DNA from: Candidatus Omnitrophota bacterium
GTDB lineage: Bacteria; Omnitrophota; Gorgyraeia; Gorgyraeales; Gorgyraeaceae
DNA length: 46,416 nt
Assembly: GCA_030649895.1 (NCBI GenBank)
Contig: JAUSEX010000056.1
Span: forward strand, 1 to 46,416
Direction of reading: 5' to 3'
The notes beneath the pieces were generated by a model that was given only the letters and a program-made list of their open reading frames with translations, ran no database searches and had not been told where the DNA came from. Of this stretch, positions 1 through 46,416 are shown piece after piece. Position 1 is the stretch's first letter. Every line of letters starts with the position of its first letter. Made by a program: the position numbers and the translations under genes.

Positions 1-201
1 TATAACGCTTATGCACTATAGAATCGTATACTTTAAAAACCTTAACAAGCTTTTTTAACCTTAGAAAAGCTTCAAAACTAACCCTTTTAATCTTTCTAAT
101 ACCCTGAGGGGTGGGGGTACGATCTATCTTCCCATTCCCAAAAATTACACTTCGTATTATTATTGACTTCTATACAGTTCATATGATAACATACTTTGTC
201 T
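1..201. other. Upstream non-coding stretch, window edge
   Basis: I see no convincing gene here on either strand. The stretch is AT-rich. It holds a short ACCC/GGGT inverted pair near 111-122 and a weak promoter-like element: TTGACT at 163-168 followed by degenerate -10 candidates around 184-192. If that promoter is real, the transcript would begin almost at the lpxL start codon and be nearly leaderless, which would fit the lack of a Shine-Dalgarno there. Confidence is low. Confidence 0.3.
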
Positions 202-1113
202 ATGGCGAAGAATAGGCCGAGGAGAGTGGCGGTTTTTTTACTCTTCAGGCTGGCGAGTTTTATTGTTTTAGTAATTCCTACCGGAATAGGACTTAAACTC
301 GGCCAGGCCTTTGGCTGCCTTTGCTTTTATATTCTAAAAAAAGAGAGAGAAAAAGCGCTTCGGAATCTTGATGCCGCATTCGGAGACTCCAAGTCCAGGA
401 TAGAAAAAAGAGAAATAATCAAAAAGGTTTTTGAAAATCTTGGGAAAAGCGTCATAGAAATATTAGCTATACCCAAATTTACCAGGCAAGGCTTTAAAAG
501 ATATGTGTATTCCGGGAATATCGATAAGCTGAAAGGGTTTTTGCGGGACGGCAAGGCCGTGATAATCCTTTCCGCGCATTTTGGAAACTGGGAGCTTCTG
601 GCGCATTATCTCGCGATAAGCGGACTACCCATGAATGTGATCGCAAGGCGCGTCAGGATGGAAGGCCTGGAGGCTTTTTTAATCAGGATAAGAAAACAGA
701 ATAGCGTAAATATATTATACAGAGACGCGTCCGCCAAAGAGATAGTAGATCTTTTAAGGGATAAAAAGTTTGTAGGCATTATGCCTGACCAGGATATGGA
801 TAGCGTCTCGGGCGTATTCGTGGATTTTTTCGGGAAGAGCGCGTGGACGCCCAGCGGGGCAGCTGTTTTGAATCTTTTGACAGGCGCTTATATTGTGCCG
901 TGTTTTATAGTGCGCAGGGCATTCGGCCACGAGGTCCTGATTGAAAATCCGATAGAAGTCGCGAAAACAGGCGACAAGAGAAAAGATATCCTGGAAAATA
1001 CCCGGAGATACACCAGGGTCATAGAAGATTACATAAGAAAATACCCGGAACAATGGGTATGGTTTCACGATAGATGGAAGACAAAGAACGCGGAATCTAC
1101 GCGGAGCTTGTAA
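202..1113 (+). CDS. lpxL: LpxL/HtrB-family lysophospholipid acyltransferase
   Basis: This is a probable lipid A late acyltransferase, transferring an acyl chain to a lipid A precursor on the inner face of the cytoplasmic membrane. An N-terminal hydrophobic anchor (about residues 10-30) precedes the catalytic H-x4-E motif HFGNWE (residues 126-131). A PDQD segment and the C-terminal PEQWVWFHDRW are typical of the family. The length (303 aa) is normal. I chose ATG 202 over TTG 196; neither has a clear ribosome binding site. The next genes encode LPS export parts, which supports an envelope lipid role. The last codons (NAESTRSL) come from a repeat that spans the stop codon. The exact acyl donor and position cannot be read from sequence. 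Confidence 0.85.
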   Translation: MAKNRPRRVAVFLLFRLASFIVLVIPTGIGLKLGQAFGCLCFYILKKEREKALRNLDAAFGDSKSRIEKREIIKKVFENLGKSVIEILAIPKFTRQGFKRYVYSGNIDKLKGFLRDGKAVIILSAHFGNWELLAHYLAISGLPMNVIARRVRMEGLEAFLIRIRKQNSVNILYRDASAKEIVDLLRDKKFVGIMPDQDMDSVSGVFVDFFGKSAWTPSGAAVLNLLTGAYIVPCFIVRRAFGHEVLIENPIEVAKTGDKRKDILENTRRYTRVIEDYIRKYPEQWVWFHDRWKTKNAESTRSL

Positions 1114-1140
1114 AAGCCCGCGGAACTAACGCAGAACTTA
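1089..1140. repeat. Direct repeat across the lpxL stop codon
   Basis: Two imperfect copies of a CGCGGAAcTaaCGCgGAacTT-like unit lie at 1089-1109 and 1119-1140. The first codes for the C-terminal residues of the acyltransferase and the second fills the gap before the next gene. A third, shorter relative is at 33385-33403 between infB and trpS. Confidence 0.6.
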
Positions 1141-1141
1141 T

Positions 1142-1978
1142 ATGAGAATAAGTATTTTTTTTATAGCGATATTGTTTTTTATAGCCGGGCCTGGAACAGG
1201 GTTTTGTGAAGAAAAAGAAGAATCAGCTCATCAGGAGGTAAAAGACTTTTCTTTCGCGCAGTATAAAGAAGGCGGGGAGCAGAAATGGAAAATGGACGGG
1301 CGCTCGGCAGAGGTCATGGACAATAAAGTCAACATAGAATATCTGTCTGCGCTATCTTTCGGCCAGGGCACGATACTCAAATTAAGAGCCAGGGAGGGTG
1401 TCTTTGACAAAGGCGAAAATGTTGTTCATATGAGCGATAACGTGGTGATGGCTTCTACTGACGGCACAAAACTTACCACAGATCACCTGGTTTGGGACGC
1501 GGAGACAAAAAATGTATCTACGGATACAAGCGTAAATATAAAAAGGCCTGATATGGAGATTACAGGCACCGGCGGTAGTTTTGATATGGAGGGCAAGACC
1601 GCTGAATTAAAGCAGGATATAAGCGCAAGACTAGTATCCTCAGGCCCGGAGGTTATGGGTTCCCTGGCGGGCAATAACCAGACTACGATAACCTGCGACG
1701 GGCCATTGGAACTTGATTACAAAAGAAACAGGGCGTTTTTTCATGGCAATGTGAGAGTGGAAGATTCAAAGGGCCACATACTGGCGGACAGGATAGACGT
1801 GTATTTCAATGCTGAAACAAGACGGGTCAAGCTGGTGGTTGCGGCCGGAAATGTAAGAATTGTAAACGGCGAAAATATAACTTATAGCGAAAAAGCGATT
1901 TATATGGTGGACCAGGCCAGGGTAATATTGCCCAATAGGCCTAAACTGGTTATTAAAAATGACAGCGCAAACCAATAA
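1142..1978 (+). CDS. LptC-LptA fusion, periplasmic LPS export protein
   Basis: This looks like an LptC-like domain joined to an LptA/OstA-like domain. These are the inner-membrane-associated and bridge components that carry LPS from the LptB2FG transporter across the periplasm. A signal peptide or anchor covers residues 1 to about 22 (hydrophobic run then GFCEEKEE). Residues about 40-165 hold LptC-type beta strands (RAREGVFDKGENVVHMSDN, then LTTDHLVWDAETK). Residues about 180-275 repeat the OstA pattern (CDGPLELDYKRNRAFFHGNV, then ADRIDVYFNAETRRV). At 278 aa it is too long for either protein alone. lptB follows with a 20-nt overlap, which strongly supports the role. No ribosome binding site is evident. 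Confidence 0.8.
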   Translation: MRISIFFIAILFFIAGPGTGFCEEKEESAHQEVKDFSFAQYKEGGEQKWKMDGRSAEVMDNKVNIEYLSALSFGQGTILKLRAREGVFDKGENVVHMSDNVVMASTDGTKLTTDHLVWDAETKNVSTDTSVNIKRPDMEITGTGGSFDMEGKTAELKQDISARLVSSGPEVMGSLAGNNQTTITCDGPLELDYKRNRAFFHGNVRVEDSKGHILADRIDVYFNAETRRVKLVVAAGNVRIVNGENITYSEKAIYMVDQARVILPNRPKLVIKNDSANQ

Positions 1979-2702
1979 CGGGCATTTACTGGAAATAAAC
2001 AGTCTGGTTAAATCTTACGACGGGAAAAAGGTTATTGACGGCGTTTGCATGAAGGTGAAACGCGGAGAGGTCGTGGGGTTACTGGGGCCTAACGGCGCAG
2101 GAAAGACCACGACATTTTATATGGTGGTGGGGATATTAAAGCCTGACGACGGAAATATAATCTTTGACGGAAAGGATATAACGAAACTCGCGATGTACCG
2201 CAGGGCGAGGAATGGCATAGGATATCTTTCCCAGGAACCTTCGATATTCAGGAAACTTACAGTTGAGGAAAATATAATGGCTATCCTGGAAACCCTGCAT
2301 CTTCCAAGGCAGGTGCGCATGAACAGGCTTAAAGATCTTTTGGATGAATTAAAGATAAGCCATCTAGCAAAGAAAAAAGCGTACATGCTTTCAGGCGGAG
2401 AAAGAAGAAGGCTGGAGATAACAAGGGCGTTGGTTACGAATCCGCTCTTTATCCTTCTGGACGAACCCTTTAGCGGCATAGACCCCATTGCCGTGGCTGA
2501 CGCGCAGGAGATAATAGGCGAATTAAAAAACAAAGGCCTTGGGATACTTCTTACGGATCACAATGTTAGAGAAACACTTGAAATAACAAATCATTCGTAT
2601 ATAATGGCTGGAGGAAAGATACTTATTGAAGGCACAAAAGAAGTGCTGATCAATGATCCAAAGGCCAGGGAAATGTATTTAGGCGAGAAATTCAAAATGT
2701 AA
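1959..2702 (+). CDS. lptB: LPS export ABC transporter ATP-binding protein LptB
   Basis: This is the cytoplasmic ATPase that powers LPS extraction by LptB2FG. It shows Walker A GPNGAGKTT, a Q-loop (YLSQEP), the signature LSGGERRRLEI, Walker B FILLDEPFSGIDP and the switch histidine in LTDHNVRETL. The length (247 aa) and the LSGGERRR signature are typical of LptB. The start overlaps the end of the LptC-LptA fusion gene by 20 nt with no Shine-Dalgarno, so translation is probably coupled. The permease genes lptF and lptG are not in this window. Confidence 0.95.
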   Translation: MTAQTNNGHLLEINSLVKSYDGKKVIDGVCMKVKRGEVVGLLGPNGAGKTTTFYMVVGILKPDDGNIIFDGKDITKLAMYRRARNGIGYLSQEPSIFRKLTVEENIMAILETLHLPRQVRMNRLKDLLDELKISHLAKKKAYMLSGGERRRLEITRALVTNPLFILLDEPFSGIDPIAVADAQEIIGELKNKGLGILLTDHNVRETLEITNHSYIMAGGKILIEGTKEVLINDPKAREMYLGEKFKM

Positions 2703-2704
2703 CC

Positions 2705-2727
2705 TATCCGACTCCGTGAGTCGGATA
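2705..2727. repeat. Intergenic hairpin, family with 18466 and 34405
   Basis: Perfect 10-bp arms TATCCGACTC (2705-2714) and GAGTCGGATA (2718-2727) enclose a 3-nt loop. There is no U-tract, so it is not a classical terminator. The same core (GACTCcgtGAGTC) recurs at 18466-18509 and, degraded, at 34405-34427. Confidence 0.8.
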
Positions 2728-2752
2728 AGGTAAACGTAACAGGGTTAATTTT

Positions 2753-3835
2753 ATGAAATCATCCGTTAAGAAATTAAAAAATTGCAAACATAGTTTAGAG
2801 GTCAGCCTTTCTGTGGAAAAGGTAAAAAAGGCCTTTGACGAGGTCTACGGCGACTTGGGAAAATACGCCAGCGTGCCGGGTTTCAGGCAGGGTAAGGCGC
2901 CGAGGGATCTTCTGGAACTCCATTATTCCAAAACAGCCAGGGAAGAAGTTTTGAAAAAACTTATACCCGAGACATATGAAAAGATCTTAGAGGAACATAA
3001 GCTTGACCCTATAGGCTATCCTGACGTGACTGATGTGAAGCTCGATCCTAAGGAAGGTTTTTCGTATAAGGCTAGCATTGAAACAAAGCCGGAGATAAAT
3101 TTAAAAAATTATAAGGGCCTTAAGCTTAAAAAGAAAAGCGCAGAAGTAAAGGAAGAAGATCTTGCGAAAAATCTGGAATACATGAGGGAGATGCATTCCC
3201 AGAAAGTGCCCAAAGAAGGCAGCCAGGAAAAAGAAAATGTTCTTCCTAAGCTGGATGATGAGTTTGCAAAAGACCTGGGATTCGAGGACCTGGAGAAAAT
3301 GAAAGAGGCTATAGGGCAGAACCTGAAGACAAAGCTGGAAGAGGAAAGCGAGGCCGATTTAGAGGTCCAGATCATAAATCAGCTTCTGGACAGCGTGGAT
3401 TTCGAGGTACCAGAAACCCTGGTAAATTCCGAGAAAGAAAGATTGATGAAAGACGCTGAGATGCGCATAAAATATATGGAGACGCTCCAGAAAAAAGAAA
3501 ATCCTAAAGATCCTTCAGCGCCTGCGGCACTTCAGGATCAGGAAAATTCTTCGAATTTTCCTGGTAAAAAAGAATTGGAAGAGAATGCAGCCAGGCAGGC
3601 GATTCGCCAGGTAAAGGCATTTTTTATGCTGGACAGGATCGCGCACGCCGAAAAGATTTACCTGAAAAAAGAAGAGATCGACGTATATATAGAGGGATTG
3701 GCCGCTCAGTACCATAAGACAAAAGACGAGATTAAGGGTTATCTGGAAAAGGGCCATGGAATGGATGAGCTGGCTGTAAACATGAGAAATAAAAAGGTGA
3801 TGGAGTTTTTATTAAAAGAAGCGAAGATAGAGTAA
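2753..3835 (+). CDS. tig: Trigger factor, apparently lacking the PPIase domain
   Basis: This is a ribosome-associated chaperone for nascent chains. The N-terminal ribosome-binding domain carries the signature GFRQGKAP (about residues 43-50). After the N-domain ends (about residue 150) the sequence runs almost directly into the C-terminal substrate-binding arm (LPKLDDEFAKDLGFEDLEKM). The FKBP-like PPIase domain that normally lies between them seems absent, so the protein is 360 aa instead of about 430-450. A linker at residues about 245-275 (ENPKDPSAPAALQDQENSS) is coded by inverted-repeat DNA. clpP follows, the usual neighbour of tig, but clpX does not come next. Function as a holdase without PPIase activity is inferred. 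Confidence 0.85.
   Translation: MKSSVKKLKNCKHSLEVSLSVEKVKKAFDEVYGDLGKYASVPGFRQGKAPRDLLELHYSKTAREEVLKKLIPETYEKILEEHKLDPIGYPDVTDVKLDPKEGFSYKASIETKPEINLKNYKGLKLKKKSAEVKEEDLAKNLEYMREMHSQKVPKEGSQEKENVLPKLDDEFAKDLGFEDLEKMKEAIGQNLKTKLEEESEADLEVQIINQLLDSVDFEVPETLVNSEKERLMKDAEMRIKYMETLQKKENPKDPSAPAALQDQENSSNFPGKKELEENAARQAIRQVKAFFMLDRIAHAEKIYLKKEEIDVYIEGLAAQYHKTKDEIKGYLEKGHGMDELAVNMRNKKVMEFLLKEAKIE
3510..3561. repeat. Inverted-repeat insertion inside tig
   Basis: Two adjacent hairpins lie in frame within the trigger factor gene. One is an imperfect pair at 3510-3522/3526-3538 (ATCCTTCAGCGCC against GGCACTTCAGGAT, 10 of 13 pairing). The other is a perfect palindrome at 3541-3561 (GGAAAATTC, TTC loop, GAATTTTCC). 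The first resembles the GATCCTTCGCTTCGTTCAGG segment of the intergenic repeat at 3954-3980. This suggests a mobile palindromic element that landed in the coding region without breaking the frame. Confidence 0.6.
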
Positions 3836-3842
3836 TTAACAG

Positions 3843-4011
3843 TTCTCGACTCTCCGCCTACGGCGGATCGCTCGAACAATATTTTTCGAGCGGAGTGAAC
3901 GACCGGAGGAAGTACTGAGCGAAGCTAATGTACGAAGCGAACCAGATCCTTCGCTTCGTTCAGGATCATCCTGATCCTGAGGAGTGAAACGACGAAGGAC
4001 GAAGTCGAAAA
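3843..4011. repeat. Composite intergenic palindromic repeat
   Basis: The tig-clpP gap is filled by nested inverted repeats. TTCTCGACT (3843-3851) pairs near-perfectly with AGTCGAAAA (4003-4011). TCCGCC/GGCGGA lies near 3852-3866, CGCTCGAA/TTCGAGCG at 3869-3876/3885-3892, and TCAGGATCA/TGATCCTGA at 3960-3980. The outer arms and the CGCTCGAA hairpin recur in the scpA-scpB gap at 35171-35258, so this is a dispersed family. No U-tract or ORF is seen. Confidence 0.75.
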
Positions 4012-4030
4012 GTAGAAAAGGGAGGTTACT

Positions 4031-4615
4031 ATGTTGATTCCCATGGTAATAGAGCAGTCAGATAGAGGCGAGAGGGCGTATGATATTTATTCGAGGCTTC
4101 TGAAAGACAGGATTATTTTTATAGGTTCTGCGATAGACGATGTGGTTGCGAATGTTGTTATTGCCCAGATGCTGTTTCTCCAGATGGAAGACCGCCAGAG
4201 GGATATAAGTATTTATATACATAGCCCTGGCGGATCAGTGACGGCAGGGCTCGCGATATATGACACAATGCAATTTGTGAAGCCTGACGTGTGCACATAT
4301 TGCGTGGGCCAGGCAGCAAGCATGGGCGCAGTGCTGCTGGCAGCAGGAGCGAAGGGCAAACGCCACGCGCTTCCTAACGCAAGGGTGATGATACATCAGC
4401 CTTGGGGCGGGGTCCAGGGCCAGGCGTCAGATATAAGCATACAGGCAAAAGAAATTTTAAAGATGAGAGACAGGATCAATGAGATTTTAGCAAAACATAC
4501 AGGAAAACCCCTTGATAAAATACAGAAGGATACGGACAGGGATTATTTTATGTCTGGCCAGGAGTCGCTGGAATACGGTATTATAGACGAGGTCATAACG
4601 GAGAGTAAGAAATAA
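4031..4615 (+). CDS. clpP: ATP-dependent Clp protease proteolytic subunit
   Basis: This is the tetradecameric serine protease of the Clp system. The catalytic triad is readable: Ser97 in GQAASMGA, His122 in MIHQPWGG and Asp171 in DRDYFMS. At 194 aa it has the usual length. A strong ribosome binding site GGGAGG (4020-4025) lies 5 nt before ATG 4031. It sits behind tig, as in many bacteria, but the ATPase partner clpX does not follow; a long hairpin and an aminotransferase gene come next. Confidence 0.97.
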
Positions 4616-4627
4616 TTTTTTAGCGGA

Positions 4628-4687
4628 TAGCGTAAAGCGCATAGCGGTTAGGAAAACTATACGCTAAACGCTATGCGCTTTACGCTA
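4628..4687. repeat. Long perfect hairpin between clpP and aminotransferase
   Basis: 19-nt arms at 4628-4646 and 4669-4687 (beginning TAGCGTAAAG and ending CTTTACGCTA) are perfectly complementary around a 22-nt loop. There is no clear U-tract after the stem on the plus strand. The element is rich in the repeated sub-motif AGCGTAAAGCGC. Confidence 0.85.
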
Positions 4688-4702
4688 AAATAGGAGATAA
4701 TT

Positions 4703-5836
4703 ATGTTAAAAAATTACTTATTGACGCCAGGCCCTACACCGATACCTCCAAGGGTTTTAGAGACCATGGCAAGGCCTATTATCCATCACCGGACACCGGA
4801 ATTTCAAAAGATTATACAGGAAGTGGAAGAAGATTTAAAGTACGTGTACCAGACCAAAAACGAAGTCCTTATATTTGCGGCGTCAGGAACAGGCGCGATG
4901 GAAGGATCTATTGCGAATCTTTTTTCTCCTGGAGATAAAGCCCTCGTAGTTCGCGGCGGAAAATTCGGAGAAAGATTCGGGGATATCTGCAAGGCTTATG
5001 GAATCGAATTCACAGCTTTGGATGTAGAGTGGGGGAAAGCAGTGGACCCTAAAATGATAGATGACGTTTTGAAAAAAGATAAAAAGATAAAAGCTGTTTT
5101 TACTACGCTATGCGAGACATCTACGGGAGTTTCCACAGACGTAGAAGCGATTGGGAAAATAATGAAGAATTACGAAGCAGTGCTTGTAGTTGACGCCATA
5201 AGCGGACTTGCGGCTATTCCCATAAAAACAGATGAATGGGGAATAGATGTAGCGATATCCGGCTCTCAGAAAGGGCTTATGATACCTCCCGGCCTTGCAT
5301 TTGTAAGCGTGAGCCCAAAGGCCTGGCAGGTTATTGAAAAATCAACATTGCCGAAATATTATTTTGATTTTAAGGCGTACAAAAAGGCGCTCGGTAAAAC
5401 AGATACGCCCTTCACGCCTGCCGTAAACCTCATGATAGCGCTGAAGGAGGCGTTGAAAATAATAAAAGAAGAAGGCCTGGATGTTATTTTTGAAAAACAT
5501 AAGAAGATGGCAGCTGCCATCAGGAGCGCGGTCAAGTCGATGGGGTTGGAATTATTCGCGCCTGAGGCTTATTCTGACGGAGTGACTGCCGTAAAGGTGC
5601 CTAAAGGCATAGACGGAGAGAAGTTAGTCAAGACAATGAGGGATAAATATGGCGTTGGCATAGCAGGAGGCCAGGACGAGATGAAAGGCAAAATGTTCAG
5701 GATAGCCACTATGGGCTACATAACCCCGCCGGATCTTATAGTGTGCATAGCTACTCTTGAAACAGTGCTTTCAGAGATGGGATATAAATTTCAGTTAGGT
5801 TCAGGCGTGGTGGCGCTTGAAGAGGCGTTGAGGTAA
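4703..5836 (+). CDS. Class V aminotransferase (serine-pyruvate/alanine-glyoxylate type)
   Basis: This is a PLP-dependent aminotransferase of fold type I, class V. The N-terminus LLTPGPTPIPPRVL is diagnostic for the alanine-glyoxylate/serine-pyruvate group. GTGAMEGSIANL forms the PLP phosphate site, VDAISGLAA carries the cofactor-binding Asp, and SGSQKGLMIPPG holds the Schiff-base lysine. The length is 377 aa. It is followed 57 nt later by serA, so it may supply the transamination step of serine synthesis or interconvert serine/alanine and glyoxylate. No serC-type enzyme is visible in the window. The substrate cannot be fixed from sequence. Confidence 0.85.
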   Translation: MLKNYLLTPGPTPIPPRVLETMARPIIHHRTPEFQKIIQEVEEDLKYVYQTKNEVLIFAASGTGAMEGSIANLFSPGDKALVVRGGKFGERFGDICKAYGIEFTALDVEWGKAVDPKMIDDVLKKDKKIKAVFTTLCETSTGVSTDVEAIGKIMKNYEAVLVVDAISGLAAIPIKTDEWGIDVAISGSQKGLMIPPGLAFVSVSPKAWQVIEKSTLPKYYFDFKAYKKALGKTDTPFTPAVNLMIALKEALKIIKEEGLDVIFEKHKKMAAAIRSAVKSMGLELFAPEAYSDGVTAVKVPKGIDGEKLVKTMRDKYGVGIAGGQDEMKGKMFRIATMGYITPPDLIVCIATLETVLSEMGYKFQLGSGVVALEEALR

Positions 5837-5893
5837 TCATAGCAGCTAGAAAAACTGCATTGTTGAATTTTTAGTTGTTTAGAAGGAGAGAGC

Positions 5894-7480
5894 ATGTTTA
5901 AGATACTGGTGAGCGATCCGTTGGCGCAGGAAGGCGTGGATATACTTAAAAAGGTAAAAGAGTTTCAGGTGGATGTCAAACATAAGCTGCCTCCCGAAGA
6001 ATTAAAGAAGATAATAAAAGACTACGATGCGCTTTTGGTTAGAAGCGAGACTAAGGTTACAAAGGATATTATAGAAGCTGCTAGAAATCTAAAGGTAATA
6101 GGCAGGGCAGGGGTTGGGCTTGATAACGTTGATCTTCAGGCTGCCTCCAAGCGGGGTATTATAGTTATGAATACCCCTGGCGGAAATACCATGTCCACGG
6201 CAGAACATGCGGTATCTCTCATGCTTTCCCTCTCGAGAAACATACCGCAGGCGGATGTATCTGTTAAAAAGGGCGAATGGGAAAGAAAGAAATTTATGGG
6301 CGCAGAGGTATACGGGAAAACCCTCGGTATTATAGGGCTCGGAAGGATAGGCACGGAAGTGGCAAAGCGGGCCATCGCGTTTGGGATGAAGGTTATAGCG
6401 TATGATCCGTTTTTATCCCTGGATAAGGCTAAGGAATTGAGCATAGAATCAGGAGAATTAAAGGTTATCTTTGAAAAAGCCGATTACATTACCGTTCATT
6501 CGCCTTTGACAGAAGAGACAAAACATATTATTGATAAAAATTCCATAGAAAAGATGAAACATGGAGTCAGGATTATAAATTGCGCAAGAGGCGGCATAAT
6601 CGACGAAGCAGCCGTACTGGAAGGCATTGCCAGCGGAAAGATAGCAGGAGCCGCTTTTGACGTTTATGAAAAAGAGCCTCCTGCAAAAGATAACCCGTTA
6701 TTTAAATGCGATAAGGTTGTGTTGACCCCGCATCTCGGGGCCTCTACTGAAGAGGCTCAAATAAATGTGGCTGTTGAAATCGCGGATAGCGCTCGCGACG
6801 CGCTTCTCGGCTGCGGGATAAGAAACGCGGTCAATGTGCCCTGCGTTGATTTCGAACTTTACAAAATATTGCAGCCTTATATAGATCTGGGAGAAAGGAT
6901 AGGGGCGCTGGCATCCCAGCTTTCAAAAGGCAGGACACAGAAAATCCAGATAAAGTATTCCGGGGATGTTGTGAAATATAACCTGTCTCTTATTACAGTC
7001 GCAGTTGTTAAAGGCGTCCTTGCGCCAGTGCTGCAGGAAACTGTAAATTATGTAAACTCCTTAATTGTAGCAAAGGAGCGGGGCATAAAGGTGGAAGAGA
7101 TGAAAGCTACCATGCTCGAGGAATATTCAAGTCTTATAAGCGTGGAGATAAAGACAGATACGGGGATCAGGACAGTTTCAGGCACATTGTTTACTAAGAA
7201 AGACGCCAGGATTGTTAAGATAGATGAATTTCATGTAGACGCTATTCCTGAAGGATATATGATAGTTGCGCATAATAATGATGTCCCTGGTATTATAGGC
7301 ATGATAGGCACGATCCTGGGTAATCGGAATATTAATATCGCGACAATGACATTTGGCAGGGAAAAACCAGGCGGGAAAACATTGTCAGTCTTAAACGTGG
7401 ATAGCCTTGTGCCCGAGGATGTGTTAAATGAAATAAGAAAGGCGAAAAATATACTGGACGCAACATTAATAAAACTTTAA
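5894..7480 (+). CDS. serA: D-3-phosphoglycerate dehydrogenase
   Basis: It catalyses the NAD-dependent first step of serine synthesis from 3-phosphoglycerate. Visible marks are GRAGVGLDNVD, the Rossmann motif GLGRIGTEVAKR, the catalytic region NCARGGIIDE and HLGASTEEAQ with the active-site His. After the catalytic core come the intervening domain (about residues 315-450) and a C-terminal ACT domain (IVAHNNDVPGIIGMIGTILG) that likely senses serine. At 528 aa it is the long form of the enzyme. The ribosome binding site AAGGAGAG precedes ATG 5894. It is probably cotranscribed with the aminotransferase upstream and the synthase gene 11 nt downstream. Confidence 0.96.
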   Translation: MFKILVSDPLAQEGVDILKKVKEFQVDVKHKLPPEELKKIIKDYDALLVRSETKVTKDIIEAARNLKVIGRAGVGLDNVDLQAASKRGIIVMNTPGGNTMSTAEHAVSLMLSLSRNIPQADVSVKKGEWERKKFMGAEVYGKTLGIIGLGRIGTEVAKRAIAFGMKVIAYDPFLSLDKAKELSIESGELKVIFEKADYITVHSPLTEETKHIIDKNSIEKMKHGVRIINCARGGIIDEAAVLEGIASGKIAGAAFDVYEKEPPAKDNPLFKCDKVVLTPHLGASTEEAQINVAVEIADSARDALLGCGIRNAVNVPCVDFELYKILQPYIDLGERIGALASQLSKGRTQKIQIKYSGDVVKYNLSLITVAVVKGVLAPVLQETVNYVNSLIVAKERGIKVEEMKATMLEEYSSLISVEIKTDTGIRTVSGTLFTKKDARIVKIDEFHVDAIPEGYMIVAHNNDVPGIIGMIGTILGNRNINIATMTFGREKPGGKTLSVLNVDSLVPEDVLNEIRKAKNILDATLIKL

Positions 7481-7491
7481 AAGGATCTTTT

Positions 7492-8722
7492 ATGAAAAAT
7501 AACAAGATTTATATTATCGACGTAACAAACAGAGACGGGGTGCAGACTGCGAAACTGGGCCTTGCCAAGCTTCAGAAGACAATGATAAATATCTTCCTGA
7601 ATGATATGGGTGTTTTTGGCAGCGAGTTTGGATTTCCAGTTACGCGCCACGAGACAAATTATCTGAATGCTAATATAGAGCTTGTCAGGATGGGCGCGTT
7701 GAAGCCGATTGTCCTGAGCGGCTGGGTAAGGGCGATAAAAGAAGATGTCAAGAAGGCGTGCGAGATGACTGACGTTGAGAACCTGAATCTTTCCATATCC
7801 ACGTCTGAACAGATGACTAGCGGAAAATTTCTTGGCAATAAAACAAGAGAAGATATATTGCTCTTGATGACGGACGCAGTGGACTTTGCCAGAAAAAAGA
7901 AGTTGAAGATTGTGGGCGTGAACGCAGAAGACGCCTCAAGGACTGATATGCCGTATCTCATAAAATTTGCGCAGGCAGCCAAAGATCACGGCGCGGACAG
8001 GATCAGGTATTGCGATACGCTTGGCTATGACGATCCTTTTACTATTTATAAAAGGATAAAGATACTGGCAAGCGAAGTAAAATTGCCGATAGAACTTCAT
8101 TGCCATAATGATTTAGGGATGGTTATCGCCTGTTCTGTAGCTGGGGCAAAGGCAGCTATAGACGCGGGCGTAGACGCTTATATAAACACGACTGTAAACG
8201 GCATGGGAGAAAGGGCGGGTAACGCAGACCTTGTTTCAGTAATACTTGCGCTTAAGTATTCAAGTGGGTTTGGCGGCAAATATCATCTGGATGAAAGGAT
8301 TAAACTGAATCATGCCTGGAAGATAGGGAAATACGCTTCCTACGCATTTAAAGTGCCTATTCCTATAAATCATCCTGGTATCGGGACAAACGCATTCGCC
8401 CACGAATCAGGTATTCACGCGGATGGGGCTTTAAAGGACAGACGTAATTATGAGCTTTATGATTTTGAAGAACTGGGGAGAGGAGAGCCTGAACTGATAG
8501 AGACAGGCAGGCAGATTATCGCAGGGGAATACTCTGGCATAAAAGGGTTCAGGAATGTATATGATAAACTGGAGATAAAATTTAAGGATGAAAAAGAAGC
8601 AGCGAATATACTCGAACTAGTGCGATATGCAAATGTGCATACCCAGCAGCCGCTCACGCACGATGAGCTGCGATTTATAGCAAAATATCCAGAGATAGCA
8701 AGGAAGATATTCACAATGACAC

Positions 8723-8727
<5 letters not shown>
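7492..8727 (+). CDS. Homocitrate/isopropylmalate synthase-family enzyme
   Basis: This is a DRE-TIM metallolyase that condenses acetyl-CoA with a 2-oxoacid. The usual TLRDGEQ start is here DVTNRDGVQ (near residues 10-18). LHCHNDLGM supplies the two metal-binding histidines, NGMGERAGNADL matches the NG(I/M)GERxGN motif, and HESGIHADG matches the C-terminal conserved segment. At 411 aa it lacks the large LeuA regulatory domain. That fits a homocitrate synthase (NifV/lysine-type) or a related enzyme better than a full-length LeuA. Neighbours (serA upstream, purA downstream) do not settle the substrate. No nif genes or lysine pathway genes are in the window. Confidence 0.75.
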
Positions 8728-10113
<1,386 letters not shown>

Positions 10114-10129
10114 AAAGGAGAAGTAGAAG

Positions 10130-12217
10130 ATGTTATTCTTAGCACCTGTTGGGTCCATATTAGCGCTAGGTTTTGCGTTTTATTTGGCAGTATCAATACT
10201 CAGGATGGATGAAGGAAGCGATAAAATGAAAGAGATAGCCTCTGCGGTCCGCATAGGAGCAAAGGCGTATTTAAAGAGACAGTATCTTGGCGTAGCTTTA
10301 TTTTTTATAGTAGTATTTTTTATCCTGCTGGCGCTTTCTTTGTTCAAATACCTGCCCATATTTGTTCCTTTCGCATTTTTGACAGGAGGGTTTTTCTCTG
10401 GGCTTTCCGGTTTCATAGGCATGACAATAGCTACGCAGTCTTCAGGCAGGACCGCTGCGGCGGCGATGAAGAGTTTGAATTCCGGCTTGAGAGTTGCGTT
10501 TTCAAGCGGGGCTGTCATGGGCCTTACGGTCGTAGGGCTTGGGCTTCTGGATCTTAGCATTTGGTATTATTTTCTAGATTGGTATTATTCAGTGCACCCT
10601 CTGTCTATAGGCGCAGATAAAATAGGAGCAATTACTTCTACAATGCTCTGTTTTGGAATGGGCGCAAGTTCTCAAGCGCTTTTTGCCCGCGTAGGAGGGG
10701 GCATTTTTACAAAAGCAGCGGATGTCGGGGCTGATCTTGTAGGGAAAGTGGAAGCAGGGATACCGGAAGATGACCCTAGAAATCCAGCTGTTATCGCGGA
10801 TAACGTAGGAGATAATGTAGGCGATGTAGCGGGCATGGGCGCGGATCTTTATGAATCTTACGTGGGTTCTATTGTGGCAACTTCTGCATTAGGCGTTGCA
10901 GCAGGGTTGGGCCTGGCCGGGGTTACTGTCCCAATGGTTATGGCAGCTATTGGAGTTATAGCTTCGATAATAGGGACGTTTTTTGTAAGAAGCAAAGAAG
11001 ACGCAAACCAGCTGGTCCTATTGGCAGCCTTGAGAAAAGGGGTATTCACAAGCTCTCTTATCGTGGCGATAGCGTCTTATTTTCTTATTAAATATACTCT
11101 CGGGCTAGAACACATGGGAGTTTACTGGTCAGTTATATCGGGCCTTGTGGCAGGTGTTTTAATAGGGCTTTCAACTGAATACTATACATCAAGCACTTTT
11201 AAACCTACTAAAACAATCGCGGATGCGAGCGTTACCGGACCTGCGACAGTTATTATAAGCGGTATTGCGGTAGGCATGATGTCAACCGCTGTTCCGGTTC
11301 TTGTAGTCTGCTCCGCTATTATGGCAAGCTATTTTTTTTCAGGCGGGGCTAGTAATCCCAATGCAGGATTATACGGCATAGCAATTTCAGCAGTGGGTAT
11401 GCTTTCCACTCTTGGGATTACTCTTGCGACAGACGCTTATGGGCCTGTTGCTGATAATGCGGGAGGAAACGCAGAGATGTCTCATCTGCCGCCTGAAGTC
11501 AGGAAAAGGACAGATGCGCTGGATGCTTTAGGAAATACAACAGCTGCTACTGGGAAAGGTTTTGCTATTGGTTCAGCCGCGTTAACAGCTCTGGCCTTGA
11601 TTGCCGCTTACAGGGATCAGGTGTATTTATTCGGCAAGACAATGGATTTAAGCCTTATGAATCCAAGCGTTTTAATAGGCTTGTTCGTAGGAGGCATGCT
11701 CCCGTTTTTATTTTGTTCAATGACTATGCGGGCGGTTGGCAGGGCAGCTACGAAGATTGTCATAGAAGTAAGAAGGCAGTTTAAAGAGATAGCAGGCCTT
11801 ATGGAAGGAAAGGCAAAACCTGATTATGCGGCCTGCGTAAATATAGCTACTGTGGCTGCGCAGAAGGAAATGGTAATGCCGTCGCTTTTAGCTATAGTAG
11901 CTCCTATAGTAGTAGGGCTATTTGCCGGCATTAATGCAGTGGGTGGACTTCTTATGGGCGCAACTGTTACAGGGTTTGTGCTTGCAGTTATGATGGCTAA
12001 TTCAGGCGGGGCGTGGGATAACGCGAAAAAATATATAGAAGAAGGCCATTGCGGAGGCAAAGGTTCTCTCTCTCATAAGGCAACAGTTGTGGGCGATACG
12101 GTGGGGGACCCGTTTAAAGATACGTCAGGCCCGTCTTTAAATATTTTGATAAAACTAATGTCAATGGTCTCGATTGTATTCGCGTCTTTTATTGTAAAGA
12201 ATACGTTATTTAAATGA
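10130..12217 (+). CDS. hppA: Membrane-bound ion-translocating pyrophosphatase
   Basis: This is an integral membrane pump coupling PPi hydrolysis to H+ or Na+ export. It is 695 aa with many transmembrane segments. The catalytic motif [19 protein letters not shown] is intact, as are [15 protein letters not shown] and [14 protein letters not shown] near the C-terminus. The segment [10 protein letters not shown] has Ala where potassium-independent enzymes have Lys, so a K+-dependent form is predicted. The ion pumped is not decided here. AAAGGAG precedes ATG 10130. It lies directly behind purA, whose pathway, like tRNA charging, releases PPi. Confidence 0.96.
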
Positions 12218-12265
12218 TAAGCCTGAAGGATCTCACGTGAGGTTGCTTCGTTCTCAAGTTTTTCG

Positions 12266-12294
12266 TTGACTTTAACAGGTTGCTGTATTATGAT
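12266..12294 (+). promoter_or_regulatory. Sigma-70-type promoter for the OmpA lipoprotein gene
   Basis: TTGACT (12266-12271), a 17-nt spacer and TATGAT (12289-12294) lie 25 nt before the lipoprotein start. A small CTCACGTGAG palindrome near 12233 is upstream. AGGAGG precedes ATG 12320. Confidence 0.7.
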
Positions 12295-12319
12295 TAATAA
12301 AACGTAGGAGGGGAATATT

Positions 12320-13048
12320 ATGGCCAGAAATAAAGGATTGTTTTTTGTTTTATTTTTAGTGGTTATTTCTCTTGCCATGTCAGGGTGCTCTGTTACCTTT
12401 CAGATGAGGCACAAGAGCGACGTGGACAAAATAAGCTCTCTAGGAAGCGAGATAGAGGAATTAAACGCAAGGCTCGATCAATTGCAGGAAGAGAAAGAAA
12501 CCGAACTGTCTGAACTGGAAAAGGCAAAGCTTCTTCTTGAAGAAAGATTAAAACAGGAAATAGACGATAAGAGCGTGCGGCTCGAGATGGCGCAGAAAGG
12601 CCTGGCAATCATATTTCTCACGGAAGTTCTTTTTGATTCAGGCAAAGCAGAAATAAAATCAGAAGCGTTTCCCGCGCTTGATAAGATAGCGGTGGTTCTG
12701 GAGCAAAACGTAGAAGACAGGAACGTAGGCATAGAAGGCCATACCGATAACGAACCCATAAAACATTCCGGGTGGAAGTCTAATTGGGAACTTTCTACTT
12801 CCAGGGCGACAAGCGTTCTTCATTATCTTGTTGATAAAAAAGGCATAAGCCCTAAAAGGGTAGCTGCTATAGGTTATGGTGAATACAGGCCAGTGACTTC
12901 AAACGACACAGTAGCCGGTAAAAAGCAGAACAGGCGCGTAGAAATAGTGATCCTTCCTAAAAATATGGAAAAAATACAGGCGGATATGGACAAGATCACG
13001 CAGAGAAAACAGCAGATAGAAAAACAGATTAAGAGGTATAAAAAGTAA
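12320..13048 (+). CDS. OmpA-family peptidoglycan-binding lipoprotein
   Basis: The protein probably tethers the outer membrane or a membrane complex to peptidoglycan. A lipoprotein signal peptide ends in the lipobox AMSGC (Cys at about residue 23). Residues about 35-95 form a charged coiled coil (EELNARLDQLQEEKETELSE). The C-terminal half is an OmpA/MotB-type domain: LFDSGKAEIK, then GHTDNEPI and the motif NWELSTSRATSV with GYGEYRPV. A further helical tail ends in polar heptads. It resembles Pal or MotB-like proteins, but no tol or mot genes are nearby. The next small gene may form part of the same unit. Confidence 0.85.
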   Translation: MARNKGLFFVLFLVVISLAMSGCSVTFQMRHKSDVDKISSLGSEIEELNARLDQLQEEKETELSELEKAKLLLEERLKQEIDDKSVRLEMAQKGLAIIFLTEVLFDSGKAEIKSEAFPALDKIAVVLEQNVEDRNVGIEGHTDNEPIKHSGWKSNWELSTSRATSVLHYLVDKKGISPKRVAAIGYGEYRPVTSNDTVAGKKQNRRVEIVILPKNMEKIQADMDKITQRKQQIEKQIKRYKK

Positions 13049-13066
13049 TAAGGAGGAATAGCAAAG

Positions 13067-13468
13067 ATGGATAAGGCGAAAGTAAATTTTGTTATTATCG
13101 GAGCGCTGGTTGTTCTCTGCGTCGTTATCATAGGTTACGCGGCAAGTCTAAATGCGCAGTTAGGCGCCGAGAAGACAAAAACCATGCAGCTTAACGACCG
13201 GATAGCGGGGCTTAATTCCAAGGTAAATGATTTAAATGTGCAGTTAACCGGAGTGACTACGCAGGCGAACGAGAAGACAATGCTTTTAAATAATCTGCAG
13301 AGTTCTTTAGGAGCAGCTATGGCAGAAATTGATAGTTTAAAAACGCTAAAGGCGGAATTGGAATCGAAATTACAATCGGCTATTTCTAACGTAACTTCTC
13401 AGGTTACAGAAAAGGCGCAGCAGGCAGTTACCGGAACAGCGTCTTCAGTGGCGCCGCTAAAGCAATAA
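13067..13468 (+). CDS. Small coiled-coil membrane protein, unknown function
   Basis: I do not recognise this 133-aa protein. One N-terminal transmembrane helix (about residues 8-27, FVIIGALVVLCVVIIGYAA) is followed by a long coiled coil (about 30-110) of near-heptad leucines, then a short Ala/Ser/Thr-rich tail. AAGGAGG lies before ATG 13067. It starts 18 nt after the OmpA-type lipoprotein and ends before a strong terminator, so the two form a bicistronic unit. An envelope structural role is only inference. Confidence 0.75.
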   Translation: MDKAKVNFVIIGALVVLCVVIIGYAASLNAQLGAEKTKTMQLNDRIAGLNSKVNDLNVQLTGVTTQANEKTMLLNNLQSSLGAAMAEIDSLKTLKAELESKLQSAISNVTSQVTEKAQQAVTGTASSVAPLKQ

Positions 13469-13497
13469 CCGCAAGTTTCTTATGATATTAAAGAAGG

Positions 13498-13536
13498 ACG
13501 CGAATCGTGTTTAATTAAATACGTATTCGCGTTTTT
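13498..13536 (+). terminator. Rho-independent terminator
   Basis: Arms ACGCGAAT (13498-13505) and ATTCGCGT (13525-13532) are perfect. An inner CGT/ACG plus TTTAATTAAA extends the stem, and a T-rich tail follows (TTTTTCTTTT from 13532). It closes the lipoprotein unit just before uppS, which must then depend on read-through or on an unseen promoter. Confidence 0.8.
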
Positions 13537-13544
13537 CTTTTCAA

Positions 13545-14243
13545 ATGAATATACCAAGGCATATAGCGATAATAATGGATGGAAACGGCAGATGGGCTGA
13601 GGCCAGGGGTTTGCCGAAGATCATGGGACATAAGCAGGGGGTGGAGACTGTTAAAAAAATTGTAAAGGCGTGCATTAAAGCAGGGGTTAAATATTTAACG
13701 CTTTACGCATTTTCAACTGAAAATTGGTCCAGGCCTGACTACGAGATAAAGGCGCTGTTTCAACTATTAGAGAATTTTATAGATAAAGAATTTGAACTAT
13801 TGCATAAAAATAAGGTCAGGTTTTATATAATAGGCGAGAGGCAGATGATACAGAAAGACCTGCTGGCTAAGATGGAAAAAACCGAAAACGCCACCAAGGA
13901 TTACGATGAGTTTACTCTGAATATAGCGTTGAGTTACGGCGGGAGACAGGAGATATTAAACGCCGCGAGGCTTTTAGCGGAAGATGCAAAGAGCGGAAAG
14001 ATTAATCCAAAAGATATTGATGAAAAAATATTTTCCAGCAAACTTTACACTAAGGGGCAGCCGGATCCGGATCTTTTGATACGCACAAGCGGAGAGGCGA
14101 GGATATCGAATTTTTTATTATGGCAAATTTCTTACGCCGAATTTTATATAACCGAAAAATTCTGGCCTGATTTCGACGATAAGGAGCTAAGCAAGGCTAT
14201 AGAGGCGTATGATAGAAGGGATAGGAGATTCGGAGGGAGATAA
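13545..14243 (+). CDS. uppS: Undecaprenyl diphosphate synthase
   Basis: It makes the C55 lipid carrier for cell wall and LPS by cis-condensation of IPP onto FPP. HIAIIMDGNGRWA contains the catalytic Asp of the cis-prenyltransferase family. FSTENWSRP and the C-terminal DLLIRTSGEARISNFLLWQ are also diagnostic. The length is 232 aa. It starts just after a terminator with no evident ribosome binding site, and heads an operon whose other members (cdsA, dxr, rseP, ispG) are common partners. Confidence 0.96.
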   Translation: MNIPRHIAIIMDGNGRWAEARGLPKIMGHKQGVETVKKIVKACIKAGVKYLTLYAFSTENWSRPDYEIKALFQLLENFIDKEFELLHKNKVRFYIIGERQMIQKDLLAKMEKTENATKDYDEFTLNIALSYGGRQEILNAARLLAEDAKSGKINPKDIDEKIFSSKLYTKGQPDPDLLIRTSGEARISNFLLWQISYAEFYITEKFWPDFDDKELSKAIEAYDRRDRRFGGR

Positions 14244-14246
14244 TTT

Positions 14247-15047
14247 ATGTTTAAACGCATAGTTACTTCGGTGATTTTAATATCCGTAGGAATTCTGAGC
14301 ATATTTGTATTGCCGGTATGGACATTCGGGGTGGTGGTGTCTTTTTTTGTAGGCTTGGGGCTTTGCGAATTTTTTAAGTTGAGCGCAAAAAAGGTATTTC
14401 CTTTAAGTTTCGCCTATGTGGGCGTTTTATCCGGGATATTATTGCCGTATATAACATATCTTTACAGGCCTACAGGCGGCATATGGGAAGGCATCTTTTT
14501 TATAGTTATACTTATCGCGCTTTTTATAATTCAATTCACAAGGAAAGAGAATAAAAATGCGGTGTCTCTGATAGCAGTCACATTGCTCGCAGTTTTTTAT
14601 ATAGGATGGTTTTTTACATTTCTTGTAAAAATAAGATTTTTGGAAGATGGACATAAATTAGTGGCATTTCTGCTTCTTGTCACAAAATCAGGAGATATGG
14701 GCGCGTATTTAGTAGGATCTCGTTTTGGAAGACATAAGCTTATACCAAGAATCAGCCCTAATAAGTCGGTTGAAGGCGCCGTAGGCGGTTTTATATTCAG
14801 TATTGCGAGCGCTATCTTGAGCAGGTATTATTTTTCATGGATGAGTTTCAGTTTTGTACTTGTGAGCGGTATTCTTATAGGCATATTTGCGCAGCTTGGA
14901 GACCTGGCCGAGAGCCTTATTAAAAGAGATTACGAGGTAAAGGATTCAGGGGCTTCTTTGCCCGGCCTTGGAGGGATGCTGGATGTTGTTGACAGTATTC
15001 TTTTTACAGCGCCTATTTTTTATATCTATCTTACTATTTTTAGGTAA
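14247..15047 (+). CDS. cdsA: Phosphatidate cytidylyltransferase
   Basis: This is a multi-pass membrane enzyme making CDP-diacylglycerol from phosphatidic acid and CTP. The C-terminal signature is recognisable (SLIKRDYEVKDSG, then LPGLGGMLDVVDS). Two normally conserved residues differ: PGHGG is PGLGG and the LDR of LDRxDS is LDV. KSGDMGAYLVGSRFGRHKL is also typical. At 266 aa it has normal length. It lies 3 nt after uppS and before dxr, the standard arrangement. Confidence 0.92.
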   Translation: MFKRIVTSVILISVGILSIFVLPVWTFGVVVSFFVGLGLCEFFKLSAKKVFPLSFAYVGVLSGILLPYITYLYRPTGGIWEGIFFIVILIALFIIQFTRKENKNAVSLIAVTLLAVFYIGWFFTFLVKIRFLEDGHKLVAFLLLVTKSGDMGAYLVGSRFGRHKLIPRISPNKSVEGAVGGFIFSIASAILSRYYFSWMSFSFVLVSGILIGIFAQLGDLAESLIKRDYEVKDSGASLPGLGGMLDVVDSILFTAPIFYIYLTIFR

Positions 15048-15051
15048 CCTT

Positions 15052-15070
15052 GTCCACCTGGCAGGTGGAC
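15052..15070. repeat. Small hairpin between cdsA and dxr
   Basis: Perfect arms GTCCACCTG (15052-15060) and CAGGTGGAC (15062-15070) flank one base. No U-tract follows, so it belongs with the other intergenic palindromes here rather than with terminators. Confidence 0.7.
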
Positions 15071-15084
15071 GCTAAGGGGTGAGT

Positions 15085-16233
15085 ATGCATCTGGAAAGAA
15101 TAGCTGTTTTGGGGTCTACAGGTTCAATAGGCACTAGCGGGCTGGATGTAATAGCTAAATCTCCAGGTAGATTCAAGGTATGCGCGTTATCGACCAACAT
15201 TAATATCAAATTACTCAAGGCGCAGGTAGAGCGATTCAAGCCGGAAGCTGTTTGTATAGGGGAAATAAAAGGAAACGAGGAAAGATGGGGGAAGACGAGG
15301 GTATATAAGGGAGAAACCGGGTTATTGAAGATGCTGGAAGATGTTAAAATAGATACTGTCCTTGTAGGAATATCGGGTTCATCCGCGCTTTCGCCTGTTC
15401 TTAAGGCATTGGATAGTGTCAAGAAAATGGCGCTTGCGAATAAAGAAGCCCTGGTTATGGCAGGCAGCGTTATAATGAGTAAAGCGGCAAAAAATAATAT
15501 AACAATAGTGCCTGTTGATAGCGAGCATAGCGCGATATTCCAATGTATTGGAGCCGGCAACAGGAAAGATTTAAAAAAGATATTCCTTACAGGTTCGGGC
15601 GGGCCTTTGCTAAAGGTAAAGAAGTCTAGGTTTAGAGATATTACTGTTAAGCAGGCGCTTAATCATCCTAGATGGAAAATGGGCAAAAAGATTTCAGTAG
15701 ACTCTGCCACTATGATGAACAAGGGTTTGGAAGTGATTGAGGCGGCCTGGCTTTTTAATATGGAAATTAAAGATATAGAGATTCTAATACATCCTGAAGC
15801 GGTGATTCACTCAATGGTAGAGTTTATAGACGGCGCAATGCTGGCTCAGATGGCTGTGTGCGATATGAGGGTCCCTATTCAATACGCGCTTACTTATCCT
15901 GAAAGGACCGATTCCGGCATCAGGAGCCTGGAATTTTCTAAAATAAAGAACTTGAGTTTTTATAAGCCGGATTTTAGAAGATTTCCATGCATGGGCCTGG
16001 CGTATTATGCGGGAAAAAAAGGAGGGACATTCCCTTCTGTTTTAAACGCTTCGAATGAGGTGGCTGTTAAGGAATTTATAGAAGGCCGCGTAAAATTTAT
16101 AGATATACCAAGAGTTATTGAAAAGGTTCTTGGTTTTCATAAAGGCGTTGACGATCCAGGGCTGGGAGATATACTTGAAGCGGACAGATGGGCCAGGGTA
16201 AAAACCAAGGAGATATTTAAATGTTATCGCTAA
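15085..16233 (+). CDS. dxr: 1-deoxy-D-xylulose 5-phosphate reductoisomerase
   Basis: This is the second step of the MEP isoprenoid pathway, using NADPH. The N-terminus has the Rossmann motif GSTGSIGTSGLD. NKEALVMAG, PVDSEHSAIFQ (metal-binding Asp and Glu) and SVDSATMMNKGLE match active-site segments. I prefer ATG 15085, which is 5 nt behind AAGGGG, over GTG 15079. The product is 382 aa, normal. The gene ends 13 nt inside rseP. ispG and ispH in this window serve the same pathway. Confidence 0.95.
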   Translation: MHLERIAVLGSTGSIGTSGLDVIAKSPGRFKVCALSTNINIKLLKAQVERFKPEAVCIGEIKGNEERWGKTRVYKGETGLLKMLEDVKIDTVLVGISGSSALSPVLKALDSVKKMALANKEALVMAGSVIMSKAAKNNITIVPVDSEHSAIFQCIGAGNRKDLKKIFLTGSGGPLLKVKKSRFRDITVKQALNHPRWKMGKKISVDSATMMNKGLEVIEAAWLFNMEIKDIEILIHPEAVIHSMVEFIDGAMLAQMAVCDMRVPIQYALTYPERTDSGIRSLEFSKIKNLSFYKPDFRRFPCMGLAYYAGKKGGTFPSVLNASNEVAVKEFIEGRVKFIDIPRVIEKVLGFHKGVDDPGLGDILEADRWARVKTKEIFKCYR

Positions 16234-17306
16234 TTTCTTTTATAGTTGTTTTGAGTATTTTAGTTATTGTGCATGAATTCGGGCATTTTATCGTTGCGAA
16301 AAAAATGGGAGTGCGGGTTGAAAAATTTTCTATAGGATTCGGCCAGGAGATAATTGGTATTACCAGGCAAGAGACAAGATATTCGATTTCTCTGATACCG
16401 CTGGGCGGTTATGTAAAATTATCCGGAGAGACGGGTTCAGAAGGGGTAAAGGGAGAGAAATGGGAATATCTTTCCAGGACCGTAGGGGAGAAGATGCGCA
16501 TAATATTCGCAGGGCCATTGTTAAATTACATACTGGCATTTGTGATTTTTTCATTCGTGTTCATGGCAGGCAATCCTACGTTAACTCCCACGATAGGCAA
16601 GATCATGCCAGGTTATCCCGCAGAAACATCTGGTTTAAAACCAGGCGATAAGATACTGGATATAAACGGCAATAAGGTTGCTTACTGGGAGGACGTGACA
16701 AATATTGTTCATACGAGCAAGAATCAGGAGATGAATCTTGCTGTGGAAAGAGACGGGCAGAAGATTTCCATTGTTGTTATGCCCAGGTCTCAGGAGACGG
16801 ATACCATTTTCGGCTCTAGAAAAAGTATTTCTATAATAGGCATTGCCCCATCCGGTGAGGTTATATATGTAAAATACGGATTTTTTAAGGCTATTTACAT
16901 GGGAGCTGAAAAGTTGTGGACGCTTACCTATATAACATGCAGGGCTTTATGGGCAAGCGTTACAGGAGCTATGCCTATAAAGGAATCCATGACAGGCCCC
17001 ATAGGTATATTTTATATAACAGGACAGGCAGCAAAACTGGGGTTGGTTTATTTATTGCAGTTAATGGGCGTATTGAGCGCGTCTCTGGCTATTTTTAACC
17101 TTTTGCCAGTCCCGGTCCTGGACGGAGGACATATTTTATTTCTTGCGATAGAAAAGATCAGAAGAAAACCTGTTTCTATTAAGATGCAGGAAAACGTGAC
17201 TCAGGTAGGCATGTCGCTCTTGATAGTTTTAATGTTATTTGTATTTTATAATGATTTTATGAGGTTCGGGATTTTTGAAAAAATAGCGCATATTTTTAAA
17301 AAATAA
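16221..17306 (+). CDS. rseP: RseP-type site-2 zinc metalloprotease
   Basis: This is an intramembrane protease that cleaves membrane-anchored substrates such as anti-sigma factors. The zinc motif VHEFGHF lies in the first transmembrane helix, and NLLPVPVLDGGHI carries the third ligand. One PDZ domain sits between them (around residues 125-205, GKIMPGYPAETSGLKPGDKI). E. coli RseP has two PDZ domains and about 450 aa; this 361-aa form with one is common in other phyla. It overlaps dxr by 13 nt. Confidence 0.93.
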   Translation: MLSLISFIVVLSILVIVHEFGHFIVAKKMGVRVEKFSIGFGQEIIGITRQETRYSISLIPLGGYVKLSGETGSEGVKGEKWEYLSRTVGEKMRIIFAGPLLNYILAFVIFSFVFMAGNPTLTPTIGKIMPGYPAETSGLKPGDKILDINGNKVAYWEDVTNIVHTSKNQEMNLAVERDGQKISIVVMPRSQETDTIFGSRKSISIIGIAPSGEVIYVKYGFFKAIYMGAEKLWTLTYITCRALWASVTGAMPIKESMTGPIGIFYITGQAAKLGLVYLLQLMGVLSASLAIFNLLPVPVLDGGHILFLAIEKIRRKPVSIKMQENVTQVGMSLLIVLMLFVFYNDFMRFGIFEKIAHIFKK

Positions 17307-17314
17307 TTACCTGA

Positions 17315-17356
17315 CCCGATCGTCGAACGGGATAGCTATCCCGTTCGACGATCGGG
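17315..17356. repeat. Perfect 42-nt palindrome between rseP and ispG
   Basis: Two 21-nt arms (17315-17335 and 17336-17356) are exact reverse complements with no loop. The left arm begins CCCGATCGTC and its centre is GATAGCTATC. No U-tract follows. Such an uninterrupted palindrome is a cruciform candidate and fills the gap between cotranscribed genes. Confidence 0.9.
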
Positions 17357-17365
17357 AAATGGTGC

Positions 17366-18460
17366 ATGAGTATGACAAAACAGATTAAGGTTGGAAATAT
17401 CAGGATCGGAGGCGGAGCGCCTATTAGCATCCAGTCGATGACAAAGACTGATACCAGGGATGTTCGCGCTACTGTAAGACAGATTAAAGAACTGGAAAAA
17501 GCAGGATGCGAAATCGTGAGAGTCGCTATAAAGGATTTTGAGGCAGCAAGCGCCATAAAGGCTATTAAGCGAAAAGCAAATTTACCTTTAGTTGCGGATA
17601 TACATTTTGATTACAGGCTGGCCCTGCGCGCTATTGAAAACGGGGCAGATAAGATAAGGCTGAATCCAGGTAATATTTATAAGGAGCCTGAGATACGGGA
17701 AGTCGTAATAGCTGCTAAAAAGAGAAAAATTCCCATAAGAGTGGGCGCTAATTCAGGGTCAATAAGGCTCAAGGCTCAAGGTTCAAGGCTCAAGGCAGAA
17801 GATTTAGTAACACCTGTTTTGGGCTACATAAAGATATTGGAGAGAATGGATTTTTACGATATAATAGTATCATTAAAGGCGTCGGATGTTATCAGCACTA
17901 TAGAAGTCTGTAAGCTCTTTTCAAAGAAATCAGAATATCCGCTTCATCTGGGAGTTACTGCAGCAGGACCTGCTTCAACAGGCATTGTGAAATCAGCCAT
18001 AGGGATAGGTAATCTTCTTCTGGATGGCGTAGGGGATACTATCAGGGTTTCGTTGACAGGCGACCCTGTGGAAGAAGTAATAGCAGCTAAAAATATCCTT
18101 CAGGCAATAAACTTAAGGAATTTCGGCCCTGAAATTATTTCATGCCCGACATGCGGCAGGTGCCAGGTGGATTTGAAGAGCATAGCAGAACAGATTGACT
18201 CAAGGCTCAAGGCTTCCCCCGGCTTTGTTCGGGATAGACAAGGCTCAAGAGGAAAATTCAGCCTTCAGCCTTCAGTCTTCAGCCGAAAGGTCTTTAAGAT
18301 AGCAATAATGGGGTGCGAGGTAAATGGCCCTGGAGAAGCTAAGGAAGCGGATATAGGTATTGCCTGTGGTAAGGGTTCAGGAGTAATTTTTAAAAAAGGC
18401 AGGATTTTAAAAAGGGTCAAAGAAAAAGATATAGTAAAAGAGCTCTTAAAAAATATATAA
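17366..18460 (+). CDS. ispG: 4-hydroxy-3-methylbut-2-en-1-yl diphosphate synthase (IspG)
   Basis: This is the [4Fe-4S] enzyme of the MEP pathway that makes HMBPP. Cluster ligands are visible: Cys260 and Cys263 in CPTCGRC, then Cys317 in MGCEVNGPGEA with Glu324. The TIM-barrel part has SIQSMTKTDT and ADIHFDYRLA. Two stretches do not belong to the family: residues about 133-146 (RLKAQGSRLKAE) and about 278-307 (between the Fe-S halves). Both are coded by heptanucleotide repeats. They lie in places where the core could tolerate insertion, and the frame is kept. ATG 17366 or 17372 could be the start; the ribosome binding site is weak. Confidence 0.93.
   Translation: MSMTKQIKVGNIRIGGGAPISIQSMTKTDTRDVRATVRQIKELEKAGCEIVRVAIKDFEAASAIKAIKRKANLPLVADIHFDYRLALRAIENGADKIRLNPGNIYKEPEIREVVIAAKKRKIPIRVGANSGSIRLKAQGSRLKAEDLVTPVLGYIKILERMDFYDIIVSLKASDVISTIEVCKLFSKKSEYPLHLGVTAAGPASTGIVKSAIGIGNLLLDGVGDTIRVSLTGDPVEEVIAAKNILQAINLRNFGPEIISCPTCGRCQVDLKSIAEQIDSRLKASPGFVRDRQGSRGKFSLQPSVFSRKVFKIAIMGCEVNGPGEAKEADIGIACGKGSGVIFKKGRILKRVKEKDIVKELLKNI
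17765..17796. repeat. Heptanucleotide array inside ispG (1)
   Basis: Four copies of a 7-nt unit (AAGGCTC, AAGGCTC, AAGGTTC, AAGGCTC) plus a partial copy lie in frame in ispG. They code for RLKAQGSRLKA. The unit matches the arrays at 18199-18284 and 19241-19268. Confidence 0.85.
18199..18284. repeat. Composite heptanucleotide array inside ispG (2)
   Basis: Two CTCAAGG units (18199-18212) are followed by a separate insert with CCCCCGGC and GTTCGGG, then AAGGCTCAAG again, and finally four units in the opposite sense (TTCAGCC, TTCAGCC, TTCAGTC, TTCAGCC at 18257-18284). The whole lies in frame between the two cluster-binding parts of IspG. Confidence 0.8.
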
Positions 18461-18465
18461 CCGAT

Positions 18466-18509
18466 TCCGACTCCGTGAGTCGCCGAGGTAGGCGACTCAC
18501 GGAGTCGGA
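18466..18509. repeat. 19-bp perfect hairpin overlapping the proS start
   Basis: Arms 18466-18484 (beginning TCCGACTCCG) and 18491-18509 (ending GGAGTCGGA) are perfectly complementary with a 6-nt loop GAGGTA. The right arm supplies the GGAG (18501-18504) that sits 4 nt before the proS ATG, whose A is the last base of the arm. It is the longest member of the GACTCcgtGAGTC family (2705, 34405). Confidence 0.9.
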
Positions 18510-20233
18510 TGGATGAGAATATGAGATGGAGTAAGTATTTTATACCAACGCTAAAAGAAGTTCCGAGCGAGGCTGAGGCAGCGAGCCATCGGCTTATGAT
18601 ACGAGCGGGGCTTATCAGGAAACTTGCTTCAGGATCGTATACCTATCTGCCTTTGGGCCTAAGGGTTTTACAGAAAGTCCAGAATATTATCCGCGAAGAA
18701 ATGAATAAGGCTGGTGGCATAGAACTTTTTATGCCTTCCATGCAGCCGGTTGAGCTGTGGCATGAGTCAGGCAGGTTTAAAGATCTTGGAGAAGACCTGA
18801 TTACCTATAAAGACAGGCATGGCAGGGTTATAGTATTCGGGCCTACTCATGAAGAAGTAATAACGGACCTTGTCAGAAATCATGTGAATTCATATAAACA
18901 GATGCCTATTACGTTTTATCAGATACAGACTAAATTCAGGGATGAGGTAAGGCCTAGGTTCGGCGTAATACGCAGCCGCGAATTTATTATGAAAGACGCT
19001 TATAGCTTTGACAGGGATTGGGAAGGCCTTGATAAAAGCTATCAAAGGATGTACGAGGCGTATGAGAATATTTTTAAAAAATCAGGATTAAAGGCTGTTC
19101 CTGTGGAGGCTGATTCAGGAGTTATGGGCGGGGATGTTTCGCATGAATTTATGGTGGTTAGCGAGAGCGGAGAGGATCTGCTGGCGCATTGCTCATATTG
19201 CGGGTATGCGGCGAGTTTGGCAGTGGCAGAGATAAAAGAGGTTCAAGGTTCAAGGCTGAAGGCTGAAGGGAAAGAAAAACCCATGGAAGAGGTGAGTACG
19301 CCTGGAGTAACTACCATAGAAAAAGTTGGGCATTTGTTGAAGGTTAAGCCTGAAAACATGATAAAGACGCTTATTTATACAGCAGATGAAAAACCAGTGG
19401 CGGTTTTAATAAGAGGAGACTGTGACGCGAATGAGGCAAAGATAAAAAAATTCTTAAAATGCCAGAAACTTGAAATGGCCAATGAAGAAGTTATCAAGAA
19501 AATAACCGGAGGCCCGACGGGATTTTCAGGGCCTGTTGGATTAAAGGAAACCAGGACGATAGCTGATAATTCTATCAAAGGCATGGTTAATTTTGTCACA
19601 GGGGCAAATAAAAAAGATAAACATTATATAAATACAAACTTAGATAGGGACTTTAAAGTCAATGAATGGGCTGATTTAAGAATAATTACCGATAAAGACT
19701 GTTGCCCTAAGTGCAATAAAAGCATAAAGATAGAACACGCTATAGAAATGGGCCACGTGTTTAAATTAGGCCTTAAGTATTCAAAAGCAATGAAGGCCGA
19801 ATTCGTAGACGAAGACGGGAAGATGAAGCCTGTGGTAATGGGCTGTTATGGGATAGGCGTGAATAGGATTATAGCTACAGCTATAGAGACTCATAACGAT
19901 AATAAAGGCATAATCTGGCCTCTGGCTATAGCGCCTTTTCAAGTTTTGCTTATACCGATTAATTACAAGGAAGAAAACGTCAAGAAAGCCACGGACGCTA
20001 TCTATGAAGAATTAGATAAAGCTGGCGTAGATGTATTACTGGATGACAGAGATGAAAGCGCGGGCATTAAATTTAACGACGCTGAGTTAATAGGTATACC
20101 TTTTTCAATAGTGATAGGAGACAGGGGTCTTAAGAAAGGCAAACTTGAGATCAAAACAAGGGCTACGGGCGAGATTCTGGAAGCAAGTAAAGAAGAACTA
20201 AGAGGCAAAATCCTGTCATTGCTAACCAAGTAG
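18509..20233 (+). CDS. proS: Prolyl-tRNA synthetase, bacterial type
   Basis: It charges tRNA-Pro with proline. Class II motifs are present: IRAGLIRKLASGSYTYLPLG (motif 1 region), TKFRDEVRPRFGVIRSREF (motif 2) and GCYGIGVNRIIATA (motif 3). At 574 aa it includes the editing insertion domain (about residues 225-385) and the C-terminal anticodon-binding domain. A heptad repeat adds VQGSRLKAEG (residues 245-254) at the beginning of the editing region. The start codon lies at the edge of a palindrome, so an alternative start at ATG 18521 is possible. Confidence 0.95.
   Translation: MDENMRWSKYFIPTLKEVPSEAEAASHRLMIRAGLIRKLASGSYTYLPLGLRVLQKVQNIIREEMNKAGGIELFMPSMQPVELWHESGRFKDLGEDLITYKDRHGRVIVFGPTHEEVITDLVRNHVNSYKQMPITFYQIQTKFRDEVRPRFGVIRSREFIMKDAYSFDRDWEGLDKSYQRMYEAYENIFKKSGLKAVPVEADSGVMGGDVSHEFMVVSESGEDLLAHCSYCGYAASLAVAEIKEVQGSRLKAEGKEKPMEEVSTPGVTTIEKVGHLLKVKPENMIKTLIYTADEKPVAVLIRGDCDANEAKIKKFLKCQKLEMANEEVIKKITGGPTGFSGPVGLKETRTIADNSIKGMVNFVTGANKKDKHYINTNLDRDFKVNEWADLRIITDKDCCPKCNKSIKIEHAIEMGHVFKLGLKYSKAMKAEFVDEDGKMKPVVMGCYGIGVNRIIATAIETHNDNKGIIWPLAIAPFQVLLIPINYKEENVKKATDAIYEELDKAGVDVLLDDRDESAGIKFNDAELIGIPFSIVIGDRGLKKGKLEIKTRATGEILEASKEELRGKILSLLTK
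19241..19268. repeat. Heptanucleotide array inside proS
   Basis: Four 7-nt units GTTCAAG, GTTCAAG, GCTGAAG, GCTGAAG lie in frame. The first two match the ispG array type. The last two are the reverse complement class of TTCAGCC. They code for QGSRLKAEG, almost identical to ispG residues 138-146. Confidence 0.85.
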
Positions 20234-20260
20234 TAACCAATAAAATATCAAAAATGTTGT

Positions 20261-20289
20261 TTGACAAGGAAACGTTTACATGCTATACT
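20261..20289 (+). promoter_or_regulatory. Near-consensus sigma-70 promoter of the giant gene
   Basis: TTGACA (20261-20266), an exactly 17-nt spacer and TATACT (20284-20289), with TGC just before the -10 (extended -10 type), lie 55 nt before the start codon. AAGGAG (20333-20338) is well placed for ATG 20344. It is among the strongest promoters in the window, comparable to the rRNA promoters. Confidence 0.9.
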
Positions 20290-20343
20290 TTTATAGGTAT
20301 ATTTTAAAAGTATTTTAAATATACGTAACTATAAGGAGAAATC

Positions 20344-23300
20344 ATGCATTTCAAATCATTCAAGAAAATAGCCTCAATTATTATCCTGACTGTATTTATA
20401 GCTAATAATAGCATATATGCTGCGCCTGATTCTAAATCCATATTCAAGAATAAAAAAGTCAACTACCAGAAAATCAGCGATAAAAACGAAGGGGTGGTGG
20501 AGCAGAAAAAAACCGTGCTTGCCGGACAAGACGTCAAAGAGTCTGAATCCAGAAAAAAGGAAGCCCGAAAGATGCTTTCAGCGCATCTTTCCGACATATC
20601 TCTTATTCATATACCCCAAGAGCTAGGGAAAGTCGTAGAGGTGTACCAGAACCCGGGCCGGGATAATTCCAGGCTTATAGTCAATATCCAGGACCTTCAT
20701 ACAAACCCCGAGGCAACTATTAATTTAGCTGGCATATTGGAAATCCTGATTAAAGATTATAATCTAGGCCTGGTCTGCTCGGAAGGGGCAGAAGGGGCAG
20801 TGGACACATCCAGCGTTTCAAGTTTTCCGGATCCTGAAGTCAGGAAAAAAGTGGCAAAGCTATTCGTTGATTCAGGGGAGCTTACAGGCGAGGAATACCT
20901 GTCTATTACTAAATATCCGAATCTCGCGATATGGGGGATTGAAGATAAAGATATATATTTTAAAAATATCGAGGAATTTAACAGCATAATGAAATTTAAC
21001 CCGGATTCCAGGACTTTTATATCCCAGGCTAAGAAAGCCCTGGAAGGATTAAAGCCCAGGATATACTCAAAAGAACTTCTCGAAATTGACCGGAAAGAAT
21101 CCGATTATGAGAGCCAGGCAGTAGAAACAGCCGACTATTTGAAATACCTGTCAAGTTACGGCCAGAAATTAAATATCCCAACGATTAGCTATAAAAATAT
21201 CAGCCTTCTTGATGAAACCATGGATAAGGAATCGAAGATTGACCAGCAAAAGATTACGCAGGAATCTCAAAACCTGTTATTAAGTTTACAATCAGCTATT
21301 GCCGCAAAATCCAACCGCAGCGATATGGATACATTAATGGCTAAGGCAAGCCTTTTTAAAGACCAGAAGATTTCGCCTTTTTCATTCTACAGTTACCTGA
21401 AAGACCTTGCCGATAAATATCTGAAAGACCAGATATCAAAGTATCCGAATCTGATGGATTTTATAGATTATCTTACCAAGGTAAACTCTCTGGATTCCAT
21501 CAAGCTTTTTGTTGAAATTGAAGACCTGTCTTATGAAATAAAACAAAAACTCGCAAGGAACGAAGAAGAAAAAACGCTCACGCAGGCCCTGCGTAATATA
21601 AAATTCTTAGAAGGATTTTTTAACCTTAAGATTTCAAACGAAGAGCTTGATTACTATCTGCAGAATAAAGATTCCTGTAAAGTAGCTTTCTTTGAGGCTT
21701 TCCTGAAGCCTGCAATTAAAAAATATAATCTTTCTGATTTTGTGGATTTTAATCCTGGCTTGATAGATCCTCACCTTCAGGAAATAGAAGATTTTTATAA
21801 AACAGTAAAGGCGCGCGACCTGGCCATGTTTATTAACACTGTTTCTGAAGTAGAGAAGCGCAATATAAAGGTAGCTACCCTTATTACAGGCGGTTTCCAT
21901 ACGCAGGGCGTAACCAAGCTCCTGAAAGAAAAGGGCTATTCCTATATAGTTATTTCTCCATATTCTAAGACAGACATAGATGAAGAAAATTACCATTTCC
22001 TCTTATCAGGCAAAAGAAAACCTATCGAAGATTTAATAAAGCAGCTTGATCAGCCTGAGGCGATAAATAAAGTTTCTGCAAATACGAATTTAAGGGTTCC
22101 CATGACCTTTGACAGAGGTTCTTCAGTCGAGAGGGTTGAGAAAACGCTAGAAAGAGCAGCTGCGTCAGGAAATGGCCTTGTTCGTAATGAAACATTTGAG
22201 ACGGCTATTTCTGAATCGTTTGATCAATATGCCGCTATCCATGGGGCAGACAAGAGGAATCATGGATTAGACTTAAGCATGGAACGCCTGGGTATTGATA
22301 ACATAAGGATACTTCTTGATGATAGCGTATTATCTGAAAAACAAAAAAGCTTGGTAAGAAAGCTATTAGCGTTTGGCAAAGGTAGCGTGTTTTCGTTCTG
22401 GGGAGAATTGGATGTAGCGCAAAAGAAAAATTTATTAAATCAATTAGCCATGGTAGATCTGGAAGGCATAGAGAGTCTTTACAAGGCGTTTATTATGGAT
22501 AAAAAAGAGGGGATAGATATTGAGGTAACGGAAAACAATGTTACAATGCCAAAAGTCGTAGATATAACAGATACGAACGGACCAGGTTATGCAAAGGCGG
22601 AGAAGGCCGGAGAAGGCGCGTTCAAAAACGGAGAAGTCTGCTATCTGGAACTCGCAGGCGGAAGCGGTTCGCGTCTTGGGTATGAACATGCAAAAATAAT
22701 ATTCAAGGCATCTCAAGTCATGAACATGTCCCTTGCCAGGATGAGGGCGAAAAAAATCAGGGCGCTTGCAGAAGAATACGGTAAGCCTGTTCCATGGCTT
22801 ATTATGACAAGTGACGTTACGGATAGAGAAGTGAGAGAATTTTTTAAAAATCATATCGTAAATAATAAATATTTTGGAGAGGTGCCAGTGCAATGGGTTG
22901 GATTCGTAAGGCAAAGAGTTATGCCTCAGATTACTGACACAGGGGAATTTATATTAAACCAGGCGAAAGATAGTGTTATTGTGGGAGGATTTGGCCATGG
23001 AGACGCAAGAGATTATGTGCTAAAAGATCAGGGCGTTTTGAACTGGCTTACTAAAAATTTTAGAGTAAAGTATATTGTGATGTTAAACGTAGATAATGCT
23101 TATGTGCCAGGAGCTCCTTCCGTGGGATACCATATTATTGCTACAGAAAATCTGGCACCAGGTACTGAAAAAATGAGCGCGCACTCTGTAGAGAAAACAG
23201 GGCCAGGAGAAAGAGTCGGGATGAATGTTTTATTTAACGGGAGAAGCGCGGTTATAGAGTATAATCAAGTTCCCGATAAACTTTTGTATATGACGTATAT

Positions 23301-26300
23301 ACATGTTCTTGATAATGATAAAATAGTTTTTCTTAAAGAGCGCGGAAAGTACAGGATATTAAAGGTTAGTCAATTAAAAGACAACTATAGAGATGTTTTT
23401 CAGGATCCGGGATGGGTAAGAAGCAATCTTGTTACTGTTAATGATCTTCCTGAAGACGTAAGTATAGATTATCTTGGAAGGCAGTATATTAAAGATATGC
23501 TAGTAAGGGCAAAGCTGTGGCTTTTACTAGGAAATACAAATGGCCTTATATGGAGCATGGATTCTTTTACTGACCAAAGATATCCATTGCCAGAATTGCC
23601 GGTAGTTGTAGCCAAAAATAAGGCAGTTGACGGCTATCATCCTGAAACAGGGGAGTTTTTTACAAAAGGTGACGGAACGCTTAAGGCAAGTAAGTTTGAG
23701 TGCATGGCGTTTCAAGGATTTTATCATAATCCTGTTATGGGCGCTTTTATTCTTGTGCCTAGGCCGGGATATTTTGCCCCAATAAAAGAGGCGAGAGGAC
23801 AGGATACCCCGGAAAGGGCAAGACAAATCTTTGCGGAATACGACGCCTCTTTGCTTAATAATGTTAATTGGATGGTTGCTACAGATGCGACAGTTGAGTT
23901 AACCCCTGCATTTGCTTTTTTAGACGGGAGATATTTGACGCATAAGATGGGCCAAGGTGGGGTTATTGGAAGGGGTTCCAAATTGCATTTAAGCGGCAGT
24001 AATGTTCATATAGGCGATATGTTTAATATGGGCGAAGGCAAGACTTTTATTCTAAGATTTAACGATGAGCATAATAAAGCGGCAGGCGCGCAAATTGGCA
24101 ATAACATAGAAGTTCAAGGAGATATTTCAATAACAATTAGTGGTTCCGGTAACTTGATCATAGATGACGACGTAAGAATTACTGGATTTCAAGAATATAC
24201 TATAAATAGTAATGAAACTTTGCGTATAACTAAAAATGGGCCTGTGTGGAAAACTAAGAAAGCAGATCAAGTTTTGGCATCGAATGAGGGAATGGATAGA
24301 TTTGCTCAATGGGATAAGTGGATTAGCATGAGCGTTTCAATAGGTGATTTAAATGATGATATGTTCAGAGATTATGATTATAGGTCTATCGGTAAAACTC
24401 TGGCACCAGAAATGGTATTTCGTTTTGGTTTAGTGTGGGCGAATATGGCTTTAGAAAAGGCAAAAGCTAATGGTTTTACTAATCGCAAAGTTTTGATCGC
24501 AAGAGATGCTAGAAAAATAGAGCCGGAATTAGTAGAAGCTTTAGTAGCTGCTTTAAGATTTGCAGGACTCGATGTTATTTATGTTGCAGCTGATGGGCCA
24601 AACGCAGTTACATCTTATTCGTGGGCGGCGCAGGAGCATAAGCCATTGATGAGTATTTTCTTAACAGCAAGTCATGTATCTCGGCCTAAGGAGATAATTG
24701 TAAGAGGTTTTAAGGTAGCTATTATGGATGAAAGCGGTACTTTGCAAAGCTTAACTACCAAAGAAATAATGCAGACATCAAAAGCAGCTGTGAAAGACCT
24801 TATAGTAAATCCAGCGAAGATTAATACGATTAAGAGTATGCGACAAGGTGAATTCATGCCAAGTAATGTTGACGCTAATTGCGTTAAGATGTGCGTTCTT
24901 GTAGGCAAGACTGTTGCTTCAGGCAACTCTATCTATAATTTAGCGAGAGAACTAGGGGCATCTGAATCCCCTGTAACTGTTTTGGATGATTGGGATCGGA
25001 GAATTGGGCATTTAGAGCCTTTAAAAGGCATGAAGATGATAGTAGAGGGAGCTCATACGCCAAGCGGTAAATTAGCAGCCGATACTTTTATAGGATTAGG
25101 CGCAGAAGTAATTTTAATAAATGGCGATATTCAGGAGATAGAAGGCGAACATGAAGCTGATCCGTCTATTCCTAAGAATTTAACTGGATTAGAACGCGCA
25201 ATAGCTGCGCATAATGCTGATTTTGGCATAGCATTCGATTTGGATGGAGATAGGGGGGCTATAGTTGTTCCCGAGAGATGGAAGGCTACAGTGGGAACAA
25301 AATTTCACTTGCTGGCTCCAGATAATTTAATAGTTTCCATGCTTACGTATATGATCAGAAGAGGTGGATATGACCAGGCAGTTATCGGTAGAGAAGTGGG
25401 GGTAATACGAGATGTGCTTGGAACATTTGCCGTAAATGACATGGCTTCGAGATTGGGTATTAAGGCATTCCAAACAGATGCAGGCTATGTATTTTTAAAG
25501 GCATTGAGAAGACAGTTGTTGCCCAGGGGATATATTGTTCCGGTTTATGGCGAACGTTCAGGGCATTGCTGGCTGGATGTTACAGGAGAATTCGAAAATC
25601 CTATAGCTGTTGCAGTATTATTTGCTACAATGGTAAAAGAAAGTAAATATAAAGATAATGCAACTCAATCAAAAAATCCTTTTTTAGAAGCGTATGAAGA
25701 AAATATCATACCATATCTGCAGTCAACAAGATTCCAGCCGTTATTTCATCCAAAATTTTTATCAGAACTTTCTTCGGATTTGAGGAATAATACGGGATGG
25801 ACTTATAATGCTGAAAGGCCTACAAATCCTCCTCAGGCAATAATAGCGCTGGGAAAAGATTTAGGTATTCAAAAATTACAACAGGAATTTAAGGTAGGCA
25901 ATTTGTATCTTACGCCCGCTGGTAATCTAAGGATAAAAGAGTTTAATACATATCAAGATGTTCCCGATGAAGGAGGATTATATAGATTTGCTGATATTGT
26001 ATTTGAGCAAGATGGGAAATTTGCAGGGAGATTTGTGTTTAGGGCTTCGTCAAATGATCCTACGTTTGTATGTTCGTTTGAAACGCCTCTGATGGATGGC
26101 GAAACTTATATTTCAGCTTCTTTGGATAATAGATATCTATCTATAGGAGGAGTGGTTCTTGATTGGCTAGAAAGTAACGGGATTGCAGGAGTTACAGGCG
26201 ATATTAAGTATCCAAATAAAGATGCCACAGAACTGGTGGTAACGAAATATCGGGCTAAATTAGCTTCTGCAAGAGGCGATGCAGGCAGGGGTTCTGTATT

Positions 26301-26352
26301 CGGGCTTTTGAATACAATGGCAAGGCGGCTAACGCGGCAGGGAAATATTTGA
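20344..26352 (+). CDS. Giant secreted protein: TIKI/ChaN-like + UDP-sugar pyrophosphorylase + phosphohexomutase
   Basis: A 2002-aa protein with a signal peptide (residues 1 to about 26, KKIASIIILTVFIANNSIYA). Residues about 90-560 show QDLH(119), SEG with Glu147, and GGFHTQGVTKLLKEKGY (His519), a pattern like TIKI/ChaN/EreA-type domains. Residues about 760-1290 look like a UDP-sugar pyrophosphorylase: LAGGSGSRLG (770-779), a MTS segment, GHGD (884-887), VDN (916-918), then a beta-helix-like tail. Residues about 1338-2000 match alpha-D-phosphohexomutases: FRDYD (1341), TASH with phospho-Ser1443, metal loop DLDGDR (1632-1637), GERSGH (1736-1741). The frame ends at UGA 26350, and protein-like coding continues in the +1 frame into the next ORF. 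The enzyme domains normally work in the cytoplasm, so the signal peptide is odd. Domain names are inferred from motifs. Confidence 0.8.
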   Translation: MHFKSFKKIASIIILTVFIANNSIYAAPDSKSIFKNKKVNYQKISDKNEGVVEQKKTVLAGQDVKESESRKKEARKMLSAHLSDISLIHIPQELGKVVEVYQNPGRDNSRLIVNIQDLHTNPEATINLAGILEILIKDYNLGLVCSEGAEGAVDTSSVSSFPDPEVRKKVAKLFVDSGELTGEEYLSITKYPNLAIWGIEDKDIYFKNIEEFNSIMKFNPDSRTFISQAKKALEGLKPRIYSKELLEIDRKESDYESQAVETADYLKYLSSYGQKLNIPTISYKNISLLDETMDKESKIDQQKITQESQNLLLSLQSAIAAKSNRSDMDTLMAKASLFKDQKISPFSFYSYLKDLADKYLKDQISKYPNLMDFIDYLTKVNSLDSIKLFVEIEDLSYEIKQKLARNEEEKTLTQALRNIKFLEGFFNLKISNEELDYYLQNKDSCKVAFFEAFLKPAIKKYNLSDFVDFNPGLIDPHLQEIEDFYKTVKARDLAMFINTVSEVEKRNIKVATLITGGFHTQGVTKLLKEKGYSYIVISPYSKTDIDEENYHFLLSGKRKPIEDLIKQLDQPEAINKVSANTNLRVPMTFDRGSSVERVEKTLERAAASGNGLVRNETFETAISESFDQYAAIHGADKRNHGLDLSMERLGIDNIRILLDDSVLSEKQKSLVRKLLAFGKGSVFSFWGELDVAQKKNLLNQLAMVDLEGIESLYKAFIMDKKEGIDIEVTENNVTMPKVVDITDTNGPGYAKAEKAGEGAFKNGEVCYLELAGGSGSRLGYEHAKIIFKASQVMNMSLARMRAKKIRALAEEYGKPVPWLIMTSDVTDREVREFFKNHIVNNKYFGEVPVQWVGFVRQRVMPQITDTGEFILNQAKDSVIVGGFGHGDARDYVLKDQGVLNWLTKNFRVKYIVMLNVDNAYVPGAPSVGYHIIATENLAPGTEKMSAHSVEKTGPGERVGMNVLFNGRSAVIEYNQVPDKLLYMTYIHVLDNDKIVFLKERGKYRILKVSQLKDNYRDVFQDPGWVRSNLVTVNDLPEDVSIDYLGRQYIKDMLVRAKLWLLLGNTNGLIWSMDSFTDQRYPLPELPVVVAKNKAVDGYHPETGEFFTKGDGTLKASKFECMAFQGFYHNPVMGAFILVPRPGYFAPIKEARGQDTPERARQIFAEYDASLLNNVNWMVATDATVELTPAFAFLDGRYLTHKMGQGGVIGRGSKLHLSGSNVHIGDMFNMGEGKTFILRFNDEHNKAAGAQIGNNIEVQGDISITISGSGNLIIDDDVRITGFQEYTINSNETLRITKNGPVWKTKKADQVLASNEGMDRFAQWDKWISMSVSIGDLNDDMFRDYDYRSIGKTLAPEMVFRFGLVWANMALEKAKANGFTNRKVLIARDARKIEPELVEALVAALRFAGLDVIYVAADGPNAVTSYSWAAQEHKPLMSIFLTASHVSRPKEIIVRGFKVAIMDESGTLQSLTTKEIMQTSKAAVKDLIVNPAKINTIKSMRQGEFMPSNVDANCVKMCVLVGKTVASGNSIYNLARELGASESPVTVLDDWDRRIGHLEPLKGMKMIVEGAHTPSGKLAADTFIGLGAEVILINGDIQEIEGEHEADPSIPKNLTGLERAIAAHNADFGIAFDLDGDRGAIVVPERWKATVGTKFHLLAPDNLIVSMLTYMIRRGGYDQAVIGREVGVIRDVLGTFAVNDMASRLGIKAFQTDAGYVFLKALRRQLLPRGYIVPVYGERSGHCWLDVTGEFENPIAVAVLFATMVKESKYKDNATQSKNPFLEAYEENIIPYLQSTRFQPLFHPKFLSELSSDLRNNTGWTYNAERPTNPPQAIIALGKDLGIQKLQQEFKVGNLYLTPAGNLRIKEFNTYQDVPDEGGLYRFADIVFEQDGKFAGRFVFRASSNDPTFVCSFETPLMDGETYISASLDNRYLSIGGVVLDWLESNGIAGVTGDIKYPNKDATELVVTKYRAKLASARGDAGRGSVFGLLNTMARRLTRQGNI

Positions 26353-26353
26353 G
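26339..26353 (+). other. Candidate +1 frameshift site (or frameshift mutation)
   Basis: The giant ORF ends with CAG GGA AAT ATT TGA G. Sliding one base forward at ATT gives TTT then GAG, and the +1 frame stays open through 26411 into the isomerase ORF, reading EVLASFTSDQLEALPANVK. An AGGGA Shine-Dalgarno-like run sits 3 nt before the ATT, the same layout as prfB (AGGGGG, 3 nt, CTT TGA C). The +1 frame is closed upstream by TAA at 26330, so the shift must happen between 26333 and 26352. A sequencing error or a real mutation would look the same. Confidence 0.55.
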
Positions 26354-26410
26354 GTCCTAGCGAGTTTTACTAGCGATCAATTAGAGGCGTTACCTGCTAA
26401 TGTAAAGACA

Positions 26411-29296
26411 ATGTTGGACAGGGGCAGGATTAAAGAGGAAGAGGCGGGAGAGATGAGAATAGTAGTGAATAATGTAAAAGAGAAACAAGGAGCCGCTGTT
26501 GTTGCTGTAAAATTAGCTACTCCGCTTAATGCGAATGGGAATAGCAGCATGGCCGCTTCTTTTCTTAGGGGGGGGTATGGCCAGGAAGGCTATGGCGTAG
26601 CAGAAAAGGCGTCTATCCACGGCTCATTTGCGCTAGATGGAAAACAGGGCTATTATGCAGAGGGCGGAAAAGAAGCTTTTTTAAGTACTGTTAATAGTAT
26701 GCGAAAGTTTTTTGAAAGACGCGCAGAAAGATTAGGTAAGCCTATAAAATATGTTATTAAGACCGGTATCGGTGGACAACATACGCCTTTCCAGGGTATT
26801 GCAGATGCGTTTCAGGTTATAGATGCCAGGACAGGGAAAGTTGTAGGGGAATATGAATTAGGTAAGAATTTTGAAGTTTCTATGGCTAGCGTACTTAGAG
26901 ATCTTAAAGCAGATTGGGACCAGGTAGCGGTTATCCCCAGTTCAAAGTCCGGTTCAACTGATGAAACCATGATGGTTTTCGTGGAGATATTCTATGCCTT
27001 ATTAAAGAACCAGGCGATAAAAGAAGGAATTGACGAATCGAGGTTTGCAGATACAGTGCTTGCTACTCTACATGAAGTGAATTTTATAAACGGCAAGGAG
27101 CAACCTGGCAAAGACCTGTTTAAAGTTGATATGGACAGATTTGGAACGGATAATCTGATTACACTGATTGCTAAAAATGCAGAAAGTTTGGGTATCTCGC
27201 GAGCGCAGATAAAAGGCATCTTTGGGAGAGTTCTCGGAAATATGTTTTTTGAGACAACTGACAGGGTAGACCAAAGCAGGCTTTCAGCTTTTATTCGTAA
27301 TTCAGGTCTGGATACAGAATTAGGAGAAGATGCGCCTGGGTTTGGGGCGATGTTTGATAATGTGGGGGGTCGCTGGACAGGCGATCTTCATATGATGACA
27401 TTTTTAGCCTATCATGGCCTTGACGCTGAAAGGTATTGGGAGATACGCAGGGAAGGCATAGCTAAGTTTAGAGAAGGGAGCCATGCAGCCAATATAATAG
27501 GCAATAAGATTTTAGATGAAGGCGTAACGGATATTGCTTTAGTAGTGCCGGATGAATTTTTCTGGTTTGGGAAATCTAATGAACAAAATTTTAATGAAAG
27601 CATATGGCAGAGTGGTTTTGCAAATCTTGTAGCTATCAGGCAGTCGCAGTGGGATGCGCAAAAAAAGCATTACGCTGATGATCCAAGAAAACTTGTAATA
27701 AATATGTCTAATTTACCGATCTCAGCGGATTCATTTAATGTATTTAAATTTGATACGCCAGATTTCAGCAAGCTTGATAACCAGGGACTGGCAGATGCTT
27801 TTGCGGAGCTCTTTACTGCTTTTTACGGGATAACGACTACTGTTGGAGACCGTTTAATCGACAGGGCGCTTAAAGAAGCTGGATATACGGCAGATGATGT
27901 TGATCTAAATGACGTAAATAACCCCGCTACAAAGATTGTCCAGCAGAATCTTTATGTGCGGCAGCCATATGTGGAATTCGGCAAAGGATTTCTGGAGGCC
28001 GGGTTAAAGGCCTTACAGGAAAGAGAAGCTGCTAAGCCGGGCGCGATTAATAAGGCGTTTGAAGGCACTGAAGAAGAGAATGAAGGCAAGAAAGGCATAA
28101 AACAATTAGCCAGAGAAAAGACACTGGAAACAAATATCGAAAGCTTAAATCTCCCTTCTAATATCGCTAATTTAAATGAACTAGCAGGCGTAATACGTGA
28201 AGCCAGAGAATTCGCTAAAACAAAGGGCAGGAAATTTGTACCTTTAATATATCTAGAAGGCGATAGGTTTTATGATCTAAGAGATTATCTGATATCTGCG
28301 GGTATTGAGTGGGTTATGCAGGGAACAGGCGATCAGCATATTAGTTATCAGCAGGTCCTGGCTCAGCCTCAAAAATACCTGCCGTTTATTATCTCGTTTG
28401 TTCCTGAAAAAGCGCTTCCCGGTAAACTTGCGATAGGATTCGCCAAGGGATATTTAAATAATGTGAGCCCTCACATGGTGCGAGATCTATTTGCCGACGC
28501 CTCTTATAGGGCATTAACAGAATCCAGAAAAGATCAGGGCGGCCTTGGGTTATTTTTGAGAATAATTGATTCTGACGCAAATATTGATATACTTAAAAAA
28601 GCAACAGATATTGCTATAAAATTGTCCGAAGGCGTGGATTCATTTGGCGAGACAGTTTTGTTGGAAAATGCCATGGGCGCAGAAAGGACGCAGGCTATAG
28701 CAGCGCTTCAAAATGGAGATGAGCTTTTAAAAATAGCCCGCGAACCAAGGGAGCATATTTCCGGCAGAAAAGAAAAAACAGAGGCCATGTTTAAGTATTA
28801 TAGGGGCGCTATGGTTGCTTATCAGAAAGCGTTAAATATTATAGAAGGCAAAAACGGTTTAGGAGACATAGAGACGCAGGCTGAGGCTGGCATAGGGCGC
28901 GTTACAAATGAGGTAAAAAATAAAATCATAGCTATTGCCGCTGTTAATATTCTCCATAAAATAGGCGATGGAAATGGAAAAGAATGGTTCAGGGAATGGA
29001 TAGCCAAACAACCTGATAATGTTGCGGTGGTAATAATAGCGGCGAATATAGAGGAATACAAAGAAGTGACAGATCTTCAAGACGTAGCGTACCTACAGCT
29101 TGTGGCCCTACCGGCTGATTTGGCTAATTCAGACATAAGTAAAGCCGGCATTCAGGATTACCAGATACTTAAATTAAATACTGAAGAAAGAAACGCTTTC
29201 TTTTTTAATTTAGAGGTTTACAAGGAAGGTGTCAATCTTGGGACACGGCATCTACTAGACGAAAAGACAGTCAGGGCAATAGCATCCGGCGTATAA
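26411..29296 (+). CDS. Phosphoglucose isomerase-like ORF, probable continuation of the giant protein
   Basis: A 961-aa ORF with phosphoglucose isomerase features: TGIGGQHTPFQGI (about 118-130, like GIGGS), the SIS-type phosphate loop SSKSGSTDET (177-186), NVGGRWTG (317-324, like GGRxS) and NESIWQSG (395-402) in the place of the catalytic Glu motif, then GTGDQH (about residue 640). The last 250 residues are not recognised. ATG 26411 has no Shine-Dalgarno, and protein-like sequence in the same frame extends back to about 26333. I think the isomerase is the C-terminal part of the upstream protein, for about 2984 residues if joined. No signal peptide of its own is seen. It would interconvert fructose 6-phosphate and glucose 6-phosphate, feeding the mutase and pyrophosphorylase domains. 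Confidence 0.75.
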   Translation: MLDRGRIKEEEAGEMRIVVNNVKEKQGAAVVAVKLATPLNANGNSSMAASFLRGGYGQEGYGVAEKASIHGSFALDGKQGYYAEGGKEAFLSTVNSMRKFFERRAERLGKPIKYVIKTGIGGQHTPFQGIADAFQVIDARTGKVVGEYELGKNFEVSMASVLRDLKADWDQVAVIPSSKSGSTDETMMVFVEIFYALLKNQAIKEGIDESRFADTVLATLHEVNFINGKEQPGKDLFKVDMDRFGTDNLITLIAKNAESLGISRAQIKGIFGRVLGNMFFETTDRVDQSRLSAFIRNSGLDTELGEDAPGFGAMFDNVGGRWTGDLHMMTFLAYHGLDAERYWEIRREGIAKFREGSHAANIIGNKILDEGVTDIALVVPDEFFWFGKSNEQNFNESIWQSGFANLVAIRQSQWDAQKKHYADDPRKLVINMSNLPISADSFNVFKFDTPDFSKLDNQGLADAFAELFTAFYGITTTVGDRLIDRALKEAGYTADDVDLNDVNNPATKIVQQNLYVRQPYVEFGKGFLEAGLKALQEREAAKPGAINKAFEGTEEENEGKKGIKQLAREKTLETNIESLNLPSNIANLNELAGVIREAREFAKTKGRKFVPLIYLEGDRFYDLRDYLISAGIEWVMQGTGDQHISYQQVLAQPQKYLPFIISFVPEKALPGKLAIGFAKGYLNNVSPHMVRDLFADASYRALTESRKDQGGLGLFLRIIDSDANIDILKKATDIAIKLSEGVDSFGETVLLENAMGAERTQAIAALQNGDELLKIAREPREHISGRKEKTEAMFKYYRGAMVAYQKALNIIEGKNGLGDIETQAEAGIGRVTNEVKNKIIAIAAVNILHKIGDGNGKEWFREWIAKQPDNVAVVIIAANIEEYKEVTDLQDVAYLQLVALPADLANSDISKAGIQDYQILKLNTEERNAFFFNLEVYKEGVNLGTRHLLDEKTVRAIASGV

Positions 29297-29353
29297 TAAC
29301 TGGAAAATCTGTAACGGTTCAACTCCCAGAAGAATATCGTTATAATACTTCTG

Positions 29354-29392
29354 ACAGCCGGGTTATTATGAAAACCGGTTGTAATATTTTTT
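29354..29392 (+). terminator. Terminator after the giant locus
   Basis: Arms ACAGCCGGGTT (29354-29364) and AAACCGGTTGT (29372-29382) pair with one mismatch and one G-U. A 7-nt loop separates them and a T-run follows at 29387-29392. It ends the 9-kb transcript directly before the rimP promoter. Confidence 0.7.
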
Positions 29393-29393
29393 C

Positions 29394-29423
29394 TTGACAT
29401 ACTTTCATAAAGGGTAGTATACT
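29394..29423 (+). promoter_or_regulatory. Sigma-70-type promoter of rimP-nusA-infB
   Basis: TTGACA (29394-29399), an 18-nt spacer and TATACT (29418-29423) drive the translation-factor operon. The first base of the -35 lies two bases after the T-run of the preceding terminator. Confidence 0.85.
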
Positions 29424-29453
29424 ATAGGCACTCTTATGAAAGGGGGTAGTTAG

Positions 29454-29501
29454 TTGAAAGTGGGTGTGGTATGCCCGCTTTTTTTGTTTTATGATGGATA
29501 A
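29454..29501 (+). promoter_or_regulatory. rimP leader: attenuator hairpin and possible leader peptide
   Basis: The leader holds a terminator-like hairpin: AGTGGG (29459-29464), a 9-nt loop, CCCGCT (29474-29479), then seven T (29479-29485). It lies between the promoter and rimP. A short frame from TTG 29454 to TAA 29499 (LKVGVVCPLFLFYDG) is preceded by AGGGGG at 29441-29446 with 7-nt spacing, runs through the hairpin and overlaps the rimP start. A ribosome there would prevent the stem. Leader terminators before rimP are known in other bacteria; the leader peptide is my inference. Confidence 0.6.
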
Positions 29502-29940
29502 AATCAAAGAAATAATAGAGCCTATTTTACAAGAAGAGCGAATAGAGCTCGTAGAGATTATTTTCAAGAAAGAAGCAGGCAGGCAGGTTCTGCGACTTCT
29601 GGTTGATAAAGACGGCGGGATTCGGATGGCAGATTGCGTAAAGCTGAATGAGAAAATAAGCCAGGTCCTGGATCAGGCAGATATAATACAGGAAAGCTAT
29701 GTTATCGAGGTAGCTTCTCCTGGGATAGACAGGCTGTTTAAGACAAGAAGGGATTACGAAAGAGCTATGGGAAGGCTAGTAAGAGTAACGCTAGCTGAAA
29801 GGATATTGGATAAAAAGGAATATGTGGCTAGGTTAGAGGACGTATCTGACACGGGCGTTAAAATAGAAGTAAAGAAGAAAGGTATTATAGACATACCTTT
29901 TGAAAAAATAGTGCGAGCCAGGGAAGAAATTGAATTTTAA
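29491..29940 (+). CDS. rimP: Ribosome maturation factor RimP
   Basis: It helps 30S subunit maturation. The protein starts MMDKIKEIIEPILQEERIELVEI. It continues through the alpha/beta N-domain (RQVLRLLVDKDGGI, then CVKLNEKISQVLD) with the conserved YVIEVASPGIDRLFKTRRDYER, and ends in an SH3-like C-domain (about 85-149). I chose ATG 29491/29494. The frame remains open to GTG 29464, but that lies in the leader hairpin. About 149 aa is usual. It has no normal ribosome binding site, which fits control by the leader. nusA follows 15 nt later. Confidence 0.93.
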   Translation: MMDKIKEIIEPILQEERIELVEIIFKKEAGRQVLRLLVDKDGGIRMADCVKLNEKISQVLDQADIIQESYVIEVASPGIDRLFKTRRDYERAMGRLVRVTLAERILDKKEYVARLEDVSDTGVKIEVKKKGIIDIPFEKIVRAREEIEF

Positions 29941-29955
29941 TAACAGGAGAAAGAA

Positions 29956-31215
29956 ATGAATCAGGAATTATTATCAATACTAGATAGCATCGAACGCGAT
30001 AAAGGGATCAAGAAAGAGATTCTCGTAAAAGCCATAGAGTCAGCTCTTATAAGCGCTGCCAGGAAAAACCTAGGGAAGTATGTCGAAGATATAAAGGTCG
30101 AGTTTGATTCTACAACAGGGGATTTTAAGGTTCTTACTGCAGACGGGAACGAGGTTTCCGGAGATTTTGGAAGGATTTCTGCGCAGACGGCAAAGCAGGT
30201 AATTATTCAGAAGATTCGCGAAGCTGAGAGAGATGTGTTGTTCGAAGAATACAAGAAAAAAGTAAATGATATTTGTTCCGGCGCTGTCCATAGATTTGAA
30301 AAAGGCATGCTTATAGTGGATCTCGGAAGAGTGGAAGGAGTTTTGCCTAAAAGAGAGCTTCCTCCTATAGAAGAATACAGGCAGGGCGACAGGATCAAGG
30401 CCCTGATCGTAGAGGTTAAAAAATCTTCAAAAGGCCCGGAGATACTGCTTTCCAGGACAAGCCCGGGTTTTGTAAAAAGGCTTTTTGAGTTGGAAGTGCC
30501 TGAGATATACGAAAGTATCGTAGAGATCAAGGCTGTTTCAAGGGAGGCGGGGGATCGTTCAAAGATAGCTGTTTATTCCAAAGATGATAAGGTCGACCCT
30601 GTTGGCGCGTGCGTAGGCATGAGGGGCCAGAGGGTTAAAAATATTGTCAGAGAGTTAGGCGGGGAGAAGATAGATATTGTCCGCTGGAGCTCGAATATGG
30701 GAGAATTTATATCGTCCAGCTTGAGTCCCGCAGAGATTACAAGCGTTAAAACAAGCGAGGCTGAGAGAAGGGCCGAGGTTATAGTTGCTGATGACCAGCT
30801 TTCTCTTGCGATAGGCAAGAAAGGGCAGAATGTAAGGCTTGCTGCAAAACTTACAGGGTGGAATATAGACATAAGGAGCAAGTCTGAAATAGAAGAGGTA
30901 AAGGAAATCCCGATAATAGAGATCGATGGGATTGGGCCCAAGACGGAGAAGGCGCTTAAAAAAGCAGGCTATGACACAGTCGGAAAAATTATGAAACTGG
31001 ACCTGGGAGAATTAGTCGACGTAAAGGGCGTTGGCAAGAAAACAGCCGAGAAGATCCTTAAGTCAGCCAAAGAGCTTATGGAGCACAAGGTGCATGAGGT
31101 CAGGGATAAAAAAAATAAAGAAAACAGGGAGGCCAGGGCTGAGAAAGAAAAGGAAATAGCTGCTGAAGCGGAAAAAGACAAAAAAGCGGAAGAGAAAGAG
31201 CAGGTTAAAGAATGA
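29956..31215 (+). CDS. nusA: Transcription elongation/antitermination factor NusA
   Basis: It binds RNA polymerase and controls pausing, termination and rRNA antitermination. The N-terminal domain (1 to about 125) is followed by an S1 domain (about 130-195, GAVHRFEKGMLIVDLGRVEG), then two KH domains (DPVGACVGMRGQRVKNIV and LSLAIGKKGQNVRLAAKLTG). A C-terminal helix-hairpin-helix pair is added (EIDGIGPKTEKALKKAGY, then DVKGVGKKTAEKIL), ending in a Lys/Glu-rich tail. At 419 aa it is close to normal. Its TGA overlaps the infB ATG. The boxA at 44397 is a likely target of the Nus complex. Confidence 0.96.
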   Translation: MNQELLSILDSIERDKGIKKEILVKAIESALISAARKNLGKYVEDIKVEFDSTTGDFKVLTADGNEVSGDFGRISAQTAKQVIIQKIREAERDVLFEEYKKKVNDICSGAVHRFEKGMLIVDLGRVEGVLPKRELPPIEEYRQGDRIKALIVEVKKSSKGPEILLSRTSPGFVKRLFELEVPEIYESIVEIKAVSREAGDRSKIAVYSKDDKVDPVGACVGMRGQRVKNIVRELGGEKIDIVRWSSNMGEFISSSLSPAEITSVKTSEAERRAEVIVADDQLSLAIGKKGQNVRLAAKLTGWNIDIRSKSEIEEVKEIPIIEIDGIGPKTEKALKKAGYDTVGKIMKLDLGELVDVKGVGKKTAEKILKSAKELMEHKVHEVRDKKNKENREARAEKEKEIAAEAEKDKKAEEKEQVKE

Positions 31216-33383
31216 GCACGCGCGTTCACCAATTAGCTAAAGAACTCGGAATTTCCAGCAAAGATCTTATAGATAAGCTTCACAGCCTTAAAATAGACGT
31301 CAAAGGCCATATGGGTATCCTTGACGATGATACAACTTTTCTTGTAAAAGAGGAATTGAAGCCTAAGAAGGCGGCAAAACCCAAGGCGAAGGTAAAAGAA
31401 AAAGTATCAACCCCAAGAAAGGCAGTTGCTCCTGTAAAAGAAAAAGTGGTTAAGAAAACAAAAGAGACTAAAGTAAAGGTTGAACAGCCAAAAGTTCAGA
31501 AAAAGAAAATAGAGCCCAAGGTAGAGCCTGAAATCGAGCCTAAGGCAGAGGCCGGAGTAGAAGTTAAAATAGAAGAAAAAATAAAAGAAAATGTAGAAGA
31601 GAAAAAAGAAGAATCAAAGCCGGAACCCAAGGTGTTGAAAATAGGCTTTCCCGTGGTTATTAAAGATCTCGCTGCAAAGCTTGGGATAAAACCGGGAGAT
31701 CTTATTAAGAGACTCTTGGATAAAAAAGTCCTCGTTACGATAAATCAAACGCTTAATGAAGACGTTGCGTGTTCGATCTGTATGGATTTTGGTTATTTAC
31801 TGGAAAAACCGCCTACTTTTGAGGAGTCTTTTTTAGCTGATCTGGACAAGCCCGATGACCCTAAAAAACTTAAACCAAGGGCGCCGGTTGTTACGTTTAT
31901 GGGCCATGTTGATCACGGAAAAACATCACTTCTTGACACTATAAGAAAAACAAAGGTTGCTGATAAAGAAGCTGGCGGGATTACCCAGCATATCGGAGCA
32001 TATGAAGTAATGCTTCCTAAAGGCAGCGTAACGTTTTTAGATACGCCGGGCCATGCAGCGTTTACAGCAATGCGCGCAAGAGGCGCAAATGTCACTGATA
32101 TAGTTGTGCTTGTGGTAGCCGCTGACGACGGGATAATGCCTCAGACAATAGAAGCCATAGATCACGCGCGGGCTGCAGGCGTTACGATAGTGGTCGCGAT
32201 AAATAAAATCGACAAACAGAATATAAATTTGGATAAGGTTAAAAAACAATTAGCGGAACATAGCCTTACCCCTGAAGAATGGGGAGGGAAGACTATTACA
32301 GTAGGCGTTTCAGCGAAGACAGGCCAGGGGATTGACAGCCTCCTGGAGATGCTGCTTCTTGAAGCAGAATTGCTGGAATTAAAGGCAAATCCTGAAAAGC
32401 CTGCTACCGGCGTAGTTATAGAGGCAGAGCTTTCTAAAGGTAAAGGGCCACTCGCCACCGTCCTTGTTTCAAACGGCACTTTAAAAATAGGCGATATAGT
32501 TATGGTGGGCCTTAATTACGGCAAGATAAAGGCAATGCTGGACGATAAAGGCCGCAGGGTGTCGGAGGTAGGGCCTGCAAAGCCGGTTGAGATATTAGGG
32601 CTTTCCGGGGTTCCTCAGGCAGGGGAAAAATTTTATGTAATAGCCGATGAAAAGAAAGCAAGGGATATTGTGGCTACGAGACAGATGGAAGCGGAAAAGA
32701 AAAAACTTGCCGGGACAACCTCTAAGATCACGCTTGAAGAACTTTATAATAAGGTGAAGGTCGGAGAGGTAAAGGAGTTAAAGATAGTTATAAAAGCTGA
32801 TGTGCAGGGGTCTTTGGAGGCTATAAAGGATTCGCTTGAAAAATTAAGCACAGACGAAGTGAAACTTTGCGTTATACACAGCCAGGTAGGCGATATCAAT
32901 GAATCCGATATAATGTTAGCCTCTGCTTCAAACGCTATAATCATAGGGTTTCATATTAATACGACAAGCGAGGCAAAGGCGCTCGCAAAACAGGAAGAAG
33001 TGGAAATAAGAATTTACGGTATAATTTACGAGATAGTGAATGAGATCCAGGCTGCCATGGAAGGCTTGTTAGAGCCTGTTATAGAAGAAATTTTTCTAGG
33101 GAGGGCGGAGGTCAGGCAGGTATTCAATGTTTCGAAGGCAGGCGTTGTGGCAGGATGTTTTATTTCAAAAGGCAGGATCCCGCGCGACGCGGTATGTAAG
33201 CTTATAAGGGAAAAGGAGATTGTTTACAAAGGCAAGATGAGTTCGCTGAAACATTTTAAGGATGATCTTAAGGAGGCGAAAGAAGGCTTTGAATGCGGGA
33301 TAAGCCTGGGAGTTAAAGATATACAAAAAGGCGATTTGATAGAAGCGGTGGAAGTCAGAAAAGTGGCGAGAAGGTTAAAATGA
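31212..33383 (+). CDS. infB: Translation initiation factor IF-2
   Basis: This GTPase brings fMet-tRNA to the 30S subunit. It has an N-terminal IF2_N helix ([19 protein letters not shown]), a long Lys/Glu/Pro-rich linker (about residues 55-140) and a second IF2_N module ([20 protein letters not shown]). The G domain follows with [17 protein letters not shown] and NKID. Domains II-IV end with the fMet-tRNA-binding C-domain. The length is 723 aa. ATG overlaps the nusA stop (ATGA). rbfA and truB, which usually follow, are missing; a short repeat and trpS come next. Confidence 0.97.
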
Positions 33384-33384
33384 T

Positions 33385-33403
33385 CGCGGAACTACGTGGA
33401 AGC
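33385..33403. repeat. Short repeat between infB and trpS
   Basis: CGCGGAACTACGTGGAAGC is a relative of the two units at 1089-1140 (CGCGGAACTAACGCAGAAC). It lies between the infB stop and the trpS ribosome binding site. Confidence 0.45.
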
Positions 33404-33413
33404 AGGGGATAGC

Positions 33414-34397
33414 ATGAAAAATCGTATTCTAAGCGGTATGAGGCCGACAGGACCGCTGCATCTGGGGCATTTATTTGGCGCGCTTACGAACTGGGTAAGC
33501 CTTCAGGATACACATGATTCTTTCTTTATGATTGCGGACTGGCACGCCATGATGAGCGAGTACGAAGATCCATCAAGACTTTCTAGGTTTACAATAGAAT
33601 GCGCGGCAGACTGGCTGGCGTGCGGCATTGATCCTGAAAAAAGCACTGTGTTTGTGCAATCTCACGTGAAAGAGCATCTGGAATTATATATGGTGTTTTC
33701 TAATTTTGTGCCTCTCGGATGGCTTGAGAGGTGCCCTACATACAAGGAGCAGCTCAGGGAAGTTACGACAAGAGAATTGCATACGTATGCATTTCTTGGC
33801 TATCCGGTGCTGCAGGCCGCTGATATTTTAATATACAGGGCAGATACAGTGCCTGTCGGCAAAGACCAGGTCCCGCATATTGAGCTTACAAATGATATTG
33901 CGGGGAAGTTCAGCAGCCTGTACGGGAAAGCCATATTCCCTTCTGTTAAGCCGCTTCTTACAAAAAACCCGAAGCTTTTAGGCGTAGACGGAAGAAAGAT
34001 GAGCAAGTCCTATGATAATTTTATCGCGCTGGGAGATCCTGAGGAGGTAATAAAGAAAAAATGTTCCGCGATGTTTACGGACCCTGAGAGGATAAAGTTA
34101 ACTGACAAAGGTCATCCTGAAAAATGCAATATTTACGCTTATTATAATTTACTTAAGAAAGATTACGCGCCCGAGGTTTATGAATATTGCATCAAGGCAA
34201 AAGTTGGGTGTACAGAGTGCAAGAAAAACCTTGGAGGCATAGTTACGGATTATCTTAGTGATATCAGGCATAAAAGAGCCGCGCTTCTTAAAGACGAGAG
34301 CGGGATTCGCGCTATCCTGGAAAAAGGCGCAGCGAAAGCGGCCAAGGTCGCTTCCGAGACAATGGCAGAGGTAAAGAAGACAATAGGGTTAATTTAA
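33414..34397 (+). CDS. trpS: Tryptophanyl-tRNA synthetase
   Basis: It charges tRNA-Trp. The class I HIGH-like motif is PTGPLHLGHLFG near the N-terminus, and KMSKS is intact in GRKMSKSYDN. I start at ATG 33414, which has AGGGG close upstream; GTG 33396 lies in repeat DNA. 327 aa is normal for the compact bacterial type. Position after infB in place of rbfA/truB is unusual. Confidence 0.95.
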   Translation: MKNRILSGMRPTGPLHLGHLFGALTNWVSLQDTHDSFFMIADWHAMMSEYEDPSRLSRFTIECAADWLACGIDPEKSTVFVQSHVKEHLELYMVFSNFVPLGWLERCPTYKEQLREVTTRELHTYAFLGYPVLQAADILIYRADTVPVGKDQVPHIELTNDIAGKFSSLYGKAIFPSVKPLLTKNPKLLGVDGRKMSKSYDNFIALGDPEEVIKKKCSAMFTDPERIKLTDKGHPEKCNIYAYYNLLKKDYAPEVYEYCIKAKVGCTECKKNLGGIVTDYLSDIRHKRAALLKDESGIRAILEKGAAKAAKVASETMAEVKKTIGLI

Positions 34398-34404
34398 GAA
34401 AACT

Positions 34405-34427
34405 TATCCTACTCACGGAGTCTGATA
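34405..34427. repeat. Degenerate palindrome after trpS
   Basis: TATCCTACTC-ACGG-AGTCTGATA matches the 2705 hairpin in reverse sense, with mismatches. It seems a decayed member of the GACTCcgtGAGTC family. Confidence 0.6.
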
Positions 34428-34443
34428 GGTAACTGCTGATAAA

Positions 34444-35169
34444 ATGTCATATAAAGTTAAGCTCGAGGTATTTGAAGGTCCGCTGGATTTATTGTTATAT
34501 CTAATCAAAAAGAACGAGATAGATATTTACGATATTCCGATAGCAGTTATTACAGAGCAATATCTGGAATACATTGAACTCATGCGGATGCTGGACCTGA
34601 ATATAGCTGGCGAGTTCCTGGTGATTGCCGCAACCCTGATACACATTAAAAGCAAGATGCTTTTGCCGCCTGACGAAAAAGAGTTTCTGCCTGAAGAGGA
34701 AGAGGACCCGAGAGAAGAGCTAGTGCGCAGACTTCTGGAGTATAAAAAATTCAAGGAGGTTGCGGGAATCCTGCAAAATCTGGAGAGTCAGAGAAAGAAG
34801 ATGTTCACAAGGGATATTCCTTTTGAGACGGAACCAGGCGAGGTTTTTTTTGAGGCGAGTCTATTTGACCTGATAACGGCTTTTACCAGGGCGCTGAAAG
34901 ATGTTCCCAGGGAGATGTTTCAGGAGATAATAAAAGATGAATTTACCGTTGAGCAGAAGGTGCACGATCTTTTACATATGCTGGTAAGGACTCCCGCGAT
35001 GAGTCTTTTCGACCTTTTTAAGAATGCAAAAAATAAGCCGGAAATAATAGTAACATTTTTGGCAGTGCTGGAACTTATAAGATTAAAAGAAATAATTGTT
35101 GTACAGAAGCAAAATTTTAGTGATATAGAGATTGTCCGAAATGAAAAACACAGGCTTAATATAGAATAG
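34444..35169 (+). CDS. scpA: Segregation and condensation protein A
   Basis: This is the kleisin subunit of the SMC-ScpAB condensin that organises the chromosome. The N-terminus YKVKLEVFEGPLDLLLYLIKKNEIDIYDIPIA is diagnostic in parts such as FEGPLDLLLYLI. LDLNIAGEFLVIAATLIHIK continues the N-domain, and a C-terminal winged helix (FLAVLELIRLKEI) would contact SMC. At 241 aa it is normal. scpB follows after a repeat; smc is not in the window. Confidence 0.96.
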   Translation: MSYKVKLEVFEGPLDLLLYLIKKNEIDIYDIPIAVITEQYLEYIELMRMLDLNIAGEFLVIAATLIHIKSKMLLPPDEKEFLPEEEEDPREELVRRLLEYKKFKEVAGILQNLESQRKKMFTRDIPFETEPGEVFFEASLFDLITAFTRALKDVPREMFQEIIKDEFTVEQKVHDLLHMLVRTPAMSLFDLFKNAKNKPEIIVTFLAVLELIRLKEIIVVQKQNFSDIEIVRNEKHRLNIE

Positions 35170-35170
35170 G

Positions 35171-35258
35171 TTCTCGACTAGACTTACATGTATAGCTGCA
35201 ATGTCCGCTCGAACACTATTATTCTTCGAGCGAATGAGCGAAGCGAATGAGTCGAGAA
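35171..35258. repeat. Palindromic repeat between scpA and scpB
   Basis: Outer arms TTCTCGACT (35171-35179) and AGTCGAGAA (35250-35258) are exact complements. An inner hairpin CGCTCGAA (35206-35213)/TTCGAGCG (35225-35232) is also exact. The same outer and inner parts occur at 3843-4011. Confidence 0.85.
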
Positions 35259-35269
35259 GTATGTAGAAT

Positions 35270-35890
35270 ATGGATAGAACGCAGATAAAAAATATCATAG
35301 AGGCAATGCTTTTTGTGAGCGACAAACCGTTATTCCTGAGCGAGATTAAAAATGTCCTGGAAGGGCCTGACGCAGAAGAGATAAAGGAAGTAATTACTGA
35401 ATTAGCCGTTGAATACGAGAACCAGACCAGCGCTCTCAGGATAAAGGAGATTGCGGGCGGTTATCAGATCGTGACTGACCCGGTGCTGGCGCCATGGCTG
35501 AAAAAATTATATAAAACAGCCGGCGCTGACAGGCTTTCCGGCCCGAGCCTTGAAACCCTGGCGATCATAGCTTATAAGCAGCCCGCTACCAAGCCTGAGA
35601 TAGAGGCTATAAGGGGCGTGAACGTGGACGGCGTATTGAAAACGCTGATCGAAAAAAATCTGGTCAAGATTATGGGCAGGAGAGAGACGGTAGGGCGGCC
35701 TATTATTTACGGTACCACTCAAGAATTCTTGCAGTATTTCGGCTTGAACTCCCTTGAAGAGCTTCCGAAACTGGAAGAGTTTAATTTTACTGAAAAAGAC
35801 ATAGAGTTACCTGAGCATTTCAAAAAGGAAGAAGAAATAAAGCAGCAAGAAGGAGGGAATACAGATGTCCAGGCTGGCGGAGCTTCGTAA
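35270..35890 (+). CDS. scpB: Segregation and condensation protein B
   Basis: This is the winged-helix partner of ScpA. IKNIIEAMLFVSDKPLFLSEI opens the first winged helix. SLETLAIIAYKQPATKPEIE and RGVNVDGVLKTLIEKNLVKI are highly typical, followed by GRPIIYGTTQEFLQYFGL. It is 206 aa with a charged C-terminal tail. The last 26 nt overlap pheA, whose ribosome binding site AAGGAGGG lies inside scpB. Confidence 0.96.
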   Translation: MDRTQIKNIIEAMLFVSDKPLFLSEIKNVLEGPDAEEIKEVITELAVEYENQTSALRIKEIAGGYQIVTDPVLAPWLKKLYKTAGADRLSGPSLETLAIIAYKQPATKPEIEAIRGVNVDGVLKTLIEKNLVKIMGRRETVGRPIIYGTTQEFLQYFGLNSLEELPKLEEFNFTEKDIELPEHFKKEEEIKQQEGGNTDVQAGGAS

Positions 35891-36932
35891 AAAAATAAAC
35901 GAGACGGATAAAAAAATAATCTCATTGTTAAATGACAGGGCTAGTGTCGCGAAATATATAGGGAAGATCAAAAAAGAGGCAGGAGGTTCTGTTTATACGC
36001 CTGAGAGGGAAGTGGAGATATACGAGAATATAATAAAAGAAAACAAGGGCCCTCTTTCCAATAAGGCGCTTTTTGCGATATACAGAGAGGTAATGTCGGG
36101 CTCTCTGGGCCTTGAAAAAAAATTAAAAATAGCTTACCTGGGGCCTGAAGCTACATTCACGCATCAGGCAGGGATAAAGAAATTCGGGTCAAATGTAGAA
36201 TTCTACGCCTGCCCTACGATAACGGATGTTTTCAGGGATGTGGAGGCGGGGAGGTCGGACTACGGGGTTGTGCCTGTTGAAAATTCAACGGAAGGCATGA
36301 TAAGCCATACCCTGGACATGTTTATAAACGCTGATTTAAAGATATGCTCCGAGATAATGCTTGAGATCTCGCATAATCTTTTAGGTAAAGGCGGCATAAA
36401 AGCGGTAAAAAAGATTTATTCGAAACAAGAGGTCTTCGGGCAATGCAGGTTATGGCTGGAGATAAATATGCGGGGCGTAGCCCTGATAGAGGTATCTTCA
36501 ACTAGCAAGGCCGCAGAGATTGCTTCTCAGGAAAAAAATTCAGCCGCTATAGCCAGCATACTGGCGGCCAAGAAATACAGGCTGAATACGCTTGCTAAAG
36601 ATATAGAAGATAACCCGAATAATGTTACGAGATTTCTTGTGATCGGAGGGGTAACGCCGCGGCCTACAAAACGAGACAAGACCTCTATAATGTTTTCCGT
36701 AAAGGACAAGGTGGGCGCATTGCATGACATACTTGTGCCTTTTAAGAAATACGGGATAAATCTTACCAAGATTGAATCGAGGCCTTCCAAGAGAAAGACG
36801 TGGGAATATTATTTTTTCGTGGATATGGTAGGCCATTACGAAAACCAGAATGTAAAAAAGGCGTTGGCAGAACTTGAGAAACATTGTTCGTTTTTGAAGA
36901 TACTGGGTTCTTATCCTGTAGTGGGGATATAA
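35865..36932 (+). CDS. pheA: Bifunctional chorismate mutase/prephenate dehydratase
   Basis: It converts chorismate through prephenate to phenylpyruvate for Phe synthesis. Residues 1 to about 85 form an AroQ mutase (LRKKINETDKKIISLLNDRA). About 87-270 is the dehydratase (YLGPEATFTHQA, VVPVENSTEG, NNVTRFLVIG). About 275-355 is an ACT domain with ESRP, the usual phenylalanine feedback site. At 355 aa it is complete. It begins inside scpB and is followed directly by hisC, aroF and tyrA. Confidence 0.96.
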   Translation: MSRLAELRKKINETDKKIISLLNDRASVAKYIGKIKKEAGGSVYTPEREVEIYENIIKENKGPLSNKALFAIYREVMSGSLGLEKKLKIAYLGPEATFTHQAGIKKFGSNVEFYACPTITDVFRDVEAGRSDYGVVPVENSTEGMISHTLDMFINADLKICSEIMLEISHNLLGKGGIKAVKKIYSKQEVFGQCRLWLEINMRGVALIEVSSTSKAAEIASQEKNSAAIASILAAKKYRLNTLAKDIEDNPNNVTRFLVIGGVTPRPTKRDKTSIMFSVKDKVGALHDILVPFKKYGINLTKIESRPSKRKTWEYYFFVDMVGHYENQNVKKALAELEKHCSFLKILGSYPVVGI

Positions 36933-36933
36933 G

Positions 36934-38019
36934 ATGAGCGTAATTCCGCGTAAAGCAGTTTTAAAAGCAAAGCCATATCAGCCGGGCAAGCCTATAGAAG
37001 AAGTAAAAAGAGAATTAGGCCTGAAGGATGTTATTAAAATGGCTTCCAATGAAAATCCATTGGGCCCGTCTCCAAAGGCTGTGGAGGCAATTAAAAAACA
37101 AGCAGGCAATATAAACAGGTATCCTGAGGGAGGATGTTTTTACCTGCGCCAGGCAATTGCCAGGAAATTTAAAATAAAACCTGAACAGGTTATTTTCGGA
37201 AACGGTTCTGACGAGCTTATCGGGATTGCGCTAAGGGCGTTTGTGGAGGAAGGCGACGAAGTGATTGTGGCAAATCCCACTTTTTTAATGTATGAAGTGG
37301 CTTCTATAGTGCACGGGGCAAGCGTAAAAGTCGTGCCGATGCGTTATTTTAAATACGATTTAAAGGCTATGAAAGAAGCGGTGACTAAAAATACAAAGAT
37401 TGTATTTGTCGCGAACCCTGACAACCCGAATGGCACATATGTATCAAGGCATGAGCTTGAGGATTTTTTAAAAGGGCTTCCTCGGGAGATAATAGTTTTT
37501 CTGGATGAGGCGTATTTTGAATTTGCAGAAGAGCAGGATTATCCTAATGGGCTTGATTATCTCGGAAAGAATAATATTATCGTTACCAGGACGTTTTCAA
37601 AAGCCTACGGCCTTGCAGGCCTAAGGGTGGGATACGGTATATCAAATCCGGAAATAATAAAATATATGGAGGCTGTAAGGGAACCTTTTAATGTCAATTC
37701 CCTTGCTCAGGCAGGAGCCGTGGGCGCGTTGAGAGATAAAGATTTTCTGTCGAAGGCTAAAAAAATAGTCAGGGAAGGCAAGAAATTTATATATTATGAA
37801 TTAAAGATGATGGGCGTAAGGTATGTCCCGAGCGTTACTAATTTTATACTGATAGAGCTTGGATCTAAATCAGGAGAGGTCGCGGAAAGGCTTTTAAAAA
37901 AAGGCGTGATTGTGAGAAATATGAAGGCGTGGGGGCTTGAGAATTTCATACGCGTAACCATTGGAAAGGAATCTGAAAATAAAAGGTTCATTAAGGAGCT
38001 TAAGAAAATAGTATTATAA
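36934..38019 (+). CDS. hisC: HisC-family aminotransferase, possibly aromatic
   Basis: This is a PLP enzyme of class I/II related to histidinol-phosphate aminotransferase. SNENPLGPSPKAVEA and GNGSDELIGIALRAF match the family, with NPDNPNGT, DEAYFEFAEE and the Schiff-base lysine in TFSKAYGLAGLRVGYG. At 361 aa it is normal. It lies 1 nt after pheA and 11 nt before aroF. No other his genes are near, so transamination of phenylpyruvate and 4-hydroxyphenylpyruvate is a likely main role, perhaps along with histidine synthesis. Confidence 0.88.
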   Translation: MSVIPRKAVLKAKPYQPGKPIEEVKRELGLKDVIKMASNENPLGPSPKAVEAIKKQAGNINRYPEGGCFYLRQAIARKFKIKPEQVIFGNGSDELIGIALRAFVEEGDEVIVANPTFLMYEVASIVHGASVKVVPMRYFKYDLKAMKEAVTKNTKIVFVANPDNPNGTYVSRHELEDFLKGLPREIIVFLDEAYFEFAEEQDYPNGLDYLGKNNIIVTRTFSKAYGLAGLRVGYGISNPEIIKYMEAVREPFNVNSLAQAGAVGALRDKDFLSKAKKIVREGKKFIYYELKMMGVRYVPSVTNFILIELGSKSGEVAERLLKKGVIVRNMKAWGLENFIRVTIGKESENKRFIKELKKIVL

Positions 38020-38030
38020 GGGGGATTTAA

Positions 38031-39044
38031 ATGATTATAGTTTTGCGTTCGGACGCTACGAAAAAACAGATAGACCATCTGGTTGATAAGGTTAAAAAAC
38101 TCGGCTTAAAGCCCATGGTTTCAAAAGGCATTGAGCGCACTATCATAGGCGTTATAGGCGAGGAAGATGTTTTGAGGGTTCAACCTCTAGAGGCTTTTCC
38201 GGGCGTTGAAAAGGTAATGCCTATTTTAAAGCCTTACAAGCTTGTGTCCAGGGAATTTAAACTCGAAGACAGTATTGTAGATGTGGATGGAGTGAAGATA
38301 GGCGGAAAGAAAATAGCTGTTATGGCAGGACCATGTTCAGTGGAAAATTTTGAGATGCTTCTTGAGGTAGGGAAAAAAGTTAAAAAATCAGGCGCTACTA
38401 TTTTAAGAGGAGGGGCTTTTAAGCCTAGGAGTTCTCCTTACAGCTTCCAGGGCCTGGGAGAAAAAGGCCTGAAATTCCTGAAGGATGTTAAAAAAGAGAC
38501 CGGGATGAAGATCATCACAGAAGTAATGGATACCAGGGATGTGCGGATGGTTGAAAAATACGCGGATATTCTTCAGGTTGGAGCGCGCAATATGCAAAAT
38601 TTTAATTTACTTAAAGAGGTCGGCCTTTCCAAAAAACCCGTACTCTTAAAAAGAGGTATATCAGCCACTATAAAAGAATTTTTAATGTCAGCTGAATACA
38701 TACTAGCTGCCGGAAACTTTAACTGCATACTTTGCGAAAGGGGCATAAGGACATTTGAAGACGCTACAAGGTTTACCCTGGATCTAAATGCAGTCCCGCT
38801 CATAAAACAGCTTAGCCATCTGCCTGTTGTCGTAGACCCAAGCCACGGGACAGGTAAATGGGATCTTGTCGCTCCAATGGCAAAGGCGGCTATTGCGGCC
38901 GGAGCAGACGGCCTAATAATAGAAGTTCATCCTAATCCAGAAGAGGCGCTTTCTGACGGAGAACAGTCTCTGGTGCCTAACAAGTTTGACGCCATGATGA
39001 AAGAATTAAAGGTATTAGCTAAAGCAGTGGGAAGGGATATCTAA
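38031..39044 (+). CDS. aroF: 3-deoxy-7-phosphoheptulonate synthase, type I beta
   Basis: This is the first committed step of the shikimate pathway (PEP plus erythrose 4-phosphate). Residues 1 to about 70 form the ferredoxin-like regulatory domain ([20 protein letters not shown]). The barrel has [39 protein letters not shown] and [10 protein letters not shown]. The length of 337 aa fits the N-terminally extended beta subclass. In this subclass the extra domain commonly senses Tyr or Phe. It is cotranscribed with pheA, hisC and tyrA. Confidence 0.95.
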
Positions 39045-39052
39045 AAGAACTT

Positions 39053-39085
39053 TTAGCCTTCAGCGGCTGATAGCTGACAGTTGAG
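39053..39085. repeat. Heptad-like short repeat between aroF and tyrA
   Basis: AGCCTTCAGC is followed by GGCTGATAGCTGACAG. These resemble the TTCAGCC/GGCTGAA heptads of ispG and proS, here degenerate and with an inverted core (TTCAGC-GGCTGA). The stretch fills the gap before tyrA. Confidence 0.5.
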
Positions 39086-39919
39086 ATGAAATTATTTAAT
39101 CGTATTACTATAGTAGGTTTAGGATTGATTGGCGGGTCGCTGGCACTTGCTGCGAGGGAAAAGAGGCTTGCAAAAGAAATTGTAGGGGTGTCGAAAAGAA
39201 AAAGCACCATTAACCAGGCGATTAAAAATGGGATCGTAGATTTTGCGACATTAGACCTAGAAAATGGCGTAAGGGATTCGGATCTGGTGGTTATTACAAC
39301 GCCTGTTCTTAAAATAGTCGACATAGCTAAACAAATCGCGCCTTTTTTAAAAAAAGGCTCTATAGTTACTGATACCGGGAGCACAAAAAAATATATAGTT
39401 AGCAATATGGGGAAGATTGAGCTGCGAGGAGTGGATTTTATAGGCAGCCATCCTATAGCGGGTTCTGAAAAATCAGGTATTAAATATGCGGATAGGGATC
39501 TGTTTAAAGGGGCGTACTGTATTCTTGCAGCGACAAAGAGTAAAAAAGCTCTTAGTAAGGTTAAAAGATTTTGGACGTCGCTAGGGATGAAGGTTGTTAT
39601 CATGCCTGCGAATACGCACGATAGATTATTTTCAAAGATAAGCCATCTGCCTCATGCAGTAGCTGCCAGCCTGGTAAACGCTGCGGGAAGAAAGGGTTTA
39701 GATCTCGCAGCGGGAGGGTTTAGGGATACAACCAGGATTGCTTCAGGCGAGCCAGGATTATGGCGGGATATATTTTTTACGAATAGAGAGAATCTTATAA
39801 GTGATATCAATATCTTGAAAAAAGAATTATCCAAGATAGAAGCGGCTTTAAAAAGTAATAATAGCCGGAATTTGCTCAGGTTGTTAAACAGGGCTAAATC
39901 TGTCAGAGATTCTCTGTAA
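39086..39919 (+). CDS. tyrA: Prephenate dehydrogenase
   Basis: It makes 4-hydroxyphenylpyruvate for tyrosine. The NAD-binding N-terminus is ITIVGLGLIGGSLALAARE. DTGSTKKYIV and GSHPIAGSEKSGIKYA are active-site segments, with HDRLFSKISHLPHAVA in the helical dimer domain. At 277 aa no ACT or mutase domain is attached. Arogenate as substrate is not excluded. Its stop overlaps the plsC start (TAATG). Confidence 0.94.
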   Translation: MKLFNRITIVGLGLIGGSLALAAREKRLAKEIVGVSKRKSTINQAIKNGIVDFATLDLENGVRDSDLVVITTPVLKIVDIAKQIAPFLKKGSIVTDTGSTKKYIVSNMGKIELRGVDFIGSHPIAGSEKSGIKYADRDLFKGAYCILAATKSKKALSKVKRFWTSLGMKVVIMPANTHDRLFSKISHLPHAVAASLVNAAGRKGLDLAAGGFRDTTRIASGEPGLWRDIFFTNRENLISDINILKKELSKIEAALKSNNSRNLLRLLNRAKSVRDSL

Positions 39920-40524
39920 TGGTATATTTTATTTCCAGGAATATATTAAAGGCGCTTTTTAAAATATTTTTCAGGCTCAGGATAGTGGGTTTTGAAAATT
40001 GCCCGAAAACCGGGCCGCTGATTATTGCGCCGAACCATGCGAGTTTCCTGGATCCTTTGATAGCAGGGTTTGCAGTGCCGCGCGAATTAAATTTCATGGC
40101 GCGCAACAGCCTTTTTAGGAATAGAGTATTTGGAAATATTCTAAAATCAGTAAATGCATTTCCTTTGAAAAGGGAAGGCTCGGACCCGGGTGCAATGAGG
40201 CTGGCAATAGATAAGTTATGCGACGGAAAAGCGGTTTTAATTTTTCCTGAAGGGACGCGGTCAAAAGACGGAAATCTCGGGGTTCCAAGAGCTGGCATAG
40301 GCCTGCTCGCAGCGAGATCAGGCGCGAACATATTGCCGTGTTACATAAAAGGTTCCAGGGAAGCGTTCCCTAAAGGAGCTATTTTTCCCAGGTTTAAAAG
40401 AATAACGGTATATGTCGGGAAGCCTTTGAAAATTGAAAATAATAACTTTGAGAAAGAATACTATATGCGGATTGCAGAAAATACCATGACAGCAATCAGC
40501 GTTTTAAAAAAGAATGAAGATTAA
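39919..40524 (+). CDS. plsC: 1-acyl-sn-glycerol-3-phosphate acyltransferase
   Basis: It makes phosphatidic acid by acylating lysophosphatidate at the membrane. NHASFLDPL is the H-x4-D motif and FPEGTRSKDG the glycerol-phosphate binding motif. ILPCYIKGS is also conserved. At 201 aa it has the short form. It overlaps tyrA by 1 nt and ispH by 11 nt. The product feeds CdsA (14247). Confidence 0.93.
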   Translation: MVYFISRNILKALFKIFFRLRIVGFENCPKTGPLIIAPNHASFLDPLIAGFAVPRELNFMARNSLFRNRVFGNILKSVNAFPLKREGSDPGAMRLAIDKLCDGKAVLIFPEGTRSKDGNLGVPRAGIGLLAARSGANILPCYIKGSREAFPKGAIFPRFKRITVYVGKPLKIENNNFEKEYYMRIAENTMTAISVLKKNED

Positions 40525-41317
40525 GGTAGCCGGGCGCGCTGGGTTTTGTTTCGGGGTAAAGCGGGCGATAAATATCGCTGAAGACGCTTTAAAAGAATTG
40601 AAGGGCGGGGATAGGATTTATTCGTTCGGCGCCTTGATACATAATCCTCAAGTGGTAGAAGGGCTTCTCAAGAAAGGGCTTCAGGTAATCAGCGGCCATG
40701 AGAAAATAAAAAGCGGAACCGTGATAGTGTCGTCGCACGGCGCGCCTATAGAAGCGCTGGAAGAAATTAAAAAAAACAGGGTAAGGCTTATTGACGCTAC
40801 CTGCCCTTTTGTAAAATACGCCCAGAATATCGTAAAGGGCCTGAAAAAAGACGGATACAGGATAATAATTATCGGGGACAGCGACCATCCCGAGGTGAAG
40901 GCCCTTAAAAATATAGCTGGAAAAGACAGATTATCAAAGAAAATAGGCGTTATCTCGCAGACGACGCAGAATAAAGAAAATTATATAAACGAGATTAAAA
41001 AAATACTGAACGAGGATTTTGGCGAAGTAAAGATTTTTAACACAATATGTAAAGATACGTCAAAAAGGCAATTAGCGACTCGCAGGCTTTTAAAGGACTG
41101 CGATCTGATGATAGTTATTGGCGGGAAAAACAGCGCCAATACAAAGCGGCTCTGGCAGATTTGCAAAGAAAGCGGGGTGGATAGTTTTCATATTGAAACA
41201 GAGCCGGAATTAAAGAAAGAGTGGTTTAAAGGAAAGAGTTGCGTGGGAATTACAAGCGGAGCATCAACACCGGATTTAATGGTGAAAAAAATTATAGAGA
41301 GAATAAGGAGGTTTTAA
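40514..41317 (+). CDS. ispH: 4-hydroxy-3-methylbut-2-enyl diphosphate reductase
   Basis: This is the last MEP pathway step, yielding IPP and DMAPP. It is a [4Fe-4S] enzyme with Cys in AGFCFGVKRAI, in DATCPFVKYAQ and in FNTICKDTSKRQ. SHGAP and the end GITSGASTPD are typical. At 267 aa it lacks any fused S1 domain, but the S1 gene starts 6 nt later, as in the fusion known from Clostridia. It overlaps plsC. Confidence 0.96.
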   Translation: MKIKVAGRAGFCFGVKRAINIAEDALKELKGGDRIYSFGALIHNPQVVEGLLKKGLQVISGHEKIKSGTVIVSSHGAPIEALEEIKKNRVRLIDATCPFVKYAQNIVKGLKKDGYRIIIIGDSDHPEVKALKNIAGKDRLSKKIGVISQTTQNKENYINEIKKILNEDFGEVKIFNTICKDTSKRQLATRRLLKDCDLMIVIGGKNSANTKRLWQICKESGVDSFHIETEPELKKEWFKGKSCVGITSGASTPDLMVKKIIERIRRF

Positions 41318-41323
41318 AAAATC

Positions 41324-42916
41324 ATGACAAAAGAGTTGAAACAGGAAAACGAGGCGCAGGAGGTATTTAATCTGGAAGAGGCTTACGGAAAGACGTTCAG
41401 GCGCTTGAGCGAGGGCGATATAGTAAAAGGCAAGGTGCTTGCAATAGGCGTTAAAGATGTCTATATTGATCTAGGGTATAAATCCGAGGGGATTATAACA
41501 TTGGGCGAATTAAAAGACATTGTAGACTTGAAGATTGGTGATGAATTTGATGTATTTGTGGAATCCAAGGAAAATGAAGACGGGCTTATTACTGTCTCAA
41601 GGCGCAAGGCAGAAAATATGCAAGGGTGGGATAAAATTTCCGCCACTTACAAGGAAGGGGATTTCATAGAAGGCAAGGTTTCCAGGAAGGTTAAAGGCGG
41701 TTTGATGGTGGATGTGGGTATAGAGGCGTTTCTGCCGGCTTCGCTTGTCGCATTAAAAGGGTTTGGCAATGTAAATCAGCTTGTCGGCCAGGTACTTTTA
41801 TTCAAGATCGTAAAAATGAACAAGCCAAGAAAAAATATAGTGGTATCCAGGAAAGACGCTATAATAAAAGAAAGAGAAACCATAAAGACCAAGGTATTGG
41901 GGGAGCTCAAGACAGGAGAGCTTCGCAAAGGCCTTGTCAAAAATATTACTGATTTCGGAGTGTTTGTGGACCTGGGAGGAGTGGACGGGCTTCTGCATAT
42001 AACTGATATGAGCTGGGGCAGGATCTCTCATCCGAGCGAGATGGTGGCGATAGGCGACACTATAGAGGTAGTGATATTGAATTTTGACAAAGAAAATATG
42101 AAGGTTTCTCTGGGCCTGAAGCAGAAAACAGAAAATCCCTGGAAGGATATTGAAAATAAATATCCTATAGGCACAAGGATTAAAGGCAAGGTTGTGAATA
42201 TTATGCCTTATGGAGCATTCGTAGAGCTTGAAAAAGGCGTAGAAGGCCTTGTGCATGTATCAGAACTTTCATGGACCGTGAGAGTGAATAATCCCCAGGA
42301 TGTCCTTGCGATAGGAGATACCGTGGAGGCGGTTGTTTTAAGCGCGGATAGCTCTAGCCAGAAAATATCTCTAGGCGTAAAACAGATAGAGCCTAATCCA
42401 TGGCTTGAAATAAAAGAAAAATTTTCTCCCGGCATGAAAGTGGAAGGCAAAGTCAGAAATCTGACGGACTATGGCGCATTTATAGAGATAGAAGGGGCCA
42501 TAGAGGGCTTTGTCCATATAAATGACATGTCCTGGACCAAGAAGATAAATAATCCAAAGGAGTACCTTAAAAAAGGCCAGAAACTCGATGTAATGATACT
42601 TGCGGTAGATTCTGATAATCAGAAGATATCTCTTGGCATAAAACAGATAACCTCTGACTCGTGGCCTGAGATTATGGTAAAATACTCTCTTGGCACAACA
42701 GTTGAAGGCCTTGTTACAAAAATTACAAGTTTTGGGCTTTTTGTAGAGCTGGAAAAAGATCTGGAAGGCCTTGTGCATATATCTGAACTAGACGCAGAAT
42801 CCTCAGGTAGTCTGGAAGAGATATATAAAGTCGGAGACAAGATCTCCGCGGTTGTTATAAAGGTTGATGATTTGGAGCGGAAGATAAGATTAAGTATTAA
42901 GAAAACCAAGGAGTAA
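41324..42916 (+). CDS. rpsA: Ribosomal protein S1
   Basis: It binds mRNA on the 30S subunit and aids initiation. At 530 aa it carries six S1 modules, seen as repeated starts: EGDIVKGKVLAIG, EGDFIEGKVSRK, TGELRKGLVKNI, IGTRIKGKVVNI, PGMKVEGKVRNL and LGTTVEGLVTKI. Modules 3-6 are the best conserved (VDGLLHITDMSW, VEGLVHVSELSW). AGGAGG lies before ATG 41324. The set plsC-ispH-rpsA matches a widespread cluster, here without cmk. Confidence 0.96.
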   Translation: MTKELKQENEAQEVFNLEEAYGKTFRRLSEGDIVKGKVLAIGVKDVYIDLGYKSEGIITLGELKDIVDLKIGDEFDVFVESKENEDGLITVSRRKAENMQGWDKISATYKEGDFIEGKVSRKVKGGLMVDVGIEAFLPASLVALKGFGNVNQLVGQVLLFKIVKMNKPRKNIVVSRKDAIIKERETIKTKVLGELKTGELRKGLVKNITDFGVFVDLGGVDGLLHITDMSWGRISHPSEMVAIGDTIEVVILNFDKENMKVSLGLKQKTENPWKDIENKYPIGTRIKGKVVNIMPYGAFVELEKGVEGLVHVSELSWTVRVNNPQDVLAIGDTVEAVVLSADSSSQKISLGVKQIEPNPWLEIKEKFSPGMKVEGKVRNLTDYGAFIEIEGAIEGFVHINDMSWTKKINNPKEYLKKGQKLDVMILAVDSDNQKISLGIKQITSDSWPEIMVKYSLGTTVEGLVTKITSFGLFVELEKDLEGLVHISELDAESSGSLEEIYKVGDKISAVVIKVDDLERKIRLSIKKTKE

Positions 42917-42927
42917 AGAATAAATTA

Positions 42928-42965
42928 CACCCCGTAGGTGAGCCATATGGCTCACCTACGGGGTG
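42928..42965. repeat. Perfect 38-nt palindrome between rpsA and tyrS
   Basis: 19-nt arms (42928-42946, beginning CACCCCGTAG, and 42947-42965) are exact complements with centre CCATATGG. No U-tract follows. Its last three bases are GTG, an in-frame but probably unused start for tyrS. Confidence 0.9.
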
Positions 42966-42977
42966 GATAAGGTTAAT

Positions 42978-44144
42978 ATGGACATCAAGAAGCAATTAGA
43001 AATTATTAAGCGCGGGACAACAGAGATAATCTCTGAAAAAGAGCTTATTTCAAAACTGGAGAAGAAAATGCCGCTTATAGTTAAGGCAGGCTTTGACCCT
43101 AGCGCGCCAGATATTCATTTGGGCCATACTGTTCTACTGCGTAAACTGAAACATTTTCAGGATTTGGGACATAGGGTGATTTTTCTTATAGGCGATTTCA
43201 CGGGCATGATAGGGGACCCTACTGGAAGAAGCGAGATCAGGAAGCGCCTTACCGAGGAACAGATTAGCGAGAATGCAAAGACTTATAAGAAACAGGCATT
43301 TAAGATCCTGGATGAGAAAAAAACAGAGGTCGTATTTAATAGTGCATGGTTGTCAAAAATGACCATCAAAGGTATTCTTGAATTAATGGCGCACGCTACT
43401 GTCTCTCAAGTTCTGGCAAGGGCGGATTTCAGCGAGCGTTATAAATCAGGTAAAGACATAAGCCTTCTTGAATTTGTATACCCCTTGCTTCAAGCGTATG
43501 ATTCAGTTGAGCTTAAGGCGGATATAGAACTTGGCGGGACTGATCAGAAATTTAATATATTAATGGGCAGGGAACTGCAGAAAGATTTTAGTCAGGAACC
43601 CCAGGTAGTTATAATGACCCCGCTTTTAGTCGGCCTTGACGGCGTGAATAAAATGAGCAAATCCCTTGGCAATCATATAGGTATAGATGAAAAGCCGGAA
43701 GATATATTTGGTAAAATAATGTCCATATCGGATGAGCTTATGCTTCAGTATTACGAGCTTCTGACAGATGAAGATCTGGATAAAATAAAAAAGATGCATC
43801 CAATGGAAGCGAAAAAAAATCTTGCAAGATATATCGTAAGGCAGTATCACGGGGAAAGCCTTGCGGATAATGCCTTAAAGGATTTTGAAAATAAATTCCA
43901 GAAAAGAGACCCTTTTACAGAGCTAAAGACTGAAACAAAGCCTTTGAAGCCGAACCTTTGCGAGTTTTTAGTGTTTGAAAAAATATTGCCGAGTAAAGGC
44001 GAATACAGGCGGCTTGTCGAGCAGGACGCTATAGAGGTAAATGGCAGCAGGGCAAAAGTATTAGAATTTAAATTAGAACCTTCTAAAGAGTATTGTATAA
44101 AAGTCGGTAAAAAACGCTTCCTTAAAGTAGTTTTTAAACCTTAA
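42978..44144 (+). CDS. tyrS: Tyrosyl-tRNA synthetase
   Basis: It charges tRNA-Tyr. The class I HIGH motif appears as IHLGHTVLLRKLKHFQDLGH. IGDFTGMIGDPTGRS is typical of the TyrZ-like subgroup, and KMSKS is intact in VNKMSKSLGNHIG. A C-terminal S4-like RNA-binding domain runs from about residue 325 (GEYRRLVEQDAIEVNG). I chose ATG 42978 because GTG 42963 is the end of a palindrome. About 388 aa is a little short of 400-420. Confidence 0.94.
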   Translation: MDIKKQLEIIKRGTTEIISEKELISKLEKKMPLIVKAGFDPSAPDIHLGHTVLLRKLKHFQDLGHRVIFLIGDFTGMIGDPTGRSEIRKRLTEEQISENAKTYKKQAFKILDEKKTEVVFNSAWLSKMTIKGILELMAHATVSQVLARADFSERYKSGKDISLLEFVYPLLQAYDSVELKADIELGGTDQKFNILMGRELQKDFSQEPQVVIMTPLLVGLDGVNKMSKSLGNHIGIDEKPEDIFGKIMSISDELMLQYYELLTDEDLDKIKKMHPMEAKKNLARYIVRQYHGESLADNALKDFENKFQKRDPFTELKTETKPLKPNLCEFLVFEKILPSKGEYRRLVEQDAIEVNGSRAKVLEFKLEPSKEYCIKVGKKRFLKVVFKP

Positions 44145-44176
44145 GACTTCAGCAAGATTTCAGCTTAAAAAAGTCC

Positions 44177-44205
44177 TTGACAGGATTCGATGAGGGTGAT
44201 ATAGT
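44177..44205 (+). promoter_or_regulatory. rRNA promoter P1
   Basis: TTGACA (44177-44182), 17-nt spacer and TATAGT (44200-44205). It lies 33 nt after tyrS and 244 nt before mature 16S rRNA. With P2 it forms a tandem pair typical of rRNA operons. Confidence 0.85.
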
Positions 44206-44248
44206 ATCATCCACTAGTTGAGTAAGTTGTTCATTTGAAAATTTCCTC

Positions 44249-44277
44249 TTGACGTTCAGGTATCCGTGTGGTAAAAT
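44249..44277 (+). promoter_or_regulatory. rRNA promoter P2
   Basis: TTGACG (44249-44254), 17-nt spacer and TAAAAT (44272-44277). The two promoters have the same spacing and lie 72 nt apart. Confidence 0.8.
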
Positions 44278-44357
44278 TCTAATTCCTATAAGAGGGTAAT
44301 TTATTGAATAAGTTTCCTTGATAATATAATTAAAAATTATTATTAAGGGAGGATGTG

Positions 44358-44387
44358 AAAAAAGGCATCGTCTCGGTGCCTTTTTTT
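44358..44387 (+). terminator. Terminator-like hairpin in the rRNA leader
   Basis: Arms AAAAAAGGCA (44358-44367) and TGCCTTTTTT (44377-44386) are complementary, with a 9-nt loop and the T-run of the right arm serving as U-tract. It lies after both promoters and before 16S rRNA, so rRNA transcription must pass it. A GGGAGG (44347-44352) just before it is curious. Confidence 0.7.
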
Positions 44388-44396
44388 ATTTTCAGC

Positions 44397-44409
44397 TGTT
44401 CTTTCTAAA
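44397..44409 (+). promoter_or_regulatory. boxA-like antitermination site
   Basis: TGTTCTTTCTAAA resembles the rRNA boxA (TGTTCTTTGAAAA in Bacillus), the binding site of NusB/NusE. It sits between the leader hairpin and 16S rRNA, as expected for rRNA antitermination. Confidence 0.6.
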
Positions 44410-44412
44410 TTA

Positions 44413-44441
44413 AATAGCCAGACTAACGGGTCTGAGTTACG
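44413..44441 (+). other. 5' half of the 16S processing stem
   Basis: AATAGCCAGAC (44413-44423), TAACGGG (44424-44430) and AGTTACG (44435-44441) pair in order with sequences after 16S at 46158-46168, 46150-46156 (one G-U) and 46141-46147. Together they form the long stem normally cut by RNase III. Confidence 0.85.
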
Positions 44442-44448
44442 TTAAGTT

Positions 44449-46032
<1,584 letters not shown>

Positions 46033-46140
46033 AGCCAAATTTGCCTTTGGGCGAATTTGCAAAGGTTTTACCTGACCCTATGTTCGGAGAAGTTATACGC
46101 GCAAGCGTTTGACAGAAACGGATATTTAAGAAGGTTAAAT

Positions 46141-46168
46141 CGTAACTTTCCTGTTATGTCTGGCTATT
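46141..46168 (+). other. 3' half of the 16S processing stem
   Basis: CGTAACT (46141-46147), CCTGTTA (46150-46156) and GTCTGGCTATT (46158-46168) are complementary to 44435-44441, 44424-44430 and 44413-44423. The bulges between the three helices are short, as in known RNase III stems. Confidence 0.85.
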
Positions 46169-46215
46169 AATTATTTTATGGATCCCCTCTGTTTAAAACT
46201 ATGGGCAAGTTTTTT

Positions 46216-46281
46216 GTGTAAAGTGTAAAGTGTAAAGTGTAAAGTATCTTTTCATTACACATTACACATTAAACATTACAC
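46216..46281. repeat. Inverted pair of heptanucleotide arrays in the rRNA spacer
   Basis: Four exact GTGTAAA units (46216-46243) are followed by a 10-nt gap and four ATTACAC-type units (46254-46281; the third is ATTAAAC). The second set is the reverse complement of the first apart from one base per unit, so the whole folds into a long hairpin. The unit length of 7 equals that of the ispG and proS arrays. Confidence 0.9.
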
Positions 46282-46309
46282 AGACATGCAGTCTTTTGTA
46301 ATGAGTTTT

Positions 46310-46386
46310 GGGCCCATAGCTCAGCTGGTTAGAGCGCCGTGCTGATAACGCGGAGGTGAGTGGTTCGACTCCACTTGGGCCCACCA
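46310..46386 (+). tRNA. tRNA-Ile (GAU)
   Basis: Cloverleaf with acceptor GGGCCCA/TGGGCCC, D-loop AGCTCAGCTGGTTAGAGC, anticodon GAT (46344-46346), T-loop GGTTCGACTCC and an encoded CCA end (46384-46386). tRNA-Ile(GAU) after 16S rRNA is the usual arrangement; a tRNA-Ala may follow outside the window. Confidence 0.97.
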
Positions 46387-46416
46387 TTGCTCCTGGCTGG
46401 TAAAGATGTTTGTGTA

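Follow-up and report, generated by a model that had tools for sequence, protein, structure and literature searches.

Giant open reading frames are known from Omnitrophota, among them one of 39,678 aa in Velamenicoccus archaeovorus; most have few annotated domains, and adhesion and polysaccharide degradation have been discussed for them (PMC10066038). The locus described here, from a window (the whole stretch of DNA that we analyzed) of 46,416 nucleotides, shares with these ORFs the phylum, the great length and the predicted extracellular location, but it belongs to a set of chains that have a signal peptide and a head module in common and carry identifiable sugar-phosphate and glycolytic enzymes. 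Its pyrophosphorylase-like domain shares the sequence family, the LAGG..RLG loop and an aligned lysine with the UDPGP family (UAP1/AGX, UDP-sugar pyrophosphorylases), but it has GHGD, as does a chain of genome G001, where the aligned UAP1 chains have GNGG, and it is fused into a predicted exported chain. The phosphohexomutase has the order of domains I-III and the four active-site loops of PMM/PGM and GlmM, from which it differs in being divergent (below the equivalog cut-offs), predicted to be exported and a paralogue of an ordinary enzyme. The third enzyme shares fold and catalytic motifs with phosphoglucose isomerase (PGI, PF00342), but at ~12% identity it is unseen by Pfam and its segments follow another order. 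Finally, the head is tentatively likened to the EreA/ChaN/TIKI superfamily by GxxH-like motifs and by weak matches to the folds of EreC and ChaN; it differs in its large helical insertion and in serving as the head of giant chains.

Pentafunctional fusion enzymes of the AROM type resemble the locus in carrying consecutive pathway steps on one chain, but they are cytoplasmic and biosynthetic. Central sugar-phosphate enzymes are likewise regarded as cytoplasmic. A literature search with preprints outside its scope returned the giant ORFs of the phylum and no exported sugar-phosphate polyenzymes. The author of an earlier sequence-only reading of this DNA knew of no described system of such form. 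A prior mention is possible among bioRxiv preprints, including a giant-gene preprint cited by PMC12057145.

Layout and domains of the locus

The 9-kb locus lies between proS and rimP/nusA/infB (neighbour families confirmed) and consists of two ORFs on the same strand, whose coordinates and domain order the sequence-only reading had given correctly:

20261..20289, plus strand: predicted sigma-70-type promoter (TTGACA-17-TATACT, extended -10 TG; 11 of 12 consensus matches)
20344..26352, plus strand: ORF-A, 2002 aa, with signal peptide, EreA/ChaN/TIKI-like head, UDPGP and phosphohexomutase
20344..20421, plus strand: predicted Sec-type signal peptide, MHFKSFKKIASIIILTVFIANNSIYA with cleavage before APD (sequence; rough n/h/c-region score)
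20650..22092, plus strand: EreA/ChaN/TIKI-like head module with a long helical insertion (profile A2, AF2, weak fold matches)
22090..22104, plus strand: LRVPM linker motif of the LR[VIP]P[LMS] class, just 5′ of the first enzyme
22471..23280, plus strand: UDPGP domain core (Pfam PF01704; PDB UDP-GlcNAc pyrophosphorylases)
24274..24294, plus strand: LASNEGM motif of the LASN class, at the UDPGP-mutase border
24361..26200, plus strand: phosphohexomutase (Pfam profiles, PDB matches, motifs)
26300..26410, plus strand: frame change (stop-to-stop map)
26411..29296, plus strand: ORF-B, 961 aa, with PGI-like domain and C-terminal module; coding frame possibly from ~26348
26462..28666, plus strand: segment-swapped PGI-like domain (AF2 and Foldseek, 23-sequence alignment, hhalign)
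28850..29293, plus strand: C-terminal module ending ASGV (BLASTP matches to the ends of the L014, L019, L020, L021 and L022 proteins)

The strong promoter that had been claimed is supported by this near-consensus match. As a second predicted promoter, also with 11 of 12 matches, stands at 29394, after the locus and before rimP, the locus is probably its own transcription unit. The claim of a strong terminator of its own did not hold up: we found no convincing terminator directly 3′ of ORF-B, and the best terminator-like site (29456-29482) lies 3′ of the second promoter. Elsewhere in the window, positions 10130-12217 code for a sodium-translocating membrane pyrophosphatase.

The signal peptide was called by a rough n/h/c-region rule of our own making together with conservation. 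By this rule the N-terminus of ORF-A has a positive n-region, then an h-region and then an A-x-A-type cleavage site, and a similar segment directly precedes the head in 27 of the 29 closed ORFs examined, which supports the signal peptide of the sequence-only reading. The head module itself (~560 residues) carries the motifs IQDLHTN (20686-20706), EGAEG (20782-20796) and GGFH (within 21883-21903) and was modelled by AF2 with a pLDDT of 80. A fold search with it matched EreC, 3b55 and ChaN weakly (E ~0.1 to 1.5; prob up to 0.57), with EreC and 3b55 among the best matches.

The UDPGP region scored 60.4 bits against PF01704, for which the curated cut-off is 22 (E 1.7e-16; 4.7e-18 in the genome search), and it matched PDB UDP-GlcNAc pyrophosphorylases at 6e-20. 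Its motifs are LAGGSGSRLG (22651-22680), the lysine in HAKIIF and GHGD (22993-23004), and the nucleotide loop and catalytic lysine align (LAGGSGSRLG...HAK with LAGGQ..RLG...PK). The complete domain probably extends to ~24200. In the mutase region, PGM_PMM_I (4.9e-9) and PGM_PMM_II (6e-8) lie above the cut-off and domain III is weak, just below it, with the order kept; PDB phosphomannomutase/phosphoglucomutase was matched at 1e-15. All four active-site loops are intact, namely the catalytic serine loop (TASH, 24664), the DxDxDR metal loop (DLDGDR, 25237), the GExSG loop (GERSGH, 25549) and the phosphate loop (RASSNDP, 26041). In the profile searches proposed in the sequence-only reading, the UDPGP and mutase regions thus gave significant matches; the head and the PGI-like part had no Pfam match.

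The isomerase-like domain and the frame change

By sequence, the PGI-like part of ORF-B had no significant match in Pfam, NCBIfam or PDB: PF00342 did not match the native or the segment-reordered sequence, and profile A3 found nothing among PDB sequences. The isomerase-like region claimed in the sequence-only reading was nevertheless recovered by predicted structure. An AF2 model built from an alignment of 23 relatives (pLDDT 88, pTM 0.88) was compared with PDB by Foldseek: 48 of its best 50 matches are phosphoglucose isomerases and the remaining two come from a single phosphosugar isomerase, of which they are chains; target TM reached at most 0.56. The motifs SSKSGSTDET (26939), GGRWT (27365), NES (~27593) and GIGGQ are present, and the catalytic K, R, E, H and K, which we take to be K210, R272, E357, H388 and K518 in rabbit numbering, are invariant in all 23 aligned sequences. 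The order of two further motifs is inverted, as the VELGK segment (VEFGK, 27971) precedes GTGDQH (28322), opposite to canonical PGI, which has GTNGQH first and VELGK second, as in L072 (389 then 515). In hhalign comparisons the N-terminal part paired with PGI (E 4e-6), and the top match of each swapped segment was its expected canonical partner, weakly (0.013 and 0.005). All six segment orders of the consensus scored almost the same, a consequence of the local alignment covering the N-terminal part alone; since permuting the consensus, which we tried as a route to recognition by Pfam, still gave no PGI match, the swap rests on motif order and per-segment alignments and not on profile score. 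From the model and these alignments we conclude that ORF-B carries a predicted PGI-fold isomerase with its two C-terminal segments exchanged, for which we do not claim membership of PF00342. By BLASTP, the C-terminal module that follows has relatives at the ends of several further chains with the head.

The sequence-only reading had also placed a frame change before this domain, which proved real. The frame of ORF-A ends at 26352 and that of ORF-B, offset by +1, is open from 26333. A codon-bias scan showed the bias switching from the first frame to the second at ~26300-26370, 5′ of the first start codon of ORF-B, which makes a frameshift in one gene likelier than two genes. Moreover, the orthologous mutase and isomerase are fused in one chain in G001 (L014/L025; 75% and 74% identity), and in a genome of another family (G075) the whole order occurs in one uninterrupted frame of 3323 aa (L057), with a signal peptide, the head at 57-538, UDPGP at ~1150-1451, the mutase at 1883-2365 and the PGI-like domain at 2379-3095; these fused chains make a single-chain frameshift the better reading. 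ORF-B lacks a signal peptide, which would speak against its export if the frame change were a true gene boundary. Two observations count against a single gene. ORF-A ends in QGNI, in the manner of other chains of the family, and the PGI-like domain is encoded separately, without a signal peptide, in three genomes of this genus. Separate genes without a signal peptide are among the things that the sequence-only reading had set against its own proposal, and this result, for the PGI-like part, speaks in part against it. Further stand-alone PGI-like genes lacking a signal peptide occur in two other records (L034 and L035), and L033 holds a mutase-PGI fusion that lacks one too. Most likely, to judge from the frames and their orthologues, the split between ORF-A and ORF-B is a frameshift inside one ancestral gene, either real or from assembly. 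A programmed frameshift at the slippery-looking GGGAAAT 5′ of the ORF-A stop was rejected because a -1 shift there enters a frame that stops at once and not that of ORF-B.

Head-bearing chains across the phylum

The sequence-only reading reported a single protein, which is indeed present, but as one member of a phylum-wide head-bearing set that is predicted to be exported. Its proposed search for the same architecture in other Omnitrophota yielded L057; profile A2 detected the head module in 85 of the 145 genomes sampled from the phylum, with a genome often holding many copies. The giant size is supported as well, as signal peptide and head lead frames of up to 35,113 aa. UDPGP matches came from 31 of 146 genomes and from none of 14 control genomes; 29 of the 31 have a match inside a frame of at least 1000 aa. 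That the same trio follows the head in L057, a single open frame from another family, supports the view that its linkage, as read from these genes, is not due to chance. By BLASTP, neither the UDPGP nor the mutase region of the window chain matches its counterpart in L057, so that the same combination is built from different subfamilies, which speaks for selection acting on the combination itself. A chimeric assembly or a random gene fusion, conceivable in a draft of 59 contigs with a frame change at the mutase-isomerase border, is very improbable: it is largely refuted by orthologues, since the same head-enzyme chains occur in independent records of other genera and families, and long open frames and purifying selection speak against it too.

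Related enzyme groupings occur in G001, G095 and G150. In a chain of G046, the middle of which had no match among PDB sequences, the assignment of UDPGP rests on collinearity with L057. Within the family of the window, the slot between proS and rimP holds different chains in different species. By Pfam these carry enolase, glutamate dehydrogenase, UDPGP, mutase, phosphofructokinase, glucosamine-6-phosphate isomerase, aminotransferase and phosphomannose isomerase, as well as GNAT, fructose bisphosphatase, class II aldolase and GlpX-type fructose bisphosphatase, and also ROK kinase, ribulose-phosphate epimerase and carbamoyltransferase. In L014 (G001 C72, 3214 aa) the enolase, within residues 1625-2180, is circularly permuted, with the C-terminal barrel before the N-terminal domain (canonical 165-430 corresponds to 1631-1924 of the giant chain, and canonical 80-156 to 2073-2173), and by eye it keeps SIEDG, GDD, K.NQIGT, SHRS and KTG. 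In the same signal-peptide chain, the halves of glutamate dehydrogenase are reversed in order (residues 618-1008).

Several further observations were made in these genomes. L014 has, at ~1390-1560, two strongly hydrophobic segments around HEMGH, like an M50-type membrane metalloprotease (by eye and hydropathy). In G010, a chain that has both a signal peptide and the head module (L055, C57) contains a SecA_DEAD-like domain at 1159-1430, and a head-bearing chain of 4565 aa from the same genome (L056, C9) an ARMT1-like damage-control phosphatase domain at 3452-3848. Canonical PF00342 isomerases lie inside very long frames in G102 (C1:258393-259931; E 2e-231; 19,582 aa) and G189 (C6; 17,444 aa). 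A weak UDPGP match in G113 (C1:84225-84569) falls in a frame of 39,687 aa, near the 39,678 aa of the Velamenicoccus giant ORF (PMC10066038). Besides the locus chain, the genome of the window yielded just one further protein with the head module (L054, G000 C2:1244-2698), a signal-peptide protein of 485 aa whose gene adjoins another signal-peptide gene.

Predicted export and activity, and possible roles

Separate genes of ordinary length in the genome of the window code for a phosphohexomutase (474 aa), an enolase (445 aa) and a bifunctional PGI/PMI (359 aa); by their sequences, the locus enzymes are duplicates and not the housekeeping copies. Cysteine makes up 0.27% of the locus chain vs 0.93% in the cytosolic genes of the window (p 1.8e-4), and 0.34% of the family chains pooled (p 7e-9), with the exception of the giant-chain enolase region, which is as cysteine-rich as cytosolic enolase. 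One sibling chain has a PKD domain, which is typical of extracellular proteins. Part of this evidence bears on whether the chain leaves the cytoplasm at all. With an uncleaved N-terminal anchor it could form a membrane-tethered cytoplasmic metabolon that channels F6P to UDP-sugar for envelope synthesis, where its substrates are present, and within this genus some PGI-like genes lack a signal peptide, which shows that the enzyme is able to function in the cytoplasm. Nevertheless, the n-region, h-region and A-x-A-type site predict a chain on the outside, cysteine is depleted, and mutase, enolase and PGI are already encoded by the separate genes, so we regard such a metabolon as unlikely.

The sequence-only reading had offered as its own alternative that the enzymes were repurposed as binding or scaffold domains. 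Catalytically dead domains reused as surface binding, adhesive or scaffold modules would suit the strong divergence from the housekeeping enzymes, and a role as adhesins has been proposed for other giant proteins of Omnitrophota (PMC10066038). The evidence disfavours this: the PGI catalytic set is invariant in the 23 sequences, the mutase motifs are kept, dN/dS is ~0.1 (0.08-0.10 for head, mutase and isomerase), and the pathway order is matched in two families. We consider dead domains quite improbable.

The reading that we lean towards, drawing on computed domain identities, order, intact catalytic motifs, purifying selection, recurrence and the separate ordinary genes, is that the locus encodes a Sec-exported working polyenzyme; export, catalysis, reaction direction and place of action are what we infer. 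After export via the signal peptide, the EreA/ChaN/TIKI-like head would lead three working enzymes that jointly interconvert fructose-6-phosphate, glucose-6-phosphate, glucose-1-phosphate and a UDP-sugar outside the cytoplasm, with metabolites of host, prey or lysate as the most plausible substrates. The isomerase, mutase and pyrophosphorylase reactions are reversible: starting from F6P the chain could produce UDP-sugars, or in the opposite direction it could turn UDP-sugars back into hexose phosphates. Its role would then be the salvage of UDP-sugars and hexose phosphates or the supply of activated sugars for polymers of the cell surface. Neither UTP nor ATP is expected to be present outside the cytoplasm, and nucleotides there would need a host, prey or lysed-cell source. 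A host or prey source is made plausible by the host-dependent traits of Omnitrophota (PMC10066038) and the predatory contact described for a relative (PMC13153191). ATP import via a translocase was also considered and is unsupported, as no ATP/ADP translocase was found in the source genome. Of the self-contained assembly line for activated sugars that the sequence-only reading placed outside the cytoplasm, the enzyme families, signal peptide and linkage are supported, and the direction and the source of UTP or pyrophosphate lie beyond the data.

The locus would belong to a head-bearing exported set that jointly carries much of upper glycolysis. More tentatively, and with clear reservations, the whole phylum might run an extracytoplasmic central-sugar metabolism on host or prey metabolites, using exported polyenzymes dedicated to it, which would share a common EreA/ChaN/TIKI-like head and would in part be glycolytic enzymes duplicated in circularly permuted form. 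If true, central-sugar enzymes exported throughout the phylum would amount to a novel form of extracellular metabolism. The enzyme identities offer a starting point for assigning functions to the giant proteins of Omnitrophota, which are largely unannotated, and the chains provide naturally occurring permutants of well-known enzymes, namely enolase and, as it appears, glutamate dehydrogenase and phosphoglucose isomerase as well.

Short motifs recur along these chains. The LR[VIP]P[LMS] motif, which precedes the first enzyme, occurs 12 times in 26 chains vs 0.15 expected from shuffling, and the LASN-type motif, in several cases near domain borders, 10 times vs 0.11, odds that are somewhat flattering because the patterns were noticed in the same chains that were counted. 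Such linkers would suit an effector-like polyprotein, in which they and the head let the chain be split into individual enzymes that act within a cell of the host or prey: LRVPL and LASNxGL both recur much more often than chance predicts, the former 5′ of the first enzyme and the latter several times close to domain borders, the head weakly resembles a hydrolase superfamily, and the predatory contact of the relative would fit. There is no sign of cleavage, no secretion system or host was identified in this analysis, and the enzyme nature of the head is weakly supported, which leaves this explanation improbable next to the exported polyenzyme. A C-terminal [ST]-x-[VIL], reminiscent of a class I PDZ ligand, ends 15 of 20 family chains vs none of the 31 other window genes, the pattern again having been noticed in the chains counted. 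Judging by their recurrence, the shared short motifs and C-terminal tags may mark processing or sorting. The tags are family-specific, with [ST]-x-[VIL] in the family f1 and often [KR]SL or similar in others (f29).
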